Of a stretch of 64,000 nucleotides of DNA, positions 1 through 64,000 are shown piece after piece (within the stretch, counting starts at the first letter, position 1; every line of letters begins with the position of its first letter). The notes beneath the pieces were generated by a model, which worked only from the letters and a program-made list of their open reading frames with translations, was not told the origin of the DNA and searched no databases. The DNA lies in the NCBI RefSeq assembly GCF_028769735.1, contig NC_088172.1:71262631-71326630 (forward strand). Direction: 5' to 3'. Both the position numbers and the translations under genes were made by a program. This DNA is from Zonotrichia leucophrys gambelii. Taxonomy: Eukaryota > Chordata > Aves > Passeriformes > Passerellidae.

Positions 1-631
1 TTAAATTGAGGCAATTTCTCCATCTTTCCCCCTTGAAGAAATTTTCTGGTCTGTCACATGCCTTAGGCACTGAATTTCTACAGTGTTCACTACACAAATT
101 TTTTCCTTTTTTCCCTCACCCTCCTTTTTTGATATGGCCTTATCTTGCACCCTAATTCTTTCTTGCACTCACAAACTTTCCAACACTTCAAGTTCCTTTG
201 CTACATAAATTTTCATATTTTCAACAAATTGTTTTGCCAAATCTTTCTGGCTTGTCTTATTATAGTTTCAAGTTTAACTTGCTGGAACTTGTGTTCTTTG
301 CTAGTTTCCTAAACTTGACAGTTTTTGAAAGATGTCTTTTGATAGTTTTCTTTATCTCACTCCTTAACCATGCCAAGTATTTCTGGCCTCTCTTTTTCCA
401 TAGGCAATATGCACTTGGTCCAAGTCTTTCCTGTGATATCTTAAAAAAAAATCTCTTTATAGCTGATACCAAAGCAAGCAACGCTCTGCACCTACGTCAT
501 GCACAATGAATGATTTCCTCAGTTCCACTGATAATTGGTATGGTTTATCACAAACAGCAAGGAAGAAAGGTAAGATTATCTTTGTTAAGTGGAGAGGTGC
601 CAGGTAAGTACAACTGAGAGATACCTGTTAC
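1..631. other. OPN5L1 intron, incomplete
   Basis: This is the intron after coding exon 4, cut by the window edge. I saw no further opsin exon on the minus strand. The two ORFs of 103 and 73 codons that overlap here on opposite strands look like chance frames. Confidence 0.6.
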
Positions 632-736
632 CTGTATAACTGCCCCAGCCAAGCAATGGAGCTGCAGACCAGAAGAAAGCGGCCACCCAAATGAGAACCA
701 GCGCCACCGACATGCTGCTGTTGCTGATGCAGTGAC
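632..736 (-). CDS. OPN5L1: OPN5L1 coding exon 4 (TM4)
   Basis: The 105-base exon encodes HCISNSSMSVALVLIW, then AAFFWSAAPLLGWGSYT. It covers the second cytoplasmic loop, TM4 and the start of the second extracellular loop. The split glycine codon joins it in phase to exon 3, and it leaves in phase 1 through the donor gtaaca. The cysteine and tryptophan region of the second extracellular loop, TM5 to TM7 and the retinal lysine must lie left of the window. Confidence 0.92.
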
Positions 737-3700
737 CTGCAATGGCATGCCTGGGTCAGAAAATAGTACTTGCAAAGGCAAACATATCTCTGAAATCCAA
801 ATGCACTCCTATACCACCAGCTAATAAGTAAAACAGCTATTTAAAAAATTAAGGTAGAAAAATGTATATTCATAAGAAAAGCTTGATTTTGAAAGCATCT
901 GTCAGTCTTGTGTTCACACTGAAGAGCGGAAATGAATGTTTTTTAAGCAGGAGACAATGAGTTTGTTGAGAGCTCTGGAACTGGTGAATTTTGTGTTAGA
1001 CTAATGCTTTGTAATTTTGTAAAATGAAGGATGCAGTTGTATTTTACATAGAAATTACCAAGATAAATCTAAATTCAGGAGATTTTCTTACTGACATCAA
1101 GGTTTTTCCTTGTCAAAAAGGAGAAACTAGTCCAGCCTGTATTCACCATTTGATACAAATGATTCAATCTGTCCTGCTGTTGCCATACACTGTGGTTATT
1201 TTTTCATTTATGTGGGAAATATTTATGCATCCACCAATGTTTGTTCCTCAACATTTCTGAGTACTGACATTATACTGAGTACTTGCTCAAATTGAGATTC
1301 ATACATAAATTATGCACACCATCAGATGGATATGTGGTAGAGCTTCACGAAAGAGAACTGTGGGTTTTGAATATGACTTCTTAACAGGCAATGAATAGAA
1401 GATGTAGGATTACATCACAGCAAAACTATCAGCTCCAGCAGCAGTTCATGCTGAAAGTTAGCTTCAACAAGTTTATCATTGCACCCAACTGCAGAAGAAC
1501 TTTCTGTGGAAAAAAATTACCACCCTGCAGAAGTTCTTATCACAGCAAATGCTGCTTGTGCTAGTAAAGAGAAAAACTCATCTGATGCAGCCCATGTACT
1601 TGCAAATGCTTTCCCTGCAGACATTGATAGGCTCCTGCCCGAAAGATGTTGCAGGCAACTTGCAACAAAGGCATGAAAATTGATCTGATCCCTGACCAGA
1701 AACTTCTCAAACTTCATCTCATAGAAGAGTGAATATTTTTAAGTGAGATCGAGACCAGGATGTATAACTTAGGAGCTTGTATAACTTATCATTTGAGTCA
1801 CATTTTGAGGAGTAGAGAAGGTCAGCAGTACCTGGGGTATCTTTGGCACAAGGATGAATTTACCCATGATGACCCAAGCACACTTGTAATAACTTGGCTC
1901 TTACTGGAGTTAACCCTGAAGGTTTCTATGAGAACATGTTTGTAATGTAAATGACTGTATTATGTTCTGTTTTTCAATGTGTTTAATTTATATTTAGTAT
2001 AGCCTGCCTGACTGATAATAGTGACTGAGAGAAGTACAGATTTGCACCAGGTCCAGTGAAGGCAGAACTGGACTTGCCTTTATTCCTTACCTCTCTCAGG
2101 ATGGCAGCCCTTGATATAGCGTGTCACACTGATCACTGTAAGGGTATTAATGCTAGCCAGGCCAAAGAGAAGTGTCAGGAAGCCATCAACCTGAAAAACA
2201 AAGCAGTACAGGATGTTCTGTTACTGCCGAGAGTTGAGGGGGAAAAGAACCACAGGAATTTCTCCTGTCATTTTCATGTTAATGAACTTGAAAGTTTTTC
2301 CAGAAACTCAACTATCAGGGAAATGCAAAATGTCAGGTGCAGTTATCTTCTATAGGATCAGTGAGCAAGTAAATGTTCAAAAATTATATAAGTGCTCTGT
2401 CATGTACATACAATAAGCAAGCAAGCACACCCTTACATCTTCCCTTAAATGACTTGTTAAATGAAGGAGAAAAACTTTGAACTGGAAAGAAGAAAAGCCC
2501 TGAACATGCAAAAATGCCCTGGATGCAGCTGCCCTGCTTGTACAGAACAAACATGCAAACCGATCCTAAGAAATTTAGGCCAAATACGGAAGAACTAGGA
2601 GGTGAACGGCTGGGCTGAGTGAAAAAAATTTTTTTTCTTTTTTTTAATAGACTCCAAAACCTAAATAGATGCAGTACATTGAGTCTCAATGACTGGTGTT
2701 GCTGGGTGCCTGCTATTTCTGAAGCTCTGATCCTCATCCCCTGGCTGTGACGCAGGCAGAGCTGGGCACTCTGTGGCTCCTGCTGACATCAGTGCCTCAG
2801 CCATGTCCTGGGGTGGCCACAGCTCTGTGAGCTTTATAACCAGGAAGTTCTGTCAGCTATAGCAGACACAGATGCAGCCATCTGCTAGGGAGCACTCTGT
2901 GGCTGGGAAATGATCCAGGCAAAATGCTGACAGCCAGTCCCTTAGTTTTTTGGAATCTTGCAACAATATATTAAACTGTCCAGAGCAGAGGAGCTCTTGG
3001 AGGTGCCAGTTTTACACCTAGTGAAGCAAGAATATTAAGCGTCTCTGGACAGTAACTTGGCATTAAAATACTGGAAGTTTTGGCCGAAAGGCACATCATT
3101 ATTCTATGGAACAAACTCTGTCTTTGTATGAATGGCCACAACTCCTGTGGAATTCCATTTATCCCAGCACTGAATCTGGGGCTTTAATCCAGGCTTAAAT
3201 CTAAGACCCTGGCAGATTGTATAAATTTGGTGAAGTGTTAGAAAAGGGACAACTTCATCTCTTCTTTCACTGGTGCTTTTCCTTACTACCAGTGTCCTCA
3301 TATTGACACTAAATACTTCTTTTTGCCATCTTTTACAGACCCACCACATTTTAAACACACTCAAGGCTTGCTACTACAACAATCTACACTCACCTGTGTT
3401 CTGATTAGAGTCAGCTCATGCTTGGTGTAGGAATGCAACCATGTTTAAAACAGACTTTTTTGGATGTTTCAGCTACTTGCTAGAAGCTGCATTTGACTGA
3501 ATTTGGCCTGCTGTGTGCTGTGGATGTTGGTGAAATACCTGGATATGTAAATGTGCTCCGCATTTCATTATCCTTACTGGTGCAAACAGCTGCCACTTCT
3601 CCATTTGCTCTAACAATGCTTCATAGATGCCGAAAACACAATGACTATAATCTTAAGGAATTGCACTAGTTATTAGATTAGAAAGGAAAGAGTATTTCAA

Positions 3701-6700
3701 CAAGAATGCAAATGAACACTTTGAAATTAAGCCTAAAGAGCTATGAGATTGAATACTAAAAGAGTAGAAGGCTTCTCACTGTGTATCATAGGCCTATGTT
3801 AAAAGCAGGGGAGTTTTTCTGAAATAGATCTGTTTGTTTTATCACTGGCAGATGTGGCCATTTTTCTCCTACCCTCCTTCCCTGATGTCAGACCAAAGAG
3901 AGACAATTATATCAAGTGGTCAGTTCAAACAGCATTTGAGCACATCTACAAGGGAGGAAGGTGGGTCTAAAAATACACTCTTGGCCTTTAAGATGCTGTC
4001 ATCATAAGAAAGAAAAGCCTAAATGTTTTCTTTGGAGTGGTGCCTTGCTAAAAAAATGTGGTTTTATGTAAATCAACATAGTTCATAGGATTGAGCCATT
4101 GTCAGTACCAGATCTTGTTTGCATACTATTTCATATCAGCATTTCATCTGACCTGCAGGTGTGGGGGCTACCACCAGAGATGTTACCAGGGCCAAATGGC
4201 TTGTAAGTGGCTAAGTGGCAGCAGCAGCCTCCCAGGGCAGCTGTCACTGCTTCCATGCTGGCCACAGGCTTGGTGGCTTGGGACAAGTGACAGTGGGAAA
4301 CATTATGAAGCAAAGGGAGATCTGGATGAAATGAATAAAGGAGGTAAATGGTGGCTCTCAAACTGCAGAACAGCCCATACAGCAGCCACAGCATCTGGAA
4401 CATTTAACCACGAGAGACCATCCAACAGGCTGCTTTGGGAGCATGATGCTCAGACCACTCTTGTCCCAAACTTTTATTGGCAGCAAGTGGCTTTTGAGCC
4501 CTACTATGCATAAACCATTTCCCAGTTGCAACCCTTTTATATCATTGTCACTTAGACATATGTCCTCAGAAGAAAACAAGGGATCTTCCTCTAGATATAG
4601 CCAATTTACTTCAAGCTTACACCTACTAGATTTGGAAGAAAGATCTCTGCTACTTTTTCTGCTCTTGAACAGACAGCACTGACTGTAGGTAGCAAGGCAA
4701 CTGCTAGGCACCCAAGTAGATGACAACAGAAAAGCTGCTTTAACATAGTCCCAATTTCTATAGACAGAGATTAATAGCTGCATGTTACAAAAATATGTGA
4801 TAATTTCAGTTTTCTGCATCTTTAAACATATATGGAATGACAGCCAAGGAAATACTAGAATAGAAAATAACATTTCATTACTTTGGAAGAAGATTGATGC
4901 TCTTCCCCTTACACAGTTCTGGTTTTCCTTTTATTCTACCCCCCAGCCAGCTCCTTCCTTCCATAGTCATAATACTTCTTCCATTTCTGTTTAATGCAAT
5001 TTTTTCCTTCCTATTATTAATTATGATCAAATAGCAGCAGTGTTAACATGAAGTAATGAATTCTGACATAAACACAAAGTTGATTGCACGGTAATTTTAA
5101 TACACCAGCTTTCCCTTTTACCCATTAAGAAGCAGAAATAGATTAGCAATTTTAAAAGCTTTCTCTCAGTGCCCTACCAGCATTACTCCCTTGGCTATAT
5201 AGATATGCATGGAAGGTGCTCATTATCTTTATGCTGCCTGGAAGCTAAGACACAACTGAGGAAAAAATTGTGGTTTTTTTCTGCTTTGCACTTGTGCCTG
5301 ACTTTAAATCTCACTAATGCTCTTGGAGCACTATTTACAACCCACAATACATAGAGCTCCTACTGCATGCAAATTCATTTGCTTCAACACAGAGAGAGTT
5401 AGGAATCCCCAGTGCACTATGAAATTTTTAGCTGTGAGCTTGGGTGTGCCTCACTTTTGCTACCTTTAATTCTTATGAATCCCTACTGATTCATAAGGGT
5501 TGTCTTCATTTAAAGCACAGTAAAATATAACCTATTGTTCATAATATTGGATTAATCAAGGTTTAATTGCACAAAAGCAGATTGCCAAACTAGCTATTAC
5601 TTTTCAGTTTGGAACAAAACATTAATCTCACCAGCCACAAAGGCTGCCTCACTCCCTCCTCTGGCCAACTGACAAATCTGTTGCAATTTCCCAAAATCCA
5701 TTTGTTTCCCTTCAGAACCATGGCATCCTGTATTTTTCTTCTATTGAAAATGAGATAACGAATATGTAAAGAAAAGCATAAACTTCAAACAGGGATTATT
5801 TGCCCACAGCATATACTTAAAGTTGCCACAATAAGCTCTCTCAGAATTACTATTTTTTAAATAAAAATCAGATTATTTTGAGTAATTAGGTAAAGGCAAT
5901 AAACCTCATTCAACATCAAGAAATGAAAAAGCACTTAAATCAATCTTCAAGAAACACATTTGTAAAAGCAATTGTAGATACCTTGGAATAGATATTTTTA
6001 AATTAAAAACTTAATTTTAAATTTAACAATTTCTTAAAGTTTGAAGTAAATGCAAAAATATTCCACTTGAGTCTGATGACAAAGTAATTCTCCCATCTCT
6101 CAAATATACTATGATGTGTCTACTGGACTACACTAACTCTTTAGTCACAGATGTTCTAGAAGGACTACTGAGTTCAATAATCAAAATTAGTCTTCACAAA
6201 AGACTACTTAAAATGCACAATGCATAGTGTTCCTAAAGCACTCAGTTTCTTTGAGATTTTCTACAATACAGGAGGTGAAAGCGACTTACCATTTACTACA
6301 GTTCCCACAACTTTTGCTCACGAGACATTGTTCTGGTATGTTTGCATCCTGCCCTTCAAAATGTCTCAGTAGGCTTCAAGGATAGCTATGCTTAGAGGTG
6401 ATGGCATCAGCCCAAGTCATTGGAGGGCACTGACACCTCTATGTATAAGTAAACAATGAGAATTGATATGCTACAGGATTAGAGAGTTTAAACCATTAAG
6501 TGAGAGCATCAGACATTCAGTATTTTGCACTCACAAAGTGATTAAATCTTTCTGTGGCTGGCATATATTCTAAAGATAGAAAAATATGAATGCAGTATTT
6601 AGACTATACTATTATGTGTCCAGATATGTATTTATGCTAACTATACTATATAGTTAATGTATGTTCAGTGCCACTATTACTATATGCAGGTTACATTTCA

Positions 6701-9700
6701 GCTTTAGTGAACCTGGGGAAGCCAGTTTCATCTACCAGGTTAATCAATTAAGGTTCAAGGTATACTCACTTTGGGCTGACCTTTAACTACTGTAGTTGCA
6801 GCTTCTCCGGCCACAATTCCTACTCCTGCCCCTATCAAGGAGCACATCTATGAATGCAACAATGCCACCACTGGTGGGGATACCCTTGAAGGCATTGCAT
6901 TTAATGAACAGATAGAAACTGCTTGTGGAATTTCCTCACACAGCTCCACCAGATAATAATCCTACTTCAAATATTCCATCTCCAAATGCTTGGAAACACA
7001 CCTGCTTCTAGCTCTGGATAGAATCTGCTGTGGAATCATAGCAGATTTATGCCTCTCACATCCCCCTGTGAAGAATAAATGGGGAGCATGTAGTTCATAA
7101 CACCAGATGATCCAGACACAATGGAAAGATTCCCATCTTCAGGTTAAATGCTGAATTGCCATTGTCTTTCTGTGAATTAGCGTAAAGGGAAATTAAGAAG
7201 CACTAGATAGGAAAATCTAGCATTGCCCTTTGGGGACGTGTGTGCTACACTGTAAAATTCTTTTCAGTGGGCCTCAGCCAAAACTCCTGTCCACTGTAGT
7301 GATGTTAATTCAGAGTCTACTTGTTTATTGTCAGCATCAACATTAATACAAACAAATAAATACACAGATAAAAGAAGAGTCACCTGTCTCATCTTTACAT
7401 TACCATAGAAGACAAGGCTTAGCTTTGTGGACTGTAGATAACTGAAATCCATGCACATCATATTAAAATCACTTTCTTTTTTTTCCAAAGTGTTTTCCGT
7501 TTCAGAATATCATGTTAAATGTTTCTTGAAGTTTACACACCTCAAGGGAATCAGAGGTACCAAAGTTCATGGACTTTGCCAGGACAGCCCAGAGACTACA
7601 AGTGACCCTACACATTCCCCAAAGTACAATCCTCTGTGCTGCTTCCCAAGAAGGAGGAATCTGCTTACGTAGCCACCCTCAGGTTTATACAAGGACATCT
7701 CTGACTCTTGGCTGAATGCCTAGAATTGAACTTTTTCTTCTGCTCAGGAAGGTCCTGGGCAAAAGGTAGGGCAGGTTAGTGGTGGTACCAGCTCAGCATT
7801 AAGTGACCAAGACAGGAACATGTTATTTTCCTGAAAACCTGAAAAAGCTGCATGACTACTAGCAGATCTCCTCTTAGGTTAATATTCTTGTCCCCTATGG
7901 ATCCTGTACCAAAATAACAGGAGAGTCACAAGCGTTTTCAAGGAGTCCTAGTAGACCAGGGAGAGCATGGAAGGAAGTAAAAAAAAATAGTTTATTCTTG
8001 GCCTTAAAGAGTGATCTGGAAACCCACAAGATGCAACATCATCCCTTTCTGCAGGGACAGTGGTGTGGAAGTCCTGGATGTCCTGTCATACACAGCCCAT
8101 TGCAAGCAGCAATCATCTTGTCATTGATTCACTCAGCACAAGATCTAGGTCTGCCTAGCAAGCCTGATTTGCTTCCTAAGTACTATCAGTGTACTCACTT
8201 AATGGAATAAATTTTTGTGATGGAGAAGATGAGTACATGTGAGACAGAACTACAAAAGTATTTACAAATTCTATCAGAGTGATATTTTAATTTCAGATGA
8301 AATTTTGCTTAAAAGCCAGTGAGAGGATGTGGCACACAGAGAGGAGTCAGAAGAATATTATTTGTTCAGCCCTATGGTGAGAAGATCATGAACGATGAAG
8401 GAGCAGTGGACAGCATTTTTTGAAAGAAAACATTTAATATCTTCCACATCAGCACAGAATATGTGGAAGGCTACTATTTTCTACATAGAGATTTTAAAAA
8501 AGGGTATTTCAAAGCCCTCTGGGAGGAAAAGCAAGTACAGAAATCAAAGTTTAGGCTTTGTAAGTTCCTGGTTCTGTAGGATCACTCAGGCAATGAATGC
8601 CCAATCCAGGCAGCAGTGTGGGGTTTGACACAGTGCTTGGGTGTCACAGCAGGGGCTACGTCAGACTTGTTAAAGAAGGAAACAGATAGTTTGGGCATTC
8701 ATAAATCTTCACTACCAAATATATAACTTACCTAATTAGTTGCAATTGACTGCAGAAATACTCATTTAGAGGAAAATGAAGGAAAACTCATGACTAATGA
8801 AAACTGGCGGAACTTCCCTGAAGTCACATTAGTTACACTGAAATGATCTTCTATGTTGCTAATGATTCTGTTTGTGCAAAGGCAGTCTTTTCCCCCTTGC
8901 CTGCAGATGAAGTATTTTTCTCATTAAAATTCAGCTCACAGATGTCTACATGAGTTGCCTTTACCTCTTTGACTGCAATGTATACACTCTTTAGATTATA
9001 TGAAGGCAGATCAGAAAGAAATAGGGAAGAATCTGCAACTTTATATTTCAGTATCCAAATCTCAGGTAAGCAAGGAAACAAGAATGAGGACACATTCCAG
9101 TGTTCATAATTGAGATATAAATTTGTTGCAGAAAAAGTGAAGGAAAAAAATTAATGGATGATGGAGCAATGTGAATGAGGGGTTAGGCTGGAACAAGCCT
9201 GACAAATGCATACAGACCTTTGGCAGTAGTGACTGACTGTCCTCAGTAATCTCCCCAGCAATCTTCGCTGTACTGGGAAGGCAGTAAAACCTGTGAGGTT
9301 TAATTTTGGCCCTTCCCATTGCTTTTGTTACTGGATTTCGCATGGTTTGTAGACCTACCACTGGTCTCTCATCTCCTCAGAATGTGAGGGAGTACCACTC
9401 CACACAAAGTAATACTTTCTTGGTATTTATAAAACACACAAAATCACTAACAGAGTCAAGAGAGTCAATGGTCTAGCTACATAAACAATTGGTTGGTTTG
9501 ATGAGTTATATTAAATGGACAGAAATCAGTGTGCTCCAAATTTACTGTTTATAAGAACATAAATGCCTTCAGAGTTTTTGATTTATCAGACAATTTACAG
9601 AAGATTTTGTTAAAAGAGGAAAGTATTAATTCTTTGTTTCCTCCTCAGACAAGATTTAGCAATATTTTACAACCTATATATAGGAAAAGAGATAAATGTA

Positions 9701-12700
9701 CGTTCGGAGGAAGGAAATGCTACCAATAAAACACAAAAGAACTTATTCAAGATTAAAAGCCCTTCCCTTCAAAACTTCTGAAAACAGCCCATGTGTTTTC
9801 ATCATACTTTTCTCAGCATTTCCTACTGTTGCAAATTTTTTTTTGGTGTTTCAGATATTCAGTTCTAATTTTTACAAAAGGTGGACATTATTTATTGGAG
9901 TGTCATGAGAGAGCCCTAGATATTTAATAACACCCAAAACAGATATTTAATAACACCCAGAAAAAACACCCAAAAGTTTTTAAGGTGCTAGCAAGAGGAA
10001 GTGGCTGGAAGTTGAATCCCCAAAAAGGGGCAAGGGCCAATGTGCTCAGCTTTGCAGGCTTGGTCATTTGTCTTGGTGAGAGGAGGGTTGTGGCTCTGAG
10101 CTCTGTTCCTAGGTTGGAGGTGGCAAAGCTGGGGAGCAAATAAGGCTCCGAAGGAAGCCAACAGAACAAGGGGATGGACATGTTTCACCCTCTGCTTGAT
10201 TTTTCATATTTTACTTTTCAACACAAAAGATTGTGATTCCTTAGTATTCACAGCCATTTCCTTCCCTGAACTGTACAAGACCTTTCAAAAATTATCAGTG
10301 TCACTGTAAAGAGCAGAGGGATTGCTGACCCATTCCCCCTTTACCCCCGCAGTGTGGGAGAGTTGGATTCACTTTGGATCACAGAACCAGGACTATTCAT
10401 TATAAGCAATTGCTAAAGCAAACAAATACTGGGGCTAAAGACTAAAAGAGGCTCCCTACATTAGTGTCAGACATCCATTGGAGGGAAGGGAACCCTCCTT
10501 ATCCAACAGCAGCATTGTTAAATCAGGGATTTTGCACATCTAATTTAGCTTTTCTGACACATCCCTATTTATCTGGGATTTCAGATGGCAACTTGATCAG
10601 CTACACCACCACAATCTGGAAAATCTGCTGAAGTGCAAGAAATCTCTGACATCTGTGGGCCACTTACTCCTCAATGCATACACACTAAGTCTGGTGTTTC
10701 CAGATAATTTTGACTTCCTGGCCACACCATGCCATTTTGGGATGCCCATACTCCACAGATCTGGTGCTGTCAGGCAAACTGTGCATGAGTACATTAGGGC
10801 TTACAGAGTAGAGCAATAGCTGTGTGCAGTGTGGGGCTTGCTGCTGACCACCACATTTCCATGTGCTCCTGTCCAGGGTATGCCAGACAGGAGTTCAGTG
10901 CTGTGTGAAGCACGGAAGAACTGCAGGATTCAAACCCAGATTTCCTCCCTGCTTTGTAGTAAACCCAGTCAGAGGATGAAACAGCCATTTATCTCTCTTC
11001 TGCTCCCCTCAGTGTCTTATTATTCTGCTCCACAAGAAGCAGCTTTGTGAGGCTGAAGGCAGGTCCTTGAAGGCTGGCCCTTGTGATGATGAGGGCAGGC
11101 TGCAGGGACAGAGTCAGTGGGAGCTGGATCCTGTCACACAAGCTACCCTGGCGCTCACGAATACCTCAAATGGAGCTTTTTCAAAAATGGCTGCTCCAGA
11201 GGATGTTTCTGTGCAGAGACAGATCTGCTTGGGTGCTCTGGCACCATCTGGCTGGCCAGATGGACTGGAAATACCTAGGCTGACAGTGAGGTGAGTGCAT
11301 CTGTGGTAACAGCGTCAGTCAGCATGTCAGGGACAGGGGGTATGTCCATGACCTGGAGATATCCATCCTGTGCTCTGGGCTGCACAGCCCAGACACAGCT
11401 TACATGTAAGAAAGTCAGAAATAAGAAATGTGTTTTAAAAGAAGCCTATGCCAACAGGGTGAGCACGTGGTAAGAACAGTCATTTTTCTTGATCCTCATA
11501 GTAAAACCTTTAAGTGTTTGAAAAATTAATGTTTAAATAACCAAACTGCATTATCAAAAAATCATTTAAAAAAATTAGAAAAGTGAACTACTGGAAACAA
11601 ATTTAAACTGCAGTACCAGGATTATGAAGGATTTCAAATTCTAAGGCACTCCATAGTCCATTCTTGTTTTCAGACATGTCTGCAATGTATCTATGGAGCT
11701 TAGATAGGTTACAATCCTTTCCCTGCATTTAGAGGCCTCTCGAAATCTGCATCTTTTGTGTATTTGCCACATGATTAAAAAATACAAGAAAAACTTTCTA
11801 TCACTTGATAAATAAAGTTCAGAAGAAGCCATGTTTGCCTGTTGAGAATGAGTATTTCTCTACTTCCTACATGAACATTTGCACACAATGTTATTTACAG
11901 GTTTCACTGCAACTTCTGGTTCAGCAGAACATACAAACAAAAAAATATGTGAAGGACAAAAATATATTCTGAGATAGCTTTTCACTAGGAATATGGTCAA
12001 TAGAGGAACAGATGGCTCTTGGTCACTGGGTTGCATTCCTTGACCTGAAATTCACCATATGAACCAGTTTACTTATTGATCATACTGGGAGAGGCTAAAA
12101 AATGGATGTGCCAGAGACTGACTGTCCTTCCTCTGTCCAGTTCAGGAATGAGACAGTGGTAGAGCAGAGGTATAAAAGTGAAAGCAGATTCCAAAACCCA
12201 CCACTGTAAAACTGTATTTGTACCAAGCATTCAGCAGAGGCAGCATTTGGACACAGATGTACCATGTAACTTCATTCCTGACAGCAGAGTCCTGTCAGAC
12301 TCCAAAAATAATGTTTGGCATGAGAAAGAAAAGTGTTGTTTCTTCCATACAGAGGAGGAGAACAGGAGAACTCCTCTCTGTCCCTTTCAGCAGGTATGCA
12401 GTGAGATTGTCCTGGTAGCTGGAGATACATCTTTTGTTACAGAGAGTTTTCAAAGACCAGGCTGCTTTGAGAGAAGAACTCTTTGTCTGTCTTTCCCCCA
12501 CTCCCTTCAACCACAGCAGCCCAGGATGGTGAACCTTAATGTTGAAAAATGTTACCTGAGGGCACAGGAGACCCGAGTCAGAGGAAAACAAAATAGTTAT
12601 GTGGATTAAGTGAGGTGAGCTCATGAAATTTCTTCATAAACAGAAATGACAGGCTAGCTTGGGAAAATAAAATTTTCCTAAGTGTTCCTGACAGCAGAAA

Positions 12701-15700
12701 CTGATCAATAGGAGCAAATATGTAGTGAACCAGACAATGACAGAAAACCAAATAAGGCTATCCTCTGGACTCGGCCAAACAAACCAAGTAAGGGAAAACA
12801 CACAGGCCATGCTAAGGAAAGAGCCGTGCTCATGCATGCAAAGTGCCACCCCAGCTACTTGCAGAGGGGCCTGAGTGCATGAGGAGAGCCAGAGACACCA
12901 TCTTCAGCTGGTCGTGACAGAATGCATGGGCTTTACCTTCATGGCACAAAGCTCCTCATTCCTCATGTTCTACCCGTGAGACCCCTTCTAATAAAACTGC
13001 AAACTCAGACTACAGCAATCCAAACACTATTGCTGTTCAACATTAAACATCTTCAGAGTTACCTTTGTGCTGGCTGCCCATGCACACGTGGATGATTTCA
13101 CATCTCTTTTTTATGCACAAAGGCTTCCTGCTATTTCTGCACAATATTCTTACTAGAATCCAGCTGCTTTATTTCCATAACCTATTTTTTCATCATTGGC
13201 TTTTGTTTTGTCAAGCTTTTTAATCAAGAAGATGGATGTCAGGGTTTACACATGTTTTTGAGGTTCCCCAAGACAGCATAAAATCTTGATTGAAACAGAA
13301 ATTCTGCATGATGTTCTCTCAATAATCCATAACCAGCTTGACCACTCAACAAGCCACAACAAATCCAAACTTAATTTAAAGTACAAATTGACTTTTCCAG
13401 ATTACCATTCATTTTAATTAGTATTAATAACAGTATAAATTCATTTTTGGAAAGGTTCATGTTAATCTCTAGAGCCTACAGAGGACTACCAAAGCAGAAA
13501 ATTTAATGCTTTGCAAATCAGTATGTTAAGAAAAGCCAATGCATTTTTGGTGTCCTGCTCAAAGTCCTTAGATCTCCAAAACCTTAAAACTTTGCTTGAT
13601 ATCCAAACTTTGCAAATGAATACTGATTAAAACAAGAAGATACAAACCAAATTACTTAACACAGACTGACCAGCAAAATATCTGGGTACTCTATAAATGT
13701 TATGGACCGTTTCTCCCCTTGAAAAAGTTCAAGTACAGTAAGATTAAGCACACATCCATCTCACAAAGTTCAAGCACCCCTCTAGCTTAATATTTTAAAA
13801 TCTTAAAAAAAAAAAAGTCAGATCATCATAACAAGACTTAGTAGTTCCAAGTCAGCCAAAGAGGGATTCCCAGGCAAAAGCATCCTGAAAGAATCTGTAA
13901 GGCTCCTGACAGAAGTTCCCATGCAAACCAAGATGAGAGACAGAGTGTGTGCCATGCCTTGCCAATTCCTCTGTGTTTTCTACATCCCAAAAAAGGAGCC
14001 ACAGTACAGACAGGGCTCTGAAAGAGCTTGGAGTAGGAATGCAGAAAGGTAATTCAATGTTACTTCTCTCAGCCTTGTGAGTTGTAAGCATTAAGTTACG
14101 CCAATGACCTGGAGTCAGGATTTCACACTGAATGGCTTACCCTGTCTTACACAGGAAATCTGCAACAAAGCTAGAACTGAACCTGGAGATGCAGATTTTG
14201 CCTTTCCTTTCTCAGTCATCGCTCCAACCCTCCTTGAAAGACAGGGAAAATATGCATCTATTTAATTCTGAATATGGGTGCGAATCTTACAGTTTTCATG
14301 TATATGTTTATTTATCTTATAACTTCAAAGTTTTTCCATTAATGAAAAAAATTCAGAGTTTCTGCTCAACAGATCTTAGACTGCAACTGTAGGTCATTTA
14401 ATTAGAGAAAGAAGGCTATTTAGCTGAGGAAATAATTAATTTTGATAAATTGTTTTCTGCCTAATGACTATAGAGATGTATTTTAAACAATAAAATAATA
14501 ATATTTTAGATCAAGCTACAGCTCCTAGGTTAATCAGTCTCCTACAGGAAGTCTTCCTCTCTGCATAAACAGAACCTTTCTATTGAAATGGAGGAGACAT
14601 GACCTGTAAATGTTCTTTCATCTATATGGTACAATGGCTTAACTTCCTCCTTAAAAAAAATCAAAAAACCAAGCCTCCAAGAAAAGAGGATTATTTTTCT
14701 CTCTCTTTTCCTTCATCATGATCTTTCTTACACCTTGCCGTAGGCTATCCTGTCATTTTCAGAGTTTTGATTCCCTGATGAAACGGAGTATAATCTTTCT
14801 CACAGATGTTGCTGAAAGCACCAGGGAGCCAGCTTTGTGCTTATCTGTCCATGGGGTGCATTTATATTCTGCCCACACAGGTATGTTTCGGAATTAACAG
14901 TAATAACTTTTTCTGAGTACTCCAACAAAAAGCTGCCTCCAAGATCTCGACTGTGCCATAAAGTTAAATCACTCATTCTACCACAGGCAATGAATCAAGC
15001 AAGAGTTTAGAAATGTGATTGAAGAGTTACAACTGATTTAGTGCAAAACCTTGCATGCTAAAATGTATGGTTATGCCCAAATGCTGTGTGGAGGCCTGGC
15101 TCTACAGGCCTTGTCAAGCAGGAGTCGACATTGGCACTTGAACATTTGTCTTAAAGCAACAACCAGGCTGGCTTCAGGTGACCTGAAGACAAGCACAGCC
15201 TATGTCTTAATTTTTCCAACATGAGTGTGAGCTCTAACATGAAGTAAAAACCACCAAAAAAATACCCCACTGAAAATTGGTGAAACATCAGTCAAATGCA
15301 CAGATTTATAGGTGTAACAAAAGAGAACACAGTACTTTTGAAAGGTTAGTGACTACCTCCTTTCATTTGGGTGCTGTCTGATTATTTATATATAGCACAC
15401 CCACAGAAATAGCTAGACTCCTTTTGTCAGATTAATTTTGTCAGGTTAAGTAAGTGTTATCCAGTCTTACCTGGCAAGTCCATATTGACGTGATAATGAA
15501 TCCATCATCTCTGAAGACATTGAAGATTTCAATGATGCCCCGTGAATAACCAAACACGGAGATACTGGCATCTGACACTGCCAGGTTAAATGTGAGGTAG
15601 TCGGTGGGCTGCAGGAGATGTCTTTGCTTATACAGGACAAAAATCACAATGCTGTTTCCAAACCAAGACAACCAACCTGGAAAAAAAAAAATCCATGGAA

Positions 15701-18700
15701 CTTTATGATTTTTAAGGTCCCTTCCAACTCAGTCCATTCTATGATTAGATGAAATCAAAAAAGCAAATAAAGAAAGGAGCTGTTGAGTGTAAACGCATGA
15801 CATATCTTCTAAAATTCCCTTTTGTTCCACTGGAAGTATATGAAACCAGATTATCCATTAGACAACTATGCACGATACCTTTTTGAGCATCTGGGTGCAT
15901 TTCAGAAGAAAGAGCAAGTAATTGAGTGCAGCAATAAAACAGAACAAAGAGCTGCTGCTGCACCTACTGAAGATGTGCCGTTTAAGGGTCTAAAGTGGAT
16001 TTTTTCCCTGACAGTTTTTTCCTTAAGTGGATAGATGAAACTCGTAAGTGTTACTTCTGGGAAAATAAGAAGGAACAAAGATTGGTAGAGTGGAGCAGAG
16101 ACTAGAAACAATCTGCCAAAATCTGCAGCTGTTTAAGTTCCTCGTATACAATAATGGATACAGAAAGTTCACACACGTAGCCAGAGGGCTGCTTTACCAG
16201 TTCTCCTTAGAAAAGTGCAGCTAATACAACTAGATTTCTTCTCTTAGAACAATCTAGGATCTCCTTGCAGCAAAGTCTGTCCCAGATGGGAGTATTTTTC
16301 AGTAATACACATGATAATCTATATGAAGAGAATATTTGGAATAGAACTTCAAAGTCTCTTTTATTTAATTTTACAGAAAGTTGCATTCTCTCTTTCTCTC
16401 CAGGAACAGAGATGCCAGACTATTATGTGTCTAAGTATATGAGCAAAACACAAGGGAGATAACTGTAAACCTGTTGAAAATCAGACACTCTGCTGGAGGG
16501 ACCTAGAGTTTCCAAATGTCTACAGCTATTGCTCTGCCCATCAGTGCAAGGCCCTGGTGGCTCGCATCCCACTTTTTGAAATTACATAGGTGTGTATAGA
16601 TGAATGACTTTTAACAGGAATTATATAGATAAGTGTCCGGTTCAGTGTTGAAAATGTGGCTTAGCCAGTTAAGGGGGTGGACGGCTGAGCAGCAGGTCCG
16701 GCAGCACCTGGCTCCCAGCTGGCTCCAGCTTCTATCCCACAAACCAGCTCTGCCATTTCTGACATTGGTGGCCTTGCTTCACCTTGGCAAGGCAGAGCAA
16801 GACACGACCTCTTTTGAGTGTCTGCTGCCCACGACAGGATGAGGCACGCAACACCTGGTGGCTTATGCCAAGTTACAATATTCCCAGGAAAGGGAGAGAA
16901 GAGCTGACCCACAGCCCTCTGCCCAGGTACAAACAGCAGATATCCCAGAAAGGCTGCTGTATCTTGATCCAGCAAGAGATGAACAAACACAATAAAGAGG
17001 GGTGTGACATGGTGGCTCTGCACAGCACCTCTGGATATCCAAAGATAAAAAGGAAAGGAGTCTCTGCTATGAAAGATGGCTGATAGGTTTAATGTTGTAG
17101 CAAGGGGGCAGCTGCCTTCCTTCCGGAAGCACCGCCTCAATGTCAAGAATCCAGCACTTCACTACCAGGCTGCTGGGGATAGGAAGGGAGGGGAGAAAAT
17201 TGCCTCCCCCTCTCCAGGCCATGTGGGATTGTCAGGAGCTGAAATGACAAAGAGCAAGGCACATGTTCTGTAAAGAAAGAGACTGGGCAGATACTTCCCG
17301 GTGAGGAGTTCTGGGCACTTTGGGGTGGGAGGGAGGTGGTTGATGGGAGTCTCTGTAAGGCTCTATGAACTGCTTCTTCTGCTGAGCAATTTACTTTCAA
17401 TAGTTTCTCTTTGCAGCATTGCCAAGCTTCTGCTGCTCTATCTTTTTTAGTTGAATGAACATGTGAAAAGTATTTGAACTGGGAAGAGCTGAAATGTCAG
17501 CCTATGGTATTACCAGAAATAATCACTGGTGAGATGATACACTGAGATACACACACACACACACACACACACATTCTATGTATATCCTGTTACAAGACCA
17601 GCAATAATAAATATATCTTGTTCTGGCCACTAGGTGACAATGTTTCTTAATCAAGTCTTCTTTTGAACAACTGCATGCACTTTTAACTCAGGGATTTTGT
17701 GACTTTTGTTTGAATCTAGGTATTATAAATAGACAGAGCAGGGCACTGGGGGAGGAAGGCTTTGGGACTAAATAAGGATAGCCTGAAACGCAAATATGGG
17801 AGTTGTGTTGTCTGTGTATGTTGGTTCTACTCTCTGCAAGGTTAGATATGTATCAAGGCAGTAAATATGAAATATTTTTCCCTGTCCATATGAAGACATA
17901 GTGCTAAAATGGCAGACAAAATAAAATGGCACCTCCTTTGTAAATAACAAAATTTTGCCCGTGCATTGTAATGGATAGGAGGGATACCCTCCCAGTGTCA
18001 GACACCTGCCCTTGCTGGGAATATACAGAGCAAATTCCCCCTAGCCTGGAGGGTAAGGGAGTTTTGAGTTAAAGTGTCTTAAGGAAGAACTTGAGCAAAA
18101 CATCACACCGAACAACACTGCACATTTTAGAGCAATGAGAGGTGAGAGAGACACAGTACTTGGCATAATTTCTGGGAACTACATTTACAAACTGAGGCTG
18201 AAGATGAAGGATGCATCGAGGGAGATAAAGTTACAGAGTGAGTATGATTTCTGCAGGTAGGCACAGTCCTTTCAAGCAAAGCAGTGGAGAACCTGCACTG
18301 GCATATCCAGTCCCTAAAATGGTCTGTCTGGGTAGTAGACCATATTAATTTGGAATAAAACAAAAAAAAAAAGCCAAAACAAACAAACAAACAAACAAAA
18401 AACAAAACAAAAAAACCAAAAGAAACAGAAGAAAATAAATTCTCTGTAAACCATGCAATAACAAAATCGGTGGTCACATAAAAGTGCTGTCAGCTAGAGT
18501 AGTGAGTATGGGACACTGCATCTCTGTGCCATCAGATACATGTGCCAGTCTGGAGTGTTGCCTATATTGACTGACTGACTTTAAAAACCTGAAACAGACC
18601 ATCCCAAAACAGAAAATCACCCCAACCAAAAGAACAGCTCAAACCAAACAACCCTTCTCCCTTCCTCCCCCAAGCCCTGACAGCATAACAGGGAAGAAGG

Positions 18701-21700
18701 TTGAAAATTCAAGGCAAGAAGAGCAATAGCACTGACACTCTCACTGAGGGCAGAGATCTCCTCAGCTGCATTTCAGGGGGAGTGTGCCTCAGGGGATGTT
18801 AGAGGTAGATCAAGAGTCCAGAAAGAAACCTCTGAATTTTGAAGTGCCTCCCTGTTACCAGGTGCCATCTCAGTAAAACAAAAGATAGAAAAATAAACAA
18901 CTGAGAGAACTTGTTCCATCTTTTACAAGCTGTCACTAACGTTCACTCATAAGAAAAAACCCAGAAAAAAACCCAAACCAACCCCAAAAAACCCCAAACC
19001 AACCCCAAAATCCAAACCCAGCATACTAAGGCAATCCTGGTGAAAAAAGAGATTTCAACTGAGGTCAAAATGTGGTGAGAGAGAAGAAAAAAACCCAGCA
19101 GCTAGGCAGAAACTGAGCATTGCCACCCAGCATAAGGTTCAGAGAGGGATCACCACATCTCTCCCATAATGTAATGGATAGGAAGGATATGCAAGTCTGA
19201 CTTGAGTTGCTCATCAGAGAGATGCTAGTTCTTCTGACATGGCAAAATACACAGATAATATGCAAATACTTCCGTAGTTTTGCAAACATTGTGAGGTAGG
19301 AGGAATAGGATGGACAGCAGCATTAAAAATGTTGTATTGCCCCTATTTAATTCAGTAGTAATCCTCCTGGAATAGCACTCTCTAACAGAGCACTTTAATC
19401 CACAGATGTCAAAAGCACTCCACAAGGGAATCTGGTGCTGTTATCCATGGTTTCTTGGGGACGAACAGAAGAGCTGCCAAGCAAGCTGGTGAAAGTCAGC
19501 TTGCTTGGCAGCCCTTCAGCTATTCACAAACTCCTGAGTCAGCGTGATGCCCACCAGCCCATGCAGAAAAGTAGCCAGAAGGCGTGACTAAGGAGACTGA
19601 AAATCTTTGTGCTGAAAGCAACTGAGAACATTGAGTTTGTTTAACTCTAAGAATATTGAAAAGTACATTGTAATTTTAAAACTATTTCTGTCAAATCACT
19701 CTATCCTGTGCATTCAGACATGCCCTATTTTTTCCTCATGTACCTGAGATGGTCATGAACAAGCAATAAGGGCCTGAGGCTGAATGCAGTTTCATTGTTA
19801 ACATTGTTTCTGAAGAACTAAATTTGGCACATGTGAATTGATAGCTCTGAGCTGGTCATCCACATTTCCAATAGATTGGTTCACCTGTGCCCAGCCAAAA
19901 TAGGTTATTATGCTTTCTACTTAGACTTGCTCTTATTAGACATTGTTGCATGGCCTTTACTTGTAAAACCTGGCAAGACTGAAATAGAAGAATGGGTGTT
20001 ACAACTCAGCCATCACAGTTTAAAATATAAATGAAGCCTTAAGTGGAAGAACTCAAGAAGTGAGAGCAAAAGGTGAGGCTCAGTGTCACAAGACAAACTA
20101 AGCTCTTTCCTCAGCAAATAACCTTCCTCTAGGACAGAGATTGGATTGAGTATCAATGCAGAGCAGGCATGAATGAAATCAGTCACACAACTACACACAC
20201 ACAAGCATAAATGCCAGTCAGAAGAGGCTTGCTGCAAAAGATTTTCTGCCCAGAAAACTTTAATTAAAACAGTGATAAAACCCAGAGAATTTGCAAAGCT
20301 GTCATTAACTATTGCAACTGTGAAGTGACCCTACTCTGTTTTCAGTCTTTGCTGCCAATTATACACACACAATATCCTGTCCAGGGCATATTGCCAGTTC
20401 TGGCAGGAAGGAAAAGAGTCATCTTGTTTTAGACTTGACAAAGCATGGACAGATTATTTGTTCAATAAATGCAATCATTTTGGGGATGAATGTTCTGTGA
20501 ATAGCTTGTTTCCTTTCCCACCTTCTCAGATTTATCTGTCAAACAAAATCCCAAAATAACACTCATTCTGTCACTTGTCAAGTAACAGTTTACTATTACC
20601 ATTCAGAAGTGTTTTAAAGCATGTTTGGATCTTGTGGTCTGTTCAGATGGGATTGGTAATGCACTCAGCATGCCTTTCTGATGGAAGCATTCACAAAAAG
20701 TCGGAATTTGCCCTCTAATTAATACTCTCTCCTATTGACATAAAATTTCCTTTTATGCCTCGTATTTACTCTAACTGGCCCAGTTAAGAGTGAAATGAGG
20801 GAAAGCAAACAGGGAACAAATTATGCATAAATGCAGAAAAACACCCAACTTAAGAATTCCAGTAAATAATTTTGAAGCAAAAAAAGCTTTATATTTTTTC
20901 CCCTTGTCTAGAAGCCAGCAGCAGTGGGCAGTGCTTTTAAATTGTACCTCATAATTTAAACTGTACAAGGATTTTCCACAGTACTGCACCACTTATGGCA
21001 TAGGCAAAAAGGGGTCAGATGTAATCCCAGCAGCAGGACAAGCTTTCACCTGTCTGCTGGAGACAGCTCTGAGCTCATTGAAGGGAAGGATGGGAGCAGA
21101 CTGCTGCCTTCAGAAGGAGGATGCTGCCCCAGGTGACCTAGCACAGGGTAGCACAGCAGTTGCTGTCACTTGCAGATAGTCCCTCTAACAGTGGGTCACT
21201 GCTGTCGAGAGGGCATTGCACCTTCCCCACACTTTGCTGATCCCCTGGCCACAGCATTAACAAGGAGAATGATGGAACAGTGGCTCAGGTGTCAAGAAGC
21301 AGTGCAGTGGTCTCAGTGTCCATCAGCATTTACAAGATGCCCCACATACTCCCTCTGCTGGTTTGCTCTTGGTGTCAGTGTGTGACCCACTGCACTCAGG
21401 CTTCCATGCCTCAGGATGCTGAGGAGCCTCACCTGGATCCAAAACTGCCTGGCTGCTGTATCACATACAATGCACACATCAGTGCCCTGTCTGTCACAAA
21501 TGACAGCTGTGCTACCTGTCACTTGTGAGACTTTCCAGAAGGGGACACACAGAGGTCTTATCTCAGCAAAAGGTGTGAGACCATGGCTCTTGGATATTCA
21601 TGAGCTCTGCCAAGATGAGTGACTCTGGGAAGACTTGGCCAAATACAGTAAGGCTTTTAGGACTTTATCCTGAGAAGGTGAAGAGATTCAGAAGAACTCC

Positions 21701-24428
21701 ATCTTCTGGATAAATGCTAACACCAATCACATACATCTCCTTGGTTTTGGAAAAGTGTATCATAATTTGCAACAAGCTGCACTGCCATACTTAAACTTGA
21801 AAGAGAAGAAAACACTTAGTAACTGCAGATGTGTTATCTCTGAAGCCGTTTTCCAAGGCATCAAAAACCCAAGAGTATCAAATATGAACAACTTTTGGGG
21901 TTTGTGTACGGAATCTAATCCAGAATAGATTCCTGCCAATAGACTGTCTTGCCAGAGCCCTAAAGCACCAGAGGTACAGGAAGCTAGCACATGGACTGGC
22001 CTTTTTTCTCTGCTGCCAGAAGGGCAAGAGGGTGTCTGTATGACAAAGCACTTGCTCTGCCACATCACAGCTCCCTGGATAGAATGAGTTATTGGTGTAT
22101 GTAAAACTAATAACTATAAACTGCTGTGGCTGCTGCTTGTAGAACTGTGACAGTAGACCTTTGAGGAGAAAAGAAATTAGGGCTTTCCAGATTCATGTAT
22201 ACCTAACAGATTTTTTTCAAAAGTTATAATTTCCAAAAGGTATACCTACATCCATCAATTTTCACCAGATCTACACTACACTTAACTTGGAGTAGTGCTT
22301 CTGCTGGTTGTACATACTCTGTGAGAAAAGGAACTCAAGTTTTGAATCTTGAGTTAAGTTTCAAGAACAGCAGCTATGACATGCAAGCACTTGCAGGCTT
22401 GGCTGAAGGATCTGAAGAAATCAAATCTCCATAGCCTAAAGGCCCAGGCAGATATTTGCTAGAAGATGTGAGATCACTACCAGGAAGCAGCATAGGAGAA
22501 CATCTCTGCTGGTTGATTTATGGAAGAAGTCTGAACTACCAGTGTGATGCAGAAGCAATACTGGGAGGGATCAGTAGAGTTGATAGAGTGTAAATATGAA
22601 TGTGAATAGTGATGGCAAGACCCTGCTTGGATGCTGGATTCAGCCCTTGCTATAAAGCTGCTGGGATGACAGGGGAAAAGATCTTATGAGAGGAGATAAA
22701 TAAATATAATTACCCCTGCTCCCCAGTCAACCAACCAACAAAAGAAAATTCCCTCAATTTCTTAATATAGGAATACAGAGGTAGGCTTCAAGGTATGATT
22801 GCTCCTTCAGGAATATAGATTGGCCATAGGGTGTCATTTGCAAGCAAAAATTTATTTCAATTAAAAGGAATGACCAAAAATTGCATAAAGTTGTTGTGAT
22901 CACTTTAGCTAAGAATTTAGGTGAAAGCTCCTATCCAACAGAGAAACAAAATCAGGAATGTGCTTTCAATTGGAAGTGTGATAACAACACCAAAAAAACC
23001 CCTAGCCTGTTATATGAGGGAACATAATGGCTGTGTAAATGAGATTATACATTGCCTCTGTAGGGGACTGGCCTTGCTGACCTAAGATGTTCTTTCTAGT
23101 CCTAAGTGCAACTGCTTAATTGTTTAGCTGATAGTGCAGACATTTCCCAGCCATTCACGAGGGGATACCCAGATGTGAACAGAGTGGGGATAAATTGGAA
23201 CACCTCTGATTTATCTTACTATCCCTCTCCTAAGATAGAAGCCATATATATTTCTATTAAAATCTCTGTTTTTGTTTTAAGCACAACTTTCCTTAATTTC
23301 TAGAGATAAAAATAAGAAAGTTTCATGTAAACATATTAAAATACTTAGCATTTGACATTTTAACTTCCACAAGCCTTTATCAAATGTAAGCAGAGGCCTA
23401 ATAGGTGAATTGAAATATGTAATAAGTTAAGAATAAAAAAATCAGGCAAATAATTTAAAAACAGAGACATTTCTGTACATGCTGTTTAGAAGAACAGATT
23501 AAATAAAAGTTAAATTTTCTTCTATTTTTCTGTGAGGTCCTATAGTTGAAAATTTTTATTACCTACCATGCTTGCACTCTTTGAAATTTCATAAATTTTC
23601 CTTGTGTTTGGCAATAAGCCTGCCCAAAATAGATAATATTTAAACAAACAACCCAAAATTACAGTGGTATCAGAGTGCATTTATACTGAGTACCATCTTC
23701 AAAACTCTGTTATACACTTACAATATTTGTTCTCCAGCAGAACCAAAAAAAATACTTGGTATTGTGACTGCTAACAGAGGATAAGGTTCTAGTACTTAGA
23801 TCTTTCTTAGATCCTATTTGAAGAAGTCCATTTCTATATGCATCCAGCATTTAAAGCAAGAACAATACAAACAATCAAAGTTAAGAATCACAAAAGGTAT
23901 TTTGTGTTTCTCCAGAAGATAATTGTAGGATACCTACTGACTCTCAATAGCCATAAGTGAAAATCAGGGAATCATTTATTCAGTGCTACTAAAACACAAG
24001 AAAACATGGAATTATTATGTACTGCTGACAAGGTACTTCTTCTACTATCTTCCCACATATTAAGCTTAATGAACATTAGTTGAAAGTTTACAGGCCAGAC
24101 TATATATTTTTCCTCAAGATTTCTGCATTGATTATAAACCTCTTTTCAACAAAAGCAAAATGTACTTCTCTGATCTTTCAATTGCTGAAAAAAAAAAGTG
24201 ACAGTTTCTACCTTCTTGTTCCTTTAGGGATATCCAAATGAATTACTTTGAATTTGATAACAACATCTATTTAAGAGTTTCCTTTCACACCGAAACCAAA
24301 TACCTACCTAAAGCCAACAGGTAGAAACCTATGATAGTCTCTCCTTGCTCTGTTACAGCTGCCTCTCTGGTCAGAAAACTGATGTTGTTGTTCCTCCAGG
24401 GTGCCTGTGCAGAGAAATGGACAGACAT
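632..24428 (-). CDS. OPN5L1: Neuropsin-like opsin (OPN5 family, probably OPN5L1), 5' part, four spliced coding exons
   Basis: This is a seven-transmembrane retinal-binding receptor of the OPN5 (neuropsin) group. The coding exons are 24308-24428, 15471-15676, 2091-2190 and 632-736, all with GT/AG borders and matching phases (1, 0, 1, 1). Together they give 177 codons plus one base. Visible are an N-glycosylation-type NNNIS N-terminus, TM1 with GNS, TM2 with NLAVSD, the cysteine of WTCQVDGF expected to form the extracellular disulphide, a TRY triplet where rhodopsins have D/ERY, and TM4 ending in PLLGWGSY. TM5-7, including the Schiff-base lysine, lie off the left edge. Chicken Opn5L1 is reported to couple to G protein in the dark with all-trans retinal and to be switched off by light; that is family knowledge. 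The OPN5 family is firm. The L1 assignment rests on remembered similarity and naming varies (OPN6 in some schemes). Confidence 0.9.
737..2090. other. OPN5L1 intron between exons 3 and 4
   Basis: The stretch is AT-rich non-coding sequence with no repeat or RNA gene that I recognise. Confidence 0.65.
2091..2190 (-). CDS. OPN5L1: OPN5L1 coding exon 3 (TM3 and TRY motif)
   Basis: The 100-base exon begins VDGFLTLLFGLASINTLTV and ends at GCHPER plus one base of the next glycine. It continues exon 2 in phase 0 and covers TM3, with SVTRYIKG at the cytoplasmic end in the place of the D/ERY motif. The acceptor is tttttcag and the donor gtaagg. It is too short for an ordinary ORF list and was found by translating the minus strand for expected opsin TM3 residues. 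Confidence 0.92.
5472..5497. repeat. Perfect inverted repeat, 10-bp stem, 6-base loop
   Basis: The arms cttatgaatc and gattcataag are exact reverse complements around the loop cctact. It lies in OPN5L1 intron 2. No poly-T run follows, so nothing suggests a terminator or RNA gene. Confidence 0.7.
9919..9960. repeat. Tandem duplication, period 22
   Basis: Two near-identical copies of a unit beginning agatatttaataacaccca lie head to tail. They are followed by further acaccc-like sequence. This looks like replication slippage in intronic DNA. Confidence 0.75.
15471..15676 (-). CDS. OPN5L1: OPN5L1 coding exon 2 (TM1 end, TM2, first extracellular loop)
   Basis: The exon has 206 bases, entering in phase 1 and leaving in phase 0. 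It completes TM1 (WLSWFGNSIVIFVLYKQ) and encodes TM2 (LTFNLAVSDASISVFGYS) and the run up to the conserved WTCQ. This is the most diagnostic exon for the neuropsin-like group. The acceptor follows a run of about eleven T's on the coding strand, and the donor is gtaagac. A CR1 3' tail lies just upstream of the acceptor. Confidence 0.93.
15704..15746 (+). mobile_element. CR1 LINE 3' tail fragment
   Basis: The stretch matches the end of avian CR1 elements in plus orientation: ttaaggtcccttccaactca followed by ccattctatgatta. The terminal ATTCTATG-type repeat is characteristic of CR1. The rest of the element is missing, as is usual for 5'-truncated CR1 copies. It begins within about 30 bases of the OPN5L1 exon 2 acceptor. 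Confidence 0.8.
17549..17573. repeat. (AC)n microsatellite, about 12 units
   Basis: An uninterrupted AC dinucleotide run in OPN5L1 intron 1. Confidence 0.95.
18361..18425. repeat. A-rich CAAA-type low-complexity tract
   Basis: A run of A's is followed by four or more caaa units and further A-rich sequence with sparse C's. It may be the decayed poly-A tail of a retroposed sequence or a simple microsatellite. Confidence 0.8.
19468..19517. repeat. Strong hairpin: 16-bp perfect stem, 8-base loop, plus 4 bp
   Basis: The arms gctgccaagcaagctg (19473-19488) and cagcttgcttggcagc (19497-19512) are exact reverse complements around an 8-base loop. After one A-C mismatch, four more pairs (gaag/cttc) extend the stem. 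It is too short for a typical microRNA precursor and has no RNA-polymerase-III box nearby. Confidence 0.8.
23058..23108 (+). mobile_element. Possible decayed CR1 tail
   Basis: The stretch ggggactggccttgctgacc, followed by a ttctttctagtcctaa-like end, resembles the CR1 3' region (TTGGACTAGATGATCTC, then TCCCTTCCAGCCCTAA) with several substitutions. The similarity is weak and could be chance. Confidence 0.3.
24308..24428 (-). CDS. OPN5L1: OPN5L1 coding exon 1 (start codon to TM1)
   Basis: The exon encodes 40 residues from MSVHFSAQ to GFYLLAL plus one base of the next glycine. The ATG at 24428 is the first in its frame. An in-frame stop lies further upstream, with no other ATG between, and the base at -3 is A, a favourable context. 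The NNNIS sequence near residue 13 gives an N-glycosylation site, as expected for an extracellular opsin tail. The donor is gtaggt, read from 24307 downward. The 5' UTR and any upstream non-coding exon were not identified. Confidence 0.85.
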
Positions 24429-25432
24429 TTTCAGTGGAGCTTCTGATGCAGAAATCACCCTTCCCCAGAATGTCCTGGTGAATAAAATGGTTCCAGCCTT
24501 TTCCTCAGTTTCTGCTCGCTGTATTCAAGGGAGCTCTCAATAAGACTAATGATCTAAAGAAGGAAATCTCAAGGGACAGGAGCTTTGCAGCCTTCTGACC
24601 TATTCTTCTTCACTAATCCTATCTATTAATACAGCCTGTGAACCTGTGGCCAGCAAAAGACAGAAGACTTCCTTGAATCCTCATTACTGCTATGTGCAAA
24701 AATCTCTAATGAAGAGTGGGTATCTGACAAAAGAGACAACTTCCTCTAAAATAAAGTGACACCACATAACCTACAGGCTCACAGGCACACCCACACCATA
24801 CTGATATGTTGCTTACATAACCGTACTTTCATCTTTTTTTCTTCATTGAAGATGAGTGGAATTTTAGTTCAAATGAAATTCAGGAAAAATCTCATACAAA
24901 TTAAAAAATGGCACAGTGAAAAAAAAAAAACCAAACAGGGAGGTGTCACCACCTTCAAATGTGACTTTAACATAGCAGAAAAAATAATTAACTTACTTTA
25001 CCAGCAGGATAGTTGTTAACTTAAAAAGAAGGGAAGGTAATTTCCAGTACAGGTTGAAAAAAATTGTAAGTACTTTGGATCATATTTTTTGAAAAAAATT
25101 GTAAGTACTTTGGATCATATTTTTAGACTGCTAAGGACCCTCCAAACTTGGAGTAAGCTCCATGTATGATGTGGGATTTTGCCCATACAGTTGAAAATGG
25201 AAATCTTGTTTTGTTGAAGTGCATGGGATTTGAGTCAGCTGAGAATATTTTTAGTCTTTTCTGAGGTATTATCAATCGTTGTTAAGAGAGGCCATATGTC
25301 AACTATCAGGTTGTAGTCATAACTAAAAAACATGAATCTAAATTAATTCATCTGGAGTAGCAAAGTGGTTAAGCATCCTTTCTGATTTTTTTCCCCTCAC
25401 CCCAGTCTTCACACACTGGGAGTGATTAATAC
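24429..25432. other. Region upstream of the OPN5L1 start codon
   Basis: This AT-rich sequence presumably includes 5' UTR or an upstream intron of the opsin gene. It contains a 35-base tandem duplication at 25054-25124. I saw no TATA box or other promoter element that I would defend. Confidence 0.5.
25054..25124. repeat. Tandem duplication, period 35
   Basis: Two copies, essentially identical, of a unit beginning ttgaaaaaaattgtaagtac lie head to tail. The near-identity suggests a recent slippage event or assembly duplication. It lies about 0.65 kb upstream of the OPN5L1 start codon. Confidence 0.9.
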
Positions 25433-25713
25433 CTTGATCGGCTTGCAGTTTTCTCCTTCTTCCTTCTGGTGGCACCCTCCAGTGAAGAACAGAGGCTTTG
25501 CAAACTGCTGTGGTTTGTTTGGTGGGTCTGCAGGTGTCCGTGCTTCCAAAGGAGAGAAAGGCTCCCTCTGCAGATTACAGGAGCCTCGTTTCATGTCTCT
25601 CACTGCTTTAGTGGTGACCAATTTAGTGGCTTCACAGAGATTATCCCCAAGTGCCTTCACTATCTTCACAAAGTGCTTTGAAAGGATTAGAGCAGCATAT
25701 GCTACGAGCAGCT
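25433..25713 (-). CDS. Unrecognised 93-codon exon-like open frame
   Basis: I do not recognise this sequence. On the minus strand a strong acceptor (pyrimidine-rich, ending gttatag) leads into a frame of 93 codons without a stop. The frame ends exactly in phase before gtatta, a usable donor after ATCAAG. The translation begins LLVAYAALILSKHFVKIVKA, then includes LCEATKLVTTKAVRDMKRGS, and is proline- and lysine-rich later. The frame would run on to a TGA about eight codons past the donor. It lies immediately downstream (minus sense) of the R2 Myb remnant. It could therefore be a host exon, a remnant of the R2 ORF between the Myb and reverse transcriptase regions, or chance. An overlapping plus-strand frame of 104 codons is probably its shadow. 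Confidence 0.3.
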
Positions 25714-26930
25714 CTATAACAGGACAAGAAAACTAAAATGCCATGGCAGTACAGACAAATAGTATAGACCCTGTTTGACACAGCTGTGACTGTGAGAAGG
25801 CACATAAAAAAATGGACTTGAATATTTCTGCTACCAGCAAACCTCCCCACCAGAAGAGCCTCTTCCTCCTCAGTCCACACCTTCTTGTGGGCTCCCCTTG
25901 CTGATGACTCCTTGGGATGGCAGGCAACAATCCATTCCATATTCCTCACAAGACAATGCATTAACCTCTTGTGTTGGCCCAGGCCAATCTTGGCAGAAAA
26001 ACCTCGCTGGCCCCCCTCACAGATCCACTCGCCCCTTGGAACCACACGCACCTGCCCTTTGCATTGTGAGACGTGACAAACAATACTGTGGTACGTGAGA
26101 TTTGATTTACCACATTTAGAGCACTTAAAGATGGGCCCTTTTCTGCCCATGGGTCCTCTTAAGATGGTGCATCAACCCCAGCATCCGAGTAAACGGGGTG
26201 GCAGAGCATGGACAAGATGGATTTTTGTCAGGGATGGACACAAGAAGAGTCCTGACCGGTGTTCTGCCCTTACTAGTCCTGGAAAGTGCCTCAGGTGTTT
26301 TAGGCTCTTCACTGCCTCTGGCTACACACTGAAATCATCCCGAGCCAGCCCAAACGGCAAGGTCTCATACGGCTCAGGGAGCTCTGCCACAGTCTCCAAA
26401 ACAACTCCCAGATGACTCCAACCACACGAGCAAACACAGAGTTTACAAACTCCAAATGTACCAGATTGAAACCCTCTTCCCTGGGCACAGAGGGGAAAGA
26501 TGAAACTTTGGCACCTCTGACCCTCAAATCCAAGGGGTCAGTCTGGGTGGCTGTCGATATAAATCACAAAGCCATTGATTGCACCATTGCAATAACTGGA
26601 AAAATACCAACAAGTCACAGTCCAAAGACAGTAAAAGTCAGCAGCTGTGTCCCTCCCAAACTGCCAGCTGTGTCCAACTCAAGCCCGTGGACAAGGCCCT
26701 GGGCAACAGCGAAATAACCGTGCCAATAATGTTGTTTCAGCAAGACCGTGAGACTACCGCTGGGCGGCGAGGCCAAGCCATAGGGAGGGCGATTTTCGCC
26801 TGTCACACTTGGACAAAAGCCGACTTCGTTACCGCAAAGGGATTCCAAAGGGGGCCGCGAGGAGGCGCGACTTAATATGCCCAGTCAGTAACTGTGCCTT
26901 CATCTCTTAAGAGTCGTAGCTACTCCCGCC
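25714..26930 (-). mobile_element. R2 non-LTR retrotransposon, decayed 5' / N-terminal part
   Basis: R2 elements encode one protein with N-terminal zinc fingers, a Myb motif, reverse transcriptase and a restriction-like endonuclease, and insert into 28S rRNA genes. Here, read on the minus strand and across shifted frames, are an LVHLEF segment (about 26455), an LPEPYE segment (about 26380) and IPDKNPSCPC leading into zinc finger 1 (26149-26214). A second CxxC-type finger beginning FKCSKCGK follows (26057-26129). Then comes a third finger with GLGQHKRLMH whose second cysteine is glycine (25956-26027), and a Myb start WTEEEEALL followed by FAGSRNI (about 25814-25877). The order and spacing match the zebra finch type of R2. 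Frameshifts and stops make it a pseudogene. No reverse transcriptase or endonuclease part is seen to the left. It carries a 28S-like leader at its 5' end. Confidence 0.88.
26904..26930 (-). other. 28S rRNA-like leader at the 5' edge of the R2 copy
   Basis: Read on the minus strand this is GGCGGGAGTAGCTACGACTC followed by TTAAG. The conserved 28S rRNA sequence directly upstream of the R2 insertion point is GGCGGGAGTAACTATGACTC, TC, TTAAG. There are two substitutions and one CT dinucleotide missing. Similarity stops abruptly at 26930: the next upstream bases do not follow 28S. Position, orientation and endpoint are those expected for the 5' end of an R2 RNA cut inside 28S by its ribozyme. Confidence 0.8.
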
Positions 26931-27375
26931 CTAGAAGGAACCTGAAGCTCCCCTTTCCTGCAGGCTGGGTCCGCACAAGGGACACAGACAAAGCGAACGC
27001 GCCTCGGGACACAGCGGCGCCTCCCTCCCTGCCCTGCTGCCACAGGCTCAGCTGTGCCGCCCGGGGCCCTGTGCCCTCAGGGACAGCCGGGCCCCGCACC
27101 CACCTGAGCTACGGCGGCTCCAGGCCCCGGCCAGGCCGGGAAAAGGGCCCACAGCTCTGGGGGCACAGCAGCGAGCCTGGCTGGGAGCAGCCACACAGCA
27201 TCTCAGTCCTGCCGGGATCTGTGCTCCACAGACCTCCGGAGAGAGCGCAGAGCCGGCCCCGCCCGGCCCCTGCCAGGCGCATCCCGCGGCCGCCCCGGAA
27301 TCAGCGCTCGGGGCTGCACCTGAGGGCGCGGGGCAGCTGCTGCTGCAGGGTGAACGAGCGAGAAACCCCCGGAAC
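26931..27375. promoter_or_regulatory. CpG-rich, GC-rich island
   Basis: The block is strikingly GC- and CpG-rich against the AT-rich surroundings. It has many CCCGG, GCGG and GGCCCCGC motifs and no TATA box that I can point to. A CpG-island promoter is the usual reading in a bird. Candidates are OPN5L1 (start codon 2.5 kb downstream, minus strand) or an unseen non-coding transcript. A plus-strand 197-codon frame through it (26894-27487) is proline- and arginine-rich and looks like a by-product of base composition. Confidence 0.5.
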
Positions 27376-29423
27376 CACTGATGTCTCAGGACACCTGACT
27401 AAAGGCAGTGATGCAATGACCGGATTAGGACACAAAAGGGCGATACAGCCCATTTTACAAAAGTACCAAACCAACCAGTGTCTCTGAGGCAGCAGGCAAA
27501 GCCAATTTAGAGCAGATATAAGCCAGCAGTACCTTCTCCTTGGGCTGCTAAAATGTGCAACAGCCTTTGAATCCTCCCTATTTGCCTAAGTGCTTTCAAA
27601 GTGCCAGATATACCGGCACAAAAAGGCAAATACCACAGCAGCACAGACTGGCCTGACATACTAGTCCGGTTACGTTGCAATCCACTATACTGTTTCCAAT
27701 ACAGAAAAATCCTAAAAATTAAAATTTGTGTGTGACAGAAAACATATGATGAATGTTCCCGAGAAGCACCTGTTTTCCCTGAGGAGCACTGCCCTGAGAG
27801 ATTTGGGCAGTCGCCAAAGGAGTGATTATGTCAGAAAGCTGGTGTAAATTCTCACAGACTATTTTTTCACAATACCTGTTCTACATGGGTTAAAGAAAAG
27901 GACCATAGAAGGAGGAGACAAAAGGAAAACTTCATAAGGATGGGTTAAAATAACCATAAGCAGATAGAAAATTGGTTGTGTGGAATGAAAATACACTTTT
28001 GCCTCTGTAAGGCATAAAATTTTCTGAAATTTTACAGAAATATAATTGAGGGATTTCAAGGCAAATCCAATGGTACATTAGTTGGAACATGTCTATGCAG
28101 ATTCTTTTGGATAAATCATTTACATTTTTACTTCACATTTTTAATTAGAATATTCACTACAAAAGGAAAAGACTGTGACTATCCAACAAGACATCACTTA
28201 GTCTTGCAATGAATAGTCTCACAATGATGAGTTATGCCTATGGATTTCATCAAGGTAGCCAAAAACCACATTTTATATGAGTGACAGAAGATCTTTCCAA
28301 ATTCAGATCATGTAGGTTTTCCCTGGTTCCAATAAAATACAGCTGTTGAACGTATTTGCACAGATTTTTTTCTAACACACATTAAATGAAAAGGAAAAAA
28401 ATCTTGAGATCAGGTAAGTAATGCTTAAAACTTGTTGATGGACAAATGGGAATGACTGTGCCTGCTGCAAAGCGATTTGGAATTGCTTACCTGTAAGAAC
28501 CAAATCTGAATCTGCTCTTTTGTTGCCAATGTCCAATTTTGTAGAACAAAACCACATCTGAAATATTTAAACTGAAGAATGATCATAATGTGAAACATGC
28601 TTGACCACTTACATTTCAAAACATGCCAGTTTAATCCTGGATGTCAGCTCTTGCTGTGACATTTTAGCATGAAAACAATTGCACTCTATGCATTCTCTAG
28701 TTAAATGTCTAAACCACTTTTTTTTTTTTTTTGGCCTTCGTTGGGTTATTTGCCAAACTTAAGAAAATGGTTACATCACATAATGAATACATTGTAAAAT
28801 CCATACTTCTGCCATGATTTCTATGGACTCTAGCCTATTAAGTTTCATACATTATTCTTGTTCTCATCAATCCTGAATGCTAATTTTTCTCTGGAGGGTT
28901 GTGTTCTATAGCTTGTGACAGATATTGAAAACTACCTGAGAGAAAAAAATGCTTGGTCAGTGCTTATTACTGCAATATACAGTTTGAAATGAACTATTTC
29001 TCAAGGAACACTCTTTAGATTGATGCTAATACAAAGACAGGCTACCTTGCTCCTTAAGATATATGCTACTTTCATGTTGAAATATTGAAGAGAATGAAAA
29101 ATACTTTATGCAAATTAGGTGGCTGAAGCTTTGTATTATTTAAACTCTCTCCTCTGAGCTGAACTTACACTAAGTAGGTTAGGTGATGGTAAAGGAAATT
29201 AAAACTTTTTTGGGCAGATGAATCAGTTTGTGAGAGGTTTCAAGTGAAGTGTGGAAGTCCTGCTTCTGAGGCAACAGTTTCCTAATAAGAGATGGGGCCA
29301 CTCTTGGCAACCGCTGATGAGTGGCTAAAAGGCAGGAGCCTCTCTGTGGCACAAAGAAATACAAGATTTGATCTCTCTTATTTCTAATAAGTTGCACTGA
29401 TTTTTTTTTTTATTAAAAGAATG

Positions 29424-29447
29424 TTACTGTAGCTCCTGCTACAGTAA
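29424..29447. repeat. Perfect inverted repeat, 10-bp stem, 4-base loop
   Basis: The arms ttactgtagc and gctacagtaa flank the loop tcct. A run of T's lies just upstream on the plus strand. Its function is unknown and it may be accidental. Confidence 0.65.
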
Positions 29448-32400
29448 AACTTGGCTTTTTTGGCATTAAAAGCCTTCCAGTCATCCTTGGTGAGCTCATT
29501 AGAGTAGCAGGTTTAAACAAATCCACTTCAAAAGAGCAGCTGGCTGGTGCTCTGTCACTGGGGGGCTTTTACTCTCTGTGTTGCAGCAGTGCTTCACCAC
29601 TCCAGTTCAGAGGGGAGCCCAGTGAGAGCATCAATTTTCCCCAAATATGGGCTTGCATCATATGCCTGCAATTTAAAAATGGTACATGTTTTTAGACATG
29701 AAAACTGTTCCTTAATTTCCTAGGTGTTGGTTCAAAAAGGCAGAATATATCAGGGTTTTTCTGCTTACCAAGCTCTGGAATACACTTACAGGAGCACATG
29801 CTCTGAATGATCTGTGTCTGACTCATGTGAAGAAATCACTCTGCAGAAAAGACAGAACAAAACCTCCAGCATTTCATGTATCAGCAGGACTTTAGTCAGC
29901 AGGAGAAACTTAAAGTTGCATTCTGGGAACTAAGCAAGCTATTGCAAATTCAGCAAATTAAGGAACTAGACGGGGAAAGAAAAAGAGAAGCATAAAGCCT
30001 TTCAAATGTATTTCATTTATGACAAAAGAAAATAAATAAAGAACACAAACATGGGGAAAAGTCTCAATAACTATTCAATACAATGCATACCTTCTAGCAC
30101 CTATCTTTCTCCCTGGTGTTATACTTACCTTTCCACTCTTTCTCTCGAGTCTTCAGGCAGTTGCCTTCAGTCAGGGGAGGAAATGAGGAAATGGTGACAG
30201 GGAGCATCATTTTTCCATTTTTTTTTTCTGAAAGGAACACGATAGCAGTGCCCAAGCAGCATGATGCTGAAATTGCTGGTTTCTTCCTTCTCTTTCTAAA
30301 GTCTGCTCGGGACTTTTGGTACATTTTCTTTCTTACTTTACAGCTTGTTCTTTTTAATTCGTCTGCAATTCCACGTTATGTCTGAATGACCTGCGTAAAA
30401 AGTATTTTACACATGTTGTATACCTCTTTTCTGTTTCCTGTGCTACCTATAAACCAGTTTTACCCATGCCAAAGGTTTACATCTAATTTTTTGCTGCTGA
30501 GCTATCCATAGTTCTTAACTGCCACTCCCATGCCCTCTTCTCTTATCCTCTTCATGTCTGCACTCCTCTGCCTTGCGTCTTGGGTTGCCACAGAAAGCCC
30601 TCAATTGCCAGGCCAGGCCTTTTTTCTTTTACACTGCAATATTAAGATGATGGAATAAATATTTCTCTTAACACAAAATTATTACTCACTATTCTTGTCT
30701 GTACAAAAATTGTGGTTATATCCCATGATCAAATCAGGAAATAGTCACCTGCTATTTAAAATAAACTGCTGTCACAGCTAAGCCAGCTACAATGAAGTTG
30801 CAGGCAGGCTAAGGCAATTTGAGGCAAAGCAAGCCTGACATGCCTTAATACTGCAGTGTGAGTGCACAGCCTGTGGTATATCACTAGCAACAGCAATAAT
30901 GTATTTGTGTGCCTACTGGTTACACAGATCAGGCAGTGGCTGGACAGGGCTGCATTGGCTTCATTAAAGTTTTGCTCATCACAAAAAATTATAGAAAAAA
31001 ACAAGCGTCCTGCTTAACTCCATCTCTTCTTGCGCTGTCTCAAATTATGCACAGCTTGATTCTGACCACTTTGAAAAAGTGTAGGTTTCCTTTTGGATGA
31101 TGCTTTTTGATTGCTTTTGACAACACTGAGCATGCTCAGCTCCAACATCCAAGCTAGAAAGACAACACAGACTTTTATCTTAACATGTTCATATGAGACT
31201 GTGCAGGCAGCATCAAATAGAGCAAAACCTGGGACACTGTGCTTTCATTGCACTGCCTTTCCCATCATGTCCAAGAACAGAGCCTGTGAGGTTCCTGTCT
31301 TCATTGCTATTATTTGTGTTTGCCTTGCACTAAACATCCAGAATTTACAGGGTAGTAAAGTTCACACACTGAAATTTCTCATTCAAACCCCAGGTATATT
31401 GCCTTCCTAGAACTTCCATTCAAAGTGATGACCTTTCCAAGGATTTAGCCACAATTAGAATTTAATCCTGGATTAAGAGCATACACAACAGGAGGAGGAA
31501 ATCACTGAAAATATAAATAATCTTAACCTGGTGTTATCCTTCTGTCAGCTGAATCCTCTTCAGTGTTTCCAGGTGCCAGTTGTTATTACAAATGACATCC
31601 TGTAGACTCCTATGAAATGTTTAATATTAGCTTTCCTGCAGGTGTGGGAGCAGGTAACGGGTGTGGCTCATAACAATGACTAGTCTAAGAAACTGCTGCA
31701 TCAGAGGAGTCCTAGACATGCTGGTTTCTTCTCTTTATGGAGATCCTGTAAGTTTCTGCTGAAAATCAGAAATAATGCATCCTCCCAGAATCCTGAAAAG
31801 GAAAAATATTTTTCTTCTGATACCTAGTGCATGCTCTTGCACATCTCCCAGACTCACAGGGATAATGAACATTTCCAGAAGACTGAGAATGCCATTCACA
31901 CAAAGATTACAGCTTGGAAAGCATCTAACCCATTAGGAGGTCCCTTGAAAACAGTGCAAGTGTTTAGAGAATCACTTCCAAGCTATATAACAATACACAG
32001 TCAATTTAAGACTATAAAGTTTTATGGACAACAAGACACTTTTCCTTACTTCCTATGTTGTTGCTCAACATTAAATATTACCCTTTTATTTCTTCTCTTA
32101 TACTGGGCTTTGATCCATACATTAAAATACCAGTACTCACAAGTCTTTATGTCTGAGCTCCCAAGAAAGAGGAAAGCAGAAACTTCCTTCCCTTTATATA
32201 ATTTAGTTTATTTTCGCCTAGTACTTTTCAATACATCAAAAATATATGAAAAAGACCCAAACATTGTATTTATACTTACACAATGGTAAAGGTCCCTTGT
32301 TTCCTTGTTGAAAAGGACATATGACTCTAAGTCTAACATCCACACTCTGGAAAGTTAGTGGGACCATTATTCTTGGACAAATCACTTCAGTTTTTCTTCC

Positions 32401-35400
32401 AAATTTGGGAAAGAAGTCAGGAGTGCAATTTCTACAAAAGCAAACTGAGGTTTGGATTGCCACTATGTAACTACTGGCTCTTTTGTGTGACTGCCAAAGG
32501 AATCCTGCATAAATCCTAGGTATTTGGGGCATATAGTAAACCCCACAAGTTTTATCACAAACATTATTTCCTCACACAAACAGTTTTAACAGAAGCATCA
32601 TTGTGCCACAGAATACAAGTGTTGTGTGAAGGGACTCCATTCTGGCTCAGAATTTAATTTGGTATTTTATAGCAGAAAGATTACTGCCAATAAACTGTGT
32701 ATAGATAATATTTTATAACCAAATTGTACATACTCACTCTATTAGAGGAAAGAGCTGCACATCCGTACAAGCAGTGGGATTTTACAGAAGAAACTTTGAC
32801 TCCATTAAGCTTTTATTTACTAATGACAAGACTCATGCTCATTTGCAACAACACTGGTGAAAGAAAGTGAAAAATGTCACAAGCTCTGTATATTTTGTAA
32901 TGCCAGAAAGCTCTGTCAATTTTCAGGGCTTTGGCTTCCCTAAGAATGTACTGAAAACATGATAAATACATTATAGGTTACCTTATAGATGAAACACAAT
33001 CAGTTGGTGATTCCAAAGCAGCGCACCTCAGGAGCAGAGCAGGAGAGGCAGCACTGCTGCTCCCCTGACTTTCTAACACCTGAGCACCAGCCCCAGCTGT
33101 GCTTCAGCCCCAGCACCTGCCAGGAACAGCTCATGCCTCTTGAACTCCCCGTGCAAGAGCCCCAGGTTGTACCTTGAAGGTGGATAAAGCCTGCATGCAG
33201 TTGTTGGAATGACAAGCTCTTTCCTGCTCCAAGGTCAGGGGGAATAAAATTCAGGAGATATTGGTTTTGAAGTCTCACTCTGAAGGTTTTTATCCTTATT
33301 TATTACAAACTCATGAGATGTGAGCTCTCTCAAACAAGTTGAGAAAGTGAGCTAAAATGGTGTCTGTTCAAGGATATTTAAGTCCCAATTATCCAATAAT
33401 CTATATTATTTATGCTTCTAACCCAATTACAATCACCCAAAACCCACAATGTGGACGTCTTTCACCCAATTAGATAAAACCACCCAGATTCATGAAGAAG
33501 AAGGTGCAAAAAAGACATCTAACCCACACCCAAAATTCTCCATCTTGGCTCCCATGTATCACCATATACTGAAATCCCAAATCTAAGTTTTTTCACCCTG
33601 TGAGATCGCACAATACCATCCAAACTACTCACACACTATTTCTGTGCAATCACTCAATTTTTGAAGCTTTTTCCAAGGTCTCAGGTCAAACAAGGTGTTT
33701 AGTTGAGGGTTGGCACCCTTAAATTCAGAAAGATCAAGGTTTTCAGCCATCAGAGTTCCAACATGCAGTCACACATTTGCCAAAGAATGGGGGTGATGGA
33801 ATGACGTGAGCACAGGCAGATGCTTGTGTCTGTTGCCATCTGTCTGTCTTCAGCCATCTCTCCCCTTGTCACCGCTGCCCACCCCACTCTCTCTTCCTGG
33901 GCTTTTGTGTAGAGAAAGGCTGATTGATTACCTTTACAGTCTCTTCTATAAGGATTTAATGGAGCTGAAGTACTCATTTATTTTCTTTCCCATCCAAAAC
34001 CCAGGACCTGTACAAAATCAGAATGTATTCTTTCAATTCACTGGGTTTATTTGAAGCTGACTGCTTTCCAGTAGCATTTCCTAAAGAAAAAACCCAGGTG
34101 TGCCATCACTCTATCAGCCCGCTCCACCCTGCAATTTTGAAGCAATGTGCCAGTCCCCACACCTGCAACAGAGAAGTAGTTTCAGCTGTAAGGATTATAA
34201 GAGATTTCAGGTAAAGCTTTCTCAGCCAACAATAATGCCAAGTGAGAATTACTAATAAGCTTTCCTAGCCTCTTCTCTTAAAAGAACATTTAAAAAGGGC
34301 AATGGTGGTTATTTGTCAGTCTTCACCACGAGGCTGGAATCAAAGATCTTAGAGAAGACAGATAGCATCACCTCAGCAGTCTTTAAGGTGCCATGGGGGT
34401 ACACAGACAGGCTATAAATGTCTGCGTTCCTTGTGGGAAATATTGCTGCAAGATGCATGTAAAGACAAAAAAATTATTTTGCTTTTTGTTACATTTCCAA
34501 GTATTTCGCATTTCTAATTTGATCTCTGTAACAAAATTGTATAAACACTGCAACTTTAAAAGGTTGACCAAAAAGGTTGACCAGTACTTCCTCTGGAAAA
34601 CCATATGGAGCTACAAAGAGCTTTTTGATGTGAATGAATGCAGCATTTCTAGAAGTGGAATAGGTTCAGCACAAGAGAACCTACAGAAGAGAAAACACTG
34701 AAAAGTTTTAAAACATCAATGCTCTTTGCAGGGACTCTGCTCTGAGATCAATTAAGGGAAAGGAAGGAAGCAGATGACTTCTTAGAGAAGAAACAGGAAC
34801 AGACAACTCCAGTAGGGATTTCAGAGTGGCTTGCCTGAAAATTACAATCTCTTTGATCTTGTAAATGAATGGCAAAGTTCTTCAGCACTTCAAAAGAAGC
34901 AGCATCAGTTTTACAGGACTGTTTGCCTGGTGTATAAATAAATGAGCTGCTTACTTGGGCAAAAGCATATGCTACCAAGCAAGGTCAGAAAAGGTGAGGA
35001 GTTACATCCAAACTGTAGCTTGACATGGCCAAGGAGTTGGGCACTTCACCACATTGCCCACTTTTGCTCATAATCCTTTGAGCAGGTCAGCCAAGGCTGT
35101 ATCTGCTGAGGGAAAACAGAGACCGTCACTGTTCACAGACACACGAGAAGTGAGCTTTCAAAGCACTCTCAGTTCTCAGGTCACTTTACCAATGCAAACT
35201 GGAAAAATAAAGGATAAAATCTGAATGTCATTTTGTACCGTTAGGGTGCCAAGGCTTTTCACAAAGGACATCTTATTTGCCCAGGCAAACCCAAAAATCC
35301 CTGTTAGTCTCAAGGCTTGGCCACAATTCAGCCAAGCGATCTGAGCCTTGCTTGCACCTGTGGGAAGTTTTAAGGTTCTTTTCTGATACTAGGTCAGAGA

Positions 35401-36616
35401 TATTTGTTTTCTCATAATGCTTTCAATTACATGGTACCTCTTGAGAAGGAGAATTGTAAAGCTCAAGGCTACTGGAAGTTTCCTTCAAAATGTTACAAGA
35501 ACTGATTCTCTAACATCCTAACTGGAAAGAGGAGTTGGTAGAACCATCCATATTGTGGCAGAACTACTACTGAATGTTCACTTCCCCTTGGAGCAAGAAA
35601 AAGTCAGACTAAAAGATGTTTGTGTAATTCCAAGTGACAGAGGCAAACCCAAAAAACAATAGCAACTTGTCATAGACGGAAGGTTGTGACCTCTCTATGA
35701 GGTTCCTTGTTTCTCTACAGCAAAACACCCAGGGAAGTAATTCACAGCATGGCAGACAAGATGGCTGTCCATGGAAATGAAGACAGATGGCAACAAGAGA
35801 CTGAGAATGGATGAATACCAACACTGCAATCGGCTGTTAGTCAAGAACAAAAACCTGCAGACCTGTGTGAGCAGCAGAAGGAAATCACCTTTCAGATGCT
35901 TCTTGATGCCATCCCCCACAGAGCTCTGGAGCCTGCATTGCCACTGCAGAACAGCAAGTGGAGAGCTCTGACAGAACACACCTAATTCACAATTATTCTC
36001 CTAAATCTTTAAATCTATAACATAATCTGTGTGCCACATGAGGTCATACAGATCTTGCCAATAGCTCAATTGTTCCCTCTCCTCACCTGCTAGAATCTCA
36101 GGGATGAGGAGGTATGCTTTGTTAAATAGATCCTTGATCCCACCTCTGGCCTGACACTTTCAATGATGGTAAATCTCAGCTGTACCTTTCCTACCTCCCT
36201 CAGGGCTTTCCACATGTTTTGTTTTTTGACTCTAAGCACATTCACACCCATCACCAAAGAGTAGATTTCTGTCACTTTAGATTTGGATGTGCCCCAATTT
36301 ACCCCCATTACATGCAGCCAACACTGGAAGGAGTATGTCTCCCACACCATGGGAAAAGGGGTTCTGCAGTGAAGAGGAGCACAAATCTTTCTTCTCTCAG
36401 CACTTTTCCTGGCACAGCCTTGAGTTATTGGCACTGGTGATATAAAAATGTGTCATGCTAGTATCATACTGTCTCAGGATATATTCCTTCAAATACCTGA
36501 AAATGACTTTTCCGACTGAAAAGGGACATGGCATCAAACAGCTGGGCAAAGACTCTCAGGGCACTTTCCATCATCTGTGCAAGGAAAAGAATGGACAAAA
36601 ATAAGTTTTTTTGTTG

Positions 36617-36641
36617 TTTTTTTTTTTTTTTTTTTTTTTTT
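36617..36641. repeat. Poly-T tract, about 25 bases
   Basis: An uninterrupted T run (poly-A on the minus strand). The minus-strand sequence left of it (about 36.1-36.6 kb) could be the body of a retroposed copy, but I could not identify a source. Confidence 0.9.
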
Positions 36642-36879
36642 GTCATCTAGAACAGCAATTGATGCATTGCTATGTGGACTAGCAGAAGCAGCCAGCAAAG
36701 CCTACCTGTCAGAGTGCTATTAACAGCTTTGAGAAAGTCCCATGCCTTCTCTGGTACTGGGCTCTCCATGCTGAGTCATATGAGAATATTATTAGCAAGA
36801 CATTTATAGCATCCTTTTGTTGCTTGTTGTGAAGCTAAGATTTGCCTTCAGCTTACACTTTTACTTTGCTACCTCTGTC

Positions 36880-37120
36880 ATGGTGAAGCTGAGCACCCCA
36901 TCTCAAGCCACCTGAAGGAGCCCAAGTCTGCTCCCCTGAAGTCCAGGGCTTTCTCCCTCTCACTTGCCTTCCTCACACCCCATTTCACATCAGCCACCAT
37001 GCAGACTGGGTCATCCCTGGCTTTATGCCCTGCTGGAGGAGTTTCCAGTCTGCAGTGCTCCCTAGGCATAGGGTAGCTCTGGTTGTGCGAGCTGCTGAGA
37101 CACCTCTGCAGAAGCACCAT
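36880..37120 (-). mobile_element. Possible CR1 ORF2 fragment (endonuclease-RT linker)
   Basis: The minus-strand frame contains KALDFRGADLGSFRWL, which resembles the ALDFRRADFGLFRDLL stretch I associate with avian CR1 ORF2 between its endonuclease and reverse transcriptase. The stretch is GC-richer than its surroundings. The assignment rests on one short motif. Confidence 0.3.
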
Positions 37121-38511
37121 TAGGATGGCTCATTAGGTTTGTAGTCATTATTGGGCTTAGGGGTGAGAGAGACTGCAGGGTGCTGGACAGGGAGATGTGT
37201 ATTCCTGGCTGGAGGCAGCATGATTTACTGTCTGCCAGGGCAGAGAGCTTGCTGGCTACAAATCCTATTTTGCCCCTCCACTTTTTTGATGTTTAAAACT
37301 GTATTCTCCAGCAGAAAGGCTCAGCTTTCACAAAGGAAGGGCTTTGAAGAATAATATAATTTCACAAGATCCTTTGCATGGTAACAGCTATAAAGCCCCT
37401 TCAGCTTTTGCTTTTACCAGTCAGTGCTGGGCCAAGTCACTGATGACAGAACCAACCAAGGACCGCTACAAGTGACTTACAGATGCATGGATATAAAAAT
37501 TCATAAAAATTAAAAAAAAAAAATTGTTTCAGAACAGATGACAGCAAACTCAGTGTAAGTAGCTATACCTACAATGAAAATAGTAATTTCTGGCTCCAGG
37601 CACTGAATGTCTTCAAAGAGGCCCTGAATTCCAGGGAAACTGAAGGTATATTGCAGATGGGCATCACACTGTAGCGGTCTATAGTTCAGATGGCCTTAGG
37701 AAGAGGAAACATAGGCCTAAAGGTGAAAAACCCTCAGATATTGGTAGGAAATACGTACTCACTGGGGAGCATTAAAAAGAGATTACTTACCTTACCCTCA
37801 GTATTTAGCCCTCCACAGAATGAACCCCCATACCAACTGCTTTATGAGAGAGTAGCTCATCATATCAGACCTCATCCCTAGGGCCAGCTTTTGTAGCTAG
37901 GCAAATTATCCCATTGTAACAAACGCCGTAAACCATGGCTTAAATTAATAATGAGTGAGTGTACACAAAGGCCTTCCCGTGCTTGTCATACCACCTTCAC
38001 AAAGCGATCGCGTGTGAATAGCTTATCTTTGGGCTACATCTTGAGATGCAACACTCGAACTGAGCGATGCTTCAGTGGTGACAGATTGCTGCCATCCTGT
38101 GGCAGGCACATGCATTTCAGACTGACACTTGCCTCAAAGAAAACAGTACTTTCAGGGTGTCGTTTTAGAAAGAACTATACGATATCATTCTTAAACACCA
38201 CAGAAGGAAAGCCAGTTGTCTGTAACCTGCAATAATCAGATCTTAGAAAGCCATGAGCCATTACAGAGATTCTGCCACAAATTACTCTCTGAAGCAGAAA
38301 ATAAGGACCAGGTGGGAATGGGCTCATGTCACCTTTTACTTGGAGAGGTATTGCACCATTCAGTAGTCTAACTCCAGAAAGGATGTTAATCCTAGCCTAA
38401 TTCTAACCCTAACCATTCCAGACTGCTAGTTCCAGAATGGACACAAATAAAAGGATATCCTGGTTTCTGATGGCAACTGTGCCAGTTGGAAAAGCCATAA
38501 AACAGCTGGAA

Positions 38512-38580
38512 TAATTCACAGAATTCACAGAATGACTAGGTTAGAAGAGACCTTAAAGATCATCGAGTCCAACCCAAAAT
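38512..38580 (-). mobile_element. CR1 LINE 3' tail fragment, inverted
   Basis: The stretch starts with the doubled attcacagaattcacagaat and continues with aggttagaagagaccttaaa and gatcatcgagtccaaccc. This is the reverse complement of the canonical avian CR1 3' end. The doubled 9-base unit corresponds to the short terminal repeat of CR1. Confidence 0.85.
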
Positions 38581-38814
38581 AAGGTGAGCCCTCTGCTGAG
38601 ATTGTATCCAATCACAATACAAATAGCACCGTTCCTAACAGAGTCTAAGGGGTGTGTTTAGGGAGGTGTGTGGTGTAAATGAACCAGTTTACTGTTACTT
38701 TCTGAGATTCTGCTTCCTACATCTTGTCCTCAGTTCTAGTCTTTGGGGGAAGAAAGTTTTGTATAACATGGCTTTGAGACCCAGGCGTCTGGGAACATGA
38801 GAACTTGCACATTG

Positions 38815-39690
38815 ACAATACTGAGCCCAGTAGTGTTTCACAAGTTCATCAATGACCTGGATGAAGGGGCAGATGCCTCCTCAGCAGGTTCACTGATGAC
38901 ACAAAGCTGGGAGGAGTGGCCAATGCCCCAGAGGGCTGCACAGGCCTTGGGAAGGACTTCAACAGGCTGGAGAGATGGACAGGGAGGAACCTTGTGAGAT
39001 AGTCAACTGAGGGAAGTGCAGGGTTCTGCACTGGGGGAGGAAGAGTCCCCTGCACCAGTACAGGCTGGGGACTGTCCTGCTGGAAAGCAGCTCTGTGGAA
39101 AAGGACCTGGGGGTCCTGGTGGACAACAAGCCTTCCATGAGCCAGCAGTGAGCCCTTGTGGCCAAGAAGGCCAATGGAATCCTGGGGTGCATTAGGAAGG
39201 GCAGTGCCAGCAGGTCAAGGGAGCTGATCCTGCCCCTCTGCCCAGCCCTGCTGAGGCACATCTGCAGTGCTGAGTCCAGTCCTGGCTCCTCAGGACAGGA
39301 GAGACATGGAGCCCTGGAGTGGCTCCAGTGAGGGTAACAAAGATGATTGAGGCTCTGGAGCATCTCTCTAATGAGGAAAGGCTGAGGGAGCTGGGCCTGT
39401 TCAGCCTGGAGAGAGGCCCTGAGAGGGGACCTCATCAATGGCTGTGAGCACTGAAGGGAGGTGCCAGGAGGATGGAGCCAGGCTCTGCTCCGTGGTGCCA
39501 AGCAATAGCACAGGAGGCAATGGGCAGGAACTGATGCACAGGAAGCTGCACCTGAACATGAGGAAGAACTGTACTATGTGGGTGATTCAGCACTGGAAGA
39601 CATTGCTCAGAGAGATTGAGGAGTCTCCCTGACTGGAGACATTCCAGAACTGTGTGGACACCATCCTCAGCTCTAGGATGATGACCTCGG
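38815..39690 (+). mobile_element. CR1 LINE, 3' part of ORF2 (reverse transcriptase C-terminus), decayed
   Basis: Plus-strand translations in shifting frames match the C-terminal part of CR1 ORF2: FINDLDEGADA near the start, segments corresponding to DDTKLGG and KDLGVLVD, then RCQEDGARLCSVVPS and HLNMRKNCTMWV, then EESP. Frameshifts and stops show it is inactive. It is 5'-truncated, as most CR1 copies are. Minus-strand frames of 68, 180 and 91 codons over the same interval are shadows. Confidence 0.88.
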
Positions 39691-41284
39691 TATCCAAGTT
39701 TATACACCATAAAGGAAAAAAAGGAGGAAAAAATGCAGCAACAAAATTCAGGAACTAGATCTCCTTGTTCAGTGTTTCTTTATGAATTATTGTTAGGGCT
39801 GAATTGTGATCAGCCAATCCAGCGAGCCATTGCTGATCAAGACATTCAAACAAAACAGCCAAAATTCCTGAGGTAGGTCCTGGTCAAAAGAATGTTAGCA
39901 AGGGAACAAGACATTTCATTTCAGCAGTTCATTTCACCAGGACAAACCACTTTAACACATTCCTTCTGGTTCCTCAGGTAAGAAAATTTGTAAAGAAGGT
40001 AACTAGCAATTCTCCATCATTAGATGGCCCCTATAAAATGCTCCAACCACACTGCTACCTGCAAAATTGTAGACACCTTGAAAATAAATTGTATTGTCTT
40101 TACATTACAACAGGTAGATTGCCTGTATCACAGAGTGCTTCTGTTCAGGGTTAAAATAAACACTGCTGGCCCCACAAGAAAACCAGAACACTAAATTCAC
40201 ACAATGTGACTCAAGATCCATTTTGTTCTGCAATTTCCTATTTTACTGTATGACAGTCCAAGTGGTTTTTGGAGCACCTTGATATTCAAGGATAACTTGG
40301 GGTGTTCATGAGTTTTAAAAATAAGGATTAGTATCTGACTCCAATAATAATTCCACCATTGCCCAAAAGGAAGAGACACTGCAGAATGGCATGAGGAGTC
40401 AGTAGGTTCTGGTTTGGATCCATCAGAACCAGGAGCACTCTACTGGAAAGCTTTGCCAGTGAGACTGCAGCTGCCAGAGTAGGAGAAGCAGGCTTCCTGC
40501 TGCACAGGCTCTGCACCATCTACAGCTTCACAAGCTGAAATCCAGACCATAAACTGTCCCTGTGGAAATGAGGAGGCAGCTGCTGAGAAAGGTGCTCTGC
40601 AAGCACACAGGGTGCCATTTCTGGTCTGGCTATGGTTTCCAAGGACAAGCACACAAAAAGAATCCCAAGGTAATCCACTCTGGAAGCAACAATGATGTCA
40701 ACAGCTACCATAATACTCCAAGTAAAAGGCTACAATTACCTTGCACAGTCAACAGCAGATGCTCTTTATCACCAATTCCCTACACCAGCTGAGAGTCCAG
40801 CTACATCATTATCTATCACCAGAAGAGAATTGATGTTTTCAAGCTTCTTCACTTCACCAAAACCATATTATTTTAAGACTCTTGACTACCTCTGACATCC
40901 TGTCCAGACAGACCCCGACTCAAAATTTAAACTCTATTCATGAGGTGAATAAACTTCAAACAAAATACCTAAAATACAGAAAAGGGTAAGATAAAAACAA
41001 GCAAATTAAGAAAGTGATACAAATAAATTAAGTACCTTAAAATTCAATGATTTGAGGGCAACTTCACTTCCAGGACTCTTTGTATCAAAAACAGTGGATT
41101 TTCACAAACTCTTTGCTAAGGTATCTGTCAGCTGGTTTTGGGTGGCCATTTACACAAGTCACATGCTAAAACTAAAAAGAAGAATGAAATCCATCTCCCT
41201 GCAAGAATGCGAGATTCAATAATGGATTTTGGAAAAAAAGGATGCATAATAGAAAATACAAAGTACATAGAACTCAGCAGAAAA
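39691..41284. other. Intergenic stretch downstream of FEZ2
   Basis: I see no gene or recognisable repeat between the CR1 element and the presumed end of the FEZ2 transcript. Confidence 0.5.
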
Positions 41285-43407
41285 GCAGATTAGCATGGTT
41301 CTTTTTATTCAAATGTTTTGAGATCTGTTTATGTACATATATAGGTATACATACAATACTTGCCACATTTGGCAGTTGTTGTTTAATGCATACAAGGTAA
41401 ACAAGTACTTTTCATAATGAAACCTTAGTTTAGTCTGATGAGAGGCATGAAATTCCCAAGCAGATGCTTAGCTCACTAAAGCTGTTTCTGGTCTTTATTT
41501 CCAGTTTCATTACTTTTAGTAGTTTGTGACTTTAAGTCATCGAAGATTTGTTACAAGTAACATTAACTGTGACAGAAGTTTATTTGTTGGTTTTTTTTTT
41601 TACAATTTTTTACTCTTCTCTTAATTGCTGTTGTTTTATTTTGTTCCATCTTGTCACTTCAAGCCTCACCAGGAGATTGAAGCACCTCTGAATAATCTCA
41701 CACAGAGACATGGTGGGTTTCACATGTGCACTATTTTTAAAATAAAGCAGAGTCATCCCTTTTGCCCATTTCCAGGCATCAACAGTCAACATCAAGAATT
41801 TCTACACAAAAAGCATGCCATAATGAATTTATAACACACCAGCTACAGAAATAAATGGCTGCTTTCTTTTTAGAGAAACCACAAATGAATTAAAATAAAG
41901 CAACAAAAAAACTTCTTCACATATGCCACACTTATGGAGAGGATCTATTTATTCCTGAGCAGGCTGGCAAGTATACATTGGTGGTCAAGTGGGGGAGAGG
42001 GAGGAGAAAAAGAATTTTAAGCTGATAAAGGCACAAAAGACAAAAACATTGAGGCGTTGAGAAAAAAAAAACCTGAAAAACATTATGAGAACTATCTTCA
42101 AACCATGTTGTTTTACTGATCAAAACAGTATTTGGTGAAGATAATAAAGCTGAACATTAAAGATGATGCAAGGTACTCAGGATAAAATTTCTCTTTAACT
42201 AACAAAACCCCTTAAGAATTTAGATGGAAAAAAACTGAAGAAAATACATTTATCTCTTTAGAACAGCATATTCCAATGCCTTCAGATATTCAGTATATAC
42301 ATCTGGATGAAGAATCAATAGAAATTCAACCTAGAAAAAAGCAGGTTTTTTGGGTTTTGTTTTTTAAATTAGCACTCCTTACATTTCAATCTCATCTTTT
42401 AGGCTGGCAAAATTACTTGTGACAAGTATATAAAGTTGAGAATATGGGACACATTTCTTTTACAGGATTTATAAAATACATTCTCATCTGTTTGAATGCA
42501 GGTACATCATCACAGAGGAGACAGTGCATACAATTTACAAGAGATATTTGTAGTAAAATTCAGAGATACATAACAACAAGCATCTCAACATAATACTAAC
42601 TTGTAAGCCAGGTGCAAGTTTTTCAAACTGTACATGTATTTTTAAAAAGATACTGCCTTTTAAAATGTTTATATATTGAAGCATTTTCATTAAGATAAAA
42701 CACCTTTTAAAACCAGTAAAATTATAGCAGCAATATGGGAGAATATCTAAGCCACATGAACATTATTAATTAAAATAAAACCAAACATGAAATATTACAT
42801 TAGTCAGATGTTTGTGTTAATACCAAGAACAAGTAACACACAATTACTTATGTCAAACCAAGAAATCTGGATTTGTTCATCTATGAACAAATCTGTTGTA
42901 TTCAAAGCAGTGTTGATTGCTGACTTTCACAATCACCTTTCTGGAGTGTCCTGGAGAACTCACTTGAATCTTAAATTCCAAGTCTGACTAACATCATTTT
43001 TTCATCTTTGTTTAGGAATTAAGGATGCTTTTAAATATGGATTCCTTAAAATGAAGCTTATTTTATTTACACTATTCAAAGTTTACCTTTCCTTCCAACA
43101 ACAAAATGTGCAGGAGGATTTACGACATGCTATACAATGAAAAAATAGACTTTAAAAAGTCAGAACAATGCGAGTAAAACTGTACAACGTTTGTTCCCTG
43201 CTCCAGTTCATTGCACTATTAAATTAAACTGGATGAGTTGTCATGCCCAGATGACTTATTGTAGGATCAGAAAATCCACACACATGGAGGAGGTAAATGA
43301 ATACTGCTTCAGGTATAGTGCCAAATGAAAAAAATACTATGAGTTATATCCAAGGAAAGCTTCTCATCACAGAAAGGAGCATGGCTAATTCTGAAAGGCA
43401 GCCCTCT
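41285..43407 (-). other. FEZ2: FEZ2 3' untranslated region (extent inferred)
   Basis: This is AT-rich sequence directly after the FEZ2 stop codon with no open frame or repeat. The upstream limit (43407) is firm because it follows the TGA. The downstream limit is a guess from a polyadenylation hexamer. Confidence 0.5.
41304..41309 (-). promoter_or_regulatory. Candidate FEZ2 polyadenylation signal (AATAAA)
   Basis: AATAAA on the minus strand is followed by a T-rich stretch (tctgcttttctgctgagttc). It would end a 3' UTR of about 2.1 kb. Other AATAAA hexamers lie upstream in the same UTR (for example near 41495, 41580, 41635 and 43058), so shorter forms are possible. Confidence 0.35.
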
Positions 43408-43424
43408 TCATGTGGGACACAGAA
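43408..43424 (-). CDS. FEZ2: FEZ2 last coding exon (VLCPT, stop)
   Basis: Only 17 coding bases follow the acceptor tttttttgcag. Joined to the trailing G of the preceding exon they read V L C P T and TGA, the invariant FEZ C-terminus. The intron before it is about 6.2 kb. The exon continues as 3' UTR. Confidence 0.9.
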
Positions 43425-46400
43425 CTGCAAAAAAACCACAAATACACATCGATAAATATCAGTGAAGTTGATCTGCATAAAAATGTAATGTATATACTAA
43501 AATATTTAAGTGTTGGATTCTACCCTATTAGTAGCACGGTCAAATCTAGTAATCAACTGAAACTGGCAATTAAATTTTCAGCCTCTCTCAAAAGGTAATG
43601 AAGTGACACAACCCACTATCTTTAACTAGCATTATCCAGAAATGAGTTAACTAAAGGTCATGTCTTAAATAGTGCTTTTTAAAGTGTTATATCAGAAAAC
43701 AGAACATTAAATAACAGGTGACGCATGCAGTTATATTTTAAAAATATGCACGGACAATTTGAGATACTAACTCTACTTTCTAATTCTGGTGCGGGTACTA
43801 GAATCACAGAGTGGCAAGATAAGACATGTCCTTCACGTGTTTCTCATTCCTGTTTCAATGGAAGACACAAACCTCAGAGCAATCCAGCTTTCAAACCAAT
43901 GCTAGCACAACACAAAAGCAAATAAAGAAGTCAGGTGTAACGATTAAAACAAAAACTTCAAAGGCAAGAAAATAAATGTTCTCATTATCTGAAATACTTG
44001 CATAATTTAAAAATAGAACAAGGTGCAAATTCTTGCTTAATTAAAACAAAAGAAATGATAAGTTTTTACTTGAAAGATCAGGAATGAAATAGCAAGGAGA
44101 AAGACGGGCAATTTTCCTGCTTTCACGACATCTACATTCAGAAAAAAGAAGAAAACAATACTAGACAATTCATGCATTTTACTAACTACTAATGCATAAG
44201 ATATTATTTTTAGCACTCTATTTTTGTCACAATTAATGTTTGAGGACTATTGGAAAAGAACATGGAGCTTAGCAGTAAATACATCTTATAAAGTTTACTG
44301 TAATAACACATCTGATTTCAAAGGAAATAATTCCAGCTGTAAGTACATACTTATATATTTTATATAATAGTTATGTAAGTATTATCCATGTACACAAAGC
44401 TAAATCTTCACATTTTGTAAAAACTGGAGGTTTAAAAGTAGTACTCTTGAAGTGACATGTCTAGATGTGATACCAGACAACCTACCCTAATACTTCATTC
44501 TGTGTATACACTGGTTGACATTTCATATGTATCACTGATTTGTTCTGGAAGTACAAATTAAGGAACTCTTGCTTCCAGCAGATTTTGTCAGATATTCTTC
44601 ACTACCCATGTAGCAAGAAAACAAGATAATTCCCCTTCCCACAATGCTGTCCTGAGCTTCTACTTTAAACCTGCTGTGAAGTCCATCCCAGCAGGCCCTC
44701 TCCATGTTCTCATGCCCCAAAGAAGCAGGAGCCCCTGTATGGGCATTCAAGCAGGTGAAAACATCAGACTCGAGGAGATGTTGGCTTTTCAAGACAACAG
44801 CCACCAGCTCAATGCAAACAGCAGTTCCAGTCCCTCTCCTACCTAGATGCTGTTCCTTACAGTATTTCTGTTACTCCCACAACACCTGCTTCTGTCTTGC
44901 AGGGTTGAAATTGGCAGTTGCTACTTGTGACACTGAAGAGGCAAGCAACTGCACAGAGGCAATTTCTTCAGAAAGCAACCTAAACTTGCATACTGCAAAG
45001 ATTACAGATGCAACTACACTATATAGAATATACATAATACTAATAATATAAATATTAATTTTTATAATATATATAAAATAATACTTGCATTATTGCACTT
45101 GGCAAATTAATCATTATGCAGAAAGTCATTATATCACACGCACAAGAAGAAAGACTGAAAGCTTTAAAAAGAAAGTAAAAACTCAATGAGCACTGTCCAT
45201 ACCAACACACTTTCATCAAAGGATATGGTACTTACTACTGTTGCAACACCTACACCCAATGCAGCTACAAGGTATGACACAAATATCTCCACCTGCTTTA
45301 CAGCTTAACTTGTGCACAAAACACTAAGCCTATTTAGGTCTTTCAATGGACATAAGCACAGAGTTTTCAAATCACACTCTATTAGTTCAACTATCAAAAA
45401 AGGCCAATAGAAAGATGAGAAAAAACAGCATTTAAATACTGTGACCTTACTAAGCTGCCAGCTTCAGTCCAGAAGTGTGCTTTCTAAGATAAGGAATTTC
45501 AATCTTGGTTTGGTATTTCTTTCCCTGTCAGTAAATTCATTCCCCTACCCTTTTTAAAATCCCAGTTTCTCCTTCATGACTCCTAGTGATAAAATATAAT
45601 AACAATACTGGTATATTAAAATACATTCAGAAAAAAAATAAGCACAATTGCAAATGCTGATCAATTTCATGTTACCAGCTATTTTAATTCTAAATCTATA
45701 AAATATAATATGAATCACACGCTAGTGGGAGAAGAACTAGAGTTCACTTGCAAAGCAAATCACTAATTCCCTTTCATTATCTTTAGGTTCAGGATAAAAA
45801 TGTTCACTGAGAAGTAAAATCAAACAGAACCTCACAAAAGGAAAAATAGCCCCTTGAAAGTAATTTGGCTGCAATAAGAGAAACATGAACAAGAGAAGAT
45901 AAGCTGCTACACTGTACCAGACTCTTCACAGGGTATGAACTTAGTCTGGCTTTGGGATACTTACCTTTGAGGAGATACTCCTTACAGAAAAGATCCAGGG
46001 GAGAGCTAAATGACCCCTGGAAAGAGGGACTTAAGCATGACAAGGAAAATGATGATATTTTTAACATTTTGGGGGACACAAGGGGGCAGCAGAAATTGGG
46101 GAAAGAAGATGCTTTAAAGAAAGCAAGCACCAGAAATAATTTCAAAACTAATAATCCTACTGAGAAATGCATGTAAAGATAGTTTTATCCCCTAACAGAA
46201 AATGACCTGAGTTGTGCTTTTTAATTTCTTTATTACACTGGATTTGCACACACCACGTTTTGAAGATTTCCACTTCCAGCACTTCAGAAGGATTAGCTGG
46301 TTATGGAAAAAAATAATTTTCATGGTAACACAGAAAGTCAGTAGCAGACCTGCAGAACTGTCCTTCAAGTTCCAGCTGTTGTCCAAACAACCTCACCCAA

Positions 46401-49400
46401 TCATTATAAAATGCAGATAGTGAGTATTAGCACACACAGAGAGGGTCTGTGTCTTCCTACACAATCCAAATTTCAGAATTATTGGGTGTTTAGTTCATGT
46501 TATTCAAGATTACGCAGAATTTGTGAATTCTACAAAACACACTGGAATTCAGAGAAAATATAAACTTATTTCACTATCCTCAGAACACCAGTCATGTGGT
46601 AAGATTTTATGTTACATCAACAATTATGCTCAATTTTATGGTTCCATTCACCTTTCCATGTTTACAGCATTCTTCTATTTGTTCCTTTATATTGTACTGA
46701 CAATACTTTGGCAGTAATTTTTCCTGACATTTTTTTCTTCAGCTTTTGCTTCTGAACAATTTAAGTAACTTGTCAACAGTGACCACTAGTATCTGGGCAA
46801 GTCTGTTAATAATTCTGTGGACAGCTATAACACCCACATAAGACTGCTATCCTAATTTTTTACATACCCCAGAATAGCAAGACAGTGCTGCTTTAAAAAA
46901 ATAATTAAGAGCATGTGCTGCTTTAAAAAAATAATTAAGAGCATGTTTGTATGATTTATTTTTTCTGCTCTGTAAAACAGAATATAAAGTTTGAAAAAAG
47001 TTTTAACCTCTGTGCAGTCATATGCCAAACTGGATTTCCCATAAAGCTACACATATCCTAATGTCACAGGTAATTTACTGTCTGCTTTTTTTGTTGCAAG
47101 GCTGGAAAAAATGATCCTCAAAGGAACACGTACTTAACAGATTTTATCAGAACCAAGTACCTTTGGTGATGTAATTCACACATTTCAAAATTTCATTTCT
47201 TGATTAAAGCTTAAGAAAAATTAATAAAATCCATTCAGTGTAAAATGAATACAATTACCACTACACCATATGGACTATACCACTGGGTCCACGACTTCTT
47301 TCGGGAAACAAATTTAAACCCTAGATCTTCTTAAAAATTTTTACCTTGCCAAGACACTTTTAATCTTTACAGTGAAAAGAGGAAAATCCTCAAAAAGTAG
47401 GTCACTCTTTTTATTTTGGAATTTAAAAAATAGGTTAGAATTTCAGGTATTAAAGCTCAGCTGAAAGTTGATCTAAGTGGTTGTAAAGAATTCAACTTAT
47501 CTCCTCTTAACAAGCTTTAAAAATAATGTGCAGAGAATAGACTGGTGGCTGGGAGTATTTTGTGCCATTAAAGCCTTGTGGGAGTTTCAGTTCAGAAGTT
47601 TAAGTGGCAGAAAAAGAGCAGCAGGTTACAACTTCAGAAACAACTGGAAGACTTGGCCTGTGCCAATAAATCTACAGTACAAGGTAACACCATTAGCCGA
47701 GTTATAAATATTTAACATCATGTCAACATAGCATATAAAGCTTAGTTAAGGCTATACTGAAAGGAAGAGTAAAATTCTATGCTCACTAGCTCTGCACTCA
47801 CAACTATCTGCCACTGAACACACAAATCCACACAGGATGAAGAAAGGCTTGGTTCTGTTCACTAAGGAAATGGTAGCTGGAGGGAAAATGACTTTTCCTT
47901 TCACTGTGAGTGATGTGATTACTCTTCATGTTCCCACAATTTGTGTTTCACAATTTAAAGGTAATAATGTTTGCATATGATGGACGACATGTTTGATCCA
48001 AGACACTTCAATGCATGATGTTTTTGCAATTGTTGCATCTCACTAGTAGAACATCCTTGGTGATTTTCAAGTAATGAGCACATCATAAGAGGCAGGAAGG
48101 AACTTCAGTTCAAGCTTCCTAGCTCATCCTCTCATATGTTCAGGTAATGCACTTTTATATGCCTTCTTTGCTATTAAAAAAGATTTCTCCATTTCTCTAA
48201 GCTGCCAGTTTCTCCTCAATATCCCTGTAATCTGAAAGTTCCTCTGGGTAGCTACATCTAAAAATAAGAGCAGACAGTGTGAAAAGCACTGTTAAATCCA
48301 GTCACTTACTACCAGATGTATTATGAAGAGCAAAAAGTTTTAATTACTGACAACAGTTCATCCTCTTGGGTCAAAGATTCTGCTTCACAGAACTACAGTT
48401 TAGTGCCATCAAGACTAAAAAAAACCTTGACCATGATCCTACATGGTTCACATGCAAACACATCTGTCTAATTTAGGAAGAATTTTTGCAGAGTAAGTAA
48501 ACAGTGGAAAAATCAAAGGAATCAATTGAAAGGATCTCTGCATTCTTATTTTATGTGGCAGTTCTTCAACCCTACACAACACTTAGAAATGGATCTCTTT
48601 CAACAGGAAGTCTGCTGGAGCTTCCAGAATATTGAATGTCTTTTTTCAGATTTTCTGAAGTGACACTACATTCTGAAGCACACTATATGTCACCCATAAC
48701 TCAAACCTGAAAGTCCTTTCAGATATCTGTGAGATGAGATTATGAGAGTGACTGTAAATTTGTGTAAGAAATACAAAAACCTTTAAAAATCATATGGGGT
48801 GAGTGAAGTCAAAAGACAGTATGTTTGAAAAAAAGATGAGACTTGGAACACATGATACCAAAAGAAGAGAAAAGCTTCCGCAGCATATGAAAAGCTGAGT
48901 ATTATACACATTTTGGTGGCAAATAAAATGGCACCCATAATCCTTCTGTACAGGTATTTGCTCAGACCTTGGGAGTTTGATGCATTTGCTAAAGTTTAAT
49001 TACTTAAGGAAATTGTATCATATGCCAAGAATTAAGTAAGAACATAAGCATTAGCAAGATCTAGGCAAAAATGAAGTCAGATGAAAAACACTTTAAAATA
49101 ATTTAACAACTTGGAAACTACCTGGAACAATTTCTTTAAAGCTAAAGCAAACAGTATTTTTTAATGTCTGACATTCTTTAAACATGGCCAATGTGTAAGA
49201 CTGGAAAATAAATGACTCATACAAAAACTTATAAAACAATATCTAAAGAAGGTATAATAAGTAAAATAAATACTTTTCACTATTGATCAGAAGGTAACAC
49301 TTGAAATGAATTTGTAAGCACTTTGCATAGCAAATGCTTTACTACCATGGGTAGTCTGAGTTCCAATTGCTGAAAAAACTGTACAATGGAAGATTTTAAC

Positions 49401-52400
49401 TATACCCATTTCAATCCATAAGCCAGACTCCTTTGTTCCTGATGTCATTCAGCAGTTTGCTATATTTTACTAACAAAAACAAAATAAACATATTTTATGT
49501 ATAAACTGTACCTCAGAGTGCTTGGACAAAACAGAACATAAATGAGAGCTGTGTTTGACTGAAAGACAACATAATTCATGAATGCTGTAGGATCTCTATT
49601 TTCAAATACACATTTGAAGTCAATCAAGTTAATTCAGAATCAAATAAAATCCCTGCTGAGAAGCATACTCACCCTTTAAAATATAATCTGTTAACAAGCT
49701 TGGCACTTTCTCGCTATCCTCTTTCATGGCATGCAGAACTAAAGAAAAAACAAGTCAGATATTTAGTCATAAATGAAACACAACATATAAAACAAATACC
49801 TTGGAGCAGTTCCAACTACTCATAGAGATACCACTATGAAATGTAAGAAATCTTTTAAGTGAAAGATGAGAAGATACAATGAGACAATGATGAGAAGATA
49901 CAATGAGACATCACATCCTCTCCACATCTCACTTGTGTGATGCTCACTGAGCTCCAAAGTTTCTGAATGCAAGAGTCCCATTCCATGTGGTTAATATTAC
50001 AGTAAAATGCCATCAGTCATAACAACAACATCTTCCCTATAAAAGATTCTCACCAGAAGGAAGTCGTGACATCCAAAAACTAAAGTATGCTAACAACTAT
50101 TGCTGAGCTGGAAATCTCAGGACAGAAAAGCATGCTCCATTACTTAATATCTTTGATCACTACCTCAATTAATGGAAAATGCTGTGAATGATTCTATGGA
50201 AATATTAGTGGTGCTTTTCTCCCCTCCCTGAAATGGGGAATGTTATCTGCTGTAGGTTCGAAAAATCTCAACTACATGACTTAATTCAACATTAACTTAC
50301 AATAATGCAAAAATGCCATTTTGTGACATACATGAGTAGATCATGTCCATCTTGCCTATTTCTGAAGAAGGAATGGACAACCATAAACTTGTCCGTGACT
50401 ACATAAAGAAAAACAATGACTATATTTTATAAAGTGCTCCAGACACACCTGAAAGAAGCAAAAATACAAAATTCTACTGAAAAGCAGTATTTAATAAACT
50501 CCAAATTCCTCATATGAGACTCTAAACTCAAATGATAACAAGTGTTTTATTTCCATTTTTACACTGAAGGAAGACATTAGTGTTCATAACTATGGAGTAA
50601 TACAGAGCTTTGAAAGAAAAACCAACTGAACAACCCTAAACACCTGCTTTACTGCCTGCCTGAACAACAGCAGAGACAGTGAGTCACAAACCTGCAACTG
50701 ACTCACAGGATCAAGTTCCAACCAGCCCACAGAAATCAATATTGTTAGTACTCTTTACAATGCAATTGTGCAAGACATTTTTTTAATAAACCATCAAACA
50801 ACAGAAAATATTTTCAAGAGGCTTTAATACGTGCTTAATAGTGTCAAGTGAAATTTAAATATGGCAAGAGGATAAAATTTCATGGCAAGAATAAACACAA
50901 AAAGAGAAATCCTTTGTCACAAAGTAAGTATGAATTAACACCTAAGGCTGTCTACTGTAGAAAAATAAAGGGAACTTTAATTCCTACTTAAACATTTCAT
51001 TTACTCTGGAATTTATATAATATGAATTTTCTCTTTGCAGAAAACAACCAATGAGCCTTTTACCACCCCTGAGCCACCTGTGGAATCACAGAACTGCTGC
51101 TGAAAATCACCTTAAAGACACAGTGAGAGTCTCCACTGAAACCCGATCAAATGCATTGATGCACTCTACCACCTATTTTCAAACTTTTCCTACAAGCATC
51201 CAATGAAGGAAATGTTACTGACTTCTAAAGATGCTTTGTTGTATTAGAACACCATAAGAAGTATTTTTTTAAAATACAGCCTTGATTTCTTGCAAATTAG
51301 AATTTTAAAAAAAGCCCAATAAAATCAAACAACTAGAGGAGTTAGAACTCGTAATAATTTTGAGGATCTGGCCTAAAAAAGATGTGAAGAGCAGGGAATT
51401 CAAAGCATTGTAAAAACTGTGTTTGGTTTGGAATTCCTAATTATTGAAATTTATTGACAACAAAACCCCCCAGCCAAGACCACAGAGAGAAGCAGGCTAT
51501 TTTAAAGGCAATCAATGCAATCATTATGGAACTAGTCCTAAGTATCTTGACATCCACTCCATTTTACTGAAGTCATTACAATAACCTCAGTAAAGCACAG
51601 CAAATGTAAACAAACAGGGATGTATCAGGCACTGTATGACCAGATTTCATGATATGCAGCCAACATCAAAACATGGGAACATTTACTTCCTGATACATGC
51701 AGGTTTCTGGCCTTCAGGGTTTCAGACAGCAGCTAGGAAACAAACCTAACATGAAGGCTCAGGAAACAAGCTGGCCAAAATCCATGGTTAAAATCATTCA
51801 TCTTTACATACATGCCCAAGAGTAAGAGGGAAGAGAGAACTGGATGGATTCACTGGCTTTGAGCAGCCACAAGTGCATATACAATGAGGAAAGGATCAGG
51901 GGAATTTCATATGCTCACTTTTGGTTAATGTTTGAAGGTCTTCAACAGATGGGGGTCCATTTTTCTTCTCATAAGGAATGACGGTTGTCAAGTACTGTCA
52001 AATGAAAAACAGAGTTACTTGACAGTCCTTTCATGCAGCTTTGTTGTTTGCATTTTATTTTGTAAAAATTGTAGCAATTGAAAATGCTAGCTACAAATAA
52101 TCATATTTCAGAACAGATTAAGATTCTACCTTTCCATCTCAGAGCTTTTATCACAGAAACCAAGTTTGTTTGATTTTTTTTCCCAAATTATGCGGCTACT
52201 AGAAGTCATGCAGCTAACTGTCTTCCCTGCAAAGAAAATGATGCTGTCCCACAGTTAGGTGAAAATGGAAACAGATGGCTTTCACCTTCTGCTGTTACAC
52301 ACTTCCAACCAAAAAGAACACGGCAAGCCTAATGGAACACAATATCCCAGAATACAGAATTTGATTTAAATTATCAGTTTTCATAGCTGACTATCATAGA

Positions 52401-55400
52401 TAGTTTCAAACCAACTCCTTTTTAATTTTATTTACTGAAATCTTTAATTTTTGTCTGCTTAAAACAAAACACAACAAAATTTCTTAAATCTTTCAAGATT
52501 TTCATACCTGCAGTGCAACTAGGATTAATTTTCAAATTCTTGATGTAACCCTGTTGGGTCTTATATTGCATGCATTTTAGGCAACACCTTACTTTGCAGC
52601 CTATATGAATGTATATTCTCCTTAAAGAGGTCAGAATTACAAAAGTACTAAAATAGCTGGAATTTTCCCCAATGGAAAAGCTTCCTGAAAGTTCCCTCAA
52701 GTCAATTTTTAAGAATTAAAGAGGAACTTTATTCTAGTTTTACAGCTAGAAGGCATTAGGCAAAGTTAACCCTCAATGTCTCGTTCAGCTTGACATCTGT
52801 GTAATTCTCCAGGCAAGGAGCAGAGGACATGTGACAAGCAAGGTACAAGGAGCTGCACTGGCAGGGGGAGGCTGAGGGATGTCACACACAGCTACAACAC
52901 TGCCACGTCTGCAGCAGGATCACACAGATCACACACCTCACACCCCAGCACAACAGCTGCCCAAAAGCCAAGCAGACTCGGCTCAGCAGCACTGAAGCCA
53001 CTGCACAGGCGGTGCTGACACCTCCCCACGGCCTTCTGCAAACACAGGGAGCTCTTCTCCCTCCCTTTCCTTTTGGCATTTTTTCATGTTCACTCAGCAC
53101 AGCAGAGAAGAGTATGCAATGCTCCTCAGGAAACAATCAATTTTCAATTTCTTTTCCAGGAGATGTAACCTAGCACCACCAAAGAACTGTGCTCTTAATA
53201 AAATTACCAGAATCTATAGCTAAATATAAGGCTGCCGAATCTGCCAATGGCAGAGATGAAAGTGGATCTACTAACACAGAAATCAGATTTCTGGCTGTCT
53301 TTTCCAGCCTTCAGAACTATGTGGCATTCTACCCTTTACCTGCACAACAAAACACTAGGATATTTCACTGTAGAAAATATAAACTAACCCTGTTTCACTG
53401 TACCAAATATCAACTAACCCTGTTTAGTACCAAGTATCAACTAAACCTGCTTCTCTTCTCCTGTAAACTTTACATTCCATTTTTCATCTCTAACAGTAGC
53501 AATTAAAAACAGAAAAAGGAATTTCTTAGTTTCCAGAAATACTTTCCTTCTACTCATCAAGTTTGTGGCTGTAACAATCAGTCTCTATAAAAGCACGATA
53601 AAAACTCATTTCCTGAATTGCTGTGTGAAGATAACATATTATGAAAAGAATGAAGGAGTGACTGAAGTGTAGCTTACTGACATGACCAAGTGTTAAATCT
53701 GCTGTGACCTCTAAATTTTTGAAGCAGATTTGATGACATGATAAAGCAGCAATTCCCACTGCAATTTTTCATCACCAATGAAAAGTGTTTGATATGCCTG
53801 AAAATCAAAATGAAGATGACTGTCTTGAATTTTCCTCTGGAAATACAATCCCAGAAAGAGCTACCAACATTTCAATGTCTTTTTTTTGACTACATTACCA
53901 GATAGGAACAGGGAGTTCCCACTGGAAGTTTCTCTTTATATGGTGAAAATCTCTTAAGTAATTTTTACTTATGTCTCAAACATGCACAGAAAATGGGACT
54001 AAGATTTTAAAAAGGGAAGTACCCACTATGAGACAAAAAATCCTAATCAAACAAAACCCTCCCAAACAAAAACAAATGCCATAGAAAAATGGATTTCAAG
54101 GCATTAATCATAACAGAGCTGGTATCTTTTCTACATTCTACTCTACATTTAATTTTAAATTCCTATTTTAAAGTCATATTCCATGACTTGCTTTAAGATA
54201 CAGGAAAGGGAATATAAAACCCCAAAAGAGGTTTTCTATATCCATATGGATATAGAAAAAGATAAATCAGGAGAAAAGTGTGATCAACATGAAGGACAAC
54301 ATTAGAAAATTAACTCAAAAAATGACTGGAAGAGTTATTCAGTCATTTTAACAAACGATTATGCTACTTACATCTATATAGGAGGCAGTGAAAGTCTTTT
54401 AACCAAAAGTATGATGGGGTGGCATAGCTAGATAAGCTCACTTTATGAAAATATATGATATTTAAAATATCTAAAGATATGGGTATAAACAGCTGTAATT
54501 TATGGTTAAGATAGCCAAGGAAAAAAGCCCCAAAAACCAAAACAGCACACAGGTACAGCTTTACTAGTAGTGTGATAACAGAGAGTGATAAAAAGTCTTG
54601 TTAGGTAAGCTCTGTGCACGTGTTTAAGATCCCCAAAGCTGAGGACAAACAAATAACTGGATCAATGTATTCAAAAAATCTCATACATATATTTTGCCTG
54701 AGAAAGCAGGCAAGCCTTTGATTTCTAGTGTCATGATTACAGAATGACTTGAGAGGAGCTGTTGTACCTTCTAAACTCCTCTGCAGGATACAACACTCAT
54801 CTTCTAGACAAAAGCCTAATCAGCCTTGACTTCTAAAGTACCAGTCAATTTATTGCCTCAATGGACTTCTCACCAGGGAAAAAAATAACTCTAATGGACT
54901 CCTCTGACAAAACTGCATAAACTAAAATAGTGGGTACACATTAAAAAATGTGAAATGCCAATATTTTGTAGTGTGCCAAAAGACTAAACAGCATAAACAT
55001 TAGCAGTTCACAAAAATTCAGAATGCAGTTAATAAAATATATACTACAGATCTGAAACAGCAGGCAGGTTATTACTTTGAAATAAGGCATAAGAATCTTG
55101 CTTCCAAAGTACACACAACATCTATATAATGCCCACTGAAGCTGTCTCTGCTCTACATTTCAGTATTTAAATAACCAACTAAAAGATACAAACTTGCCTA
55201 TGCCTGTATTTTATATTGGTAATCTGCAGCGCCCATATTTTGCTACTTTTAAAATCATGCAGTTTTCAAAGGCAAAAGAGTACAGTCTATACATTTTCCA
55301 GGTGTTACTCTGGTTTTAGATGCATCAGCTCTGAACATCTGAAGAAAAAAGAAAACAAAACCTTTCTCCATTATGCAAGTTGCTAATGCTGAAGGCTGAA

Positions 55401-58400
55401 ACACTACATCTAACCTTATACACATTCTTTGACTGGTTATTAGATTTTTATAGACATGCAATTAAAGCATGCATTATGCTAAAACAGACTTTTAGTCTGG
55501 GGTAAGAAATACAGGTTATTAGCTCAGTGCATCAGGGTATCAAGTCTTGAATCTCTTGAGCTGCTGAGGAGAGAAAGAGACTGTAGGCTGATCAGAAACC
55601 TGAGGTAGGAAAGCAGAGATTCCAGCATTTTATCCTGTTTTTTCCTGTCTCAGCATTTATCTTCAGCTACTGTCAATTTTCAAGATCTCAGCTCCTCCCA
55701 AAAGTGCAAGCAAAGAATGAGAAAAAGGGAGAAGATAGCCCAGCACCTGTTTCTCTCCACTCGAGTTTCCAAACGTGTGGCGGAAGCCATTCTGTATGAC
55801 ATTTGAGATCCCTTCCATGCTGAAGCGCTAAAAGTAGTGAAAACACAGCAGAAAGACAAAAAAAAAAAAAGGGACAGAGAAAAGTTCAGAAGACTATTAA
55901 TCAGCATTTATCAAGACTCTGAAAGACAAATGGCAAGGACAAGCTTGAAGGTGTATTCCAGCACACTTCTATTTCTTCAATCACCTACCTAATTTTTTTA
56001 ATTGAAAAGCAAACCTTATAATGGCAGTTAAGCAGTATTTCTACACCAAAATTTAGTCAAACAAAATCTTCATACTGCAGACCTGATAATTCAGATAACT
56101 TGCCTTTTATGGCTGTTTAATTTCAAAATGTAAAAAAATAGCATTTTTCAAAGTTCAGCTCACTGTAAAATCCCCTCTAACATCTGTGTTTGAACAGTGT
56201 ATGTTTAGAGACACTACTGACACCAATTTTTCAGATTTTAAGCATGTACCAGAAACACTGTTCAGAGGTAGTCATTTTCAGCTCTACCTCTTTAAAACTT
56301 TTTATGCTTTCATGCTTCCTTTTCCACAATAGAAGCAACAATTAGTATTTCCTATTTTCTGTCACATCATAAAATATACACAATTAGATAATAATAAACC
56401 CATATTGATTTCAAGCTCCATTGCATGGAATCATGGAATCCAAGTCAAGAAAAAGCAGTACATAATCCAACTACATATTTTTCCTTGAACTTTGTAATCC
56501 TTTTAACTTGCTGGAGAAGTAAAAGAAAATCAAAATCAAAACAGTATTGATGTTTAGCATGTGATATAAAGTCAGCAAGGGACATGAACATAAAAAGAAG
56601 AAACAGCCAAGCTGCTGACACAGGGCAGTATGATGAGCACACCTCAGCATGTTTATCTGAAAGTATTTATTTATGTGAGAGGAATAAAATGTGCTGGAAT
56701 ACAGTATTATTTTACCTTCTAAAGCACACAAGGTCAGTAAAGTCATAAATTTTGCCAAAGCCACCTTAACTCTTTTAAGATATTGTAGCTGAAGGAACTG
56801 GTATCTTCAAGCCCTGACTATTTTTAACTGCTCCCCTGTTTTCCCTTGTGAAAGAGATAGAAGTTCAAAAGTTTAAGAAACTGATTTACCCAAGGATGGT
56901 ATCAAGGACAAAAAACTCAAAACACCCGTTTTTTTAAATATTCAGTTACAGTATCTACAGGAAAATTCATTTTCTTAAGAGCATGACAATTTAACTCAAC
57001 TTCCAATCTTTGTATTTAAATGAGATTTCATTACAGTTAACCAAATACATTATTTATTAATAGAAACTCAGTCTTTGCAAAGCTGCAAGAAAATACTCTC
57101 TGTGTGCGCATTCACAGCCCAAAGGTATAAAAAAAAAAAAGAAAAAAAAAGACTGTTGAAGAAAGGAACCTGGAACCTTGCACCTCTTTCTGGGAGAGGG
57201 CTCTCAAATCTGTCCTTGATGACAGTGAAATCTATTTTCAAAGGAATCACACATATGCAGCTACAGTCTCACCTGTGAGCCAGTCTGTTCAACCCCCCTT
57301 AGAAAGCAATCTGACACATCTGGATCTTGAAGTGACCAAATACCAAAATGTCTTATCCTGGGACCATGTAAGTTATACCTGAAAGCATCATTCAAGTTTC
57401 TAATCTTTAAACCAACTAGAACAGTTTGTGAATCACTTGACTCAAGTTCCAAAACAAAGTAATTATTTTTCTTTCTAGGTAGAATATCCCTTTTTGGTTT
57501 TCCATGACTGGGAAGGAAACAGGAACTATTCACAGTGCTCTTGTAAAGGGATGACAATTTTGTATGGTTTTCCAGACATATACTTTCTTAAGTTCCACTA
57601 AAACTTAGCTACACACACAAACATCTCTCATTTGACAGATGAGATCAGAACCCTATTTGGGGTATATTACAGGCATCTTATGCTTGTAAGTTTAGAAATA
57701 AATTCTGAAGTATTAATATTTCATTATAAATGTTTATTCCTTATATTTGAAAAGCAAACCCCAAAAACCCTCTCATGTTGAACTGAAGCATACTTTCTGG
57801 GACTTAGCCAAGATACAAAAGCACATTTTTTGCATCCCATAAGAATCCCTAAGAAATTCAAACATTAATATCCCACTTAAGTAATTTAAAATTATACTAG
57901 ACAGATAGGAAAGAAAAAATTGCATTGACAAGCTAATAACCTGATTTCTTTTGTTCTTTGACTTCTCTCATCCAACTCTACTTGAAAGACATTTTTCCTT
58001 TTGTTGCCATGTTCTGTAAAGAATAAAACAAATTATCTCCTCCCTGTACACATGCACTACGCTTTGGCCTCCTTCCTGTCTCCTGCTGAATGCAGTAACT
58101 CTGCCACAGGTAGGAGATCCAGGGTAAGACATGCACTTTTTTCCTACCTAGAACCAGCATGATCAATAAATATCTGTGCAACTACTGCAAGAACAGTAGT
58201 GAATTTCCTGCAAGACTAACACATACTAAAATTCACACAGTGAAACCAAACACATTAATGAATTTGCCTACTGACAACAGAACGCAGAGAAGTACATCCA
58301 AAGACAGTATTTTTTGCAAGAAAGGTGTGCTACTCCCAGGCTGATTTGCAAACAGTTAAAAAATATTTTCTGAATATGAGAGGAGTAAAATATATGGCCC

Positions 58401-61400
58401 TGTGAAAAAAAAATTCTCAACACAAAAAGCTTAAGCCTTGTTTGTGAATGAAGGTATGGAAGCAGGAGTACCAGGTATCTTAATATAATCTACTTCCCTT
58501 ATTGGAAAAAAAACCAACAAAAAAAAATTAAATGTATGAAGACTTATAAAAATTTTCTTACTGTTCCAGGCATATGACCTCTTTCTTGTTTGCCATTCTG
58601 AGGGCTACCATTTTTCAGCTTCTTTTTCTTCTTTGCTGTTTCTTTGTGTTCTCGCTGTTTGTTTTGTACTTCAATGAGGACAGATATGAAGCTGTTTTTC
58701 ACTTCCTTCTCAAACTCCAGCTCATCTCGTAGAGCCAGCTGCTGCACCAGTTCCTCAGAATAATCCTTAATAGCAGTCTCAATTTCCTCCAGCAGTTCAT
58801 TTAATTCAGCAACAGACAATCTTTTGACTCCTACAAACAGTTTATATAGAAAGTAATATGTCAAGACTTTAAGCATGAGGAAACTTGTGGGAGCTACAAG
58901 AAAATATACTCTGAAATTTCTCAAACAAAAAAATTCAGTTTTAAAACCACAGAGAATAAAACAATATTCCTAAAGGAATAAACACATCCCAGAGGTGACA
59001 AGATTAGCAACAAATAAGACGGCTAAATTTTCTTAATTCTGAGAAATCTGGGATAATCTGCAAATATGAAGAATGTGTTGGTAGTTTATGCTCAAAGCTG
59101 AAGTAAGTGCTAAACTTCTGACACAACTATTAACTACTAGTTTGCTCTGCACTCACTGTTCAAAGGAAAAGGGCTCCGTATTTTCTGAACTATTGGGTGA
59201 TGCACTACATATAGTGCAATTATGACCAAGCAGATGTTCTGAGGCTTGCTTGGGTTAAAAGCAAGCAGATCTTTGAGGCCTGCTTTCTGTTCCAGTTTAG
59301 ATCTGACACGCCTAGGAAGCTGGCAAGTCCCAGCAGCTGCTGTGTCAAAGAACATAATCTTATTTGGCACTTGAGAAACAGCTAGTCCTGATTACACTGA
59401 CAGATACAATCTGTTTAAGGACACTGCATAGATGCTTGCAATTATTTAATTTCATTGAATTAGTCTAGTAAATATCTTGTCTACAGGAATACTTGTAAGG
59501 GAAAGCACCTACAGGCAAGTGTTGAAAAATACAAATAAGGCCACAAACTACAAAAAAAGTGTAGCTCTTAGAAGCATCAAAGGTAGTAAGTGAAATGTGA
59601 ATTTTTTCTCTTAAATTACAGCAGGGAAAACTGATTGGAGAAAGCTCCTTGTCACTTACTCAACTGAAGAGAAGGCAATGAAATCTGTTAAGACAATTCT
59701 GTGTCAAGGAGCCACAGTTTTTCCAGGTAGCAGGTAGCTTAGGCCTCAAACTCTGTTCAAACACTGTAACAGTACTGAGAGAGGGCCAACACTTAAAAAT
59801 CTACTTCACAGTCTAAAAATCCAATTGCTCTAAAACCAAGCTTGATTTTTGGACTGCCTTAATGTATGACTTTTCCTATCCAAGAAAAAAGTAAATAAAA
59901 GTGATTTCCTCCTCTCAATCCTAAATGAATGAAAATCTCTGGTCTATCCTATGAAAACCAGAGTTCCTTGGAAAAACCTGTAAAAAATTCAGAGAGATGC
60001 AGACCAATTCTGAAGCACCTTCACACACTAAAAATAGGTAGCAAGAGTTTTTAATAAAATAGTGACCTGAAAGACATGAAAGCAGATTCTGAGAAACTGC
60101 TGAAGCAAAGTTAAATTATCTGCCAAAATAACTCAAGGCACTATTTGGTCGAGACTGACCTTTAAACTGTAAAGATGCAACAGACAAGATGGACTCCTGA
60201 GGCAAAGCAAAATTGACATGATATGAAATACTGAGCAAGCTTGATTAGCTCCAAAGCTTAAGACATATGGAACTGTCAGAAAACCAGGAAGCCCTGCTGA
60301 ACACAATACATTTTGCTTTCACATTCCTGAAATTTATGTGTTGAGACAGTTAAGAGACCATTTTCATGGTTGGAATCTCTTCTATAAATCTGAAATGTAG
60401 CAGAAACTCTAAGTCATGCCACAAGAGGTCGGCCAGTTTTCTGAATCTTCTACAGAGCTTGTATTGTTAACCCAGACTATAGGAAAGAGAGCACCAAACT
60501 TTTAAAGAAAGACCAAAGCAGAAAAATCATCTATCAAATATTCTTTGTGTCCCTACTACCTTCTAGAATTCATGTTGACAAATGTAAAGATTACACAAAA
60601 TTTTCCATCACAAAACTGATTAGTCACAGGTTTTTTTACATGCAATTCAGCCTACTACAATTTAATTATTAATCTAATTTCTGCTTTGCTTTTTGTATAG
60701 GGAAGCACACATGATTTAATTTGAGTGAAAGATACAAAGGATATTTTTCACTCTTAAGCTTTCTGAAGTGGAATGGAAAGGGAGGACCAAAAAATATGCA
60801 TGGTCCTTATGGGGCAAAAAAGAAATGGTTGCCTTACTTTTGTGTTACTGTCTACCAAGATATGTTGCAATGACTGAAACTGTACCAAAGGTATAGTAAG
60901 TTTTATTTACTGAATAGCATCCAAGAGCTTTAGCTGATCTTAAAACAGTGTACTGGCATCAAGACAGTTTCTCACTTTATAGAAAATAATTAAGTTTAAT
61001 AAAAAATGGCTAACTTATCACTTTACCAATGAAGGAATCTCATTTCAATGTACCAACCTTCAGAATATTTGCTTTAAATTTAAATTCTGTATAGTCTTAT
61101 TTTTGTTCTTACTCAGAAAGCTGACAAAGGTAAGTCTTCTATGCACTAAATCTATGCTATTATTTCAGAACATTTTGAAAATATTTTTTGAATGCAGATA
61201 TTTCATAAGATGGACTTGCTAAGAATCAAACACATGGCAAACTTACCCTTTAAAATATTTTCATTAAGCATAAGAGCAAAAATGCTAAATAAATACCACT
61301 TACTCTCTTCATAGCTGTTGTTTGTACTGGATCTCTTGAGGGTCTGAATTTCCTGGGAAAGTATAGAGAGCCGATCTGATTGGGTGGGGGTTTCATCATC

Positions 61401-62950
61401 TTCTGGATCAGGTGATTCCTGCATCATTTCCTCTATTTCTTCAATCACCTTTGGAAATGAAAATCTTTATAGAAACCCTTCTACATGAAGAGCTTGCAAT
61501 TTGAAGCAAAGCTGGATGAAACAACCACCAAGACCAGATGGAAGAGGATCAATAAAATTATGCTGACATTTCCTCCCCATCCTTGCTCTGAGAATAATCA
61601 CACCTTGTAACAGTAAATTGGTGATAGCATTTGAAACTATGGGGTCATTTCTATATGAAGGTACCCATGATTCTGCTTAAGAGAACTAAATTAAAGAGTA
61701 AGCTGGAGTATCTTTCTTGAATATTCAGTTGAAGGAAGACACAACAACAAAAATCAATTACCTCCTGCACTCCTTATTTCACCACACCTCTCTGTGTAAA
61801 ACAAACGCCCCTCCCTCCTCCAACCAAAAACCAACAAAATGAAAACAAACAAAAACAACAAAGAAAAAGTCACAAAAAATTCTCTGAAAAACCAAAAAGC
61901 CCTCTAAACAGCCTGAAAATCTACTGTGCTTGTGAGAAGTTTTTTGAACTTCTCACGATCCACCATAACCGAAAGTTGATTTGCATCCCCAGGCGTAAGA
62001 CCTGAGCCACACAAAAAGTATGACAACAGAAATTCTGTGCACAGATAGCTTACTTTACATCACATAAATGATTCCATTTCTACAGGCTAAATCATTAACT
62101 AGACATCTGAATAAATAACATAGCAACTTCTAGATGTTTAAAGGCCGTAGTCAGTGCTGAGATCTAACCCACAGTAAAAAAGAGCCCAGGCAGTTCAAGC
62201 AGTCCTGTCTCCTGTACTATTAATAACCGTGTTCATCACAGTTCACAGCTTAACCATTGCCTAACCATTTAAGCAACAACAAAACAGATTATTTGTTTGC
62301 TTACTGAAACAGGATCTTAATAGACCTTACTCAGAAGAGTAATTTTCAAGATAACTGAAGTAAATCCATGGATTTGAAGACTTTAGATACCAAGTAATTT
62401 GAAATCTTAATAGTAGAGATACTGATCTGCCCTCATGTTAGGTCAAAACTTCAAAGAATTCTCTCTAACAGCAAAGCCCTGTGAAACTATGAACTGCCAC
62501 ACAGTTATGCTGGAAAACTAAAAACTCCACCATACTACTAAGACTCTAAAATATTTTTGCTTTTTACACATACATTTAATTTAGTAGCATTCCTGACTAA
62601 TTCATGGTAAGAAATACACAAAGATTTCAAAGACCCTGGACTATCACCCTCACCTGAAGTACTGAAACACTTTTCATATCTGAATGATGTAATGCTCTCT
62701 CCCTCATTATTAAAACCCGAAACAAAGAACAACCAACAAGCTTAGCTACAGTGAAGAGCAAGAACAACAACAAATAATAATAATAATAATAAACATTCTA
62801 CACCAACAAGACTCTCTTTGCTGATCTCTTTACCTGCTCTGCTGTGAAGAGTGGCTCTTCATTGATGCAGGAAACAATGATAGAATGCATATCCAACTGT
62901 TCTCTCAGCTCTTCATCATCTGACAAGTCAAGGTTCAAGTTGTCATTTAC
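43408..62950 (-). CDS. FEZ2: FEZ2 (zygin 2), seven resolved coding exons, 5' part missing
   Basis: FEZ2 belongs to the UNC-76/FEZ family. These are cytoplasmic coiled-coil adaptors that link cargo to kinesin-1 and act in axon outgrowth and autophagy (family knowledge). Coding exons on the minus strand are 62834-62950, 61304-61448, 58562-58830, 55747-55827 (cassette), 51919-51994, 49673-49738 and 43408-43424. All have GT/AG borders and compatible phases. In order they carry SDDEELREQLDMHSIIVSC, the acidic EEIEEMMQESPDPEDDE stretch, the coiled coil with RLSVAELNELLEEIETAIKD and EELVQQLALRDELEFEKEV, a lysine-rich stretch, IPYEKKNGPPSVEDLQ, DSEKVPSLLTDYILK and the conserved end VLCPT. The choice of FEZ2 over FEZ1 rests on AKKKKKLKNGS and HMPGT. 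The N-terminal exons lie right of the window. Confidence 0.95.
46885..46945. repeat. Tandem duplication, period 30
   Basis: Two exact copies of a unit beginning gtgctgctttaaaaaaataa lie head to tail in a FEZ2 intron. Their identity points to a recent origin. Confidence 0.9.
48124..48257 (-). CDS. FEZ2: Candidate alternative last exon of FEZ2
   Basis: A good acceptor (tctgctcttatttttag) precedes a frame that fits the phase-1 donor of the 49673-49738 exon. It would replace VLCPT by 44 residues beginning DVATQRNFQITGILRRNWQL and ending KSALPEHMRG, stop at 48124. Nothing like it is known to me in FEZ proteins. The nearest AATAAA downstream is about 0.7 kb away. The other two frames are also partly open, so the coding claim is weak. 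Only the splice site and phase support it. Confidence 0.25.
49673..49738 (-). CDS. FEZ2: FEZ2 exon: C-terminal DSEKVPSLLTDYILK
   Basis: The 66-base exon starts by completing isoleucine and encodes LHAMKEDSEKVPSLLTDYIL then K plus one base (G). The acceptor is tctttag and the donor gtgagt. The phase-1 end fits the terminal exon at 43424 and also the proposed alternative exon at 48257. Confidence 0.95.
49865..49910. repeat. Tandem duplication, period 24
   Basis: Two copies of gatgagaagatacaatgaga plus caat lie head to tail. They sit about 130 bases upstream, in the minus sense, of the acceptor of the 49673-49738 exon. Confidence 0.85.
51083..51140 (-). mobile_element. Possible decayed CR1 tail, inverted
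   Basis: The stretch ggaatcacagaactg, then accttaaaga, then agagtctcc resembles the reverse complement of a CR1 3' end with many changes. The call is weak. Confidence 0.35.
51919..51994 (-). CDS. FEZ2: FEZ2 exon: YLTTVIPYEKK region
   Basis: The exon is 76 bases and encodes YLTTVIPYEKKNGPPSVEDL then QTLTK plus one base. The acceptor is ttgacag and the donor gtgagc. The IPYEKK...SVEDLQ block is shared by all FEZ proteins. Confidence 0.95.
53362..53450. repeat. Minisatellite, three diverged copies of about 30 bases
   Basis: Copies share the core tatcaactaaccctgttt with variations (ataaactaaccctg, atcaactaaccctg, atcaactaaacctg). Divergence between copies shows it is older than the other tandem duplications here. 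Confidence 0.8.
54232..54259. repeat. Perfect 28-bp palindrome without spacer
   Basis: The left half ttttctatatccat is directly followed by its exact reverse complement. The centre is ccatatgg. It lies in a FEZ2 intron. Confidence 0.85.
55747..55827 (-). CDS. FEZ2: FEZ2 cassette exon (27 codons, phase 0)
   Basis: The exon encodes RFSMEGISNVIQNGFRHTFG followed by NSSGEKQ. The acceptor is ttttag and the donor gtgctg. It is exactly 81 bases and phase 0 at both sides, so HMPGT can join either this exon or YLTTVIPYEKK directly. FEZ1 carries the equivalent RFSMEGISNILQ segment, and FEZ2 isoforms with and without it are known. Confidence 0.93.
55828..58561. other. FEZ2 intron
   Basis: The intron is AT-rich and non-coding, with a decayed inverted CR1 tail at 56424-56471 and A-rich runs at about 55.86 and 57.13 kb. 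Confidence 0.65.
56424..56471 (-). mobile_element. CR1 tail fragment, inverted, decayed
   Basis: The doubled catggaatcatggaatc, then agtcaagaaaa and ataatccaac correspond to the reverse complement of the CR1 3' terminus (CATAGAATCATAGAATC, GGTTGGAAAAGACC, CCAGTCCAAC). It is substituted but in register. Confidence 0.55.
58562..58830 (-). CDS. FEZ2: FEZ2 exon: coiled coil and lysine-rich region
   Basis: The exon is 269 bases and begins by completing the arginine codon of RVKRLSV. It contains the main heptad-like coiled coil (ELNELLEEIETAIKDYSEEL, then LRDELEFEKEVKNSF and VLIEVQNKQREHKE), followed by AKKKKKLKNGSPQNGK and HMPGT. It ends in phase 0 at donor gtaaga. The FEZ2-specific lysine stretch separates it from FEZ1. 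Confidence 0.96.
58831..61303. other. FEZ2 intron
   Basis: AT-rich non-coding sequence with no repeat that I recognise. Confidence 0.65.
61304..61448 (-). CDS. FEZ2: FEZ2 exon: acidic EEIEEMM region
   Basis: The exon is 145 bases, phase 0 to phase 1. It encodes VIEEIEEMMQESPDPEDDE, then TPTQSDRLSILSQEIQTLKR and SSTNNSYEE plus one base. The donor is gtaagt. The acidic run is typical of the family. Confidence 0.95.
61932..61956. repeat. Perfect inverted repeat, 10-bp stem, 5-base loop
   Basis: The arms gtgagaagtt and aacttctcac flank ttttg. It is located in a FEZ2 intron and no function is apparent. Confidence 0.65.
62774..62791. repeat. (AAT)n microsatellite
   Basis: About six aat units near the acceptor side of a FEZ2 exon. 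Confidence 0.9.
62834..62950 (-). CDS. FEZ2: FEZ2 exon: SDDEELREQLDMHSI region
   Basis: The 39-codon exon, phase 0 at both ends, encodes VNDNLNLDLSDDEELREQLD and MHSIIVSCINEEPLFTAEQ. The acceptor is ttttag and the donor gtaaag. This block is highly conserved in FEZ1 and FEZ2. Confidence 0.95.
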
Positions 62951-63916
62951 CTAAAAAGCATGAAAAGGTGCATTTATATAAATATATATACACACCCCTA
63001 ATGTGAGGGTATAAAATGCATGCAAACATGTACAAAAACAAATGGGTAATTATCACTGAATTTTAAGAATGAAACTGAATCTTGGCCCATAATAATGGAA
63101 TCAATAGTTCTTTCTGTCAAATAGCCTGGAAAATGAAATCAAAACTGCAACTGGACAAAGCTAAAATAGCTGTCAATCTTTAATGTTGATAAATTATATC
63201 CATATACAAAGACCATACACACACTGACATGCAGACATCTACATGGGAGGCTGTCAAGGAAATAATTAAATCTTAATTGAAGATTGAGAAATGTCTGTGG
63301 GGGGTGGAAAACTTGCCAATTATGTCTAATGTTACACAAACCTCTTTAAAGGCTTCTATGGTTCCACTTCATCACATAATAAAAGACATGGAAAAAAGCT
63401 GAGAAGAGTTGATACTGAATGGTGGTATCAGAACGCTGGTATCACCCCAGATTATTTTAAAAAAATGTGTCATTGAATATCTCAGGGTCTTTTCAGAAAG
63501 AAAGAGAAGTAACACTTCCCATATATACACCACCAAATGACACTCATCCTTTCAAACCAAAGATATACATACACTAAGGGACATAGGTCCCCTCCTTAAT
63601 AAGTCAGGCATATTTTACTCTCACACAGTGACATATCCTGGTTTATTTACAAAATTGTTTCTGTACTTTGTCTATTGCTACATTCCTGCCTAGAAAAGCC
63701 CCTCAAAGCTGCAATGCCCAACATCTGCCATTTGAGCTCAACTGCTTTAACTCATCTTTGGGCTAATTTACAAGCATCATGACAAGCTGTAAAAAGTCCT
63801 TGGTCTCACAATATCAGTTTTCAAATTTTCTTGTAATTCCTCCAATTTTCTCAGTTTCTTCAGAATAGTTCTCAGATTCATTTTGAATCTGCAACTGCTA
63901 TTCCCAGATAGCTCAC
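62951..63916. other. FEZ2 intron (upstream side)
   Basis: No further FEZ2 exon was recognised. The expected upstream exon (WNALTDNYGNVMP and TLNLSEK region) is not here and should lie to the right. Confidence 0.6.
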
Positions 63917-64000
63917 CTGCAGGGACAAAGAGACAATTTGCAGTTCTTCAGCCTTCAGAATGAGGTCAAATGTCCACTTTTTTCCACAATCTGAATTCCA
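63917..64000 (-). CDS. Possible partial exon at the window edge
   Basis: On the minus strand 28 open codons (WNSDCGKKWTFDLILKAEEL, then QIVSLSLQ) run from the window edge to a good donor, CAG followed by gtgagc. The phase-0 end could join the next FEZ2 exon. The sequence does not match the FEZ2 segment I expect there, so it could be an extra or alternative exon or chance. The true start lies outside the window. Confidence 0.25.

What the first reader, a model, noticed from the sequence alone, without database searches (positions are those of the whole stretch)
25714..26930. R2 retrotransposon remnant outside ribosomal DNA, with its 28S leader
R2 elements are known for strict insertion into 28S rRNA genes. 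Here an R2 N-terminal coding region (zinc fingers, Myb) lies in ordinary intergenic DNA next to an opsin gene. Its 5' edge carries about 28 bases of 28S-like sequence, ending abruptly at 26930. R2 RNA is cut out of the 28S co-transcript by a self-cleaving HDV-like ribozyme, and in some lineages the cut lies within 28S upstream of the junction. A copy starting with a short 28S leader is what a ribozyme-processed R2 RNA inserted off target would leave. The order of motifs and the 28S leader are seen in the sequence; the off-target mechanism is inference.
Basis: partly seen in the sequence, partly recalled or inferred. Interest (0 to 1): 0.88.

Follow-up and report, generated by a model that had tools for sequence, protein, structure and literature searches.

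The report
Stray ribosomal jumping gene, 5' part
A decayed piece of an R2 jumping gene, which normally lives only inside ribosomal RNA genes, sits in ordinary chromosome DNA and still begins at the exact point where R2 RNA cuts itself free from ribosomal RNA; stray bird R2 copies were known, and the exact edge makes this one a fossil of that RNA step.

Summary
Confirmed and sharpened. Minus strand 26930-25822 (1,109 nt) is a decayed A-clade R2 copy: 25 nt of 28S leader, ribozyme region, 5' UTR, zinc fingers, start of Myb (E about 1e-36 to zebra finch R2). The same genome holds a canonical 28S|R2 junction (C1428) and a divergent R2 family ("R2-B") whose C19 copy is 80% identical to the window copy over 1.1 kb. 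28S identity starts exactly at position -28; the 30 nt before it match 28S at 7 of 30. Position -28 is the cut site assigned to zebra finch R2 and seen in vitro for sparrow R2. One other R2-B locus without 28S directly upstream (C331/C516, duplicated) begins within 1 nt of -28. The window copy lacks the R2 3' end. Two other copies deep in chromosomes (C3, C5) keep an R2-B-like 3' end with no 28S after it, so off-target insertion did occur here; the window copy's 3' part was either lost or never copied. Ectopic, truncated avian R2 with weakly 28S-like 5' flanks was reported in 2016. New member of a known kind, with an unusually exact 5' edge.

The parts
26931..27400 (.). 5' flank: GC-rich (about 71%), not 28S; only the window itself matched it in the genome search, which skips simple repeats and very common words
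26906..26930 (-). 28S leader, first base = 28S position -28; 2 substitutions and one 2-nt deletion against the canonical leader
26817..26905 (-). R2 5' end with decayed HDV-like ribozyme, pairing inferred by hand: P2 (26873-26868 with 26822-26817), P3 GCC/GGC (26866-26864 with 26856-26854), L3 TCCTCGC, P1' with one mismatch to the leader
26215..26816 (-). R2 5' untranslated region, alignable with the C19, C331 and C516 R2-B copies
26140..26214 (-). zinc finger 3, in another frame than the rest (frameshift)
25822..26147 (-). zinc fingers 2 and 1 and the start of Myb; zinc finger 1 has lost a cysteine; similarity to the closest R2-B copies ends at 25822
25409..25821 (.). 3' flank: no established R2 similarity; contains an open frame at 25732-25412 (minus) of unknown meaning

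Best explanation
A copy of a second R2 family (here R2-B) was written into ordinary chromosome DNA from an R2 RNA whose 5' end had been made by ribozyme cleavage at 28S position -28. Reverse transcription ran to that RNA end, and the cDNA end was joined to unrelated DNA, so the leader stayed as a scar instead of annealing to 28S. Shown: R2 identity, the -28 edge, the non-28S flank, the truncation. Inferred: the RNA route and the joining. For the missing 3' part I now slightly favour ordinary off-target insertion followed by loss of the 3' part over copying that began inside the RNA (about 55 to 45). The copy is dead; its divergence is about 0.08-0.12 substitutions per site.
For: 28S identity begins exactly at -28, a cut site of many R2s, assigned to zebra finch R2 too (passages) and matched by precise in vitro release for the sparrow ribozyme. 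The C331/C516 R2-B locus has a leader from -27, with no 28S found in the 3.8 kb (C331) and 7.3 kb (C516) held upstream. One R2-B piece (C516, about 9.3 kb) has P1' CCCGCC, which pairs fully with GGCGGG of the leader. Relatives continue into Myb, linker and reverse transcriptase where the window copy stops. Off-target insertion happens: C5 holds a 5'-truncated copy and C3 an internally deleted one, each with an R2-B-like 3' end followed by non-28S DNA; avian R2 proteins insert off target in human cells at roughly 0.1-1% of 3' junctions (PMC11371274 passages).
Against: One locus cannot separate RNA-mediated insertion from relocation of a DNA piece that broke at -28 by chance. No target-site duplication: the longest word shared near the two edges is 6 nt and not at the 3' edge (one search had left out 25801-25821). 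No R2 3' end in the window. The empty site in a relative was not available. C331 and C516 are one duplicated locus, and C331 carries 28S pieces elsewhere (positions 1-146 and about 56.2-56.5 kb), so it may come from decayed rDNA; a later insertion at its leader is not excluded. The window copy's own P1 has a mismatch, perhaps later decay.
Confidence: 0.72

Rival explanations
1. A variant of the RNA route: copying began inside the R2 RNA (or a partial cDNA was captured in repair) and ran to the -28 end, so the 3' part was never copied.
For: The copy is 5'-complete and 3'-truncated. C16 holds a 292-bp internal piece, 96% identical to the R2 of C1428, with neither R2 end found in 1.5 kb on each side: fragment insertion does occur here. 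Fusions of internal template to genomic sites are described as rare in human cells.
Against: C3 and C5 keep 3' ends, so the usual route also left copies; C3 shows that old copies lose internal stretches.
Confidence: 0.32
2. A piece of rDNA with an R2 copy moved as DNA, and its breakpoint fell at -28 by chance.
For: R2 copies with decayed 28S upstream lie on C98, C172, C675, C1137, the far end of C331, and C19.
Against: Those copies show 28S well beyond -28; the window has none, and the other 5' edge without 28S directly upstream lies within 1 nt of -28.
Confidence: 0.18
3. Misassembly or contamination joining rDNA reads to a chromosome.
For: R2 and rDNA assemble badly; the R2 in the 10-kb contig C1428 has several frame breaks.
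Against: The window copy differs by K2P 0.19 from its closest relative found and 0.69 from the R2 of C1428; its leader is mutated; it lies at about C4:71.29 Mb.
Confidence: 0.02
4. A host gene has taken over the R2 zinc-finger/Myb part.
For: The frame is open from 26171 to 25644 on the minus strand.
Against: Frameshift between zinc fingers 3 and 2, a lost zinc ligand in finger 1, Myb cut off.
Confidence: 0.02

Closest known systems
Avian R2 (A clade): R2Tg of zebra finch, R2 of white-throated sparrow
   Same: zinc fingers, Myb, 5' ribozyme core, -28 leader
   Different: lies outside 28S; cut off after 1.1 kb; 53% protein identity over the best stretch
Budgerigar R2-1_MUn and R2-2_MUn (PMC5035012, section 11 read)
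   Same: decayed avian copies whose 5' edge is weakly 28S-like; R2-1_MUn corresponds to the 5' 730 bp only
   Different: the section gives no exact edge (Fig. 3 with the junctions is not held) and no chromosome position; R2-2_MUn keeps a 3' stretch
R2 copies outside 28S in Drosophila (PMC2718515, passages)
   Same: often incomplete R2 copies outside 28S
   Different: 1-2% diverged there; the Drosophila ribozyme cuts at the element's own 5' end
Off-target insertions of engineered avian R2 in human cells (PMC11371274 and PMC12222951, passages; section 11 of the latter read)
   Same: avian R2 RNA written outside the 28S site
   Different: those candidates are defined by the template 3' end, which this copy lacks

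Membership tests
R2 non-LTR retrotransposon, A clade | R2 protein similarity with three N-terminal zinc fingers and Myb | tested here: met
   Myb only in part, finger 3 out of frame
R2 non-LTR retrotransposon, A clade | R2-type reverse transcriptase and endonuclease | tested here: not met
   not found in the window; present in R2-B relatives: a fragment of a member, not a whole element
R2 non-LTR retrotransposon, A clade | insertion at the 28S R2 site | tested here: not met
   no 28S beyond the leader; C1428 is in 28S and C19 in decayed 28S
R2 HDV-like ribozyme | P1, P2, P3 and L3 core in the order of HDV | tested here: inconclusive
   P2 6 pairs, P3 3 pairs, L3 kept, P1 5 of 6 pairs, P4 not tested; no HDV match in Rfam even at E 10; plain folding no better than shuffles (165 of 200 at least as stable)
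R2 HDV-like ribozyme | self-cleavage at -28 | not testable with these tools
   in vitro result for the sparrow ribozyme (PMC11331408, section 5 read)
Off-target target-primed insertion | R2 3' end present at the insertion | tested here: not met
   no 3' end in the window (best chance-level match E 0.41); later loss cannot be excluded

The most novel reading that the evidence does not exclude
Bird R2 has a second, off-target route in which copying starts inside the ribozyme-processed RNA and runs to its -28 end, leaving 5'-complete, 3'-truncated copies, the mirror image of normal retrotransposon truncation.
Probability: 0.25. Interest if true: 0.6.

Novelty: new member of a known kind. Interest (0 to 1): 0.45.

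Why it matters
R2 is being built into a gene-writing tool, and how often its RNA lands off target over evolution, and in what form, is open. A dated ectopic copy that starts at the ribozyme cut site is natural evidence that processed R2 RNA is the template in this lineage, and together with the C3, C5 and C16 copies it makes one genome a small test set for off-target R2 insertion.

Tried and rejected
Rfam on the window (gathering) and on 26500-27000 (E up to 10): no ribozyme or rRNA. Free-energy folding of 156 nt: 165 of 200 shuffles at least as stable; it cannot see a pseudoknot. The 25732-25412 frame as R2 linker: rejected against R2Tg (208 and 247 of 500 shuffles score as high) and the genome's own R2 (431 of 500); as host exon: nothing significant in Pfam or PDB. 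DNA similarity of 25821-25400 to the R2-B continuation: shuffles scoring as high were L041 118, L043 19, L042 3, L047 16 of 200; the L042 value is low but aligns a stretch far from the edge, and four comparisons were made, so it stays inconclusive. Covariation: 7 substitutions in the P2/P3 arms keep all 9 pairs; chance 162, 1,250 or 14,322 of 200,000 at 33%, 67% or 100% transitions; all 7 are transitions, so the fair figure is about 7% and the result is only supportive. A global alignment of the 5' UTRs with the genome's own R2 failed. Dropped on checking: that the interior pieces on C3, C5 and C16 all lack the R2 3' end. A search with the R2-B 3' part found it on C3 and C5; only C16 stays without. 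I therefore turned the odds for the missing 3' part from internal start (60 to 40) to later loss (55 to 45) and lowered the novel case from 0.3 to 0.25. Orthologues in other birds: not available with these tools.

Full report
WHAT IS THERE. On the minus strand, window 26930-25822 is a decayed R2 copy. Translated pieces 26147-25782 (53% identity, 126 columns) and 26214-26140 (44%, 25 columns, another frame) match zebra finch R2 at E about 1e-36; the PDB search gives 4.3e-37 to 9nl3, 6.1e-37 to R2Tg 9dou and 1.2e-27 to 9nl2. Zinc finger 3 is out of frame and reads CPCS where R2Tg reads CPCC; zinc finger 1 lacks a cysteine. Variants of the finger 3 motif are described in birds (PMC13188248, passages); whether CPCS works is not known.

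THE 5' EDGE. Base 26930 corresponds to 28S position -28. The leader agrees with 28S except for two substitutions and one 2-nt deletion. Before it, 7 of 30 bases agree with the genome's own 28S and 16 of 60 in an ungapped count, that is, chance. In simulation 1 of 30 window-like and 0 of 30 locally GC-matched 128-kb sequences reach the leader's score. What fixes it is position: the ribozyme core begins 66 nt from the edge; in zebra finch R2 it begins at nucleotide 37, hence 65 nt from -28 (PMC5035012 section 16). Eickbush et al. 2013 (PMC3774820; passages, sections 12 and 18) call -28 the most frequent R2 cut site and list zebra finch under it; Palm et al. 2024 (PMC11331408, section 5) report precise in vitro release for the sparrow ribozyme, predicted to cut at -28.

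THE SAME GENOME. The own-genome search answered three times. The exact 28-nt leader was found once, in C1428, where 28S continues upstream (LSU match) and an R2 follows that is 82% identical to zebra finch R2 over 818 residues. With that R2 as query 39 places were listed, a lower bound. On contigs of chromosome size they are C3 (1), C5 (1), C16 (1), C4 (1, the window) and C19 (6, at 69-117 kb from one end). With the window stretch as query 17 places were listed, the window included; the best other is C19:116259-117383, 80% identical over window 26912-25822. C331 and C516 follow at 68-69%. K2P: window-C19 0.19, window-C516 0.39, window-own R2 0.69. The window copy thus belongs to a second R2 family, here R2-B. 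Kojima et al. list two R2 families for some birds, while seeing one avian lineage.

5' JUNCTIONS COMPARED. Copies with decayed 28S upstream of the leader: L009/L028 (C98), L010/L026 (C172), L016/L030 (C1137), L029 (C675), L032 (C331 far end). C19's R2-B copy lies in decayed 28S with a palindrome in place of most of the leader. C331:16191 and C516:28603, one duplicated locus (96% over 6 kb), have the leader from -27; no 28S was found in the 3.8 and 7.3 kb held upstream, and the C516 flank carries a C2H2 zinc-finger frame. C331 does carry 28S pieces elsewhere. So both R2-B 5' edges found without 28S directly upstream lie at -28 or one base off. That is two, not a statistic; a wider search for such edges did not complete.

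3' EDGE. C19 and both C516 copies match the window to 25822, C331 to 25849, and go on into Myb, linker and reverse transcriptase. Looser alignments extend to 25807 (own R2) and 25782 (protein), so the edge is known to about 40 nt. R2-B pieces from reverse transcriptase to 3' end have no match in the window at E 0.01, and the 3' part alone has best E 0.41; no 28S downstream sequence. No target duplication: 6-nt word at best, not at the 3' edge.

OTHER COPIES INSIDE CHROMOSOMES. C5:28.73 Mb is a 5'-truncated copy that runs to the R2-B-like 3' end, followed by non-28S DNA. C3:90.46 Mb has a reverse-transcriptase piece and, after a gap, an R2-B-like 3' end, again without 28S. C16:1.83 Mb is a 292-bp internal piece, 96% identical to the R2 of C1428, with no R2 end found. 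So of the four interior copies two have a 3' end, one (the window) the 5' end, one neither. The C3 and C5 copies look like off-target insertions; the C16 piece looks like fragment capture. Both routes are therefore open for the window copy.

RIBOZYME. Relic and own R2 align in the 5' 160 nt; P2 keeps 6 pairs and P3 3 pairs through 7 substitutions, P1 keeps 5 of 6, two of them G-U, with one C-C mismatch. In the most lenient model the chance of keeping the nine pairs is about 7%: support, not proof. The pairing is inferred by hand; Rfam and plain folding do not see it.

AGE. Leader divergence 2 of 25 (95% interval 1-26%); terminal branch 0.12 against 0.07 for the C19 copy. With a bird neutral rate near 2e-9 per site per year (recalled, no call) this is tens of millions of years.

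CONTEXT. Pfam confirms rhodopsin-family exon pieces (about 15.7, 2.2 and 0.75 kb, minus strand) and a FEZ-like gene (pieces at about 61.5, 58.8 and 55.8 kb, minus strand). That the receptor is an opsin and that the host is a bird, perhaps a songbird, are my readings from these and from the R2 similarity.

PRIOR WORK. Kojima et al. [quoted passage not shown] A 2009 study reports R2 copies not in 28S in five Drosophila species (PMC2718515, passages). In the eight paper searches made (listings, with passages or sections of seven papers opened) I saw no report of an ectopic avian R2 edge placed at -28; most subscription papers and the figures, including Kojima's Fig. 3 of junctions, are not held.

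Noticed in passing
L033 (C516), about 9373-9586: An R2-B 3' end (..TTTATTAA) runs directly into an R2-B 5' end with no 28S leader between: a head-to-tail junction.
   Followed up: partly
L041 (C19), just before the R2-B 5' end: A long palindrome (TTACTCTCTTAAAAGTGGGAGAGTCATTG and its complement) stands in place of most of the 28S leader.
   Followed up: no
L031 (C5) 1091-1845 and L022 (C3) 1501-2313: Two old R2 copies deep in chromosomes with R2-B-like 3' ends not followed by 28S; C5 is 5'-truncated, C3 internally deleted.
   Followed up: partly
L015 (C16:1834481-1834772): A 292-bp internal R2 piece, 96% identical to the R2 of C1428, no R2 end found and longest word shared across its edges 5 nt: a recent fragment insertion.
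   Followed up: partly
L002 (C1428), after the R2 ORF: The R2 3' UTR appears to hold tandem repeats of roughly 200 bp, seen by eye.
   Followed up: no
window 25054-25124: A perfect 35-bp tandem duplication.
   Followed up: no
window 25412-25732, minus strand: An open frame of 107 codons with an acceptor-like start and a donor-like end by eye; no significant Pfam or PDB match for its main part.
   Followed up: partly
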